Shown here: in pieces, positions 1 through 64,000 of the stretch
Layout: each line of letters opens with the position of its first letter
Numbering within the stretch: the stretch's first letter is position 1
Source: Sipunculus nudus
Lineage: Eukaryota > Annelida > Sipuncula > Golfingiida > Sipunculidae
DNA: 64,000 bases
NCBI GenBank assembly: GCA_026874595.1
Contig: CM049310.1
Coordinates: 55,059,058 to 55,123,057, forward strand
Reading direction: 5' to 3'
Notes under the pieces: model-generated
The model's database searches: none
Told to the model about the DNA's origin: nothing
The model's input: only the letters and a program-made list of their open reading frames with translations
Translations under genes and position numbers: made by a program

Positions 1-1723
1 TCATTTGTGTAAGCTTGAGTGCTCTTTTGGAACTGTATAGAAACACATCTTGCATGAGTGAATATGAGTAATTGCCTAACACACAATAAGTAATTTGCTT
101 TGACTCGCATGAACTATACAGCCTGACTGATCTGATTCTTCAGATGTTTTTCCAGTCCTTTATTTAAGCCTCTCTTTTGTATGGTAAAAAAATTCTGAAT
201 AAACTGTGTTTATGTATAGAAAAGAAAAAGGCAAAACACAGACAATAGTTAATCCCCACTCACACATTCATGGTTTATAGGCAGAGTAAACCACTGTGCA
301 TGGTATGGGGGCATCCAGCCGTATCCTTGACAGTGTTTGTCAGACTGTACTGATCCCAGATGAGTCGTCATGATCTGTAGGTTGCTATGGAAGTTTAAAA
401 CAGCTTAAAGGGACCTATTCACATACCAGGTTGGTTGAATATAGATGGTATATAGTGTTTTCTCCTTAAAATATTTTGGTATCTACCAATATTTCCTTCT
501 TAAATTGTTTGCTTACTCCTGAACAAAGTCTAAATTTGTTTAAAAAAACTTGCATGGAGTGCGATCAGTGGCACAATATTAAAAACATGACATATACGTC
601 ACCTGTTGACCATACAGGTTTCAAGCTTCCAACCTGTGTTTCAACTTTCATATGCTTTTCTTCTGCCACTTTTCGTCTCCTTGTTTGGGAGCAGTGGCAT
701 ATACGCAAGATTGGACCTCTGGTCACGCAATCTTGTTATATGGTAAACAGACATGTGGACTGTGTTAAATCACACACAGAACCATAACAAAGTACAGAAC
801 AGGTGAATTGGAGATAGTAAGCCGAGATGGTCTGCCTAAAATCAGTGCACATATTATTACAAATAATTATGTACCTTTGAAACTTCCATTTGTCACTATG
901 GACCTGCAAGAGCTGATTTATATCAATTATCTAGGGGACACCGTGAAGAGTACCGTGAATGTGTGGCTGGGCCTTCAAAAGGAGAAATTTCAGCAGTGTA
1001 AATTTGGCATTTATTAAGCTTAACACTTCCATGTAGAATTGCATTTCATCCTGTTTAGTGCTATTTATGTTTATAAAACCATTAACTAGGAGTGTTTAAT
1101 CATGTTGATATTCATAGTATTTTGATAGTGATTTGTAATGTACAGAAAGCATTTTGAGTGAAAGATTAGAAAAGAATAAAGTAGTGCAACAAAAGGTCAT
1201 AAAACTATTATATTTTTGTTCTTAACATTTTAATTTCAGTAATAAAGTCCAATCTGTGCTGTAACCGAAATGAGTAAACATGATAAAGATTAAAAAAGTG
1301 TCTGCCAAATACATGAAAGTATTTCAAATAGAATTTCTTGGAATTCTGAATAAGCTACAATCAATACCGTTGCCATTCGTACTACATTTTTATCATTTTC
1401 AACATAATAGTGCTCAGAGATGGTGCAAATTAATGTGTAGTTTATTGCTTTTTTTATGAAAATTTCCCAGAATCTGAACAGTCACTGTAAAATATGGATA
1501 TTATAATACTGGTCATGGTTGGATGATACAATGATGTTATTTATCACAGGGTTTCCAATATTGTTAAAAAGTCATGATTTTTTTCTAATTTAAACTTTCA
1601 GTATTTAAAAAGTCATTTTTTCTCATTCAAAGAGTCATGAAAAAGTCATGAAATTGAAGAATGTCTAAAATTTCTTATTCTATCTCTAACCAATGACAAG
1701 GATATTTGCCCTAGTTAATTAAA
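1..1723. other. No gene recognised; left flank or first intron of DPM2
   Basis: No exon of a known family was found here. The stretch is AT-rich with short chance reading frames. The DPM2 exon at 3410 needs an upstream exon carrying at least the start codon. That exon lies either here, unrecognisable because it may code only one or a few residues, or to the left of the window. The last roughly 120 bases (about 1600-1720) are related to sequence at about 2940-3120, part of a local duplication described separately. Confidence 0.5.
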
Positions 1724-2855
1724 ACAAGGGACCCATGGGTCACTGTGCTCATCTGAAGTTGATCTTGAAGATAAAAATCTAAAATAATATCAAATGGAGA
1801 TAAAGTGTAAGAGGAAGAGGTAATAAAAGCCATGGTTGGTTTATATGATTGGTTTGTATTGATGAGCAAGAAATTGTTGCAAATAGTATTTTGTGACCTG
1901 ACCATGTGTTTCCTAATGTTGAAACTGAAGCGTGTGAGCAGTTTGTGAACAAATGATCTGTACTGTTACCATGATCATTAGTTGGCTTTTTGATTAACTG
2001 TTGACATTTCAGTAGTTTACATATTTGTTCAAGAGAATCTATTTTTTTGTATAATATATATTATTAAATATATATGTATATTTTTAATGAAATGTATACA
2101 GTTGAAATATAACTAATTAACAACATAAAACAGGGCAAACAAAGCCTGATCTCAAATTCTGCTGAGGCAGGAAAATAATGAACAAATGTTTCTATTAAAT
2201 CCTCTTATTTTTATCACATCAATTTTTTTAATTTAAGTTTATATTTCTATACATTTCCAGTATAACATATATATCTGAATATAAAAGTTGATTAATAATT
2301 CTCAATTGCATCATCATAAATCTCAATCTTGTCAGATAACACCACATCATGCATACAAATGTTTATTTATTTTTTACCACAAAAATATATCTTTTAAATC
2401 TGCAAAACAATAAATATCTAAAAATAACACTTGATTTAGATTACACAATTTTTAATTGTGTCTTTATTTATCCATAATGTGCTTCATATTTTATAAATTA
2501 AAGCATACTGATGGGTTCATTTATATTTGTTAAAATCATTTAAAAGAAAATTGATTTGTTTAAAAATGCTACATTACACAACATTGCATCTTCTGGATTA
2601 CACCTTGAATTTCTTTTTCAAGGAAACTTTTTGCATATTGGAGTGGAAACAGCATTACAATTAAGGAGATACAGTGAAAACAGTAACAATTACTGCATAA
2701 CACTTGGTGGGTTGGGTTTGCAGGGGGGGGGGGGGGGTGATATGAGAATAAATGTACACCTGTCACAGCAGGGGATCTCCCCCAGTGACTGTAACAAATC
2801 AGAACAATGGACCACGACTATAGCTCAGATGACTTATAGTCAGCTAAGCTAAAAA
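1724..2855 (+). mobile_element. Helentron/pearl-like non-autonomous element, copy 1
   Basis: The left end carries the block ACAAGGGACCCATGGGTCAC followed by a degenerate GCTCAGCTGA (here GCTCATCTGA). The right end carries ACAATGGACCACGACTATAG, then the TAGCTCAG...CAGCTAAGCTAAAAA block. The same pair of ends brackets four other segments in this window. The GCTCAGCTGA of the left end is the reverse complement of the TCAGCTGAGC of the right end, giving sub-terminal inverted repeats and a potential 3' hairpin. No coding capacity was seen. Assignment to helentron/pearl-type elements rests on this structure and is inference. Confidence 0.6.
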
Positions 2856-2865
2856 CATTCAACTA

Positions 2866-3409
2866 AATGCAGTGACTTCTGCATAATAAATCGTCTGTTT
2901 CATAAGTTAAAGTTTCCTACCAAGCTTCGGGGGGAAAAGGTCATGAATATGTGTTAATGTTCATGAAAAAGTCATGAAAACGATCTGCTTAAGGTGTGGG
3001 AAATCTTTATCTTTCATGTTTTGTCTCTGCACAATACATGCCAATGTTATGAGTTGTGTTAATTTTCCAAAATTTCTTATTCTTTCTCTAACCAATGACA
3101 TGGATATTTTCCACAGTAAATTAAAAAAAAGATTTAAAAAAATACAGTGACTTCTGTCTCACCATATAGCACCCATTTTCCTTCCTCCCTTGGGCATTTT
3201 TCATGTGGGGGTCACAGTTCTTAGCCTTAAGGGATAATAAATTGCCTGTTTCAAATGTTTAAGTTTCCTACCAAAACTGTGGAGGTCATGAATTTGTGTT
3301 AACATTCATGAAAAAGTCATGAAAAAATGATTGCTGGAAGTGTTGGAACCTGTATCTTTCATGTTTTGTCACTGCACAGTACATGCTGATGTTATGAGTT
3401 GTGTTACAG
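2866..3409 (+). repeat. Tandem duplication of the intron upstream of the DPM2 exon
   Basis: About 2866-3061 and 3147-3405 are two diverged copies of the same sequence. Both contain CAGTGACTTCTG, GTTTCCTACCAA, CATGAAAAAGTCATGAAAA, CTTTCATGTTTTGTC and GTTATGAGTTGTGTTA. The second copy continues into the working splice acceptor (TTACAG at 3409). The first has TTAATT in its place. The second copy has an extra block of about 70 bases near 3160-3232. Confidence 0.75.
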
Positions 3410-6333
3410 GCGACTGGATCTGATCAGATGGTGGGTTACAGCATGATGACGCTGGCTGCTGCAGTCTTTGGCTACTACACTATCTGGGTTGTTTTACTGG
3501 TAAGCTTTGGTTATTAAAATAAAATACAAATTTTCTTATCTTTATTTTTTCATAAATTCAAAACTCTGTCATAATGAGCAAACGAAACAGCTTTATTATG
3601 TCACAAAAAAGCTTAGTTACATAAAAATTAGTGTGGTACGACACCACTAGGTGTCAAACACGAATGGTAGGATTGCTCATATGACTACACTTGTTCATAT
3701 ACATGTATATCAGGTATAGTGGCATTTTGTCATGGTATGTTTTGTGACATTTTAGACAGGTATTTTGATGTTTGCCTTTTACTAATGTATATTGTCTGTT
3801 TTGATATAATACACAAGTGCATCCTGTGACATTTTGTCTAGGCGCACTGTCTTTTATCATTTTACCCAAGTATGTTATACTCTGTGACATTTTGTCCAAA
3901 TATGTTGTGCTCTGTGTAATTTTTGTTAAGGTTGTTATGCCAACAGTCCAGTGACATCTGTCCAAGTATGTTATGTCCAGTAACATTTTTCCAAGTACAC
4001 TGTGCCCTATGACATTTTGTTCAGATCTTTAAGCCCTATATCACTTTGTCCAAGTGTGTTATATCCTATGTCTTTTTGTCCATATAGATTGTCGTCTCAT
4101 TTTGCCACATTGTAATTTTGTCAAAGTACATAATGATGAAAGTGCTGTCATATTTGTCCAGGCAAACTATGCCCCACGTCATTTTGTCCAATAAGTTATG
4201 TCCTGTCACATTCAGACAAGATACACCAGGCCATGTCATTTTGTGTTACATTTTTTCTGGACACAAAATGTTGTTTCATTTTGTCCAATAAGTAAAGTTA
4301 TATCCTGTGACATTCGGACAAGATACACCAGGCCATGTCATTTTGCCCAAGTACGTATATCCTGTTACATTTGTTCCAGACACAATATGTTGTGTGTCAT
4401 TTCCTGTATATTACGGTATGTTTTATTCACTATGGACTATGCATTTTTGTTTACATATGCTGTGCCCTGTGTCATTTTGTCTGGCTATATTATGTTTAGT
4501 GATATTTTGCTTAGGTACATTATTGTCCTGTGATATTTGTATCAGGTAGGTACATGGTCTTTTGACATTTCATGCAGTATGCTGTGTCTTTTTAAGGTTA
4601 GGTATCTGTGTACTAAGTGGCTTTGTATAGGGCCATTATCAAGGTATATTTAGTGTCACATTTCCCAGGTTCCTGCCAAGGCTTAATGGTTGTGAAAACT
4701 TTTGTGTTTCATATGATATGTATTTTCTTTCAGTTTGTGTTATGGTTAGATCAGCCATAAAAATTTATATATATATTTTGCTGTTTTTCAGCCATTCATT
4801 GAACCTGACCATCTGATCCATGCCTACTTTCTACCAAGGGCTTATGCACTTGTCCTCCCTATCGTAGCTGGTCTCATGGTTCTTACAGGACTGGGTAAGA
4901 AAGCACAAAATATAATACACGTAGCACCTTCAAAACGATGCCTCAAAAGGCAGGGCAGTCTTAAATCACAGCATATAACAGGGCCTCAAACTCAGGGGAT
5001 CATCAGCTGAAAAATTGAAAACTCCAAGAAAGGACATTTTCAAGTCAAAATTACCTTTTTGTTCAGGACTATTAGTGGTGCTGTTTTAATGATAGAAATG
5101 TGACATATAAAGTACTGTCATCAACCTTAGAAGAAAGGTCAGTCATTGATTAATTAACAAGTACACTTTTCAGACAGTGGTCCGGCTACTTTCAGTATAT
5201 AACTCTACCACTGCTTTCAGAAGCAGGATTTGCTGTGTATTATCACCAGGGAATTGGCACAGGGCCGAGCATGGGTGTTGCTGGTTTGACTAGATTAAAG
5301 CCTATAATATTATACACTTATTGGACAAACATAGAAAGCAGTGGTTAAATGGAATGAGTTATTAAATGGACGTAACATGACCAATGTGTAAAGAGTGTAA
5401 TCAAGAACTTGCTAGAATATTTTATTAAATTCTTAGTAATTAGAATTGTGAAGTTTATTTTTCTTGGGGTGGGGATCCTAATTTGGCCAAATTCACCCCC
5501 CCCCCTTTTTTTGGAGTGTTATTCCACACAATCTCTCCAAAAATGCCTATGGTCTCCCTCAGTGCTCTCTATTTCAGCTTGAATTCTTGCTATTCTATAT
5601 AATTTTGATATAGATATTGATTGAATATTTGCTATTCTATACAAGTTTGAGACAGACATTTATTGAATTACTGATATCCCATATAAGTGTGAGATATATA
5701 TTAATTGAATTATTGCTATTCTGTATAAGTTTGAGATAGACATTTATTGCATTCTTGCTATTCCATATAAGTTTGAGATAGATATTTATTGAATTCTTGC
5801 TATTCCATATAAGTTTGAGATAGATGTATTGAATTCTTGCTGTTCTCTTTAAGTTTGAGACACATGTTTATTGAATTCTTGCTGATCTATTTAAGTTGGT
5901 ACAGATGTTAATTGAATTCTTGCTGCTTTTATTTGAGATAGATATTTATTGAATTCTTCTGTTCTATTTAAGATTAAGATAGATATTTATTTAATTCTGG
6001 CTATACTATACGAGTTTGTTATAAATATTTGTTGAAATCTTGCTATTCCATATAATTTTGAGATAGATATTGATTAAATTTTTGCTATTTGATAATAATT
6101 TGAGATAGATATTTATTAAATTCATGTTGTTCTATATAAGTTTGAGATAGACATTTATTGAATTATTGCTGCTTCTATTTTAGTTTAAGATAGATGTTTA
6201 TTGAATTAATGCAACTTCTATTTAAGTTCAATGTTTATTGAAATCTTGCTTCAAAGTTATTTGTTTCATCATTGTAGGAATGTTCATCGGGATGGTCCTG
6301 ATGGCTGGCAAACAGAAGAAAAAGACCAGTTGA
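3410..6333 (+). CDS. DPM2: Dolichol-phosphate mannosyltransferase subunit 2 (first codons missing)
   Basis: DPM2 is the small ER-membrane regulatory subunit that stabilises the DPM1-DPM3 dolichol-phosphate-mannose synthase, supplying mannose for N-glycans, GPI anchors and O-/C-mannosylation. Exons are 3410-3499 (phase 0 in), 4792-4894 and 6278-6333 (stop TGA), all with GT-AG junctions. They encode 82 residues; with an initiator Met on a missing exon the total would be 83, close to the roughly 84 of vertebrate DPM2. Family landmarks are present: the TGSDQMVGY start, a first membrane segment ending TIWVVLLPFI, the loop HAYFLPRAYA, and a second membrane segment through GLMVLTGLGMFIGMVLM. The C-terminus KKKTS fits a KKXX dilysine ER-retrieval signal. 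The initiating exon was not located. Confidence 0.93.
3700..4580 (+). repeat. Degenerate minisatellite in DPM2 intron
   Basis: A loosely repeated unit of about 30-35 bases built on GTGACATTTTGTCCAAGTA and variants of TGTTATGTCC fills most of the intron between the first two visible DPM2 exons. Copies are diverged and vary in length. It accounts for two chance open frames at about 4198-4549. No function is evident. Confidence 0.75.
5570..6245 (+). repeat. Minisatellite of about 43 bases in DPM2 last intron
   Basis: About 15 copies of a unit containing TTGAATTCTTGCTATTC, CATATAAGTTTGAGATAGA and TATTTAT. Copies differ by substitutions and small deletions. The array stops about 30 bases before the acceptor of the last DPM2 exon, and its final degenerate copy (TTTATTGAAATCTTGCTTC) lies within the branch-point region of that intron. 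Confidence 0.85.
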
Positions 6334-6344
6334 TCTGTATAAAA

Positions 6345-6350
6345 AATAAA
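6345..6350 (+). terminator. Candidate DPM2 polyadenylation signals
   Basis: AATAAA occurs 11 bases after the DPM2 stop codon, followed by a GT-rich stretch at about 6376-6395. A second AATAAA at 6582-6587 would give a 3' UTR of about 250 bases and is the more ordinary choice. Which is used cannot be told from sequence. Confidence 0.45.
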
Positions 6351-6587
6351 ATATATTTTGTACATATTCCTCAGGTGTCTTGTGTATTTTGTGGAAGAAA
6401 AACGATTTGATGCAGAATGCTATATCCAGTGTTAATTGGTTTGATATAAGTGTGTTTGTATGTTTGCGCATGAATAATTTCAAGTTATAATGACTGGTGT
6501 ACTTCCGGATGTTGAATTCTTGTAAGACAAAACTTAAATTAGACTTGATGTATCACTTTATATTACTGTGTACATGAATGTAATAAA

Positions 6588-9500
6588 TCCACAACTGTTC
6601 AGCTGTATTTCAGTAAATTAATTTTCATATTTGTTCAGTTTTGAAAATTTTAGATGTAATTTAAAATTATTGTAAGGTTTGTATATACACTCCATTGAAA
6701 TGCTGCCCTTCTGATTCATACACAGATACCATAACATTATCTGATACACACAACATCACACTCTCAAAAACACTGATAACATAAAAAAAGACCACTGATA
6801 AAGGATAAATGGTATGTATTATATACAGCAATAAGCATTGGGATTACATTTTGTGACCAGTCCTTATCCCTGTGTTAAACATGTATCACATGCATTCAAT
6901 CTATAAAGCTTGAAAATTACCAAGCACATTCTAATCAAGCCTAACACCTTAGGACAACATTCTGTGTTTGTCGACAAGGGATGGATCTTATCTCTGTGCA
7001 AACTTACTTTGCTTTCTGCATAACACATATGACTAGTGGTAGAATTTGGTGATATAAATGGAAAGATTTTTTTGTAAAAAGGTTTATATGACAGTAATAC
7101 CAGAATGTACTGTATGCCTTGTGTTTGAGAGAAACCCGATGACACAGTTACAAAGTTAATGACTGTATGGTTTAAAACAACACTGTAAATTTACTAAGCA
7201 TAAACAGTTCCTTATAATGTTTATTCATACAAACAAAATTTCTGTTATTTTAGAATATACATATCATGAACACCCTGTTAAGCATTTAGACCAAAAAAAA
7301 AAATTATTGGTCTACGGATTTTTTTTTGTTTTTGTTGACCATTTTTTTTATTTACAAATGAAGACTTGTACATGGTTATGTTGCACATTTGTGCTATGGC
7401 ATAGTTCCCATTTAAGATTTCTTGAAAGTATGGAAAATGTTCTTTATTTTGTGTTGATCATTTGGTGTTTTACAGCATTTCAAGAATGGAACCAATTTTT
7501 TTTGTATTTTCAAGGAAAACTGGAAAATTCCACATATTGTATCTTTATCAGTAAAGAAAAAAAAAGAAATTGCCTGCTTACAGGTGCACCAAATTTTTTG
7601 TCCACAGAACAAAACATTATTTTGTGTAGCCTTGTCAAAAATAGTCGAGTACTTTTCTTGATACACTGATTTTTCATGAAAATTTGGGGAAAAATCCATC
7701 AATATCTAATGTGTAGTTAAATGCAATACAAGTATATTGCCTATAATGATAGATGTTCTCTCTTTTTTCTGTACCACACCATACTGCATTGCTTTGGAGT
7801 AATACTGTAAATTGATCACTCTAAAACTTCGACATGCCCACAAATGCTGCCAGTGGTATCAAATTAAAGTGTAAAATAGGCAGTGGGTAAATAAATACTT
7901 GTAAGAGATCAAACTCTAACCAATCATGCTTTATTAGAATATATAATCGTTATTTTTCTACTTGTCCTAATTTTCATAATATTTTAAAAGGTTCGTAGTT
8001 TAATTAAAATGAATATACCTGCTGAAAATAACAGCACTGTAATTATGGTGTAGAATTAATACATTATTTACAGGATTTTACCACCTTTAATTGTATGCTT
8101 CATGAATGATACAGACAGTTGTCATCAGTGAGTCATCTATATGGGACATGGATTCTGCAATAATAGTGAGGCAGGCATGGTTAAGGTAAATGGATGAGGT
8201 GTCAGAAATTAATCATCTCTGGCAATGCTTTCTTCTCCCACAATAAGCAGTTTTCAATCTAATTTAAATATATGTTCTCTGATGAAAATGATTAGTGAAA
8301 ATACCAGTAATTTGGTTCAGTTTTGGATTTAGGATAAACATTTATTTTGGATAGATCATGTTCTTACATTTGACACACTACTGCATATATAATGATAGAA
8401 TTCAATTATTTCCTCTTCCCACTTAATATCCTGAGGTATATATCTTTATTATGATTCAATGACACACTGTATATTTGGTGTATTATTTGGTGATTTATGG
8501 TGTTGTAAAATAGCAGTACAATATCACAACTTCATACTCGTCATCAAATCTGCAGTAAATTTAACTATGCAGTTCATATTATGCATTATTAATCTGACAA
8601 ATATAAATATTTGATTTACTGTGACTGTAGTTAATTATATGCAGAATCCATCAATCAACTTTAAATTTTTTAAATTTATCAAAGACATGCATGCATAGAA
8701 ATGACGGACATCACTATCACAGGTAACGGGCGAAACCTTTATGTCATCATATTTTGACAATTGTTTCCTTGTGAAAACACATCCCGCCCCCACCAGCTCT
8801 TAAGTCCAATATAATAAATGACCTGACTAAAGACCTAGTATGAAGATTTAAAATCCTGGCTTGAAAGCACCTACATTCACATTTATTTTTTATGTTTATA
8901 CAAAATTTATAAGAGGAAATTTGGACAATACATAATTGGAAAGAATTTTATGAGTATTTCATGACATATTGCCAAAGCAGTAGCCCAAGAACCCCACCTT
9001 TGAATCAATAATAAACTGAAAGATTAGGTGCAAAGACAGAAATGTTTCTGCAGTTAGCCAGATGAATGGTTGAGCAAAAACCATTGGCGTCAAATACTGA
9101 AAATGATTGCATGGGAAGGGAAAAAGCAACCTTAAATACAACTGTACAGGAATTTCAGTATGATGTAAATCTTTGCTTATTTCAGCAAGAGTGCAATAAT
9201 CTGTATCCACTAGATACAGCTTTTTTTCTCTTCATTATATATTTTTTCAATGGGCAAACAATATATGAGAAGCCCAGAAACATTTGTAAGCTGTGCAAGT
9301 GTTGCTGAAATTAAGTCCTTTCTTCCTCGGTCAAGATATGATATAGAGATACTAAATACCCTTTATATACCCATTAAAATGTAACAATTAAAGTTCATCC
9401 TCGACATCAATATATGTTGATCACTCATTTGTATGGGTAAAATCAGGTGAAACCAAAGTTAAACTCATAACAGCCAAATGATGTAAGCTAGTAAATTAAT

Positions 9501-9807
9501 TGAACCCATGTTACCGGGAAAAAATTGTTGAAGAATTCATTATCCATTCATTACCTGTAACCTGTATTTTACAAATACTGCCTTCTTTCACTTGTTTATA
9601 GGGTTAGGCTGAACCTTCATTGGTTATACCCGAATTCCTAAAAGTGTAAACTTCTGGACATGCATTTAAGGAGCAAACAGAATACTGTATGTGACTGAGA
9701 CATTTATATTTTCCTACATTTTTACAGCTCCTTAAGCTGTGGATCACCAGCAAGCCTATCATGATAAACAATGACATAATCTTTGTGACATCATTATTAT
9801 AACTAGA
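6588..9807. other. Intergenic DNA between DPM2 and zer1 3' ends
   Basis: AT-rich sequence with several A/T homopolymer runs. Reading frames of 80-150 codons occur on both strands at 7217-7702, but they are low-complexity (F, K, Y and I rich), overlap one another on opposite strands and match no family I recognise. No RNA gene or clear transposon end was seen. Confidence 0.5.
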
Positions 9808-11475
9808 ATATGGGTAGTCGACAAGCGACTACTTGTATCCGCCTAAATCAGAGTGGAACGGGTGAAGTGTTGCATATTAGCATGGATGTCTGCAGCCAAA
9901 TTGTGCATGTAGGTTGCGCTACCTACGAAAAAATCCAGAAAGCTCTATACACATGCAAAACTTTGGCCCAATCGGTCAAACGGTTCCCAAGATATGAGCT
10001 TGGATATCTGCTGCATAAACTAGAATGCAGGTGGCGCCACCTGTCATAAAATCAAGAGAGCTGTCGGGGATGTATAAACAAAATTTTAGGCAGATATGTC
10101 AAACCACTGCCGAGATATGAGTGATTTTATCCCATGGCAGACAAACAGATAGGAGCTGTGCAAACATGGCTGCAGGTGGCGCCACCAGTTTTGCATATGA
10201 TAAAGAGCTATGTGAGATTTATACACATGCAAAATTTTTGCCCAATCGGTCAAACAGTTCCCTAGATATGAGCTTGGATGTCTGCAGCGTAAACTTGATT
10301 GTAGGTGGCGCCACCTGTCATAAAATCAGAAAAGCTATCCAGGATGTATAAGCATGCCGAATTTCAGGTGAATTAGTCAAACCACTGCAGAGATATGAGT
10401 GATTTTAACCCAAGGCAGACGAACAGATGGACACTGTGCAAACATGGTTGCAGGTGGCGCCACCATTTTTGGTGTATGTTATAAAGCTCTCCAAGGGCTA
10501 CATTTGTGCAAAAGAATTTTCCTGATCGATCAAACGGTTTCCTAGATATGAGCTTGGATGTCTGCAGCGTAAACTTGATTGTAGGTGGTGCCACCTGTCA
10601 TAAAATCAGAGAAGCTATCCAGGATGTATAAGCGTGCCGAATTTCAGGTGAATTAGTCAAACCACTGCAGAGATATGAGTGATTTTAACCCAAGGCAGAC
10701 GAACAGATGGACACTGTGCAAACATGGTTGCAGGTGGTGCCACCATTTTCAGTGTATGTTATAAAGCTCTCCAAGGGCTACATTTGTGCAAAAAAATTTT
10801 CCTGATCGGTCAAACGGTTCCTGAGTTATGAGCTTGGATGTCTGCAGCTTAAACTTGAATGTAGGTGGCGCCACCTGTCATAAAATCAGAAAAGCTATCC
10901 AGGATGTATACGCATGCCAAATTTCAGGTGAATTAGTCAAGTCACTGCAGAGATATGAGTGATTTTAACCCAAGGCAGACAAACAGATGGACACTGTGCA
11001 AACATGGTTGCAGGTAGCGCCACCATTTTTGGTGTATGTTATAAAGCTCTCCAAGGGCTACATTTGTGCAAAAGAATTTTCCTGATCGGTCAAACGGTTC
11101 CTGAGATATGAGCTTGGATGTCTGCAGCGTAAACGTGAATGTAGGTGGCGCCACCTGTCATAAATCAGAAAAGCTATCCAGGATGTATACGCATGCCCAA
11201 TTTCAGGTGAATTAGTCAAGTCACTGCAGAGATATGAGTGATTTTAACCAAAGGCAGACGAACAGATGGACACTGTGCAAACATGGTTGTAGGTGGCGCC
11301 ACCATTTTTGGTGTATGTTATAAAGCTCTCCAAGGGCTACATTTGTGCAAAAGAATTTTCCTGATCGGTCAAACGGTTCCCAAGATATGAGCTTGGATGT
11401 CTGCAGCGTAAACGTGAATGTAGGTGGCGCCACCTGTCATAAAATCAGAAAAGCTATCCAGGATGTTTATACTTA
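9808..11475 (+). repeat. Satellite array, about 280-bp dimeric unit with GGTGGCGCCACC core
   Basis: Roughly 5-6 units of about 280 bp, each made of two halves of about 130 and 149 bp. Each half carries one copy of (A)GGTGGCGCCACC(T). Core copies lie near 10030, 10175, 10303, 10451, 10583, 10733, 10863, 11013, 11143, 11292 and 11422. Conserved flanks include GATCGGTCAAACGGTTCC, GAGCTTGGATGTCTGCAGC and AACCACTGCAGAGATATGAG. Frames on the minus strand such as those near 10942-11433 arise from unit periodicity and are not genes. A diverged inverted copy lies at about 51960-52890. Confidence 0.9.
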
Positions 11476-12314
11476 AACTGTATGACAAAACAAAACTATG
11501 ACATCACAGTCCATGTGACATCATAATTATACTGTTACACTATCAATATATGAAATGAGCAGACATATGGTGCCACAATAATTAACATATCCAAAACATG
11601 ACATGATCAAACAATTCAACATATAGGCAAGCATGCCAGTAAACAAACCTATATTTAGAAAATTAATAATCAATCATAAACATATATCTAATTTCTTGTA
11701 GACACTGAGCCACACTGGTAACAATAACTTATGTAAACTGTTTCATCAGATCAGTAATTTTAACTAGCTAATATTTTCCCTTTTCAGTCATTCTAAATCA
11801 CTCTCACTCTCTTATGCCAGCTACACCCAGCCTAACATCATAGCTCAACACATTTAATGTGCTAATATTAATTTGTATTAATCCTGTAACAATAACTTGA
11901 TAACTGCAGTACACATCCAGGGTTCTCCACATCCAAATATTATAGAGGTAAAAAGAGTGGGCGAGTGAACCACTAACTTAAATTTGCAACAATTTCAACG
12001 CTCTTTGCATCATTTCATCATTTTTTGCAAGGCAGCAATCTCTTTTGAAAAATTTAGCCAAGTGGGCCGCCTTGCTGTTTGAAGGAATGGAGAACCAAGT
12101 ACTAGATGAAAAGCAGATAATAATCATATCAGAACAACGATAAACATACAACAGAGATGGAATATAGAAGCAAGATTTTCTTGCATATGTAGTTGTGAAC
12201 CTTCATTTTACCCCACTCTTCCTAGCAGCAGCACCCTGTGTGTATTAAGGAAGTAATGAATCCTTTTTCTTTGGAGAAACCTGCCAAAACCTACAAAATA
12301 CCCATCAAAAGGTT
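11476..12314. other. Intergenic, no feature recognised
   Basis: Unique-looking AT-rich sequence between the satellite array and the inferred zer1 3' end. No conserved frame, RNA or transposon terminus was identified. Confidence 0.4.
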
Positions 12315-12320
12315 TTTATT
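12315..12320 (-). terminator. Candidate zer1 polyadenylation signal
   Basis: Minus-strand AATAAA about 0.6 kb after the zer1 stop. It is the first canonical hexamer I noticed downstream. If used, the CTCF-motif minisatellite at 12385-12790 lies inside the 3' UTR. Confidence 0.4.
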
Positions 12321-12384
12321 GAACCTGATCTCTTCAATACCAATTCACACCTAGCAGATATACACCTGACAACTTTGTAAGGAA

Positions 12385-12790
12385 TGGTTAGAGGGCAAAC
12401 ATGCAGCATCCATGGGGTGCCATATTATGGGTGAGAACAGAGCTACAGTAGAGTTTCTTCTGATGGGTGACAATGAAATTATAGTATAGAGTCCTCTGAT
12501 GGGTGAAGAAATCACTGATGGACAATGACAGTACTTCTATAGTGCGCCCTCTGCAAGGAAACAATGAAACTACTGTAGGCGCCCTCTGCTGGGCAACAAT
12601 GAAACTACTGTAGAGAGCTCTCTGCTGGGCAACAATGAAACCACTGGAGAGTGCCCTCTTTTGGGGAAAAATGTAACAACTATACAAAGGCATGTTTTAA
12701 ACAACTACAGAGGCCCTTACTTGGCAACAATGAAACAACTAGAAAGCCATCTTTTGGACAGCTATAAAACAACTGTAGCCTAGCAAAGCT
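12385..12790 (-). repeat. Minisatellite of about 42-45 bp with CTCF-like motif, zer1 3' region
   Basis: About eight or nine diverged copies on the plus strand of ACAATGAAACTACTGTAG followed by a CCCTCTGCTGGG-like block. One copy at 12579-12592 reads, on the minus strand, CCAGCAGAGGGCGC, which fits the published CTCF consensus CCASYAGRKGGCRS at every position. Other copies match partly. It begins about 140 bp downstream of the zer1 stop codon. Confidence 0.75.
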
Positions 12791-12926
12791 GACGAATGTA
12801 AAAGTTGTTTCAAGGCTACCCTAATAAATTATTGTATAGTAATATGGACCAGGCCAGTTATTTTCAAGAGAGATATGAAATATCATAAGTGATATCACAC
12901 AGTTAACTGTAGTATTATTAGGTTCA

Positions 12927-13114
12927 TTAATTGTCTCCTGCCTCCGGTAAGGGTGTTGGTGTTGTAGGCGGGTCCTCTTCTTTAAATGCTTCTACCTGAT
13001 CGATGACTCGTTTGGCTAGTTCCTTGATTTTTCTGTAGGGGCGAGGGTCATGCAAAATCTGATACAAGTGATGTAATCCACCCTCCTTCCTCACAAGACT
13101 GCAGTATTTTTTGG
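12927..13114 (-). CDS. ZER1: zer1 last coding exon
   Basis: Codes residues 703-764, starting with a proline split across the junction, then KKYCSLVRKEGG, the counterpart of the vertebrate PDKYCPLLIKEGG stretch. The tail is acidic and proline-rich (EEDPPTTPTPLPEAGDN) and ends at TAA. Acceptor TTAACAG at 13115. Confidence 0.93.
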
Positions 13115-16100
13115 CTGTTAAAGAAAAAGAAAAGGGAATTTCTTTTATTATGCTATTGTTTTACCCTGCAAAAATCAGTTATTCAGATGTAAAAAGATGT
13201 GCAGTTTTCTTCATATTTTAACCTAAGATATATTATCAAATCTATTATTGGTAATAAATAAATTGGTTCTTGGTGCAGGTTCTTTGTTCAATATTTATTT
13301 AAACGAGGGACCCATGGGTCACAGCACTCAGTAGAAGTAAAAACAAGGGACCTATGGGTCACGATGCTCAGCTGTTATATATGATTAAAAAATATTATTT
13401 AGAAATGAGGCCCATGCTGGTTTTGTGTAGTAATAAATATAAGCTGTATTATGAGTTGTTGTTGTTTAGCTTATGCATGATTTTGATAGTACCTTTGGAG
13501 ACAGGGAAGAGGATTGATTTCATTTATTTTATTAACAAATGGAGTACTATTGTCACACAGTTTTTGAGTTGGCCATATACTTATAAGCAGAATATATAAT
13601 ATAAGGGTTTAACTATTAATTAAAAAAAATTACAAATATTGTCCCAAATATAATTTTTATTAAAAATAATAAGAGAATCATATGATTTTTTAAAATGAAA
13701 TATAACTGAAATGATTATTAAAATAATATTAAAGAATATATTCATGAATGCATTCATGAATACATTTTGAAAGTATTTGCACTGGTATTCATATACTTTT
13801 ATTTTTACCTGAATTCCCATTCTTTATGCAAGAAATTTTATAATGGAGTACATAATCATATTCGTATTTAAATACAATTACAAAGTATTCGCACCATGTC
13901 TGGTATTTATTCAGTTTTCACCAAACAATGATGTTGAGAATCCAGAATATACAAAACTCACACATTTAAATAATGATCATAAGTACCTGGTTTTATGGCT
14001 TTTATTTATATTAAAAAATAACTGTAATAAATTCATTTTGGACTAATTTCACATCAATGTACACACTAGACACAGTAGGAATCTAGATTAATATTATCAA
14101 CTGCATCTTTGTCTATCATTAATTTCCATCATATGATCCCTAATGATTAGTAAAGAATGATATGATTTACTTCTTTATCATTAAAATTGAACTGAAAAAT
14201 ACCATAGGTGACTGCATGGTGTTATTTGGAATACGTGACATTCTATCCATCGATACAAGATTCTTATATCATCAGTAACTGCAAGTTAATTTCCTGTTAT
14301 TATAAACTAACAAATTCCTTTTCTATTTTTCTTTAATTTTTTATTAAAAACCAATAAAAATTTATTAATTTATTGTTTATTGTTATGTAGTTGGTTAAAA
14401 CTACTAGATGAGTTGGGTTGGACACCTGGATCAACTGTAGCTGGCTATAAGCTGCCTGGATTCCTGTGTATGCCTCGCCTCAAGCATGCATAATTTGCTG
14501 AAAGTTCAACAAGGTCAACATACAGGTGACTCAAGAAGGGCTTGAGAGAGCCAAAGTCTGACAGGGTCTCATAAAAACATTAATAAAAACTACAATTTTT
14601 GGCCAATTTCTTTCAGCTTTCTAAACTTAAAAGCTGAAATCCTTATGTGTGCATGATATGAAAATTATATCAACAGTGCTCACAGGAAACAAACGTGCCA
14701 TGGTCAAAGTTGGGCAAAATTTAAGTTACTAATTTTACATTTATACTAATAACTTATAAAATTTGAAAAATTCATAACTAATTTTGGGTATTCAATTGAA
14801 TCTTGATTAAATAATGTTAAATCCCTGACAAAAAATCTCTAGCTTCAGCAATCTGCTTGTTAAGGGAGTAAATATATTTCTTGATTTTTTTATAAGGTCC
14901 ATTATGTTTGGGCCCATAACTTAAAACATATACGCAATACTGACATCATTCTGGCATGTGCATAGAGAATGAAAAATATGTATATTATTTATGATTAAAG
15001 TCAGATCAGTGGTTTTGATATTAGGCAGTCTTGAAGTGTAACAATGGGTTTTTAATGGAAAAATGAAGTTTTTCAATAATATCTTGAAGGTATTAAGTCC
15101 TAGTGACCAAATTCTTGGCATGGTAGGGGATTCTGGAGAACTCTAGCTGTATGCCGAATTTAAGGAACTAAGAGCTGAAGCTGGGGAGCTGAGCTCTTGC
15201 AAACTGCATAACACTAGCTTGATGTAAAAAATATGTTACATGGTGCTTGAAAACCTGAATAAAATCTACAGTTTTTGACCAACTGGTTTCAAATTTTTGG
15301 TGTTAACAGTTGAAAAGGTAGCAAAAACATGCTGTGAAAATTAAATCCACAGTACTTACAGGAAAAAAACGTGCCATGGTCAAAGTTGGGCAAAATTTAA
15401 GGTACCAATTTTTTATTTTTATTAATATTTAAAAAAAATTTAAAAGATTTTCATCAAATTTTGGGTATACAATTTAATTTTGATTAATTAAAGTTATATT
15501 ACTGGAAAAAAGGTCCATAGCTTTAACATGTTTTGTGTTAAGTGATAAAATATCTTTCCTGATTTTTTACAAAATGCATTATGTTTGGGTCCATAACTTT
15601 TTTAAATTATATAATACAGACATAATTTCTTAAATGTACATAGGAACTATATAGAGGAATATTTATGGTAAATATGAGGAAAAACAGATGAGTGGTTTTG
15701 ATATTAGGCAGTCCTTAAGTGTGAAAATAGGTTTTTAATAAAAAAATTGAGGTTTTTCCTTAATTTCTCAAAGGAACGAAGTCGAAAAGACCCAGTTTTC
15801 GGCTTGGTAGGAGATCTTGGGGACATCTAACATTATGCCGAATTTTGGATTCCTAGGTCTTGCGGTTTCAAAACGTGCCACCTCTACGGACGGACGGACA
15901 GACGGACGGACGGACAGACGAAGGACAATGGACCACGACTATAGCTCAGATGACTTATAGTCAGCTGAGCTAAAAATTATAGCAAATGCAAAATATGCTG
16001 ATTTCTATTGTAATGTTTTTCATATGTATAAGCATATGAGAAGCTAGAGGAAATGGCCCTCATTCTTGGTTATAGTAAAGTTTAAAATATACTGTGAGAT

Positions 16101-19100
16101 ACTGTTTTGAGATACTGTGATGCATATGAAAAAATTTACAGATGGACAGGCAAGTGGACAGAATGGACTGATACCTTTATTTCACTATCAGGGAAATAAT
16201 GCATTTATGTTTATATTTAGCATATCCACTTTTTCCATTAAAAGTTTTTATCAGATTTATACAAGATTTTTTATCAGGTTTCAAAATGTGCCCTGTTAAT
16301 GGACAGCCGGCCAGATGGACTACGGACAATGGGCCATGACTATAGCTCGCTCAGATGACTTATAGTCAGCTGAACTAAAAACTGTGACTCATTTTGACAT
16401 ATTTTTACCGGTTAGTTAAAATTGGGGGGTGGGTGGGGGGGGGGGGGGGGGTTGGCAATTATAGTCCTCTGACCAAATAAATCATCTATTGTTTTTATCT
16501 CTCTTCAATTCATAAGACACATCAGTGGTGAGAGTTTGGTGACTGAGTCTGAAATTTTTTTGCGTTATTGCACTTACATCATTTAAGCAAAACTGCCTCT
16601 GTGATCTTGAAAAATATGTCAAGGTCATTCATGTTTGTACCTGACCTTGACCTTTACAAAAATGCACTAGTTGTGTGAGTATGGTGACTTTATATCCATT
16701 TGTTTTCAGGTTATTGCCCAATATATATATTAATACTGGATGGATGGTCAGACAGATGGACAGATGGACAGATGCTCACCATTTCTATATCCCCTACCAG
16801 CAGTGCCTTTGGGCACAGACAACCTTTATTCTGAGAAGAGCAAGACAAATATAACAAGCTAAATTAAACAAAATAATTAAGCTACTCACGGTATACATTT
16901 GTCAGATTACACAAGGCCCATACAGCCCAGTGCTGAGCCTGGGGCGTATCAAACACCACCAAAAGTCGGATAATTGGCTCAAAGGATCTGTGAACAAAAA
17001 GCATTTTCAATTAAAAATGTATTAAAAAAATATAAGGTTTCCATGAAATACCATATACATTTGCATTAAAATATAGAAATGATAGGTTCGGTTACCAGTC
17101 TTGTGCAAACTATCACTGCATTGATTTTGAACTATCAAGAAAAGCTTGGGTAAATTACCAACCAAATTGGAAAACGGGGAATTACCAGTATATATTGATA
17201 ATATCTTTGTTTATATTTTATAAAATCTTATCTCTACAGTTTAGGTTCTGCGTGTAATCAAGGATAAAAAACCTTCACGTAACACTGAAAATTGATACAT
17301 CGTGAAAACTCAGCCTCGGGGGAATATGAAGCCAACCACTATATTACCTGTAATTGTTGTTCCTGTCAGCTTTAAAGTTCCAGTTTTACCTAATTAATGT
17401 TCCTGTCAGTGTTAATGTTCCGGTATTACCTGTAATTTATGTTCCTGTCAGCATTAAAGTTCCAGTATTACCTAATTAAAGATCCTGTTGGTGTTAATGT
17501 TCCTGTATTACCTGTAATTTATGTTCCTGTCAGTGTTAAAGTTCCAGTTTTACCTAATTAAAATTCCTGTCAGTGTTAATGTTCTGGTATTACCTGTAAT
17601 TTATGTTCCTGTCAGTGTTTAAGTTCCAGGATTACCCAAGTAATGTTTCTGTCAGTGTTAATGTTCTGGTATTTCCTGTAATTTATGTTCCTGTCAGCAT
17701 TAAAGTTCCAGTATTACCTAATTAAAGATCCTGTTGGTGTTAATGTTCCTGTATTACCTGTAATTTATGTTCCTGTCAGCGTTAAGTTCCAGTATTACCT
17801 AATTAAAGTTCCTGTCAGTGTTAATGTTCCGGTATTACCTGTAATTTATGTTCCTGTCAGCGTTAAAGTTCCAGTATTACCTGATTAAAGTTCCTGTCAG
17901 TGTTAATGTTCTGGTATTACCTGTAATTTATGTTCCTGTCAGCTTTAAAGTTCCAGTATTACCTAATTAAAGTTCCTGTCAGTGTTAATGTTCTGGTATT
18001 ACCTGTAATTTGTTCCTTTCAGCGTTTAAGTTCCAGAATACCTAATTAAAGTTCCTGTCAGTGTTAATGTTCCGATATTACCTGTAATGTATGTTCCTGT
18101 CAGCGTTAAAGTTCCAGTATTACCTAAGTAGAGTTCCTGTCAGTGTTAATGTTATGGTGTTACCTGTATTTAATGATCCTGTCAGTGCAATGTTTCGGAA
18201 TTACCTGTAATTAATGTTCCTGTCAGTGTTAATGTTCTGGTATTACCTGTAATTAATGTTCCTGTCAGCATTAATGTTCCATCGATCCATAGCTTTCTCC
18301 ATCCGTGAAAGGACCTCTTCTCTTGATGGATTGTCTACGTTCCATGCTGATGCTCCGTCAAACGTCATATGAGCGAGGACTCCACAAGCATTGTAAGACA
18401 CCTCAATACCATCACTGGTAGACTCTAACAGGTCACTGGAAAATAGGATATCAATTGATATCAATCACTGAATGAAAACCATTTTTTGAAGGTTATTTTA
18501 TAATACGGGTGTAACAATGCATTAAAAAATCAATGCATTGAATTGCAAGCCCTCCATTAAAGTGTAATCGATTATTGAGTTTTGAATCGATTCATTTATA
18601 TTATTTTTTTTTGCATACATGTACCATCTCAAAGTCCTGCGAGTTCTCAAATTTGTCAAAGCTCTTCATCGCTTTATGCCCTAATTCTACTTTAAATGTT
18701 CACTGTTGGACCACTCTGCTTGCATAGAAACATATATGGTGGCAACAATCAGAGAGAGAACTACATTTTTCTTTTAATTGCTGAAATTTACTTATGTCCA
18801 TTTTGGTAAAATTGCTTTTATTTTTTTATATAATTTGAATTTTACTTCTTTAGTAAGAACTGAATTGAGAAATGGATCAAAGGTAAAGAACCAATAATTG
18901 AATCGATTCAAAGGGTCCCCACAAGTCACAATTTTAACTAGACATTTCTTGGCACCGCAGGTGGCATAGTATCCCCAGACAATTAATCCCCCCCTTTAAG
19001 AATAGGCCCCCCATCTTCAGCAACAATTAATATCAGACCACACTCATAGAAAAGGTCACTCTCACAGAAAAGGTCATGACCCCAATTTCAATATACATCA

Positions 19101-22100
19101 TCCCCTAACCCATGTCTATGTATATGCATAATATGAAAGAAATCTGTCCATAAGTTTTTGACTTATAATGCTCACAGTACTATTAAGTGGCAATGATGGG
19201 GTATTAAATGGCATGAAAACAAGTAAAAGAATAACAGGTGGTGCTATCAGTTTCCGGTACATGACAACACTATCCAAGATCTTCGGTCAAATTGTTTTTG
19301 GACCAATCAATGCATCCCTTATTGAGATATTAATGATTTTGTGTGATTTTCACCATATATGGCAATATTTAAGGTCAAGGCCACTCTCATAGAAAAGGTC
19401 ATGACCCCAATTTAAATAAACATCATCCCATAACCCATATCTTATGTATATGCACAATATGAAAGAAATCTGTCCATTAGGTTTAGACTTATAATGCTCA
19501 CAGTACTGTTAATTAAGTGGCAATGATGGGGTCTGAAATGGCACAAAAACAAGTAAAAGAATAACAGGTGGCGCCAACTGTTTCCAGTACATGACAATAC
19601 TATCCAAGATCTTCAATCAAGTTGATTTTTGGACCAATCCATGCATCCCTTATTGAGATATTAATGATTTTGTGTAATTTTCACCATATATGGCAATATT
19701 CAAGGTCAAGGCCACTCTAATAGGAAAGGTCATGACCCTAATATATATATACATCATCCCATAACCCATGTCTATGTATATGCATAATATGAAAGAAATC
19801 TGTCCATTAGTTTTTGACTAATAATGCTCACAGTACTGTTAAGTGGCAATGATGGAGGTATTAAACGGCACGAAAACAAGTAAAAGAATAACAGGTGGCG
19901 CCAACTGTTTCCGGTACATGACAATACTATCCAAGATCTTCAATCAAGTTGATTTTTGGACCAATCCATGCATCCCTTATTGAGATATTAATGATTTTGT
20001 GTAATTTTCACCATATATGGCTATATTCAAGGTCAAGGCCACTCTAATAGGAAAGGTCATGACCCCAATATATATATATACATCATCCCATAACCCATGT
20101 CTATGTATATGCATAATATGAAAGAAATCTGTCCATTAGCTTTTTACTTATAATGCTCACAGTACTGTTAAGTGGCAATGATAGGGGTATTAAACGGCAC
20201 AAAAACAAGTAAAAGAATAATAGGTGGCGTCACCTGTTTCAGGTACATGACATTACTATCCAAGATCTTCGGTCAAGTTGATTTTTTGGACCAACCATGC
20301 ATCCCTTATTGAGAAATTAATAATTGATTTTGGGATCAATCCATGCAAGATTTCTTGAGATATTTAAGAATTTGTGTGATTTTCCCCAAAATTGGACCTA
20401 TTCAAGGTCAAGGTCACTCTCACCGAAAAGGTCATGACCCCAATTTCAATATACATCATCCCCTAACCCATGTCTATGTATATGCATAATATGAAAGAAA
20501 TCTATCCATTAGTTTTTGACTTATAATGCTCACAGTACTATTAAGTGGCAATGATGGGGTATTAAATGGCACGAAAACAATAAAAGAATAACAGGTGGTG
20601 CCACAGGTACATGACAACACTATCCAAGATCTTCGGTCAAATTGATTTTTTGACCAATCAATGCATCCCTTATTGAGATATTAATGATTTTGTGTGATTT
20701 TCACCATATATGGCAATATTTAAGGTCAAGGCCACTCTCATAGAAAAGGTCATGACCCCAATTTAAATAAACATCATCCCATAACCCATATCTATGTATA
20801 TGCATAATATGAAAGAAATCTCTCCATTAGGTTTAGACTTATAATGCTCACAGTACTGTTAATTAAGTGGCAATGATGGGGTCTTAAACGGCACAAAAAC
20901 AAGTGAAAGAATAACAGGTGGCGCCAACTGTTTCCGGTACATGACAATACTATCCAAGATCTTCGATCAAGTTGATTTTTGGACCAATTCATGCATCCCT
21001 TATTGAGATATTAATGATTTTGTGTAATTTTCACCATATATGGCTATATTCAAGGTCAAGGCCACTCTAATAGGAAAGGTCATGACCCTAATATATATAT
21101 ACATCATCCCATAACCCATGTCTATGTATATGCATAATATGAAAGAAATCTGTCCATTAGTTTTTGACTTATAATGCTCACAGTACTGTTAAGTGGCAAT
21201 GATGGAGGTATTAAACGGCACAAAAACAAGTAAAAGAATAACAGGTGGCGCCACCTGTTTCCAGTCCATGACGATACTATCCAAGATCTTCGATCAAGTT
21301 GATTTTTGGACCAATCCATGCATCCCTTATTGAGATATTAATGATTTTGTGTAATTTTCACCATATATGGCTATATACAAGGTCAAGGCCACTCTAATAG
21401 GAAAGGTCATGACCCCAATATATATATATACAACATCACATAACCCATGTCTATGTATATGCATAATATGAAAGAAATCTGTCCATTAGTTTTTTACTTA
21501 TAATGCTCACAGTACTGTTAAGAGGCAATGATAGGGGTATTAAATGGCACAAAAACAAGTAAAAGAATAACAGGTGGCGCCACCTGTTTCTGGTACATGA
21601 CATTACTATCCAAGATCTGCGGTCAAGTTGATTTTTGGACCAATCCATGCATCCCTTATTGAGAAATTAATGATTTTGTGTGATTTTTACCATATATGGC
21701 AATATTCAAGGTCAAGGCCACTCTCATAGAAAAGGTCATGACCCCAATTTAAATGTACATCATCCTATAACCCATATCTATGTATATGCATAATATAAAA
21801 GAAATCTGTCCACAAGTTTTTTTACTTATAATGCTCACAGTACTGTCAAGTAGCAATTTTATGGGTATTAAAAGGCATGAAAACAAGTAAAGAATAATAG
21901 GTGGTGCCACCAGTTTCTGGAACATGACAACCCTATCCATGATCTTCCATCAACTTGATTTTGGGATCAATCCATGCAAGATTTCTTGAGATATTTAAGA
22001 ATTTGTGTGATTTTCCCCAAAATTGGACCTATTCAAGGTCAAGGACACTCTCCTAGTCAAGGTCATGACCTCATTTTAAATGAGCGTCGTCCTCTCACCC

Positions 22101-25100
22101 ATATCTATACATATACCAAGTTTGGTAAAGATCCATGAAATATTTTTTGAGTTATGCGCCAACAAGATTTATATGCTGAAAAAAAAATACATGAATGAAC
22201 AGCCCGAAGGACCAAGAAGGCAGCGTTTTAGTCCGATGAGACTGACATCATCGCTGATATCAGACTATAAACCACTACCTTTTATTACCTTTACACATGG
22301 AAAACCTGGGACTTTCTTTCCCAAGATGACTCCGATATAGGTCTACTGCATCCTTTTATTATCTCAACCTATCCACAGGTGGAGGTATTTGTTTTTTAAT
22401 GATTTAATACCCAGTATGGATATACATATAAAAATTCAGGTCAGTGACTGTGATAACCACAGTAGAAACCTGAATTTCTTTTTGTTTTCACGTGTTTTTT
22501 GCCCCAAAATTTAAGATATGAAACTCCAATGTACTGTGGCTGTCTTCTTATTTGCGGTGGTTTCAAATTCGCCATATTCACGGTCGCTCTCTGACCGTGA
22601 AATTGAAACCACGCAGTTCTGAATGCATATAAACCAGGACATGATCGTTATTTTCAGAGGCTGTCAATAGTTGGCTACAGTTGAGATTTATCTTCAGCTA
22701 TGTAGTGATGTCCATTGAGCCTGGTGCATATACTTTAGGTGATTCGGGGAGAATAAAATGGCCCATTTAAAATAATATCGGTCGGCTTAGATGCAAAAAC
22801 AGTGACCCTGTGCAGGGATGTGCTGACCCGGTGGGTGCGCCTGACAGTTTTTCCTGCCCTCGGGCATATGACTGGAGTCTGGAAAGTGTCAATGCCTGCC
22901 GGGCAGTAATATTTAACAAGGGACCCATGGGTCACGGCGCTCAGCTGATCGTGATTGGACTATAAATGTTTCTTCACTGTGATACTATATCGAGTCGATA
23001 AAGCTTATGAATATCATGTACATGTTGGGCTATTATAAAGGAATGTAATGTAATATGTGAGTAAATGATAAATGAAATTACCTGACTGATGGATTAATAG
23101 AGTCAAATAAAGTGGTCTATTTTTTATTTATTTAGGAGGGGTTGAAAATTGTGATATATTTGAGCAAATATGAATGCAATGACAGCAGTAATAAGCAGTA
23201 GTAGAATGATGATAAGGCTATTTGTTGAAGGATCTAAAGTGTATGGTAGTCTGCAAGAGTTCAATTTGACAGATATGATGTTATGATTAACTATGCTGAT
23301 GAAGTGATTTATGAATATGTGACTGTATGACACAATATCTCTTTAGTCTTGACAAGGTACATTATTGTGATGCCCACAATGTCTACATATTACACAATAT
23401 TGACATAATTTCTTCCATGTACATAGGTACCAATGGACGAATAGTTATACAAAATATTAAAGTATGAATATATCTGATTCATCTTGTTCTTGCTTACTGA
23501 GGCTGACTTTGGGATGGGGTTCGGAGAAGGGAAAAGTGAGGGCAGCACGAAGGTGGATGTAGAAATATTCTATTGTAATGTTTTTCATTTATATAAGAAT
23601 ATGAAAATCTATGAGGAAAGGGGCCCTCCTACTTGGTTATAGTAAAGTTCTAAATATATGATTGCAAACTAATACTCTGACAAGACTGTCATGAAGAAAA
23701 ACAGTAAAAGTTTTGAGATACTGTGTTGCATACGAAAATTTACAGATGGACAGGCAGGTGGACAGAATGGACTAATACCTTTATTTCACTTTCAAGAGAA
23801 TAATGCATTTAAGTTTATATATAATCCTATATTTTTTAAGCAGATCCACTTTTTCCATTAAGAAGTTTTTATCTGAATCATTTTTTTATTTACAGGTTTA
23901 TAAATTTTTAATTAAAAAACCTGAAAATATAAGTTAAAATATTAGAATTGTTGCAAAAGTTGCAATCATTATATATACAGAGTAAAAAACATTGGGTCAT
24001 ATTATGCATACACATATATTTTATTATTTTTAAATCATAAATGTTTAAACTGATTTTAAAAGAAAATAATGCCACAACATGTCATCTACAAGAATATTCC
24101 TTGAATCATTATTAAAAAGTTTTGCACATTGGAGTTTTCAGGACATGCTTAATTTTATTCACCAAAATAAAATAAAAGTAAATTTGATAAAATAAAACAT
24201 CTTTTCAAATAAAGTATACACACTGTTGGTTGAATGAGGGACAAACAATATCATTGTGCTAATTACTATCCCAGTTTTAATTAATTACTGGAATTAATAG
24301 TCAATTTCACACATGGTGAAGTTTTTACTCTTCTGAAGTAAGGAATTACTTATCTAATGAACATCCACACTTTCACAGCAATACACCACTTTGTGGACAC
24401 AATTAAATGTACACTTTAATCATTGTAACCCTGGTGGTTCAATACAAAATCTAAAATGTAGCATGTCCAAGAATAAAATAAAATACAGAAAAATTATAAC
24501 ATTCATCTAGTTTATGCACCAGCTGGGGGGGGGGGGATGAGTGCAAGGCAGAGGGGAAGCCTGCTAGTAGTGGCCAAGCTGGGCCAAGGCAAGCTGCCTG
24601 GGGTGGGTTACATAATGCAAGTGAAGGCTGTACTACTAGGTGGGCTAGATGTAAACAACACTTGACATGGTGTATGAAAACATGAATAAAAGCTATTCAT
24701 TCCAATCAATTTCTTTTGAAAGTTCAGATTTTAAAAGATTAAATCCTTATGCATATATGCTGGGAAAATTAAATCAACAGTGCCAAAGTTGGACAAAATT
24801 TAAGGTATTGATTTTTTATTTATGCTAATAACTTGAAAAATTTGCAAAATTCAGATCTAATTTTGGGTAAACAATTGAATCTTGATTAAATAAAGTTATA
24901 TTCCTGAAAAAAAGTCTCTAGGTTCAGCAATTCTCATGTTAGGTGAGTAAATATATTTCCTGATTTTTAAAAAAATTGCATTATGTTTTGGCCCATAACT
25001 TCAAAATAATACCCAATACTGACCTAATTTTTGGTATGTTCATAGAAAATGTATAAAAGAATGTGAATACTAAATACGATCAAAAACAGATCAGTGGTTT

Positions 25101-28100
25101 TGATATTAGGCAGCCTTGAAGTGTAACAATGGCTTTTTTTATGGAAAACGGAGTTTTTTTCCTTAACATCTCGAAGGAACAAAGTCCTAATGACCCAATT
25201 TTCGGTATGGTAGGAGATTTTGGAGACATCTAAAATTATGTCAACAGCCTGGGGAGCATAGAGATGTGCACTGAATGACCTACAGTCATCAAAGTGGACT
25301 GCTTGACAATGTAAGGGAATACAACAAGAGCCTCCAAAAAAATTCAATAACTAGCCTAATTTTGCAGCTTTTATTTTCAAATTTCAGATTTTAACAGATT
25401 AAATCCTTATGTATACATGGTGTGAAAATTAAATCCACAGTGCTTACAGGAAAAAAACGTGCCGTGGCCAAAGTTGGGCAAAATTTAAGGTACCAATTTT
25501 ATATTTTTGCCAATATTTAAAAAAATTTAACAAATTTTGACCTAATTTTTGGTATACAATTAAATATTGATTAATTAAAGTTGTATTACTGGAAAAAAAG
25601 TCCCTACCTGTAACACTTTTGGTCTTAAGTGACCAAATATCTTCCTGATTTTTTTACAAAGTCCATTTTGTTTGGGCCCATAACTTTTTTAAATTATATA
25701 ATACTGACTTAATATCTGGCATGTACACAGGAACTATATAGAGGAATATTTATGGTAAATATGAAGAAAACCAGATGAGTGGTTTTGATATTAGGCAGTC
25801 CTGAAGTGTGAAAATAGATTTCTAATAAAAAATTGAGGTTTTTCCTTAATATCTCAAAGGAACGAAGTCCTATTGACCCAATTTTTGGCATGGTAGGAGA
25901 TTATGGGGACATCTAACTGTATGCCGAAATTCAGATTCGTAGGTCCAATGGCGTCGAAACGTGCCAGTCTTACGGACGGACATCCAGACGGACGGACGGA
26001 TGGACAGACAGACGGACGGACAATGGACCATGACTATAGCTCAGATGACTTATAGTCAGCTGAGCTAATAATTACTTGTATGTGTGCCATGCCAGATAAC
26101 ATCCAGTGCCGCTTAAATTGAATATTGAGTAGAAGGTACTCTTTCACATTGTTCCGTATTTAGTTATTGTTGAATAAAACTTGCAACTAAAGTAGTGAAT
26201 GTTGCCACAAGGGTAGCGCCACCTTGTAACTGTATAAAGGACTAATTCTGTCACTACCAAAATCATGTCGCGCCAAACAATGTTTGATTGGCTAGTGATG
26301 AAGTGAATTTAATATTTATGAAAGGTCACAGTTCATTATGGGGCCAAATTGCCATAGAACAGTAGAATATGAGTTGTTTTGATCAAGCCTTGGCCCTGAA
26401 CTAATTTCAACCAGCGGGGTCAATGCTTCCCGCACATGTCGGCTGCGCCATCAATGACTGTTCGAACATGCAATATCCGGTTGGAGAAATAGTAGACCTA
26501 GATAATAGTGAAATCCGCAGTTTATGAAATAATTTGGTCATTACAGTTCATAGTTTCATATTTGATAATAAAATATACTACTACTAATGACAGAGCGCGA
26601 AAAAGGAACCCCGAAATACAAAAACCGCGAAAATTCAGCCCCGCCAATATAAAGGCAACCACAGTATATAACTGTCCAAAAAGGGAGAGGTATCAATTAA
26701 AAAGGTAGATATCACATATCAGTTACTATTATTATCAGAACAAATTTTACATCCCCAGACTATCCGCATAGTCAAAGTTCTACTGTATTAATTACCTATA
26801 TCAATGGCAGCTTACCTGAATACTTTGACGAAGGGTGCAGACATCAAGTAAGGTCGTAGGTACTTTACCTCTGCCAAGTTCCCCTAAATATACAATATGT
26901 GTACACTCATAATGACATAAGCTCTACTTTTATTGTGCAGCCTTCAATCTTATCACTTTTTAAATTTTAAATGAGTTTACACTCTTGTTGATTATAATAT
27001 AAAATACAATAAGTCACAGAAATGATTCTTCAGAGGTTCCATTAGTAAAGGGTACAACAAAAATCTGTTAAAGATCATTATTTTAATTACATCACAAAAT
27101 ACAGTATGAAAGTATAAATGAGTATAAACAACAAAAGAAATGGCAACTTTTTCCATTCCCTGATTCAGATACTTTTGAATTAAATGATCAGTTGTGCTTC
27201 ATAAATTTATGACTGATTTTATGACTGAAATCAGACCATATGTGTTTATATATGGTTTCATTTGTGACCCTAAATAAGTCATGGCTTTGCATATGCCTTT
27301 TGATTACATCAGAAAAATAAAATAAACTTAGTTTATACTATTCCTGACTGTACTCACCATAAGACCCATCATGTTGCGAATAAGTTCATCACTTGTTTGC
27401 CATTTCTGAAATGTAAATAGACACAGATAAAAATATTCTCATACTTACTAAAAACCAAATGCCATGCTGTTTTATCTGATTAAAACTAAATATTTCTTGG
27501 CACCGCAGGTGCCATAGTATCCCCAGACAATTAAACCCCCCCCCCCCTTTAAGAATAGCCCCCCCCCCCCATCTTCAGTAGCAATTAATATCAGACCACT
27601 CTCATGGAAAAGGTCACTCTCATAGAAAAGTTCATGACCCCAATTTCAATATACATCATCCCCTAACCCATGTCTATGTATATGCATAATATGAAAGAAA
27701 TCTGTCCATTAGTTTCTTACTTATAAAGCTAACAGTGGCAATGATGGGGTATAAAATGGCACGAAAACAAGTAAAAGAATAACAGGTGACGCCACCAGTT
27801 TCCGGAACATGACAACACTATCCAAGTCAGTCTCCTAGTAAAGGCCATGACCCCATTTTAATAGGCTTCTTCCTCTCACCTATATCTATACATATAACAA
27901 GTTTGGTAAAGATCTGTGAAATATTTTTTGAGTTATTGTGCCAACAAGATTTATATGCGGTGGCGGCAGAACAGTCATGAAAACATAGTATCCCCCGACT
28001 TTGTCTGCAGATACAACAATAAAATCAACAATACCTAAGCAATCTGATTACAAAAACCATCCATGTGCATAAACATTCCAAGTTTGTCTGTACTTAAGTA

Positions 28101-31100
28101 TGGCTCAGTTATATGTATTACCTTAGTAAGTAAAGTTGTTAAGTTGACTGAGAGAGCCAAATTATACCTGATCGTTTTTACGCAAAGGGTTTTGGGTTTG
28201 GGATGTACAAATATAATGCTCAGGGATGCAGGGAAGAACTTTTGACATGTCAGATATCAGAAAGTGTCTTCATACTGCATAAAATTTATCCAGTTTTCTC
28301 AGCATTGGCATGACTTTCTGCTTACAATGGAATACCTCAGTTATCACATATATCTGCTTTATTTCATCAACAAGTGTACACTATTGTAAGAAATAAGATT
28401 GCAAGACCCTAAGATTCGGCAAGCTATTTACAAATAACCATTAATGATTTACAGGATTTTATTCTGACCTCCAGACAATTCAGGAAGAGCATCATGCCGC
28501 CTTCACTGAGAAAGCGTTCACAGTTGATGGGGGTCTCGTCTGTGACATTCCACATGGTGCTCCAAGCTGTCTCCAGGATCTCATCGCACTGACTGTGGTC
28601 CAGCTTGTACTTAATTAATGCCAGCATGCTCTGTAAAAACAGCATTCTCTCACTGAATAATCACATATAGGCTTAAAAGTAACAAACAGACAAAAACTGA
28701 GATTTCTATAAAAACAACTGCGTTGATCAGACACACACTGAAACATGACAAGTGCAAGTCATGCACTGCCTGTTGGTCACTACCCTGATTGGTTACTCTT
28801 ACAACTTAGCCTGCTGGCCCGAAAACTATAAGGTCAATTTCATCTTTTTACTTAAGTTACAACTGTAATTCAATCAGGTGAAAGACACTACTTAGATTTA
28901 ACTTTCTTATGGTAGCATCAGCTTTGGACTTTTTTTCTGAGATACTCGTTAATATAACATCTACACATACAGCTTCTGTACAAGGCTGAGGTGTGTCTGA
29001 AAAAAAGGGGACAGGTGTCACAAATATTTTATTTCAATACAAAAGAAGGAAGCAGAGGAAGCAGCCACTATCGGTTCTTTCAAAACTCTCGTCTCTTCAT
29101 GCGCACTTAGTGAAGCAAACACCACAGAACCTCTTTGTAGACTTGCTGACTGATCTTCTGGCCATGTTGCACGAACTCACTGAGGACAATGCCTCCAATA
29201 TCAAAGGACGCGACCAACATGACTTTGACGACAATTGTTACGGGGTGCACATAAAGAGAGATAAAGATAAACTCTCAACATTTTTGCAAAAGAAAGCCAA
29301 AAAGCACTGATCTCACAATGCACAGGCAGTCTGTTTGTTTATATCCATGCGTTAATAACATGTGGGAGGCCCACAAAAATGGCTATACTCCAAACAAGTC
29401 TGAAAGTGACACTTGGCAAAAAATCAGCCAACCATTGTCTTGTAAATGACATATGATGGCATTACCTCACATGTTCTCACCAGTAATAACAAATGACAAC
29501 TTCTGCAAATGCCAAAAAAAAAACACCTCCAGTCACAGGTTTTTTTTATGCCTTGTGTTTACTAACAGCTTGTAGTGAACAAATTTATTCATCCATCACA
29601 GGGGCATTATAAGAACTTGTCTCAGCAGAAATTACCTATCTACAGTTCATTAATAGGTACAAAGAGTAAACAAGAATTTATTTATAAATTCTATAAGGCA
29701 GGTGAATAGTCTGCTTTAAGCCTGCTCCTTTTGGAGAAAGAGGTGCAGTGTGGTTCAACTGTTTGCACTATTTTGAATACAAAGCAAAAGTAACTAATAT
29801 GGTGACATCCCAGCCGGATGATGTTCAGATAGACAATTTTGTGCCAGTTGGACGATTCCCAGTTAGATGATGAACAGTTGGACGATATACAGATAGACGA
29901 GCATGGGTTAATACTCAGTAAATATAATCAACTGTACGACTAACTGTCTAGTAAATTTAGCCACTGGACCCAATTCAACACACTTGTCGCTTAGCTATGT
30001 GCCAGTGTTTGGCACATTTTCTCCACAATAACCTTCATAATAACAGTTTAATGTACAGTAAAATGAGTTATAACAAACAACTGACACATTCCCTTGGTCT
30101 CTCAACTTCTCTAAACACCTAATAGTAAGAATAGCCTAACTGGGCTTGGCTCGTCATTCTGGGAGTTGTCAAGCTGGGCTCATCTTTATTGGAATTGTCC
30201 AGCCAAACATGTCCAGCCGACATGTAATCACTAATACACAGTGTGTGAGGCTTGCACTTGCACTTGTGATGTAGATTTAATTTCATGTTTTAAAACAAAA
30301 AAAGTTAACTTTCTGTAGATCTTGATAGCTTTAATATATTAAAAATATACTCAAACTGACCTTGATGGCTCCTAGGTCACCGACCAGCTGTTTCTCATGA
30401 CCTTCGACCTGGCAGCACAAACAGTTCAGCAGGTGAATTCCGATACGCTGTACAAACTCCTCATGTTTCTCAGGGACGACCAGGTCCAGTAACAAACAAA
30501 CCAGCTTCTCATACATGAACATCTGTGAATGAAAGATTAATGTGTCAACCAGAGAAAACGGACAATTTAAGACTGAAAAATTCTAAGGCACTGGCCAGGA
30601 GATTTGTTGGAATATACAAAAAAGCTGGTGGGATGAAGCATATAAACTGTGAACCAGAGGAAAAAACACATCTAATTTTTTTTCATTATATAAGCTCTAT
30701 AGAAGTGGCCCTGTAATGTTTTAGTATATCTAATTAAACTTATTTATTTCTGTTGATGGTGTAACTTGGCAGACTAAGGTAAGACCAGGAAGAAGAGTGG
30801 CAAGTAGACTTTTAACAATGATCAAAACGTGGTGGTTTATAAGAAATACAGTTATTGCCTTATGACCACCTCGGTTTAGCGCCCATCTATAAATAACAAC
30901 CACCTTTTATGGTCCAAATTATCTTTTGCTGTTTAAAGAGACCTTGCCTAGACAACCACCTTCAAAATGTGACCACTTTATTGAGGTTCCGTTGGTGGTT
31001 GTAATTTCAAGGTTTACTGTAAAACTCATTTAGCACCAAACGAGTAATACATGAGCTCTGGTATTTTTCCCACAACTGAAAAATCCATGAGTAATGAATT

Positions 31101-34100
31101 AATTATAAGATTATAAGGACTAAATTAGAAACCTGAAATAGACTTTAACCTGCAGTTATAGCAGAGATTAAATGGGAAGGATCAAGTAAGAACATCACTC
31201 ACAACATCCTGAGGGATTTGAAACTGACAAAGTGTCAGACAGCCATTCCTCAGCATCTGCAATACAAATATACAGATGAAATATTAAACAATAACTGCAT
31301 CATAGTTATAGTGCTAGATATTATTTATGCTACAGAAGAATTATTTATGTAGCTTCAGAATATTTCATCTTAAGGTAGCATCTCTGGCAAAATTTAAATT
31401 TAAAATCAAGGCTTTTTCAAATGCATATTAGACTCCATAAAGCATATATCATTTTAAAACCTGGTACAGAGCTCTTTCTTATGGTACATGTATTTTCAAA
31501 ATTCAAAGTCAATCATATGAAATTTTAACATTTTTGAAAATTTTGAATTTTTAAATGGTACACAATTGTAAGCAAACAGTAACAGCAAAACACTTTAAAA
31601 TGGGCTAATATTAAACAACATGACAATATCTCAATTTTTTTCCTGTATCATGTTTCTTTTTTTAACTTAGAACTGAATTTTTAAATTCTAATTCAATAAA
31701 TAATTTTACATTTCATTCTAGACATGAGGAAACACTTCCTGTAATTTTGTCATTATATTATAACACGCCATATCTGCAGTTGAGATGACCTTGATTTTAG
31801 GTGGATGTCATGTATTTGGCTTTAAATGAGGAATATTCAACATCACCAAACAGAAAAAAAAGTTAAATAAATTCAATATATTTAAAAATATAATCTTCAT
31901 TAACAGTTTTTCCTTTCAATGAATATATACACATACCATGTGACTATAATAAGAAAATACACATATACATAATTCTGTAATCCATTAATATTCATAAAAT
32001 TAAGTATCATTCATTTCTATGTTTCGCCTGAATTTCTTAAATAAAATCTTGAACAATAAACATTGAGAATATGTGAAACTAGAAGCTACTCTAAAGTCAT
32101 ATAATTGTTGAAGCATGGCACTTACTGTGGAATCACTGTTATAATTATCCATGGCTGTCAACAGTACCCGTATGATTTCTCTGAATGAGATTAAAAAGAT
32201 AAAATATTATAACTAATACCTACAATCAATGTGCTAACATCAATATCCACATCTGTAGCACACAAAACATTTAGTTGTGCATGCAGAGTGTAAGTTCCAG
32301 GACAGTTAAGTGAAATAAATCTATAAAAATGATCTCCTTCTGTAAGTACAGAAAAATAAAACTTGGTTTAAACATATTTATTTAAACAGGATTACAAAAG
32401 TAGCCTATTTCGCTTAATTGTACCCATAAACACATTCTTAATACAATAGTGATACTATGTGAAAATTCAAATTTGTGACAACACAAATTTATCCAGTTTG
32501 TTATACGAGCAGAAATTATCTATCTGGAGTTAATAACACCTGTGCATTCACCTGACCTAGAATTTTGTTGTTGTCTAAACTTATCTTGTGGTTATACATT
32601 TGATTGTACCAAAATCCTAAAACCTTTTTTATCCAACTCAGATATTCAACTCTACTGTTGTTTTGTGTGTTAGTGTAGACAATAAACATTATCTTGTTCC
32701 AGTAAAGCTACGTTTCCATAAGCTAGTGAGCAAAGGTGATGAGATGTTTGATTTCTTTTCTGCAAAATCACATTACAGAAAGTTTTGTTTCATTAGGTGA
32801 ATTTTGAAACTTACCATAGCGAGTATTCTAGAATTAAACACATAGTCTAATCTGTATTTATCTGAAAATGATTAATATGTTGACTGACATATTTAAAGTT
32901 ACTTTCCCTCTGTGAATTTTCAATGTCACACATTGCTTATCATGTAAACATCATTGTCATAGATCTGGCAACCTTAAAAGTATAGTGTCTTTTTTTTTTT
33001 ATAAATTCTACCAATTTCTTTACATCACGACCAGCAAACATTGTCACATGCTGTAAACTAAGGGGTGCCTGCCCTTTGTGACCTCATTTTAAGAAATCCC
33101 CATGCGAATGCCATTACAGGTCTCTGAATCACTACCAGGAGTGTTTACGAAAATCACAGTTGCATTCAATCTCATCTTGGTGCTGGCTTACACTTTCCAG
33201 TAAGGTTACCATAGAAGCGATTTTTATTGTACTCAAGTTCGATCTCACATCGGTAATAATGGAAACACAGCTTTACAGATTTAAAGTGAGATATAGAGGG
33301 CTGACCCCCACATGATATCATTACAGCATGAATAAACATTTTATACCAAAGAAGGGAAAATTGGAAGCATCGACAGGTTACCTGGGAGAACGTAGTAAAA
33401 TATTTCTTACCTGCGTGACTTTGCATTGAGTTTAGTTTTTACAGAACTTTTAACAACATAAAACAATGATGCACTGGCTGATATCTGCACCAGTCTCTCT
33501 AACGGATTCCGCCTCATTGCATTCAGCAGCAGCTAAAAAATAAATTACAGTTCCCAGATTACTAAGTAAAGGACACTGGAATTAAAGCTTTGACATCTTT
33601 ACCTGTATCCCAAATTAAACATAAATTTGGGAGTGAACATCCAGAAAAAAATACTTCAGCCTTTAAATACAAACAATTATTAATAAATGTGTACTTAGAT
33701 TATTACATAAATTTTAACTAATAACAGTCATTTTTTTAAAATCCATGCTTAGTGTATGCAGTAAAACCCAATCACAATAATGGATATACTTGTAAGACAA
33801 ACACATCTTATCATAATAACATGATTTTTTAATTAATTTCAATTTTATTTAACAAACATGATTATCCATTTTCCCCGAAAAAGATATCCTAAAATATTTC
33901 TAAAATCTCTAAAGGTCATACAGCTAATTCATAGTAAAATGCAAGAATTAATGATTCTGTTGCTTTTTGTGGATGTAAAAAATACAGAATATTTATAGTC
34001 AATATATACTGAATATTTATAGTTTACATTAATAGTTTATTATTATTATCAAATCATCAAGCTCTCATAACACCAGTGATTACAAGCTGCAAAACATGAC

Positions 34101-35423
34101 AGTTAAAAAAAGTAATGATACCAGGAAGAAAAGACATATATCTATAAATGATGGTATAATAAGAAGTACCTGTAATGCCAACTTATGCTTGGTTGGTTGA
34201 AGGCTCTCAGACCTGACTAGATTGAAGAACTCATTAAGGGCCTTGATGAGGAGATCAACATGTTCACAGTATGTCTGGACAGCCAGTAGAACCTGGTCGC
34301 AATTAGCAGTGCCCGTTACCTGCGGTCCAGACATGACCATATAGTAAGTACAATTCAGCAATAATACACTGAGACATAAGCTAAACCTTTGTAATGGGGA
34401 CACCTATGATCATTAACCTGTTGCTGATTCACAGCTGTTATGCACTGCTAGCCTTTAGTAGGGACAACTAAAGCATAAAATCAGTGTTGACCTATATGTT
34501 GGTATGTTTAATTTGATCATAAGTAGCTCACGCTATCTTACTTCCAAAGGAAAGAAGTATTTTTTTTCTGTGAAAATAAAAACTAGCACAGGACCGTTTG
34601 TTCATCTGAAGTGTGCAATAACACCTGGCCCTTTCGCCACATACCAAAGTGCAAATATGCAATGGCTCCTTGCCATGTAAGCCTACTGGAATCCATTGAG
34701 TGCATGTGACACAAGATTTATAGCTGGATGGTTACAATGATTTCTTTATGCTTAAATATACTGACAATCACAACTGCATATGATATAGTACATTGTTGGT
34801 ATAAACAACAGTGGAAACCTACAATTACGAGCACCCTTTATACGTCAACGTAATTTGGGGTGGTCATATGCTATATGGATCTGAATGCTTGGGGGAGGTG
34901 AAAGCAGACATCAGCAAAGTCAACGCTTTCAACAACAGCTGTCTCCGAAGGATATGTAACATATACTGGCCAAACAGAATCTCAAATGAGGACCTCTACC
35001 AGAGGACCAGTTGCCAGGATATCATCATGGAGATCAAAAAGCGGCGCCTTAGCTGGCTTGGACACATCCTCAGGATGGAAGAGAGCCGGATACCCAAGAC
35101 TGCACTTCACTGGACACCAACAGGGAAACGGAAACCAGGACGCCCAAAAACAACTTGGCGAAGGACCGTAGTCAGTGAACTGGAGCAGATGGGACTTACC
35201 TGGGGAGAAGCCAAGAGAAAAGCACAGGACAGGAGCCAATAGAGGGACATAGTTGCAGCCTCTTGCTCCTATAGGAGCTAGAAGGATAAGTAAGTAAGTA
35301 AGTAAGTATATTTGTGAAATTCTAATTTACCTGGATCGTATACTAGCATTCAGGACCAAGAAAAGTGGTCGTAACTGTGGGGTAGGTCGCATTTATAGGG
35401 TGGTCGCAAGGTGGGATTTCACT

Positions 35424-35467
<44 letters not shown>

Positions 35468-35488
35468 ATATAAATAGATAGACAGATA

Positions 35489-35522
<34 letters not shown>

Positions 35523-38500
35523 AATGAAAATTGCAGAAGGTAATTTATAATTATGTGTGTCACCTGTTTTGCAGGAATGGAGTCTCTGAAGCATGCATCA
35601 TATGCACAGTCATACAGACCGAGGAAGTCAAACATTCGCCCCTCAAGACCAGGAATGCTGCATCTTCTCCCATCATTCCTACAACAGATAATCCAAAAAA
35701 ATTTTAGGAACTATTGCTCTAAAAATTTAACTTACAACAATAACTGTTTGGCACTAAATAATTTTCCATCCATATGGTCATTAAAAGTAATGTTCACACT
35801 ATGGAGGTGTTACAGAGATGTATTCCACCAAATTCCCCTAATTCATACAGTATAAAGTAAACAAATACAAAAAACAAGGGACCAATGGGTCACATCGCTC
35901 AGCTGAATTTTGGAAAATATTAGTAACTGTAAAAATATTTTTATTTCTTTTAGTTTTTCATGTATAATATCATTAGAAAAGCTATGAGAAAATTGCCCTG
36001 CTAAAATGAAACTCTGTAAATTATAGAATAATGGACATGAGCTAAACCATTTAGTGATGCACCAAGGGAACAAATAGGCCTACGGTAAGTGTTATATAAA
36101 AGTAACATTTCATAAACAAATAATGTGTGAAGGTAATTAAGTTTCAAAAGTTAAATATATGGCCATATGAGTTAAAAATTAATCCCACAAAGTTTGACCA
36201 ATATTCCTAATTTTAATACTAAGTTAATAGTGTTATGCACACCTAGGCCCCGCCAACTTTAAGAGATATGAATGGTATGCTACAAAGTATTTATATCTTC
36301 TTAAATCTTGTCAGTTAGCACTAAATTAGATCCTAATATTTTATCACATTTGAATATTAGGATTAAATTCCTGAAATTTTTTTCTTTAAAAAAATCAAAA
36401 TTGTCCAAGTCTCATCAAAAAGAATTTATTTAACATTAAAATTGTAAGATTCAACTTGTTTATTAGTCCTGTGTATTGAAGGGGTGGGTGGGGGGAGGGG
36501 TCTCTGTTGTCACTGCTTCTTGCTGTTAATTTTAATATTCATCTAGTTCATAGTAAAGGTCTGTCAACAGAATGGGGGGGGGGGGGGGGTGCCAGAGAAA
36601 AAGGATCCCTGTGGTATGGTATTAACTGCAGACAGCCTGATCAAGCTCAACTCAGTGGAGAGAGGGCTTGCCCTAGTAATGGGATTGCATAACATTATGC
36701 CAACAGCCTGGGGAGCATAGAGAGCTGCACTGAATGACCCACAGTCAACAAAGTGGACTGCTTGACAATGTAAGAAAATACAACAAGAGCCTCCAAAAAA
36801 TTCAATAACTAGCCTAATTTTGCAGCTTTTATTTTCAAATTTCAGATTTTAACTGATTAAATCCTTATGTGCACATGCTGTGAAAATTAAATCCACAGTA
36901 CTTACAGGAAAAAAACGTGCCATGGCCAAAGTTGGGCAAATTTTAAGGTACCAATTTTTATTTTTGCTCATATTTTAAAAAATTTAACAGATTTTGATCT
37001 AAGTTTTGGTATACAATTAAATTTTGATTAATTACAGTTGTATTACTGAAAAAAAGTCCCTACCTTTAACACTTTTGGTCTTAAGTGACCAAATAACTCT
37101 CCTGATTTTTTTACAAAGTCCATTATAATTGAGCCCATAACTTTTAAATTATATAATACAGATCTTATTTCTGGCATGTACATAGGAACTATATAGAGGA
37201 ATATTTATGGTAAATATGAGGAAAAACAGATGAGTGGTTTTTATATTAGGCAGTCCTGAAGTGTGAATATATGTTTTTAATAAAAAATTGAGGTTTTTCC
37301 TTAATATCTTGAAGGAACGAAGTCCTAATGAGCCAATATTCGGCACGGTAAAATGTCATGGGGACATCTAATATTATGCCAACAGATTGGGGAGCATAGA
37401 GATGTGCACTGAATGACCTACAGTCACCAAAGTGGACTGCTTGACAATGTAAGGGAATACAACAAGAGCCTCCACAAAAATGCAATAACTAGCCTAATTT
37501 TGCAGCTTTTATTTTCAAATTTCAGATTTTAATAGATAAAATCCTTATGTGTACATGCTGTGAAAATTAAATCTACAGTACTTACAGGAAAAAGACGTGC
37601 CGTGGCCAAAGTTGGGCAAAATTTAAGGTACCAATTTTATATTTTTGCCAATATTTAAAAAAAATTTAACAGATTTTGATCTTATTTTTGGTATACAATG
37701 AAATTCTGATTAATTAAAGTTGTATTACTGAAAAAAAGTCCCTACCTTTAACACTTTTGGTCTTAAGTGACCAAATATCTTTCCTGATTTTTTACAAAGT
37801 CCATTCTTTTTTGGCCCATAAATTTTTTTAATTAAATAATACTGACTTAATTTCTGGCATGTACATAGGAACTATATAGAGGAATATTTATGGTAAATAT
37901 GAAGAAAACCACATGAGTGGTTTTGATATTAGGCAGTCCTGAAGTGTGAAAATAGATTTCTAATAAAAAATTGAGGTTTTTCCTTAATATCTTGAAGGAA
38001 CTGAGTCCTAATGAGCTAATATTCGACTCGGTAAGATATCATAGGGACATCTAACTTTTTGCCAAATTTCAGATTCGTAGGTCCAATGGTGTTAAAACGT
38101 GCCAGTCTTAGGGACGGACATCCGGACGGACGGGTAGACGGATGGACGACGGACAATGGAACACAACTATAGCTCAGATGACTTATAGTCAGCTGAGCTA
38201 AAAATTCAAGTACACAGCAGGCAAATAAGAAGGGCATGACTGAAAACCAAGTTATTCAACATATAGCAGAATATAGTATGATAATTTCATGGTCTTAATT
38301 AAGAATTGGATAAACCAATGTTTACATTATATAAAGTATATTTATTGAATGATTCCCAATACATGTAAGCTCACATTGTCCTGGCCTGCTTGTGCAGCCT
38401 GTGAGAAACCTCTTCTGGTTTCTGGAAGCCAGCCAGATTTGTACCCGAGAGGTCCAGTGCTGTCAGGTGAGGGAGATGATGAAGCAGCGAGCTTAGGTGC

Positions 38501-41500
38501 TTCTCTGTATCATCATACAGGACAATGTTATCATAGCCGTGGCTCAAATCAAGTAACCTGAAAGACAGGGCAATGTTATCATAGCTGTGGCTCAATCAAG
38601 TAACCTGAAAGACAGGATAATGTTATCATAGCTGTGGCTCAAATCAAGTACCCTGAAAGACAGGACAATGTCATCATAGGCATGGCTCAAATCAAGTAAC
38701 CTGAAAGACAGATCAATGTCATCATAGCCAAGGCTCAAATCAAGTAACCTGAAAAACAGGATAATGTTATCATACCCATGGCTCAAATCAAGTAACCTGA
38801 AAGACAGGACAATGTTATCATACCCATGGCTCAAATCAAGTAACCTGAAAGACAGGACAATGTCATCATAGCCATGGCTCAAATCAAGTAACCTGACGAA
38901 AGATGTTATCATACCCATGGCTCAAATAAAGTAACCTGAAAGACAGGACAATATCATCATACCTGTGGCTAAATCAAGTAATCTTAAAGACAGATGTTAT
39001 CATACCCATGGCTCAAATCAAGTAACCTGAAAGACAGGATAATGTTATCATACCCATGGCTCAAATCAAGTAACCTGAAAGACAGGATAATGTTATCATA
39101 GCTATTGCTCAAATCAAGTAACCTGAAAGACAGGACAATGTCAACATAGGCATGGCTCAAATCAAGTAACCTGAAAGACAGGACAATGTTATCATAGCTA
39201 TGGCTCAAATCAAGTAACCTGAAAGACAGGACAATGTTATCATAGCTATGGCTCAAATTAAGTAACCTGAGAGAGAACAGGACAATGTCATCATAGCCAA
39301 GGCTCAAATCAAGTAACCTGAAAGACAGGATAATGTTATCATAGCTATGGCTCAAATCAAGTAACCTGAAAGACAGGATAATGTTATCATACCCATGGCT
39401 CAAATCAAGTAACCTGAAAGACAGGACAATGTTATCATAGCTATGGCTCAAATCAAGTAACCTGAAAGACAGGACAATGTTATCATACCTGTGGCTAAAT
39501 CAAGTAATCTGAAAGACAGATGTTATCATACCCATGGCTCAAATCAAGTAACCTGAAAGACAGGATAATGTTATGATACCCATGGCTCAAATCAAGTAAC
39601 CTGAAAGACAGGACAATGTCATCATAGCCATGGCTCAAATCAAGTAACCTGAAGAAAGATGTTATCATACCCATGGCTCAAATCAAGTAACCTGAAAGAC
39701 AGGACAATGTCATCATAGCCATGGCTCAAATCAAGTAACCTTAAAGACAGGATAATGTTATCATACCCATGGATCAAATCAAGAAACCAGAAAGATTTTA
39801 TCATGTATGACAATGTAATCACAACAAAGCTCAAATCAAGTAACCTGAAATATTTCATCATAAAAGACAATGTTATCATACCAGTTGTTCAAATCAAGTA
39901 ACCTCGAATATTTCATCATACAAGACCATGTTATCATACCCATGGCTCAAATCAATCTACCTGAAAGACAGGATGATGTTATCATAGCCATGGTTCAAAT
40001 CAAGAAACCTGAAATATTTCATAATGCAGGACAATGTTATCACAGCCATGGCTCAAATCAAGTGACCTGAAAGATATCATCATACAGGACAATGTTATCA
40101 TAGCTGTGGCTCAAGTAAAGTAACCTGAAGCACAGGCTGATGTTATCATAGCTATGACTCAAATCAAGTAACCTATAACGTTTCATGATACCGGATGATG
40201 TTAACACAGCCCAGGCTCAAATCAGGTAGGTGGTTGACCTGAAACATTTTATCATATGCTGCCATATTTTTATAGCCATTGCTCAACGAGTCAAATTAAG
40301 TTATCTGAAAGAATCATTATATAAGATGATTTTATGAATATAATGTAAAATATTGATCATTTTTAATGAAATAAATATTTATCTTTAAATGAATTTTAAA
40401 ATTTGTTTATATGACCTGACCTTGCAACAAATAAACAGTTTTGCAATAATTTAAGAAGTACTACACTGTCTTGATAAATTATAAAAGTGAGGATGTTTTA
40501 ACTATACTTATGTTGCAATAACTTAAAAAATTGTCAATTTCCTGTTTTCCAAATGATTTAGACTGAAAATGATCTCAAAACCTGTCATTTGTATGAGAGA
40601 ATATTCATTTTTTAATAATTCTTTTTATGGTCATTGATAACTGAATTGATTCTTGTGATGGAAATCATATAGTTTTCATTGTCATGCCATTAACAATTTC
40701 TTGTATAAGTTATCTTTTTGAAATCACATCATATATGATAATATTGATACTGAAGGTCAGTTCACATGTGTATCCTATAATGGTGCTAGCATTGTTGATT
40801 ATATGGTATTATCAGTAGATATTATGCATTGTTTATCTGATTTTGAAATATTAGATTTTGACTTGTCTGACCATTTTCCAATATGTTGTAGGTTCACTTG
40901 CACCAAACTGCACACATCATTGTATTCCTCTATGCACCTGCACCCTTATCAGAGAATCCAGTGGAAACCTGAACTAGCACATTCCTTGCACCAGAATGTT
41001 TTGGATCAGACAGGTAATGTTACAGTTGCAGACTTTAAGCATAATATTTTATATTCAGAAGTTAATCATCAAGAAATTGATCAATCAGTAAGTATTTTAG
41101 AAAATATTTTGTTAATTGCATGTGCTCACATGTCCAAACCAGCACAAAATAAATCATTAAGACAACCAGCCTGGTGGGACACTCAGTGTGAAACCCTGAA
41201 AAAGATTAAATATTCAGTATTAAACAAATTTAGGAATTCAAAAAATTTATTACATTTGGAAAAATACAAAAATAAAAAACAGCAGTTCAAAAGAATTTGT
41301 AGGCAAAAATTGTTGAAATATAAACACAAGTTACAATGTTCTTTAATTGATAAAATAAATAAACCAGATAAATTTTGGAAAGAAGTAAAATTATTAACAA
41401 GAGTACAAAGGAAAAATGTAAACATTAATCCAGAAGAATGGTATACTTATTTTAATGACCTTCTCAATGTTAAGGTAGAGATAAATTCTTCATTTGAGAA

Positions 41501-44500
41501 GAATGTCAATAATTATTTAGAAAATCATGATTTATGTTGTGAAATGTGTTCTCAAAATTCCCCATCTATTCTTAATTCTGCTATTTTGGAAAGTGAGATT
41601 ACGTGGAGTATTGAAAACACAAATGTAAATAAGGCACCTGGAACTGATGGACTCATTATAGAAGTATTTAAATGTACCAAAAATATCATAATTCCTTATT
41701 TATCTATCCTATTTAATCAAATAATGGTAACTGGACATTTTCCTAAGAGGTGGACAGAAGCAATACTTCACCCTTTACATAAATCAGGAAATCATAATAA
41801 TGTGAATAATTATAGAGGGATTGCCTTGTTAAATACTGCAGGAAAGATATTTACTAAAATTCTCTGTTCAAGAATAACAAGATGGGCCATAGAAAACCAA
41901 AAATTATATGAATGTCAAGCTGGATATAGACAAGGTTATTCCACTACAGACCAAATTTTTACATTACAAGCAATAATACAGAAATATTTAAGCAAGAAAA
42001 AAGGGAGGGTTTATTGAGTTTTTGTCGATTTTAGCAAAGCTTTTGATAGAATTTCACATAAGTTACTTTTATACAGATTAATTAAAATAGGGATTCATGG
42101 AAACATAATTAAGGTATTAAAATCCATGTTTGAAAAGTTAACTTGTTGTGTCAAGGTAGACAGTGGTTTAACAGAAGAATTTAAATGTTTTAATGGTACA
42201 AGACAAGGTTGCTTATTAAGCCCAATATTATTTATTTTATATCTTAACACATTCTTTGAAATGGTTCATGAAACACAGCTTCCTGGTATTCAGATGTCAT
42301 TACAACACAGAGATATAAATATTTTGGCCTTTGCAGATGACATTTGTCTCATTGGAGACTCAGTTGGAAGACTTCAAAGCTTATTGAACATTTTAGAAAA
42401 ATTCTGTGACAGATGGGGTGTGCAAGTCAATATTGATAAAACTAAATCTATGGTATTTAGAAGGGGAGGAACGGTAAAGCAAAATGAGAAATGGTATTTC
42501 AAGGGTAAAAAGCTTTTAAATGTTAATAGTTATACATATTTAGGAGTTATGTTCTCTTCATCACTGAAATGGAACCAATATTTAAATATACTTATGTTGA
42601 AAACAAGTAAAGGTTTAAATATTATAAAGAGTTGTGAATCAAAATGTGGTAAAATGTCGCTATCAGTCATTTTGACTATTTTTGAGAAAGTTATAGTCCC
42701 TTCACTACTTTATGGTTCAGAAATATGGGGGTCCATTCCAAGACCAAAAATAGAATGTATGCAATCACGTGTTTGTAAGCAACTCCTTGGTGTGAGTAAA
42801 AAAACAGTAAATACTGCTGCCATATTAGAATGTGGAAGGTACCCTCTACACTGTATATATTTTAAAAGATGTATAAGTTATTGGTTAAAAATTATCTCAA
42901 TGGAAAATTCTAGATACCCAAGATTATGTTATAACACTCTCAAACAATTAGATGATATAGGAAGAAGCACATGGGTGACAGATATAAAACTGCTGTTAAG
43001 CAGATATGGTTTTAGTTTTGTATGGCTTGAGCAAAGTGTAGGTGACAGAAAAATGTTTGTGAATATGTTTGTACAAAGGGTTAAAGACAATAGCCAGCAA
43101 GAAATGTTAGCAGAAATCCAAAGTAAATCTAAGCTTAGTATATATAGTGAAATTAAATCAGCAATAGAACCAGAAAAATATTTATATAATATGGCATTTG
43201 TATACAGACAGGCTTTATCAAAATTTAGATTAAGTGACCATTGCTATGAAATTGAAATTGGAAGGAGATATAATGTACCCAGAGAAATGAGGATCTGTAA
43301 AATGTGTGACCAAGATGAGGTTGAAGATGAGATACATGTTTTATTTTATTGCTCTAGATATGAAAATATCAGAAAAGAATTTTTTACATCTTTCAAGGAA
43401 ATTCCAAAAAATATATATGGTTTAATTAAGCTATTAAAAACTCAGTCTTTTAATGTCCTTTTGAATGTAGCTAAATATTTATTTCAGGTTAACAAATTAA
43501 AGAAAGAACTTGATGTGACAGAAACTTTATGATTATGAAACAACACAACAGCAGGTAACACAACCATGTTTATATGTATGTATTAACTGCATGTTATCAT
43601 GTTACATGTTTATTGTTCAATTGCATTTATTTATGTTTATATTTGTACCATGGGCCACAAGGCCTTTTTCTACAATAAATTTCTTCTTCTTCTTCTAATA
43701 TTATCTTAATTTCTTATTCTTGTCAGGGCCAACAGAGAATACTTATATTATTGACTAACAGATGTCTAGATATTTCATGCCAGTCGTGATACCAATACAC
43801 TTACCTTAACTGTGTAAGCTTTTGAATTCTTTCAAAGGCTTCTCCAAGATCTCGGAGGTAAATGTTGTGAAGTTTGAGAGTGGTGAGCTGTTGCATATTA
43901 TCAAGACAGTGCAAATGATGAAGAGATATATCACAATACGACAAGTCCAGGTAGTTCAGCCTCTGTAATGGCTCCAGAATGTGGAACACTGTTTTAACCG
44001 AACCTAAATCTCTCATACTTAATGCTTTTAACTTTGGGCAGTGAAGGTTTTGCATAGAGTCCTCCTCCTCAAATAATACTGGTGCGTTGCCACCTAAACA
44101 TAACGCAACGAGACCCTCCGAATGTTTGCTAATATCAGCCACTGTCATTGGTGCTACACTCAGGCATTCTGATATATCAAGTTCCATCAATCTGTGTTTT
44201 AACATCCACTTGAGGGCAACACCTGTGATATCTGTGTTTCTTGTACTGAGTTTACGAATGCGACTTTGCAGGGGATCCCGGAAGAGATGCATGAATGCAT
44301 CATCCAGTTTGTAACCACATTCCACCCGCAGCGCCATCAGCCTCTCACCAATATGACTCGGTAGAGTTAATTCGGGGAACAGTGAGTAAGCTTTGGCCTC
44401 TTCATCATAAGTGGCAAGTACATTCAGATTTCTTGCACAGTAACTGAGGCAGATATCACAAAGACTGGCAGGCTCATCCCACTCTGGCTCTAATGCAACC

Positions 44501-44505
44501 GCCAT
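12927..44505 (-). CDS. ZER1: Protein zer-1 homologue, CUL2 substrate receptor
   Basis: Substrate receptor of Cullin-2/Elongin ubiquitin ligases; ZER1 and ZYG11B recognise N-terminal glycine degrons. Coding exons, 5' to 3': 44505-43805, 38557-38375, 35678-35564, 34319-34170, 33532-33411, 32180-32126, 31256-31203, 30522-30361, 28630-28469, 27405-27358, 26883-26816, 18435-18247, 16987-16890, 13114-12927. All junctions are GT-AG with compatible phases. The sum is 2295 nt, 764 residues, against about 766 in vertebrate ZER1. Order: N-terminal box (1-60), leucine-rich repeats (about 60-320), ARM-like repeats (about 335-740). Degron-pocket family motifs are present: WNVTDE from W541, and GNLAE at 585-589. 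The exon 12 stretch GIEVSYNACGVLAHMTFDG and RNINYR favour ZER1 over ZYG11B. An acceptor at 44516 shows a non-coding upstream exon. Confidence 0.95.
13303..16380 (+). mobile_element. Outer helentron/pearl-like element, interrupted by an inner copy
   Basis: A left end (ACGAGGGACCCATGGGTCAC) at 13303 is followed within 40 bases by a second left end at 13343. Two right ends of the same family lie at about 15925-15975 and 16320-16380. The simplest reading is one element inside another. The outer right end has a small internal duplication (AGCTCGCTCAGATG). It lies in the zer1 intron between 13115 and 16889. Confidence 0.6.
13343..15975 (+). mobile_element. Inner helentron/pearl-like element with tandem core
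   Basis: Left end ACAAGGGACCTATGGGTCAC; right end a run of GACGGACG then ACAATGGACCACGACTATAG and the TCAGCTGAGCTAAAAA hairpin block. The core holds two diverged monomers (about 14600-15130 and 15250-15850) sharing CGTGCCATGGTCAAAGTTGG, TGGTTTTGATATTAGGCAGT and GGTAGGGGATT/GGTAGGAGAT-like blocks. The same monomer occurs in the elements at 22916 and 35874. No long reading frame. Confidence 0.65.
17343..18246 (-). repeat. Minisatellite made from the zer1 exon 12 3' end and its splice donor
   Basis: Alternating 42-bp and 40-bp units, about 22 in all (about 11 dimers). On the minus strand each 42-bp unit reads ACATTAACACTGACAGGAAC, then ATTAATTACAGGTAATACC-like sequence; the 40-bp unit loses the CAG (TTAATTAGGTAATAC). 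The exon end itself is AACATTAATGCTGACAGG followed by AACATTAATTACAG with donor GTAATACC, so the array continues the exon edge across the junction without a break. Many 42-bp units keep CAG/GTAATA, a usable-looking donor. Confidence 0.93.
18247..18435 (-). CDS. ZER1: zer1 coding exon 12 (ARM repeat exon)
   Basis: Codes residues 607-669 plus two bases of Arg670. It contains the most conserved part of the family (SDGIEVSYNACGVLAHMTF, then WNINADRNINYR). The end of the exon has an internal near-repeat, AACATTAAT...AACATTAAT, which is the apparent seed of the flanking minisatellite. Acceptor TTTTCCAG at 18436, donor GTAATA at 18246. Confidence 0.95.
18935..22180 (+). mobile_element. Interspersed element with about nine internal tandem units of about 330 bp
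   Basis: Starts with CATTTCTTGGCACCGCAGGT and ends near GCCAACAAGATTTATATGC. The core is a tandem array with AAGGTCATGACCCCAAT recurring about every 325-370 bases (near 19070, 19396, 19726, 20056, 20430, 20748, 21078, 21404, 21735 and 22062). Each unit also has ACAGGTGGCGCCAACTG or variants, ATCCAAGATCTTCGGTCAAG and CATCCCTTATTGAGATATTA. A single-unit relative with the same ends lies at 27488-28010. It sits in a zer1 intron of 8.4 kb. Minus-strand frames at 20792-21940 are periodic by-products. Confidence 0.85.
22916..26070 (+). mobile_element. Helentron/pearl-like element, 3.15 kb copy
   Basis: Left end ACAAGGGACCCATGGGTCAC then GGCGCTCAGCTGA; right end a GACGGACGGACGGATGGACA run, ACAATGGACCATGACTATAG and TCAGCTGAGCTAATAATT. 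The core holds the same monomer type as the 13343 and 35874 copies, about two copies at 24690-25235 and 25360-25930. It contains a short G run at 24525-24536. Located in the intron between zer1 exons 11 and 12. Confidence 0.65.
26816..33532 (-). CDS. ZER1: zer1 ARM-repeat exons 5-11
   Basis: Seven small exons: 122, 55, 54, 162, 162, 48 and 68 bp. They code residues 384-606. Recognisable family stretches are ASASLFYVV, LRNGCLTLCQF, QRIGIHLLNCLCCQVEGH, MWNVTDETPINCERF, LIRNMMGLM and GNLAEVKYLRPYLM. Intron phases agree at all six internal junctions, and there is no stop. Introns between them are AT-rich; only the 28.6-30.4 kb intron holds an additional coding-looking frame. Confidence 0.93.
27488..28010 (+). 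mobile_element. Short single-unit relative of the 18935-22180 element
   Basis: Begins TTTCTTGGCACCGCAGGTGC, like the array element, and runs through one core unit (AAAGTTCATGACCCCAAT, TATGTATATGCATAATATG, ACAGGTGACGCCACCAG). It then jumps to the right-end block (CCAACAAGATTTATATGCGG, with AACATAGTATCCCCCGAC after it). It contains two C runs near 27538-27570. Confidence 0.75.
28990..29310 (+). CDS. Unidentified coding-like fragment inside a zer1 intron, opposite strand
   Basis: An open frame of about 100 codons ends at TGA 29308-29310. It has no ATG near its start and an in-frame stop at 28987-28989, so it looks like a terminal exon or a gene remnant. The composition is unlike the surrounding intron: ordinary mixed residues (LFVDLLTDLLAMLHELTED, HDFDDNCYGVHIKRD) and a basic tail ending QKKAKKH, with no low-complexity bias. 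I do not recognise the family. It lies between zer1 exons 8 and 9. No convincing pyrimidine-rich acceptor is visible at its left edge. It could be a nested gene's last exon or a decayed retrocopy. Confidence 0.35.
   Translation, partial: GVSEKKGTGVTNILFQYKRRKQRKQPLSVLSKLSSLHAHLVKQTPQNLFVDLLTDLLAMLHELTEDNASNIKGRDQHDFDDNCYGVHIKRDKDKLSTFLQKKAKKH
30780..31020 (-). repeat. Interspersed repeat fragment with GTGGTTGT/ACCACC motifs
   Basis: Sequence with repeated ACAACCACC, GGTGGTTGTAATTTCAAG and GACCACCTCGGTTTAG blocks, ending near ATTTCAAGGTTTACTGTA. It resembles the family seen at 34808-35428 and 63893-64000 but is more diverged. Confidence 0.4.
31257..33410. other. zer1 introns without recognised content
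   Basis: Apart from the 55-bp exon at 32126-32180, nothing is identified. The stretch is AT-rich, with no transposon ends, RNA genes or conserved frames seen. Confidence 0.4.
34808..35428 (+). repeat. MITE-like repeat split by an RTE LINE fragment
   Basis: The left part (ACAGTGGAAACCTACAATTA to GGTGGTCATAT at 34869) and the right part (from ATTTGTGAAATTCTAATTTA at 35309 to GGGATTTCACTGT) together match the repeat at 63893-64000, which runs straight through AATGGTTATATTTGTGAAATTC. The outer ends are short inverted repeats (ACAGTGGAAACC and GGGATTTCACTGT). It is followed by two (TA)n tracts at 35427-35462 and 35492-35520. Confidence 0.7.
34870..35306 (+). mobile_element. 5'-truncated RTE-type LINE 3' end
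   Basis: The frame codes the C-terminal end typical of RTE-type reverse transcriptases in invertebrates: LYGSEC, NNSCLRRICNIYWPNRISN, RRLSWLGHILRM, GKRKPGRPKTTWRR, and a G-x-x-W-x-EA-x-x-x-A-x-DR stretch. A TAG at 35240-35242 replaces the usual Trp codon after DRSQ, and the homologous frame continues a further dozen codons to a second TAG. The 3' end is a TAAG-repeat tail at about 35286-35306. The element sits inside another repeat, with an ATAT duplication at the joints. Confidence 0.85.
35874..38205 (+). mobile_element. Helentron/pearl-like element with two 680-bp core units
   Basis: Left end ACAAGGGACCAATGGGTCAC then ATCGCTCAGCTGA; right end GACGGACAATGGAACACAAC then TCAGCTGAGCTAAAAATT. 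The core contains two tandem monomers about 678 bp apart, both with GGGGAGCATAGAGA, CAAAGTGGACTGCTTGACAA and AACAAGAGCCTCCA (start points near 36701 and 37379). It fills almost the whole intron between zer1 exons 2 and 3. Confidence 0.65.
38375..38557 (-). CDS. ZER1: zer1 coding exon 2 (leucine-rich repeat exon)
   Basis: Codes Arg234 (split) to Met295: LLDLSHGYDNIVLYDDTEKH, then HHLPHLTALDLSGTNLAGF. This corresponds to the vertebrate KLRHLDISRDRLSSY to LMSLDISGH segment. The donor is AAT/GTGAGC at 38374. The acceptor TTTCAG/G at 38558 is one of about 36 near-identical copies; this copy alone continues into unique coding sequence. Confidence 0.93.
38558..40310 (-). repeat. Minisatellite made from the zer1 exon 2 acceptor and exon start
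   Basis: About 36 tandem copies (counting the exon itself) of a 48-bp unit, minus strand CTGTCTTTCAGGTTACTTGA followed by TTTGAGCCATGGCTATGATA and ACATTGTC. Every well-preserved unit therefore holds pyrimidine tract, AG acceptor and the first 12 codons of the exon. In frame it reads 16-residue repeats SFRLLDLSHGYDNIVL. Units near the exon are nearly identical, and those beyond about 39780 are increasingly diverged. A few units are about 42 bp or have single-base losses, which break the frame. Confidence 0.95.
40722..43697 (+). mobile_element. Non-LTR retrotransposon (LINE), 5'-truncated, one in-frame stop
   Basis: One long frame covers the C-terminal end of an endonuclease domain (DFDLSDHFPI), then a reverse transcriptase: KAPGTDG, NNYRGIALLNTAGKIF, VDFSKAFDR, GTRQGCLLSPILF, and the catalytic FADD with Asp-Asp at 42336-42341. 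A C-terminal CKMCDQDEVEDEIHVLFYC cysteine/histidine motif follows, ending at TAA/TGA near 43530. A TGA at 42015-42017 interrupts the frame just before the VFVDFSKAFD motif; the frame resumes without a shift. The 3' end has AATAAA followed by a TTC repeat (43680-43697). The 5' truncation point is about 40.72 kb. Clade (CR1/Jockey/I-like) is not settled. It lies antisense in zer1 intron 1. Confidence 0.9.
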
Positions 44506-44515
44506 TTTGATGCTC
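43805..44515 (-). CDS. ZER1: zer1 first coding exon
   Basis: ATG at 44505-44503; residues 1-233 plus two bases. Ten bases of 5' UTR precede it in the exon, after the acceptor TTTCTTTCCAG. MAVALEPEWDEPASLCDICL starts the N-terminal box. LELTLPSHIGERL-like and VALCLGGNAPVLFEEEDSM segments align with vertebrate LPSEICDRL and VSLSLFGCTNIFYEEEN. LRRs follow (LKALSMRDL, LNYLDLSYCDISL, LTTLKLHNIYLRDL). Confidence 0.94.
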
Positions 44516-44884
44516 CTGGAAAGAAAAAAAAACAAACAGATATTTTTACATAGGTATTGCACACACATGTACAATATCTAAATGTTAATTAGATTCCTGG
44601 TTTGCTTTACATATTGGTAATTTGACAGACCCCAGCTGGAAATACTGGTATCACACCAAACAGGCCCTAGTCATTTAGAGGCTTTTATTTTTTCATACTT
44701 ACAGAAGGCTATTAATCACCTATAAAGGGATGTAAATGACATGTTGTTATAAAGGGAATTCTTAAGAACTTAGAAAAACCTCTTAATGATCACAAAAAAT
44801 GCTTCCTTGTTGTATTAATAATACATACAGGTAGGTCATTGGCCTTTTGGTGGAATATAAAATACTAATAATAATAAAAGGAAC

Positions 44885-44934
<50 letters not shown>

Positions 44935-47900
44935 TAATAATAATAAATATAAAAATAATAAATATAATAATAATAATAATTAATAATAATATTAATATAT
45001 GTCTCCCATTTTGTCAATTTGTAAATAAAGGCTAATTTCATCAGCTCCATGACCACAGGATCTTCTCTATTTATCATAACTGTTATATATTCTGTATAAA
45101 TTTCTGTGTCACATATGTTCCAAGTTACAGTTCTCCAGTCATCTTTTCTAAATTATTGAATAAATTTAAGTGGACCTGATGAGAGCTCTGTTGCATTGTA
45201 AAGAAGTGTGACTGTATCAATGTGAGAGCAGAAAAGAGACCATTACAACATCACAACAAAAAATAAAGTAGGAACTAACCCTTATTTTATATCATAGATC
45301 AAGCAAGATAAACCACATGATAAGTTTTCTTGTGGACTAAACATTGATTCAGTTTATTTATTATATAAACTGTTACAGTATCTTTAGTTCAAACAACAAA
45401 TGAACTGTATTGCTCTGCAATTTTGTGTGTTTATGTGTTTGTGTTTGTTCACAATATAACTCAAGCAATCATGAACAGAAACTCATGAAATTTTAAGATT
45501 ATTTCGGGAATAAGCCCATGAAGAAATGACAAGATTTTGGTGTGGATCCAGCACATGATCCAGATTCAGAAACGTCATCATGGAATATTCACAAATGTAC
45601 AGTCACTAATGCACTAATGAACCTAGGAATATGGGCTGAATAAGCGAATTGTAGGGGCTTGCATTTATTGGAATGTAGCTTTCTAGTCTGCTTAATGTTT
45701 CTTTTGATAAAGAACTGGACATAAGGGGTCCTTAACTCGTATCATTATTAAAGAACAGGACTTAACACCTTGCGACAGAGCCACTATTTTATTGCAGCCA
45801 TGTCAGGCTAAAGCATGGGCTCTGCATGGTGCTCTGCCTGGTCAGAATTGGGGATGGGGACTTGAGTTTTTACATCAAATTTATAAAAGAGTGAAACTGT
45901 TCCTTTAATGAGCAAGGAACATAAAATCCCCGATCAACTGCAAGGCAATCATTTCAGGTCCTACCATGAACATAAATATGTTCAAAATACCTCAATACAA
46001 AAGTATCAGTTCCTGACTAGAACAGTTCAGACTTCAGTGTACACTTTTGATACTGATATTCTGACAATATGCACTGCAATATGTCCACAGTTTGCTACAG
46101 TATGCATCACTTGACAAAACTGTCCAATTCAGGCACATTTTCCTGTTGTATAACACAAAGATATCAAATGACCCCTATATACTATCATTAATACAGATGT
46201 TTGACTCCATTGGTACCAATATTACTGTTGAATAATCAATACTGCTGAATGATCAGTATGTCCGAAAGTATGAACGCTTACTGCATGTGAAGAAAATTTG
46301 TGATATTGCTACTTCAATACCAGCCTCCTGGAATTTTTCAGTTTGAACAGCGAGAAGTAAAAAGGTTAAAAGATGTACATTAAGATGACATATTGATGCA
46401 GCTTGATACAAAGTAAGTTTATTTGCTATATATATGATTACAAGAATGAATTTCTATCACACAACATGCACTTACATTACATATCAATAAACACCGATTC
46501 ATGCACCAGGCCGATCTTCAGGGTAAACTCTCACTGTCCTGTGCTGTAGCGCTTTATAACAATGTCAAACATGGTCAAGCAATACATACTGTAGCACGCC
46601 TACAATCAGAAATACACAACAGAGTAAAACTGGCTATGGCCAAAGGTCATGGCCCATTTCCAATAAACGCAAAATGTTTTAAATACAAACATATATTTAT
46701 CAGTTTATTTATAGTCCTTTATACTAATAAGTATTATTATGAGTGACATCTGAAGGCACCCTTCATCCCATCTGAGATGATCTGTTAGCTCAATATTGGT
46801 ATTTTTTTCATTACAGGGCCAATGTTTACATTGCCGTTATCTGCGATGGGAACTTCAGCACCACTTGTCAAACGGTGTTGACTGACTCACCACTGCTTTC
46901 CCTATATTGCTTACAAGTTGGTCGTACCACCTCACCACAAGCGAGAACCCTCATCACATCACTGGAAATCATGTATTCATTAGTCTTGACGATCGGTTTT
47001 CTTACTTAGGAGACAGTCCTCCGTCCAGTCAACATATTCTGTACCCATCAATGGGCAATCGTTTGCTGTCACGGACCGGTTTCGTCTGTTGTTGCCCGTG
47101 AAGACTGCAACTATTCCGAGAGGTCAAGGTCGACGTCGCCGTATGTAAGAACCTCGTGTAATTTTAACCCCCGGTCAGGCGTGCTTGGTCCACAGAAACG
47201 CTCTGCGAGCGATACATAGATATATAACCGCGTATAAATGTAATAAATAAATTTTATCTCAGAAGGTTTCCTTTTGCTATCTTAGTTATGTTATTGTGGC
47301 TACCCTGATACATTAAATATATGGATATGTAAATAATTCACATTTAAAAATACAAATAAATAAAAAATATTGAACACCTGAATAAAATGGAAATAACAAT
47401 TTATAGCACATAGAAAATTATGTTGGTCAAAATGTAAACTGAAAGTTGCGTTGTCTTCTTAACGTTCATATGTAAATGAAGATAGTTTTAACCAAATGAC
47501 AGACAAGAGGAGCGCAGTTTATATACAGAGAATACCTCAACCAAGGCCGGACGTACATAAATTCAATCGCTTTTAGATAAAACTGGATAACAACTATCAT
47601 TATAAAATGTCTTTGCCTTGTCTATACATGAAGTCAAATCTTAAGACAACGCTTTAAAATTTGCTTTAAATCTTAGTATGTGATCTTAATTGTGATTTGC
47701 AGGCCTGTGTGTACTAATATCCAGTATATATATATATATATTTTATTTGAGGAGGGGGCCCTAGCCCCCCCCCCCCCCCCCATAAAAAGGGGATTTGACC
47801 CCAACCCCTCCCATCCCGTCTGTTCATTAATAGACAAAAGAATGTTGATGCTCGAGACAACTAACCGACGGCGTCAGTGGCGTCAATTTTTCTTCCAGGG

Positions 47901-48029
47901 TGGGGGGGGGGATGACTTTGTATATTTATATACACACACACATATACCTTTTTCAGCGTCTCTGAGTTACATATTCAACTATATATATATATAAATATAA
48001 ATATATATATATGTATTTACATATATGTG

Positions 48030-48092
<63 letters not shown>

Positions 48093-48440
48093 ATACCAAT
48101 GTTAATCATACTTCAAATAATTATAATATTGTAATAGAAAATAAGTTTTTGTGATACAAGCAAGGTTTAGATATAACATTTTTAGTAAATGGATCCAAAG
48201 TCTTTAAATGTATTTATATATTTCATTTGCAATATTATAACATTATTCTATGAAAAGTTGGGGGGGGGGGGATGATTACATTGCCCCTGGACGGCGTGAC
48301 CTAACGTGACCTCACATGCATGACCGCATATTTCTTTTGAACAGGCCCCACTGAACTCACATGAACTTTTATAAAACTGTTGTTTGGGGAACAATATATA
48401 TATGCAGGTTAGCACCCAAACGATACCAGGTCATCGGTCA
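44516..48440. other. Probable zer1 5' intron: simple repeats and a CpG-rich patch
   Basis: It contains an (AAT)n microsatellite at about 44886-44990, a C17 run at 47765-47781 and (TA)n tracts at about 47973-48088. A CpG-richer patch lies at about 47040-47230 (CGACGTCGCCG, CTCTGCGAGCG), standing out from AT-rich surroundings; it could be an alternative promoter or 5' UTR exon. No family-assignable coding exon was found. Confidence 0.4.
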
Positions 48441-48452
48441 GCCTCCTTGCAA

Positions 48453-49792
48453 CAATGTAATTACAATTACTTTTTTTAAGTTATTGTCAAATGTAATCGA
48501 TTACATTTTCTAGTCCTGGAAAGTAATTGTAATTGATTGCTTTTGAACAGTAATTGTATGAACAATTACTTTTCAATTATTTTTGGGTATATTAGTCTTA
48601 AATGAATAATTCCACCAAACTGTCAAATTTATTAAGCATATATATACCTGGCTAATCACCAATTTCCCATAGTTGTTCCCATGTACATTGTAATTCAACG
48701 GCACATATGCATTTTAAATAATACGTTTATTAATCTCATGCGGGCTAATAACTAATTTTGACTGAATAAACAAGTTTCCCATCAAAGCTATCCCAATGTA
48801 AAAACTTCAGGTTACCCCTGGTTACCTGCAGTGAAATCACTTTCAAGTTATTCCTGGGGGTAGCCTGATCCTAATTTCAGGTAAACATCACACTGTTTAG
48901 ATTACCGTTTTGCTGATTTAATTCAATGATAAACTATAATGCTTATTTACCAATGATATATTATTTCAATAAACCCGATAAAAGACACAAGATCTGAAAG
49001 GTTTATTCAGTCTAACAAAAAGTTGTCGCATATTGTTAACAATATATATATTAAAGTATATTTTTATTGACTCGTATATACAATTCGTCAAAGCGCATGA
49101 CAAATTACTTATAAACAACGGATATATAAAGATTTAAACTAATTTGGGAAATCAAGAAGATGTTTATGAATTTTCTGTTTATAAACATACAGAAACAGCT
49201 GTTTTGAAATGTCACGGTTTTTATATCCGTGTAGTGGTATAACCAAAAGCCACATGTATACCAAGCTTTTCTTTATAATAATGCCGAACTAGTTTTTCCC
49301 CCTTTTTTACCACATCTTAATTCATTGAAATGGCCCGGTTTATATATCCGTTTAGTGATAATCCAAAGCCACATACACACGCTTGTGTCTTTATAATAAT
49401 GTTAAGTTTATTTGTTTTCATTTTTTACAACAAGCTTTATTGATATACCATAATGTGGACCCGTGGTGTGCATGGCGACTATGAAATGTTTAATTTTATA
49501 TGACATTACCACTTAACAATGACTCTTTGTACATATCCTACTGCGGTAGATTTTGTTGGTTGTGCCTTTATTAAATTTGCTACGTCTGTTAACAAATGTA
49601 AAGAGCTCAAACCAACCTCCAACCCAGTTGCTGTTAAAAAAAAAAACAAAAAATTATTTGCAAAAGTAATTGTTATAACTCTAAGAAGAAATTGTAATTG
49701 TAATCGATTAATTTTCTGAAAACACGAAAGTATTTGTCATTGTAATCAATTACTTTTAAAAGTAATTGCATTTATAATCGATTGATTTTTAT
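48453..49792. mobile_element. TIR-type DNA transposon remnant rich in TAATCGATTA
   Basis: Both ends are built of GTAATTG/CAATTAC and ATCGAT words in inverted arrangement: left AATGTAATTACAATTACTTT and AATGTAATCGATTACATTTT; right ATTGTAATCGATTAATTTTC and AATCAATTACTTTTAAAAGT. The interior of about 1.1 kb has no long frame. The style is that of non-autonomous hAT-like elements, but the exact termini and target duplication were not resolved. Confidence 0.4.
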
Positions 49793-50869
49793 ATAATTAT
49801 AAAGATAAGTAATAATTAAGATAAAAAATATAATATATAATTATTTATTTGGACCCAAGTCTGTGCAATATATGCTGTAATTTATCGAGGGGAAAATTTT
49901 TTTTTCACACACACATTTCATGTCCTTGCTCCTCGCATTGAAGTACACCGCGTGGGCCAACCTATATATATATACCTTTTAGCCTCCAGTGACATTAACC
50001 CCCCCCCCCCCCCACTAAAAAAATAATTTCTTTACTCACACAATATTATAACATATATATTTTTAATAAACAAAAATAATTTTGTTCAATTTTTCAACAC
50101 TGCATCATTCGTATTTTACATTTCATTTAAACATTCAACAATATATGGCGATTCAATTTTTATTTATTTATTTTTCTACCCTTCTCTTTTCCTCTCCTAT
50201 ACCCTCCGTAGTTTATCTTTCCTTCTTTGAGTATAACAACATGCGCATTGCCTAAAATATTCAGAATTGAAAGGTAGCTATTAAAAATGATGATGACGAT
50301 GATGATGGTGATGGTGATGAATTGACACATGCAATATCCTCAATTTGATCACTATGATATGCAGAATTGAAAGATGACGTAGGAGAAAAAAATACGGTAT
50401 GGTAAATATGAATAATTAAATGAACTATATGCATGCATGGATCGAACATAATTTAATTCCCAAACGATCTCACTATACTTATTTTACAATCATTTCTCAC
50501 TTTATGAATGTGTTGTGAGCTTAAAAATTAACAAAATGTTCCAAAGCGGTACACCGGGAAGTGTATATAAGATTGCAAGTGTACTTTACACAAACAAACA
50601 CGCAGACACATAAAACAATAACCAAAATTATTGTATTTATAGGTACCTTATAGTACAAACGTTAGTGATAGCATATACAATTTAGTGACAGCTAGGGGCA
50701 TTTAATGTTCCTACCTACAGGCAGGTGCCTGTAAGGGAAAAGGATAGGCCCGTGCTAAGGTATGGCATTGTGTAATATGAATAGATCATGCAGATCACAA
50801 TGGATTTAAGCGTACTTGACCTTGTGACCCAGATGCATTGGCATTATACATGAAACCCTCGATCTCTTG
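49793..50869. other. No gene recognised; simple repeats
   Basis: AT-rich DNA with a C15 run (49999-50013) and a GATGAT/GATGGT microsatellite at about 50288-50321. The minus-strand frame across the latter codes a serine run and is not a credible gene. Confidence 0.4.
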
Positions 50870-51274
50870 TAGGGCTGAAACGGGTACAAATTTTTGGACT
50901 CGAGTACCCGATAGGCATTACCCGACTCGGACTCGAGTACTCGTTACCATGGCCACGCTATAAGATAAAACAGACATCTCTTTACCGATTCAAATATGCG
51001 TGTATTTGAATTCGTGACGGATTAACTTTATCCCAACGAAGGAACAGATATATGTCATTGCTTGACCTTTAAAATTGTTAATTTAACTAGCATATGTTTA
51101 GAGCCATATGCCAGGCTACGATAATGAATAAATAGGCCTAGAGACTGTCCGTACGTTTGCAGTAATATTCAGATAATCATGTACATACACGAGTACTCGA
51201 GTCCAAATTTTTGACTCGAGTACTCTGTAAGTATTACCCGGACTCGAGTACTCGAGTACTCCTTTCCGCCAATA
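50870..51274. mobile_element. hAT-type MITE, copy 1
   Basis: About 405 bp, starting TAGGGCTGAAACGGGTAC and ending GTACTCCTTTCCGCCAATA. It is flanked by the identical 8-bp target duplication ATCTCTTG (50862-50869 and 51275-51282). Sub-terminal blocks carry many CTCGAGTACTCGAG palindromes. An 8-bp duplication and the TAGGGCTG-type terminus point to the hAT superfamily. Confidence 0.85.
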
Positions 51275-52159
51275 ATCTCTTGTCCTCACTTGTTATGACA
51301 GCATTTCAAACTGGATTTTCTCAGCTCCCTCCGTTCCAGCTGATGAAGAAAACAAAGAGCACTCTGTCTTCATTCAAAATAAAAGTTCTAGACTAGTGCC
51401 AATCTGTCTGCACGCGGGTGGCTGGGATGTTTAGGCCCTCATCACGTATAGTGGGGGTGGTTGCTGCTGCTCTGCTGGCTCGCCCGACTTCTCGTCCTGG
51501 GTGTTCTGGAGCTGACCTGAATATTGAAGTGTCTTAGATATCTTTGCGCTTGGCTTGGTTTGGCATCTACAAATGCATTCAAAAGCTCCGCTTCTATCTT
51601 TCCCTATAATATTTTGAAGCCAAATATCTGGAAACTAACTTTTCTGGACGTCTGTCGTAGGTGAGGGAGCCGATGTGGGCCCCAGCTTGCTCGAGTCAAC
51701 GCGCGATCGTCAACCTCGATTCCCCTTATTCGTTCGTTTGTTCTTTTCAGTCAGGTGATCGTGTTGCCTAATGTTGAACTTGCCATTATAAATATAGCAC
51801 TGGATGATTACATGGCACATCCCTTAATCTTCAACAATTTTGGAAACTCATTTCTCACGTACTATCACCAAGCAAGCACGTGTAACAAAGTTTTGCGGAT
51901 TACATGTTACCACGGACGTCGAGGCCAATAGGTTTCCTAATATCTTCTTTGTAACCATTGGACGGAATTTTATGAAACTTGGATTTTTGATCGGGTCATA
52001 TATGTGAACTGCTGCGCCCTCATTTTTGGTTGACCTCTGATCTTTCCTATCTGCACAGTGTCCATCTGTGCGTTTGTTTTCACACATAAACCCCCATATC
52101 TTGGGACTCGTTGGACCAAACTTTGCTGAAATTATGCATGAGTGTCGTTCTTCGATAGC
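51275..52159. other. CpG-richer unique stretch and satellite-like fragment
   Basis: About 51400-51770 is richer in CpG than its surroundings (ACGCGCGATCGTC, GCTCGCCCGAC), with no recognised exon. About 51960-52159 belongs to a degraded relative of the 9808-11475 satellite or its parent element, continued at 52576-52890. Confidence 0.35.
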
Positions 52160-52167
52160 TTTATATC

Positions 52168-52567
52168 TAGGGCTGAAACGGGTACAAAATTTTGGACTCG
52201 AGTACCCGATAGGCATTACCCGACTCGGACTCGAGTACTCGTTACCATGACAACGCTGTGAAGATAAAACGAACATCTGTTTACCGATGCAAAATAATCA
52301 TAAATTTGACTTAGTGACGGCTTAACTATATCACAACGAAGGAATAGATATATGTCATAACAAAACCTCGGTTAATATTACTAGCATATGTTTAGAGCCC
52401 TACGCGAGGCTACGACAATGGATAAATAATCCTACAGACTGTCCTAAAATTTGCAGTAATATACATAAATGCATGTACATACAAAAGTACTCGAGTCCAA
52501 ATCTTGGACTCGAGTACTCGGTAAGTATTACCCGGACTCGAGTACTCGAGTACTCCTTTCAGCCCTA
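52168..52567. mobile_element. hAT-type MITE, copy 2
   Basis: 400 bp, TAGGGCTGAAACGGGTAC at the left and GTACTCCTTTCAGCCCTA at the right, closely matching copy 1 in the same orientation. Flanked by the 8-bp duplication TTTATATC (52160-52167 and 52568-52575). It is inserted into an older repeat. Confidence 0.88.
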
Positions 52568-52575
52568 TTTATATC

Positions 52576-52890
52576 ATTATTTACAAAACTTGTGATTCTA
52601 TCTACAACATTTTTGCACAGCACCAACCTGTTTGTTCACCCTTGGTTAAAATCACTCATATCTCTGTTGTGGTTGGACTTAGCCACCTGAAATTTTGATG
52701 TGTGTATATCCTGGATAGGTTCCTCGTTTATATGACAGGTGGTGACATCTACATTCACGTTTAAGCTGCGATATCCATGCTAAAATCTCTGGACTGGTTT
52801 GACTTATTGGCCCGAAATTTTGCATGGGTATAGAATCATAGATCTTACATAGCTCTTTATCATTCGCAAAACACTTGATATCTTTGGGAT
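52576..52890 (-). repeat. Inverted diverged copy of the GGTGGCGCCACC satellite
   Basis: The minus strand carries satellite-like words: AAGATCTATGATTCTATACC, GCAAAATTTCGGGCCAATAA, GTCAAACCAGTCCAGAGATT, a degenerate GTCACCACCTGTCATA core, and TCAGGTGGCTAAGTCCAACC. With the block at about 51960-52159 it forms one old element split by the hAT MITE. Confidence 0.55.
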
Positions 52891-53021
52891 ATGTTTTTTT
52901 TTTTTAGTTTTTTTACCAGTTAAGGGAAAAAATGCTAGTGCCTAGGGGTGTCGGGGAAACATGTTGGTTGTATAAAGAATTGCTGGAATGGTTATTTCAG
53001 TGCCATCTCCACTCAAGTACC

Positions 53022-53840
53022 CAATGGGTGATGACGCTCAGCTGATTCATTAGTTGGTATTGGTTATAGTGTGATACTGGATGCATTTATGTGTTTAGTA
53101 CTGGTTGTCCTAAGAGCACTGTACATGTACAGAAGCCCGTAATTTATCCAAATGAGGTCATAGTCATGACTTAATTATCCATGTAGAGGTAGATGATGGA
53201 TAGGGTTCACTAGGTGCAAAATTGTCAAGGTTTAGCACCATTGATGGTGATACTTGTCATGATTGAACATTTACTACTGTATGGTTTCAATAGTAAAATC
53301 ATGATCAATATAGATGCAAGGTTTTAGAACACGAGATGAACCAAAGCTAAGAAACTGACATGATTGGTGACATTTGTTGGTCTCAAATATTGAAAAAAAG
53401 CCCGATAGCTCGGAGGATATGGGTAACAGAAACCTAATTTCATGTTTCCAAAGAGATTTTTCATGGACCTCCCTAGATATCAAGTTAGAAGACTCTGGGT
53501 GCAACAGTGACGGTGTGTGCCCTGTTACCATATAGGATTTGAAGGTCTCAAAACTCGAGAAAAAAATTGTGTTTTTGTATCAAATTTTTTATTTTCCTGG
53601 GGGGGGGGGGGGGTATTTACGAGCCCAATAGCTCGGGGATATGCATGTATAACAGAGACCTAATTTCAGGTTTAATAGGGGATTTTTTATGGACCTCTAT
53701 TGATTTCAAGTTAGAAGTTTCTAGGTCCTACGATTGCGATTTGTGCCCTGCTAACGGACGGACGGACAGCCGGACGACCGAGGCGGCCGCACGGAAGGAC
53801 GACGGACAAAGACCCATCGCTATAGCTCAGATGAGTTTGC
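53022..53840 (+). mobile_element. Short helentron/pearl-like element
   Basis: Left end AAGTACCCAATGGGTGATGA then CGCTCAGCTGATT; right end an ACGGACGGACGGACAGCC run, GACGGACAAAGACCCATCGC and TATAGCTCAGATGA. At about 0.8 kb it is the smallest family member here. It contains a G15 run (53599-53613). Confidence 0.5.
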
Positions 53841-56460
53841 GTGTTACCTCATATAAAATGGATTTTTTCCCCTGCGGTTCGCGCCTTCTTCATCTCATAA
53901 TAGATGTTTAATTGATGGTATTTAGAGAAATGTATTTAATTTACGTCAATTTACTGTTGTTTACTTATCAAAGGTTGAAAACGAATAAACAATTTTACAC
54001 TATCTGATGATGGTATATCAGTATATAAGAGAATTAAAAAATATTAACAGTACAATATACTTTTGCTCCCGGTGGTTATTAATTTTGGTTTAGAGTGCAA
54101 ATTTGAACATTTATTCGAGATTGTTGCATAGGGTAACCTCCCCCCCCCCCCCTTCCCCCCCCCCCGGGACGCTTTACCTGTTAAGGTACGCAATCACTGA
54201 AATAAAATGTGCATGTATTATCTCATGATATTAGTTCATTTTGGCTTAATAAGCAAGTTTCCCAACAAAACTATCCCAGCACATGCATGGACATACCATG
54301 TCCATTGCACATGCATGTTTTATACGTTTTTATATATGCTTACCATAACAAGACTGTGTGTCCGATCTGTCGCAAGCGCTACAACTCCCAAACAAGGAGA
54401 AGAAAATTAGAAGAGGAAAAACAGGAGGAACACCTTGAGAGACTTGAAAATCATGGTGCGCGCGCTGTTTAGCCCCACTGATCGTACATGGTGCAAGCTT
54501 ATTTCTACTCGCGTACAGGAGTAAACAAACATATTTAGAACGAAATATTCGCAGATACCATAATATTTTGAGGAGGAAAGACTATATTACACGCATCTTT
54601 AATATATCTGGTAGGTGAATAGGTCTCTTAAATGCAAGCTTCATGATCAGATAACCCACTGATTGAGTCTATACTCATTAAGAAAAGTCAAATATACTTG
54701 TTTGCATCATGTTTTTTTACTTTTTAGTTTAAGTCGCTTAAAGTATATATGCTGATTAGTGGGGTGGTCACTCATTTTTTTTTGTGTTGGGGCGTGCACA
54801 AACTACGCTTACAGATGATCATGTTATAGGTTGTGTCAAAGCTTTAAAGGAAAATTGCAATTTTAGAAGTTGGAATACTATACGTATTCAGTGCTGAAGG
54901 ACGTTATGTTTATCAGTTTATATCAAAAGAGAAAAAAAGTAATTCGTGGCTTTAGAAAGAGCGAAAAAAAATTCTAGGCCGTAGGTCATTTATTGCTTAT
55001 CGAGAAATATTCCACATACCTCGATCATTCACCCCTTTCCCCGCCCAAATATGCATGGTCCCTCATTCTACAGTGAACGTATAAATTCAGTTGGATATTT
55101 CTAAATAAATGAATGTTTCCTTTAACTTGGTTAGTTAATCATTAACAATGTACATATGTTCTGGACAAGGTCAAACTCAACCATCGCACGGTTATTTTTT
55201 TTTATGAAATAAACTTTTTCTAAAAGAAATAAAAGGTACAAACTGCATGGCTGTCAGTGGTGTTACAGGCCTTTATATGGATATAATGTTAAAACAATTA
55301 GATTATTCAATTAGACTTTCAGCCAGGTCTCTTAAATGGGAGTCACACTTATCAGAAAAAAAATGTAGAATAAATGCTTTATTTTTATAAATTATATCAT
55401 TTTAGTCAAACAGGAACTTTTACCATTTTCCACCGACAGAACATAAGTTTGATAAAATATGCGTTATTTATCAAGGTCTCCTCTCAGACAAAAATGTCAT
55501 TTGCGGTTTGTTTGTTTTTCATGCTAAGTCTGATATAAAATAACCGTTTGCAAAAGGCTATATAAATTTGCATTTTTTTTATCATTAAAAACATCACTGA
55601 CAGCCGTGCCGTTCATATTTACGCCATGCAGTGCCACCATACAGTAAAATCACTGGCTATTTCAAGGATGCATGCAACTAGATTTATTTTCTATTTCAAT
55701 GATTGAATTTTTTTTTTCAGTATTATAAATAGTGATAACAGTAGGCCTGCTTTTTCCGAAAGAATGGATTTAATTTTTAAACAGAATCACCTGACTTTTT
55801 TAGACGTCAGTGGTTTTACCCATGCATAAAATGGTAACACCAATGGGATTTGTGTTATATTATTAATTGCTCCCTTCTAGGAGTCCCGGTTGCATGCACT
55901 ACGAATGAATTAGCCTATATGTAGAGACATCTTGAGCACGCGCAGTGTTTTAACACTACCTGATATAGCTGACATGATATATATAGCATTTAAAAAGGTA
56001 GCCTAACAAGACTGACACTGAATAAAGATACAAACAGCTAGGGATTAATTAAATTAATTCCATAAAGTAATTGCAAAATCCGTTGACTATCGATTAAATC
56101 AGAAGTTTCTTGTGCCCTCTCTTGTGGTGGTTTCAACCCTTTTACATTCCACGCACACCACTGACAAAAAATTAAGGTAGGCCCTATACATATGAAGCCT
56201 ACGGAAATTCTGCTGTGGTATTTTTATCAATAACATATTGCCTTTTTCAGTATTTAAAGGATTCTAAAAAAATATATATACCAAAATTCTTTACATGGCT
56301 TTACACGTTTACTGTAGAATGACGATATCTATTAAAACTCTAAGAATTATCCTATTGAAACAGTACTTATAGTGAATCATATTCTGCGTAATGTTTTGAC
56401 CTGGAACGAAGTTTAACGGGTATCCCCGAGTAGTCCCGAGTGTACGTGATGCATTACCAA
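53841..56460. other. Mostly unannotated; homopolymer C tracts and one orphan exon
   Basis: Two C runs lie close together at about 54138-54165. Apart from the RING-like frame described separately, no conserved exon was found. It is AT-rich, with A/T homopolymers. Confidence 0.35.
54353..54472 (+). pseudogene. RING-finger C-terminal exon or remnant
   Basis: A 39-codon stretch begins directly after an AG (AACAAG) and ends at TAG. It codes TVCPICRKRYNSQ and then a charged helix-like tail, TRRRKLEEEKQEEHLERLEN, with a final HGARAV. CPICRKRY fits the last cysteine pair of a C3HC4 RING finger, and the tail looks like a coiled coil. Its base composition differs from the flanks. The rest of the RING was not found nearby, so it is either a last exon whose gene lies scattered in this repeat-rich interval or a captured fragment. 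Confidence 0.4.
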
Positions 56461-56466
56461 ACGAAC

Positions 56467-56570
56467 CACGTGCTCTCGTGTTAGACCACAACAAATTTGA
56501 CATTGCACTCACCTTCATTGGGGTCAAGGCTACCTCAATCACTTCCGGCTTGCGTATATAAACGTACATA
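56467..56570 (-). promoter_or_regulatory. Candidate zer1 promoter side and non-coding first exon
   Basis: On the minus strand, CAATGAAG/GTGAGTGC at 56513/56512 is a strong donor consensus. Upstream of it is an ETS-type CCGGAAGT (plus strand ACTTCCGG, 56541-56548), and CACGTG lies at 56467-56472. zer1 needs a non-coding exon upstream of 44516. This is the best-looking donor next to a promoter-like patch, but the link is inference and would give an intron of about 12 kb. Confidence 0.35.
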
Positions 56571-56748
56571 CTATTTTATTGAAAGCGCCATAGGTTATAC
56601 CATTATCAAAAAAGAAATAAACCACAACAGTACATTGATCATACGCTTGTTTATCATTCCATAAGTCTATTTTTCAAAATTTAGCCTGTGAATATTACAA
56701 AATGTATTATGAAACTGGCTTTATATAACGTCTGAATTTAACCTCACG

Positions 56749-56758
56749 GCGCATGCGT
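56749..56758 (+). promoter_or_regulatory. NRF1-like site at the SDHA start
   Basis: GCGCATGCGT matches the NRF1 palindrome GCGCATGCGC in nine of ten positions and lies about 30 bases before the SDHA start codon. NRF1 sites are typical of nuclear genes for respiratory-chain proteins. An in-frame ATG at 56753 falls inside the motif, which argues that it is a promoter element and not the start codon. Confidence 0.5.
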
Positions 56759-56785
56759 CGATCTGTCAAGGAGTCATTCAGAATC

Positions 56786-57593
56786 ATGGCAACTCTGCTG
56801 AAGCTGTCCTCCCAGCTCGCCCAGAAGGCGGCGGGTAACAGTTTGGTAAGTGATAGCAGACATATTATATCATGTTTCAATAATAAAGATCTCAGTTTAG
56901 ATGCTAAATATATGAAAGGATATCAAACTGTATACATCTTACAGAATAATTCTTTCTGGACGGATACCGGTTCACGTAATCGACAGGCGGAAGACCCAGA
57001 TCTATCCCAAGTACTTTTTTTCTGCTTGCGGATAGGTTATTGCATGTGAATAATGTGATCATATGTGATAACCTTAGCTAATTAGGTATGGTTTAGCTTA
57101 GTGTAACGTTATTTATTACAACTTGACTCCATGTGTAGTAGGCATTATTGTCACCAGTGTCAGATCCGTAAAAACGGCAGTGACCTTGTCAAGGCCATAT
57201 AAACATACAAACATACCTTTAGGCATTACCAGTGCCTTTTTAATCCGGTACAGAGAGATATGTGGCAGATGATTTCAGAAAACACTATCTGTTTTACATC
57301 AGTAAACTTTTTAACCTGTTACTGAAAGCTTGTTCTTCGATGCTGAGACCCCAGCTGTGTTGATGTCAAATTCCAAATAATAATTGGCAGGCCTTATTTC
57401 CACTCCCCGGGAGGGGTAATAAGGGATGCTTATTTCCACCACCCCCCTCATGGTAAAGGCTGGTTCAGTGTATAAGTATTCTGGGGAAAAAAAGTCACCA
57501 AAATGTTTTTCAGTCTATTTCAGTTATAAATAAGCAAGTCTATATATTACCAATAATTCTTGTTTAAAGATTTTCAATGAGTCTGCATTGTAC

Positions 57594-57644
<51 letters not shown>

Positions 57645-60600
57645 TTCCAGGGGGAGTTGAAATAAGCACTTCCATAATATTTTTTTCACTTGCCATTGGC
57701 ATTGACTTACCATTGCACAATAAGATTAATTAAAATGATGGAATTTAAAAGTAAATGTTAATTGTATGTAATCCTCAACTGTCTCATAAATGAGAGTTGC
57801 CAGGCTCTCCAGAAAAGGTGTATTGACTATTGGGTTTAGTCCATTAGAATGTCTGTGACAGGTGCAATGTGGAGTCTAAGATTACCCCTGCAGTTATCTG
57901 TGATTATAACACTGTATACTCAGCTGTAGGATTTAACAAATTTCCTTTGATAATTGTCCTGTAAAATCTGCCTGGGGAATAATTGAAAAAAATTAAAGTT
58001 CTGCCCTTTTCACAGCTCTGTTTTACACCTAGGGAAAGATAATAATTGTACAAAATTCCTGACACATTTAATATGAACAGCACTAGTTTTCTTTCAAATC
58101 AGTCTCCATGCAGGGCAAAGGTTTATGGTTTATCCCTGACATTACAGTGATTACACAGAGGACCCTCCTTTGTGGAGAATGTCCAAACATAAGTCTCTTA
58201 CCACAGACACATGGGGCACCATATTACGGTACATTTACAACCAAGGCCAGCATGGGTATGGCAACCAAGATGGATATAGGCTTCAAATCTCTCTGGCCTA
58301 AGCCACCAGTTATTTGTGAGAGGCACTTCATGCTTTCTAGAATGATAAGCTGAGTTTACAGAAAACAACATAATCTCAACATTTGTATGTTACAACTACC
58401 TGAACATTTTTCAATTTCCTTTCTAAGAATAACAGATCGTTTAACCTTTTTTGGGGTTCCATTGACGCAACAGTGCAAACATATCAGAAAGACAGAAACT
58501 GAGTAAGATTGATGCATCACTATCAGTGGCTAGGGGTATTCCTGCACTGTGATCAACTAGGATTCATTGCTTTATATAAAAATCTTTTGTTTTAATTGGA
58601 TTTGTAACATACAACAATTCAAGTATGTGGCAGGGAATGTTCCCTAATAGATGTGTAAGATACCTTTGAAATTTACTGAATTGTTCTTATCTTGTCAAAA
58701 TATATATCATTATATGTAAGGAATTTTGGTTACCCTAATGCCATGCAAGTCTTGCCTGAGTTCCCTGCTAGAGCCAGCTGTTTTTACCTGTGAATTTTTA
58801 GTCATTAACTAGAGCTGTATCAATTCACTGGTGCACTGTGAATCTAAGATACAAAGTCATCTATCATTTTGTTATTGTCAGATTGACAACAGAAAGTCAT
58901 TCAACTAGTGTTCTCTAGCATATAATAAGTCAGCAGCCCAGCATGTGAAAGATGAACATCATTTGTTAGAAATAAGTTAAGCAGCATTCAATTTGCTAAC
59001 ACTGCAAAACAAATACAACTCAAGGGACTTGTTTCATGGTTCATTATTCCAGAAGCAAGGAAGCAAAGGCGTGGCAACTTGAAACCTGATTTTACCCCAG
59101 AACAAAGAAGAGCAGAGACTTGAAATATTATCCCTTATACTAGTTGTACATATATTATCCCAAGATAAGGCCATCCTTAAAAAATTCTGTGATTGGGATA
59201 ATATTGGTCCCAAAAAGGTAATCAGGTAGGGAAGAAAAAAAAATTTAAAGCAGGATCTTGAGTTAACTAATCCTTTTTTAACACATAGCATTTTTGAGTT
59301 TATGTCATAAAACATACCCGACTCCATTAATTCCTTGCATCACATACCATTGAAACATGCACAAGGTATCTTTGAATAGATGGTGTTTTATTACAGCTTT
59401 AAGGGGTTCAAGGGGTGGTGGAATGAAGAATAGATTGCCGTTCTGCACAATGATTGGTGCACTTGTGGCAGATGAACAAAAAAAAATTAAATTGCAGATA
59501 AGTCAAAAAAAATTTCCAGCCACAGCTAGTGGTGGGAGTCAGTTCCTTTTCATATTTGATCATTCGTTTGAGCAAATCAATTGATGATCAATTATTAATC
59601 GGTTCAGACAAATAAATGCAATAATCAAAGAAATATGAAATTATCTGTGAAACTGTACCTGCGTTTCCCCAGCAGGTATTCTCCTCTCGCAAGTGAAGAA
59701 TGTACCGATCCTTCAACATATATAGACAAAATAAGACTATTTTAGGGATCAAATTAAGCGATCGGCAACGTCGGGTTATATCTTTCATCATTGGAATTAA
59801 CAGCATCTAAGAATATTAGGCCTTTAGAGGGGCTGTTTTTTCTAGCACATGAAGGCAGATTTTACGAGCCCAGGTGCGTTTTGGGCAGATCATACCAAAA
59901 AAAATGCAGACTTGTCCAAAAAATTTTCCAGCCGAAATCAAATTCTCGACCAGCCGGGTTAGCCCCAACAAAGAATTTCTTAAGGATGGCCTAAACATCT
60001 GGCATCGATTATTTCAAAGAGAATCTCGCAAAATTGGCATAGACCTGGAGAATTTATGGGGTATTTATTTTAACGCCATCCTGCCCATATTTTGCAATGT
60101 ACATCTCGTTAGAAAACTCCCTGCTAATTCTGCAGCTCCCTGTGAGTTCACAGATAATAAATTTAGTAAGTACTCTGTTCTCGCACCTTTCGTGTCATAC
60201 TCAGTTGCATACAGAAGTTATTTGGGAACACAGAAGCGCAGAATGTGGTAAAAAATGGAAGAATAATATTTGCCTATAACATAAAGGCATTCTGGAAAGA
60301 AAACTATCATTATTATGATGCAATTGATAGTTGCCTATGGTAATCGAGCACTTGAAAGTGACAGCAAACCGACTGACTTTCAAAAAAACTTGTTCGGTCC
60401 ACCACTAGCCACAGCCAAAATTCTTGACCGGCTGGGTTAGCCCCAACACAGATTTTTTTTTAAGGATGGCCTAAATTATCGCTACAGCACTACCATGTAC
60501 ATATAAAAAGCAAGCAAATCTTGTACCAGTAATATTCCTGATCAGATCCTTGTAATTGCGTGGCCTGCTAATGATTCACAGCATCAACAAAATCTATTAT

Positions 60601-63600
60601 GCAATGCAGCAGGTAGATTTGTTCATACATATTTTGTCACAAAATCTGCCATTTATTTCTTCAAATATACAGTTGGATTGTGTTAACTTGAAATTTTTTT
60701 CCAGATAAATTCAATTGCCAGACCAGTCGTTGGAAGCAGAGATTTTTCGTTCAGGGTACATGGGAGAAATACAAATGCTCAGCACAGTACATCAAGCAAG
60801 GTAAAACATAAAGACAGTATATTATTCAGGGTTCCTTACTTTTGTTTTATGAATTTTATACTACTGCAATGGTGCATAGAGCAGAAATACAGTTTGAAGC
60901 CTGTTTTATATTTGTTTGCAATCAGATTTCATAGAATAGTACTGTAAAATAAAGCTTTGATTTTAAATTAATGATTTTAAAGCATCACTTTGGTTGATTG
61001 TTAAATATACAGCAGTGTGACATAATCCACTATGGTAGAAAGGCTGTCCTTGTCAGCAGGCAGCTTTTCTAATCATCTGCTAGTCTTTTTGACTGTAAAG
61101 TCTGAAACATATAATAATTTTGTTTACCATCACAATCTTATTCTCACTTGGTTTGTTTTCTCTTTGAAGTGAAGTGTGAGGCCAGTGGGTGATCAGAGTT
61201 TAATAAGTCACAGTATGTGGCTATTTTGGCAGCTACCTTTACTTATATGAAACTCAGGTGTAATGATTTCCCCATGATATCCAACATAAAATTTAAAATA
61301 TTTAAAAAATGAAAGTTTGTAGGAAAGTTTCACCATATCTGCATTTTCACCTTATGTATATATACTGTGTACATGTTATATCAAGTAAATGTGTCTATTT
61401 TAACAGTATTATCTGCAGTTCTCAGACATTGTTTTTTGACCGGTAACAATGATTCTAAATGAACAAAAACATTATTTGTTCCAGATAACAAGTGAATACC
61501 CAGTAGTGGACCACACTTATGATGCTGTTGTGGTTGGAGCTGGCGGAGCCGGGCTTCGGGCTGCATTTGGTCTCGCAAAAGAAGGATTCAAGACAGCATG
61601 TATTACAAAACTCTTCCCAACAAGATCTCATACCGTGGCGGCACAGGTGAGGGAATTTCTTGCGGTTGTTTTGCATTATGTTGAAATTGTATCACTGCAG
61701 TTTGTTTTAGAGCATTGTTTTCTCACAACATTAAACTGATGTTTATGTGTGGAAAGAGGGGAGGGGGGTGCATGTCATGAAGGAATAGTTCTCTTCAAAT
61801 ATCCAAACAGATAAACACAAATTTGCTTTATAACAACACTAGTCCATCATATATTCAGCTCAGATAACTTTTCAGTGATGTCTTTTTCCATTGTTTGTGT
61901 AGTAGAACATTTGCATAAGCCAAATCATAACTTCTTTGACCAATCCAGTAGTCTGTTACATTAAATTACCAAGTCACAGACTTGTAGTTTGGCTTATATC
62001 AAGAGGCAAGTCTCAGTTATAACTGTTTTAACATCACATTTGTAACCATAGCATCATGATCTTGAGACTTTTCTTGAATTAAGGACTGAACTTGTATTAT
62101 AGCAACAGGCCCTAGATCAGAATTCTCACCAGGTATGAGGTCACAATAGACATTCCCTACACCTAAGCATCTAGTCACATGTTGTTTTGTTTAAATCAGT
62201 TCTGAGTATTGCATCAGGTTATCAGTGATATGATGACATCACAGTGCAGTTTTCTTGCCTCTTTGACTGATGTCACAACTGTGTTACTCTTTATTCAGGG
62301 TGGCATCAACGCTGCCCTCGGCAATATGGAGGAAGATGACTGGAAATATCATTTTTACGACACCGTGAAAGGCTCTGATTGGCTGGGAGACCAGGATGCC
62401 ATCCATTACATGACAGAACAGGCTCCAGAGGCAGTTATTGAGGTGAGTACACACTGCTGTCGTTACGTTCAGATACTGAGGTCATCATACATTTTGAGAT
62501 GATATATTACTTATATATGATTCTATACTATTCGTCTAAATAGAGTGCATACTGACTTATCATTGTTGCAATTATATTTTTAGCAATATATTTCACAGTA
62601 TCATGCAGGTAAATTATATTTGTGATTTTGCAGTTCAGATTGCCCAGTGTGTGACCGTGTGGGTCATTGTCATATATATAACTATGGTCATAGTATTTTA
62701 ATGACTGATTTTATGAGCTTTAATCATGATAAATATTGAATATCCTATTTCTGTAATTAAAGTATATAATGATCATAAATTGCCACAGTAAATCAGTTGA
62801 TGAACTGTCTTGGATGTAACCAGTGCATTGATCCCCTTAATTTTTATAATCTATTTCTGTTTTGAAAATTTACTAATATACAATCCTCTTGGTCTATATA
62901 ATTTGAAGGGTATTTGTTAGTATATCTAATTGAAAACAGGTGTCTGAATTTTATATTATTCATCTGTTTATATTCAGCTGGAGAATTATGGTATGCCATT
63001 CAGTCGTCTGGAAAACGGAAAGATCTACCAGAGAGCATTTGGAGGTCAGAGTTTGAAGTTCGGGACAGGAGGTCAGGCTCACAGATGCTGCTGCGTAGCG
63101 GACAGAACAGGACACTCTATGCTGCACACATTGTACGGCAGGGTAAGCATAAGAGCAGATAACTGTGTTCTTTAAACTACTCCATAGCCCAACCTTCTGG
63201 GGTACCTGGTATAGTGGTCAGCTCCATCCATTTGTCTGTGCATCAGTTAACTCTTCATATCTCAAAAACCATCACGCATTTGGGCATGCTTGCTTTATTA
63301 GGTTTTGGGAGGCTATATTGCATTTTTCCCAATTGTATATGAATTTTTAAACATGACTATCGCATTTCATACAGGACAGTATATTTCAGAAATTATGGCT
63401 CTGGTTCAATTCTAATTAATTAGAAATTAATTCTATTGATTAATTTATCTCAAAATTATTATGTTATTAAATTGACCTTGCTTAGAATTTTTTTAACTTA
63501 TTAGAAAGCTGAAAGAACAGCAAGGTTTTAGACTGTCCCTGGCTATGATGTGTAATTTGGAACTGTTTATTTCAGTCACTGCACTACGACACTGACTACT

Positions 63601-63724
63601 TCATTGAGTACTTTGCGCTGGATCTGCTGATGGAGGATGGTGAGTGCCGAGGCGTGGTGGCTCTGTGTTTAGAAGATGGTTCCATTCACAGGTTTAGGTC
63701 CAAGAACACAGTCCTTGCAACGGG
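56786..63724 (+). CDS. SDHA: Succinate dehydrogenase flavoprotein subunit, mitochondrial (3' part outside window)
   Basis: Catalytic FAD subunit of complex II, oxidising succinate to fumarate in the mitochondrial matrix. Exons: 56786-56845, 60705-60800, 61485-61646, 62299-62442, 62978-63142, 63576-63724; the next exon lies beyond the edge. All junctions are GT-AG and in frame. The first two exons code a basic, hydroxyl-rich presequence ([20 protein letters not shown] start). Exon 3 has the dinucleotide-binding GAGGAG and TRSHTVAAQ, whose His carries the covalent FAD. Exons 4-5 carry [59 protein letters not shown] and [13 protein letters not shown]. Exon 6 ends at NTVLATG. The start at 56786 is preferred over the in-frame ATG at 56753, which would add MRRSVKESFRI. 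Confidence 0.96.
56846..59166. other. SDHA intron 1, left part
   Basis: It contains a (TA)n microsatellite at about 57597-57638. An open plus-strand frame at 58108-58353 has mixed composition but no recognised similarity and no splice context. Nothing else was identified. Confidence 0.4.
59168..60472. mobile_element. TIR element (composite) in SDHA intron 1
   Basis: Left end AGGCCATCCTTAAAAAATTC with TGTGATTGGG; right end, inverted, AACACAGATTTTTTTTTAAG with GATGGCCT. A third copy of the terminus in right-end orientation lies inside at about 59900-59992 (CGACCAGCCGGGTTAGCCCC, AGAATTTCTTAAGGATGGCC). The right and internal copies share the longer block ending in AGCCCCAAC. Two overlapping or nested non-autonomous copies are the simplest reading. 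No transposase frame. Confidence 0.55.
60801..62977. other. SDHA introns 2-4
   Basis: Apart from exons 3 and 4, no additional feature was recognised in these introns. The intron starting at 61647 has a short G-rich stretch near 61754-61770. Confidence 0.4.
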
Positions 63725-63892
63725 GTAAATGTTTTTGCTGGTCTTCTTAGATAGTTATTAGTTCAGCTGTAAATACAACGGCCTCTTGCTTGTTAAATAC
63801 CCTAATGCAATGACCACTCTGCCATGAAAACCACTCTTTTAGGCATCTGGTGATAAGTTTGGCCAGTATAAATTGTTTTTTTGCACTATACT

Positions 63893-64000
63893 GTGGAACC
63901 CCACAATTACGACCACCCTGGGACTGACCAAAGTGGTTGTAATTTGGGAATGGTTATATTTGTGAAATTCTAAGTTACCTAGATCATGTTTTCGGGACCA
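63893..64000 (+). repeat. MITE-like repeat, uninterrupted relative of 34808-35428
   Basis: Starts near ACTGTGGAACCCCACAATTA with CGACCACC, and continues GGTTGTAATTTGGGAATGG, TTATATTTGTGAAATTCTAA and TTACCTAGATCATG. It is cut off by the window edge. It shows the intact target sequence where the RTE fragment landed in the other copy. Confidence 0.65.

Follow-up and report, generated by a model that had tools for sequence, protein, structure and literature searches.

The minus-strand gene of the window, by which we mean the whole analysed stretch of 64,000 nucleotides from Sipunculus nudus, is a homologue of zer-1 by its predicted domains, and two of its exons are continued into the neighbouring introns by tandem arrays whose units span an exon-intron boundary. 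The larger array lies upstream of coding exon 2, where each unit resembles the true 3' splice site. We consider it quite probable that this feature is a minisatellite born from an exon edge, a so-called mirage, whose acceptor copies are tolerated and among which exon definition would select the site.

The identity given to the gene in the first-pass annotation is supported by a Pfam LRR_Zer-1 match (E 5e-23) that bridges the junction of coding exons 1 and 2. An alignment to ZYG11B (9bid; E 7e-7) takes in the stretch about this junction. In addition, the ZER1-like_2nd domain matches a later exon. Coding exon 1 (43805..44505, minus strand) starts with the ATG at 44505 and ends in phase 2 (...CAG TTA AG|GTAAGT). 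Coding exon 2 (38375..38557, minus strand) has its acceptor AG at 38559-38558 and the donor AAT|GTGAGC, its 3' end being assigned from the consensus; wrap-around alignment of the array puts its first exonic base at 38557. The later exon with the ZER1-like_2nd domain (18247..18435, minus strand) ends in ...WNINADRNINY(R) with the donor TACAG|GTAATA, and past the array at this donor the next exon (SFEPIIRLL...) is found at 16890..16987 on the same strand. Positions 2-109 of the 137 in LRR_Zer-1 are aligned over zer1 residues 175-286, across the exon 1-exon 2 junction, without space for a 16-residue insert, which argues that the exon is ancestral and the array is not. On the opposite strand within intron 1, beside the acceptor array, lie two reverse-transcriptase-like open frames of 431 and 504 aa with a stop between them (window 40722-43532, plus strand); by their motifs they are probably a non-LTR element.

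The acceptor array (38558..40306, minus strand) is made up of 34 full units, followed distally by a fragment and a further, degenerate copy. Wrap-around alignment resolved the full units and the fragment together with the exon copy, and the degenerate acceptor (AG 40306-40305) lies beyond them. TRF reported a 48-bp unit in 33.9 copies at 38517-40174; the approximately 36 tandem units originally claimed for 38558..40310 are thus matched by about 35. The units were also said to derive from the acceptor and first 12 codons of exon 2. That derivation stands, but in each unit the pyrimidine tract and AG are followed by about 41 nt of exon 2, not by 12 codons, and the unit length, described as a multiple of three, is so for the common 48-bp unit but not for 12 of the 34 full units. 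As the earlier description stated, the copies look like the true splice site: of 35 junctions, the true one counted, 33 retain the AG, 19 show TTTCAG|GTTACTTG without a mismatch and 18 are identical in purine/pyrimidine code over the 26 nt upstream. Mean identity to exon 2 is 0.91 for units 10-34. When the exon was used as a BLAST query on the whole genome (1.43 Gb, 153 contigs), in a search that scored one candidate place and whose counts are lower bounds, at least 32 matches were obtained, all within the zer1 locus, the best array copy having an E of 2e-14. Since the nearest upstream AG is just 27 nt from the true exon 2 acceptor, the present acceptor most likely has both its branch point and its pyrimidine tract within copied coding sequence (TATGATAACATTGCCCTGTCTTTCAG), as judged from the layout of the units. 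RNA structure was considered as a selector of the site and dropped, the predicted fold of the exon-near array being unremarkable (z -1.6, with an equally good fold in 8 of 100 shuffles).

Use of any of these upstream acceptors is predicted to be unproductive. When exon 1 was joined to each of the 34 upstream junctions, two of which lack an AG as segmented, a stop was reached before exon 2 in all 34 cases, so the expectation that upstream choice would yield nonsense transcripts holds on the predicted reading frames. A single TGA at 38592-38594 had been named as the stop for every upstream acceptor. This universal stop was rejected: the TGA (minus strand), situated in unit -1, which has one T fewer than the exon, terminates the seven nearest junctions, whereas ten others end at the stop at 38986 and the rest elsewhere. 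Such stops could be read as regulatory, with appreciable use of upstream acceptors or downstream donors and with array length tuning zer1 output through nonsense-mediated decay. In favor of this reading, the sequence of the decoys matches that of the true site, stops follow at the donor array (see below) as well as from every upstream acceptor, and two repeat donors are used in human IFI6 according to the excerpted text of PMC4526556. Stops are, however, expected wherever frames are mixed, as they are here with a third or so of the full units (12/34) out of frame, and the excerpts of PMC3087553 and PMC3902484 report amphioxus mirages without effect on splicing; we therefore regard regulation by leaky splicing as unlikely. 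No sign of a regulatory role was found in the sequence analysis of the array, and the arrays are provisionally taken as tolerated by-product DNA. The same frames bear on the proposal that in-frame units are sometimes included in the protein, each adding a 16-residue, leucine-rich-repeat-like module. Open stretches of LLDLSHGYDNIVLSF modules of up to 171 aa do exist, but with stops after all 34 upstream starts inclusion is impossible in the examined haplotype, the out-of-frame units count against it as well, and the family alignment leaves no space for an insert, so that diversification of the protein has next to no probability in our judgement.

The acceptor array is divided into two zones, an old distal one and a younger proximal one. 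In the older part (39788..40230, minus strand), six units measure 57-58 bp and two measure 48 bp; the longer kind makes up six of the nine full units farthest from the exon. Distal units roughly keep the next ~9 nt of exon 2 (exactly ATGATGATA in one), and the common 48-bp unit is shorter than the founder-length unit by 10 bp. Beyond the array lies what appears to be the ancestral intron tail (...ATAATGATTCTTTCAG; 40305..40345, minus strand), whose ATGAT matches an ATGAT in exon 2 and stands at the expected founder junction. That junction predicts a unit of 57 bp, and 58 is found, for which one extra base is needed. The founder unit was probably 58 bp long and joined at this 5-bp ATGAT microhomology. 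We propose, on the basis of these junctions, that a tandem duplication initially joined the ATGAT of exon 2 (exon nt 45-49 or 42-46) to that of the intron (13 to 9 nt before its end) and so would have produced the 57-58 bp unit; that the 48-bp unit, without the 10 bp, would then have taken over the ~25 exon-near units, with block duplications inside; and that exon 2 stays single-copy, as seen, given that all copies are on the intron side. The order of the two unit lengths is suggested by position and divergence in one genome. The zer1 array may accordingly display the likely founding step of such minisatellites, duplication at a microhomology.

How the array later expanded differs from what had been supposed, namely that copies are most uniform beside the exon, decay with distance and grow from the exon side. 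Mean pairwise identity is 0.836 in the distal part, 0.909 in the middle and 0.888 at the exon end (distal versus rest, p 8e-5; middle versus exon end, p 0.044), so the middle units and not those next to the exon are the most uniform. When all 35 upstream pieces are taken together, identity to the exon does drop with distance (rho -0.37, p 0.027), the distal units being more diverged, but among the 25 exon-near units there is no gradient (rho 0.016, p 0.94). Seven exact repeats of at least 60 bp were found in the array, the longest three measuring 94 bp (lag 243), 83 bp (lag 847) and 80 bp (lag 339); all are between 39741 and 38756 and none is within the last ~200 bp. Block duplication within the array fits these data better than growth from the exon side, which they do not support.

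Two further accounts concern where the repeated sequence comes from. Tandem arrays are prone to mis-assembly, and the repeats might be an assembly or sequencing artefact; most units, however, differ from one another and fall into distinct distal and proximal classes, the 1.7-kb array is located inside a 93-Mb contig and comparable arrays are present at further loci, all of which makes an artefact very improbable. The direction of copying might instead be reversed, the start of exon 2 having been recruited from an older intronic satellite. The close resemblance of the units to the exon would suit this origin, but the codons concerned belong to a conserved leucine-rich repeat of zer-1/ZYG11, the BLAST search reported the unit at no second place in the genome, with its match counts being lower bounds, and distal units hold more exon sequence rather than less; recruitment from a satellite is the least probable of all the explanations considered. 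Birth of the array from the exon edge remains our preferred reading.

A second array is present in zer1, at the donor of exon 18247..18435; it is outside the region described in the first-pass annotation and had been missed there. This donor array (17342..18246, minus strand, with the repeat region extending to 18281) is composed of 22 units arranged as 82-bp dimers of ~42 and 40 bp, as is also evident from the identity between units, which is 0.90-0.92 at even lags and 0.81 at odd lags. Each unit is made of the last 34 nt of the exon plus GTAATACC, and so carries the exon end ...NINADRNINY(R) with the donor GTAATA. With the exon copy counted, 20 of 23 donor units retain AGGTAA, and the array takes up ~905 of the 1259 nt of its intron (~72%). 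The donor itself makes a TAA (AG|G TAA; 18243..18245, minus strand), which is the first stop on read-through, and read-through to any downstream donor therefore meets TAA as the first codon past the exon. Among 12 exon spans tested in the window (eight of zer1 and four of a second gene), two have nearby copies. In the second gene, whose plus-strand exons lie at 61440-63740 and which is succinate dehydrogenase flavoprotein-like by its open reading frame text, all four spans were free of repeat copies.

If the exon-adjacent copy is the one used, the likely reason is exon definition. We propose that it singles out the exon-adjacent unit through pairing with the exon 2 donor and through exon-body signals beyond nt 41, that the decoys would be mostly ignored, with leakage leading to premature stops and decay, and that selection may remove arrays growing into exons. 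Because the true acceptor is the last transcribed of many equals, first-come models would fail at acceptor arrays and exon definition would be needed. The true donor, in contrast, is transcribed first, so choice by order of transcription could work at the donor array, though not at the acceptor array. Since zer1 has arrays of both kinds and other genes of this genome have further ones, kinetic models in which the first transcribed site wins could be separated from exon-definition models. If transcripts confirm that the exon-adjacent copy alone is used, ~26 nt upstream plus tens of nt downstream would be insufficient to define an acceptor, since many decoys carry that same local sequence, and exon definition would have been directly tested in a natural gene.

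Canestro 2002 is among the works cited on the mirages of amphioxus. According to the excerpts of PMC3087553, these mirages occur at 5' as well as 3' boundaries, their edge units escape homogenisation and splicing is apparently undisturbed; the excerpts of PMC3902484 add the cases of troponin C and PGBD5. The zer1 units likewise span an exon-intron boundary, on the acceptor and donor sides, many of them keep the AG or GT (AG 33/35; AGGTAA 20/23), and the acceptor array is homogenised inside and less so at its edges. Unlike the mirages of the two BflGb6 haplotypes, with 6 and 3 units, the zer1 arrays have ~35 and 22. Also unlike them, zer1 has two arrays in one gene and a traceable founder junction. 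The zer1 host, with its genome of 1.43 Gb, does not resemble Branchiostoma, whose genome is ~0.5 Gb. The mirage cases named in the excerpts of PMC3087553 and PMC3902484 are from cephalochordates. On their structure, as predicted here, the zer1 arrays can be classed as mirages, which suggests that this kind of array is not peculiar to lancelets. A minisatellite with multiple splice donors in human IFI6 (6-16) is reportedly the subject of Turri 1995. In IFI6, two downstream repeat donors are used and give rise to isoforms, according to the excerpts of PMC4526556. The zer1 repeat at 17342-18246 similarly offers several donors at an exon end, known here from sequence alone; unlike in IFI6, the zer1 donor itself forms TAA, and the IFI6 unit, of 12 bp, is shorter. 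By analogy with IFI6, the units nearest the exon may be an exception to the proposed neglect of decoys. Intron gain by internal tandem duplication, reportedly the subject of Rogers 1989, Zhuo 2007 and Gao and Lynch 2009, is related in that the duplicated segment also holds a splice-site-like boundary. In contrast to such intron gain, no new intron is found between the zer1 copies, each array being confined to a single intron on one exon side. Human internal tandem repeats at exon-intron boundaries are described in the excerpts of PMC2812944. Within the literature searched, with subscription papers outside its scope, exon-edge minisatellites were seen in amphioxus and human only.

The zer1 arrays belong to a minisatellite-rich genome. 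In 15 evenly spaced 10-kb pieces of zer1's chromosome, 10% of the sequence is tandem array (period at least 15, length at least 150 bp). Among 108 further windows, 88 for kinesin (91 of 126 listed matches) and 20 for myosin (31 of 75 listed), four kinesin exons were found with an exon edge inside the array unit: three are acceptor arrays, with periods of 31 bp (L107; 5.9 copies in the fetched stretch), 61 bp (L088; 2.7 copies) and 72 bp (L096; 2.7 copies), and one is a donor array of 52 bp (L115; 4.1 copies). Exon edges in these four were read by eye and match ends are only near real edges, so the counts are approximate. No edge array was found in the 31 myosin matches of the 20 windows, where one flag (17 bp x 2.1) was inside coding sequence, and none of the four matches of a ZYG11-like paralogue on C4 overlaps a TRF array of at least 150 bp. 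A 52-bp TRF array at that paralogue (L009:8994-9584) was set aside as intronic, starting ~50 bp past the donor, as were the kinesin windows L057, L065 and L121, flagged near an edge with a unit read as lacking exon sequence. The arrays in L073 and L118 stop 31 and 25 bp short of the kinesin match.

Under the stricter rule, 44 of 5730 edges at random points (0.77%) are positive. By the same rule, kinesin alone gave 4 in 176 edges against 1.35 expected (p 0.048), and kinesin plus myosin 4 in 238 against 1.83 (p 0.11); under the looser rule, 8 of 176 kinesin edges were positive, versus 20 of 1200 random edges in 500-bp windows (p 0.02). These p values are rough, coming from overlapping windows, one chromosome and four cases chosen by eye. 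The rate at exon edges is at least that at random points, so no sparing of these edges is visible in this genome, and enrichment at them is not firmly shown. Since edge arrays are not significantly commoner than at random with myosin included (p 0.11), no special exon-linked process is needed. The zer1 donor array and the arrays at other genes probably arose in the way proposed for the acceptor array. That exon-edge minisatellites form a genome-wide class here, with decoy sites at a few percent of exons and dozens of them in the largest arrays, has in our view about an even chance of being right; if so, the genome would provide a natural mass experiment on splice choice. Other arrays recur with periods of 276-283 bp (window 9971-11466; L010, L012, L013, L017, L025 and L026) and of 326-339 bp (window 19052-22081; L010, L015 and L016), perhaps as dispersed families, judged by period alone. 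At G000:C2:44849337-44854198, successive myosin-head matches fall on nearly one stretch of the profile (~90-153), a run that resembles a cluster of alternative exons.
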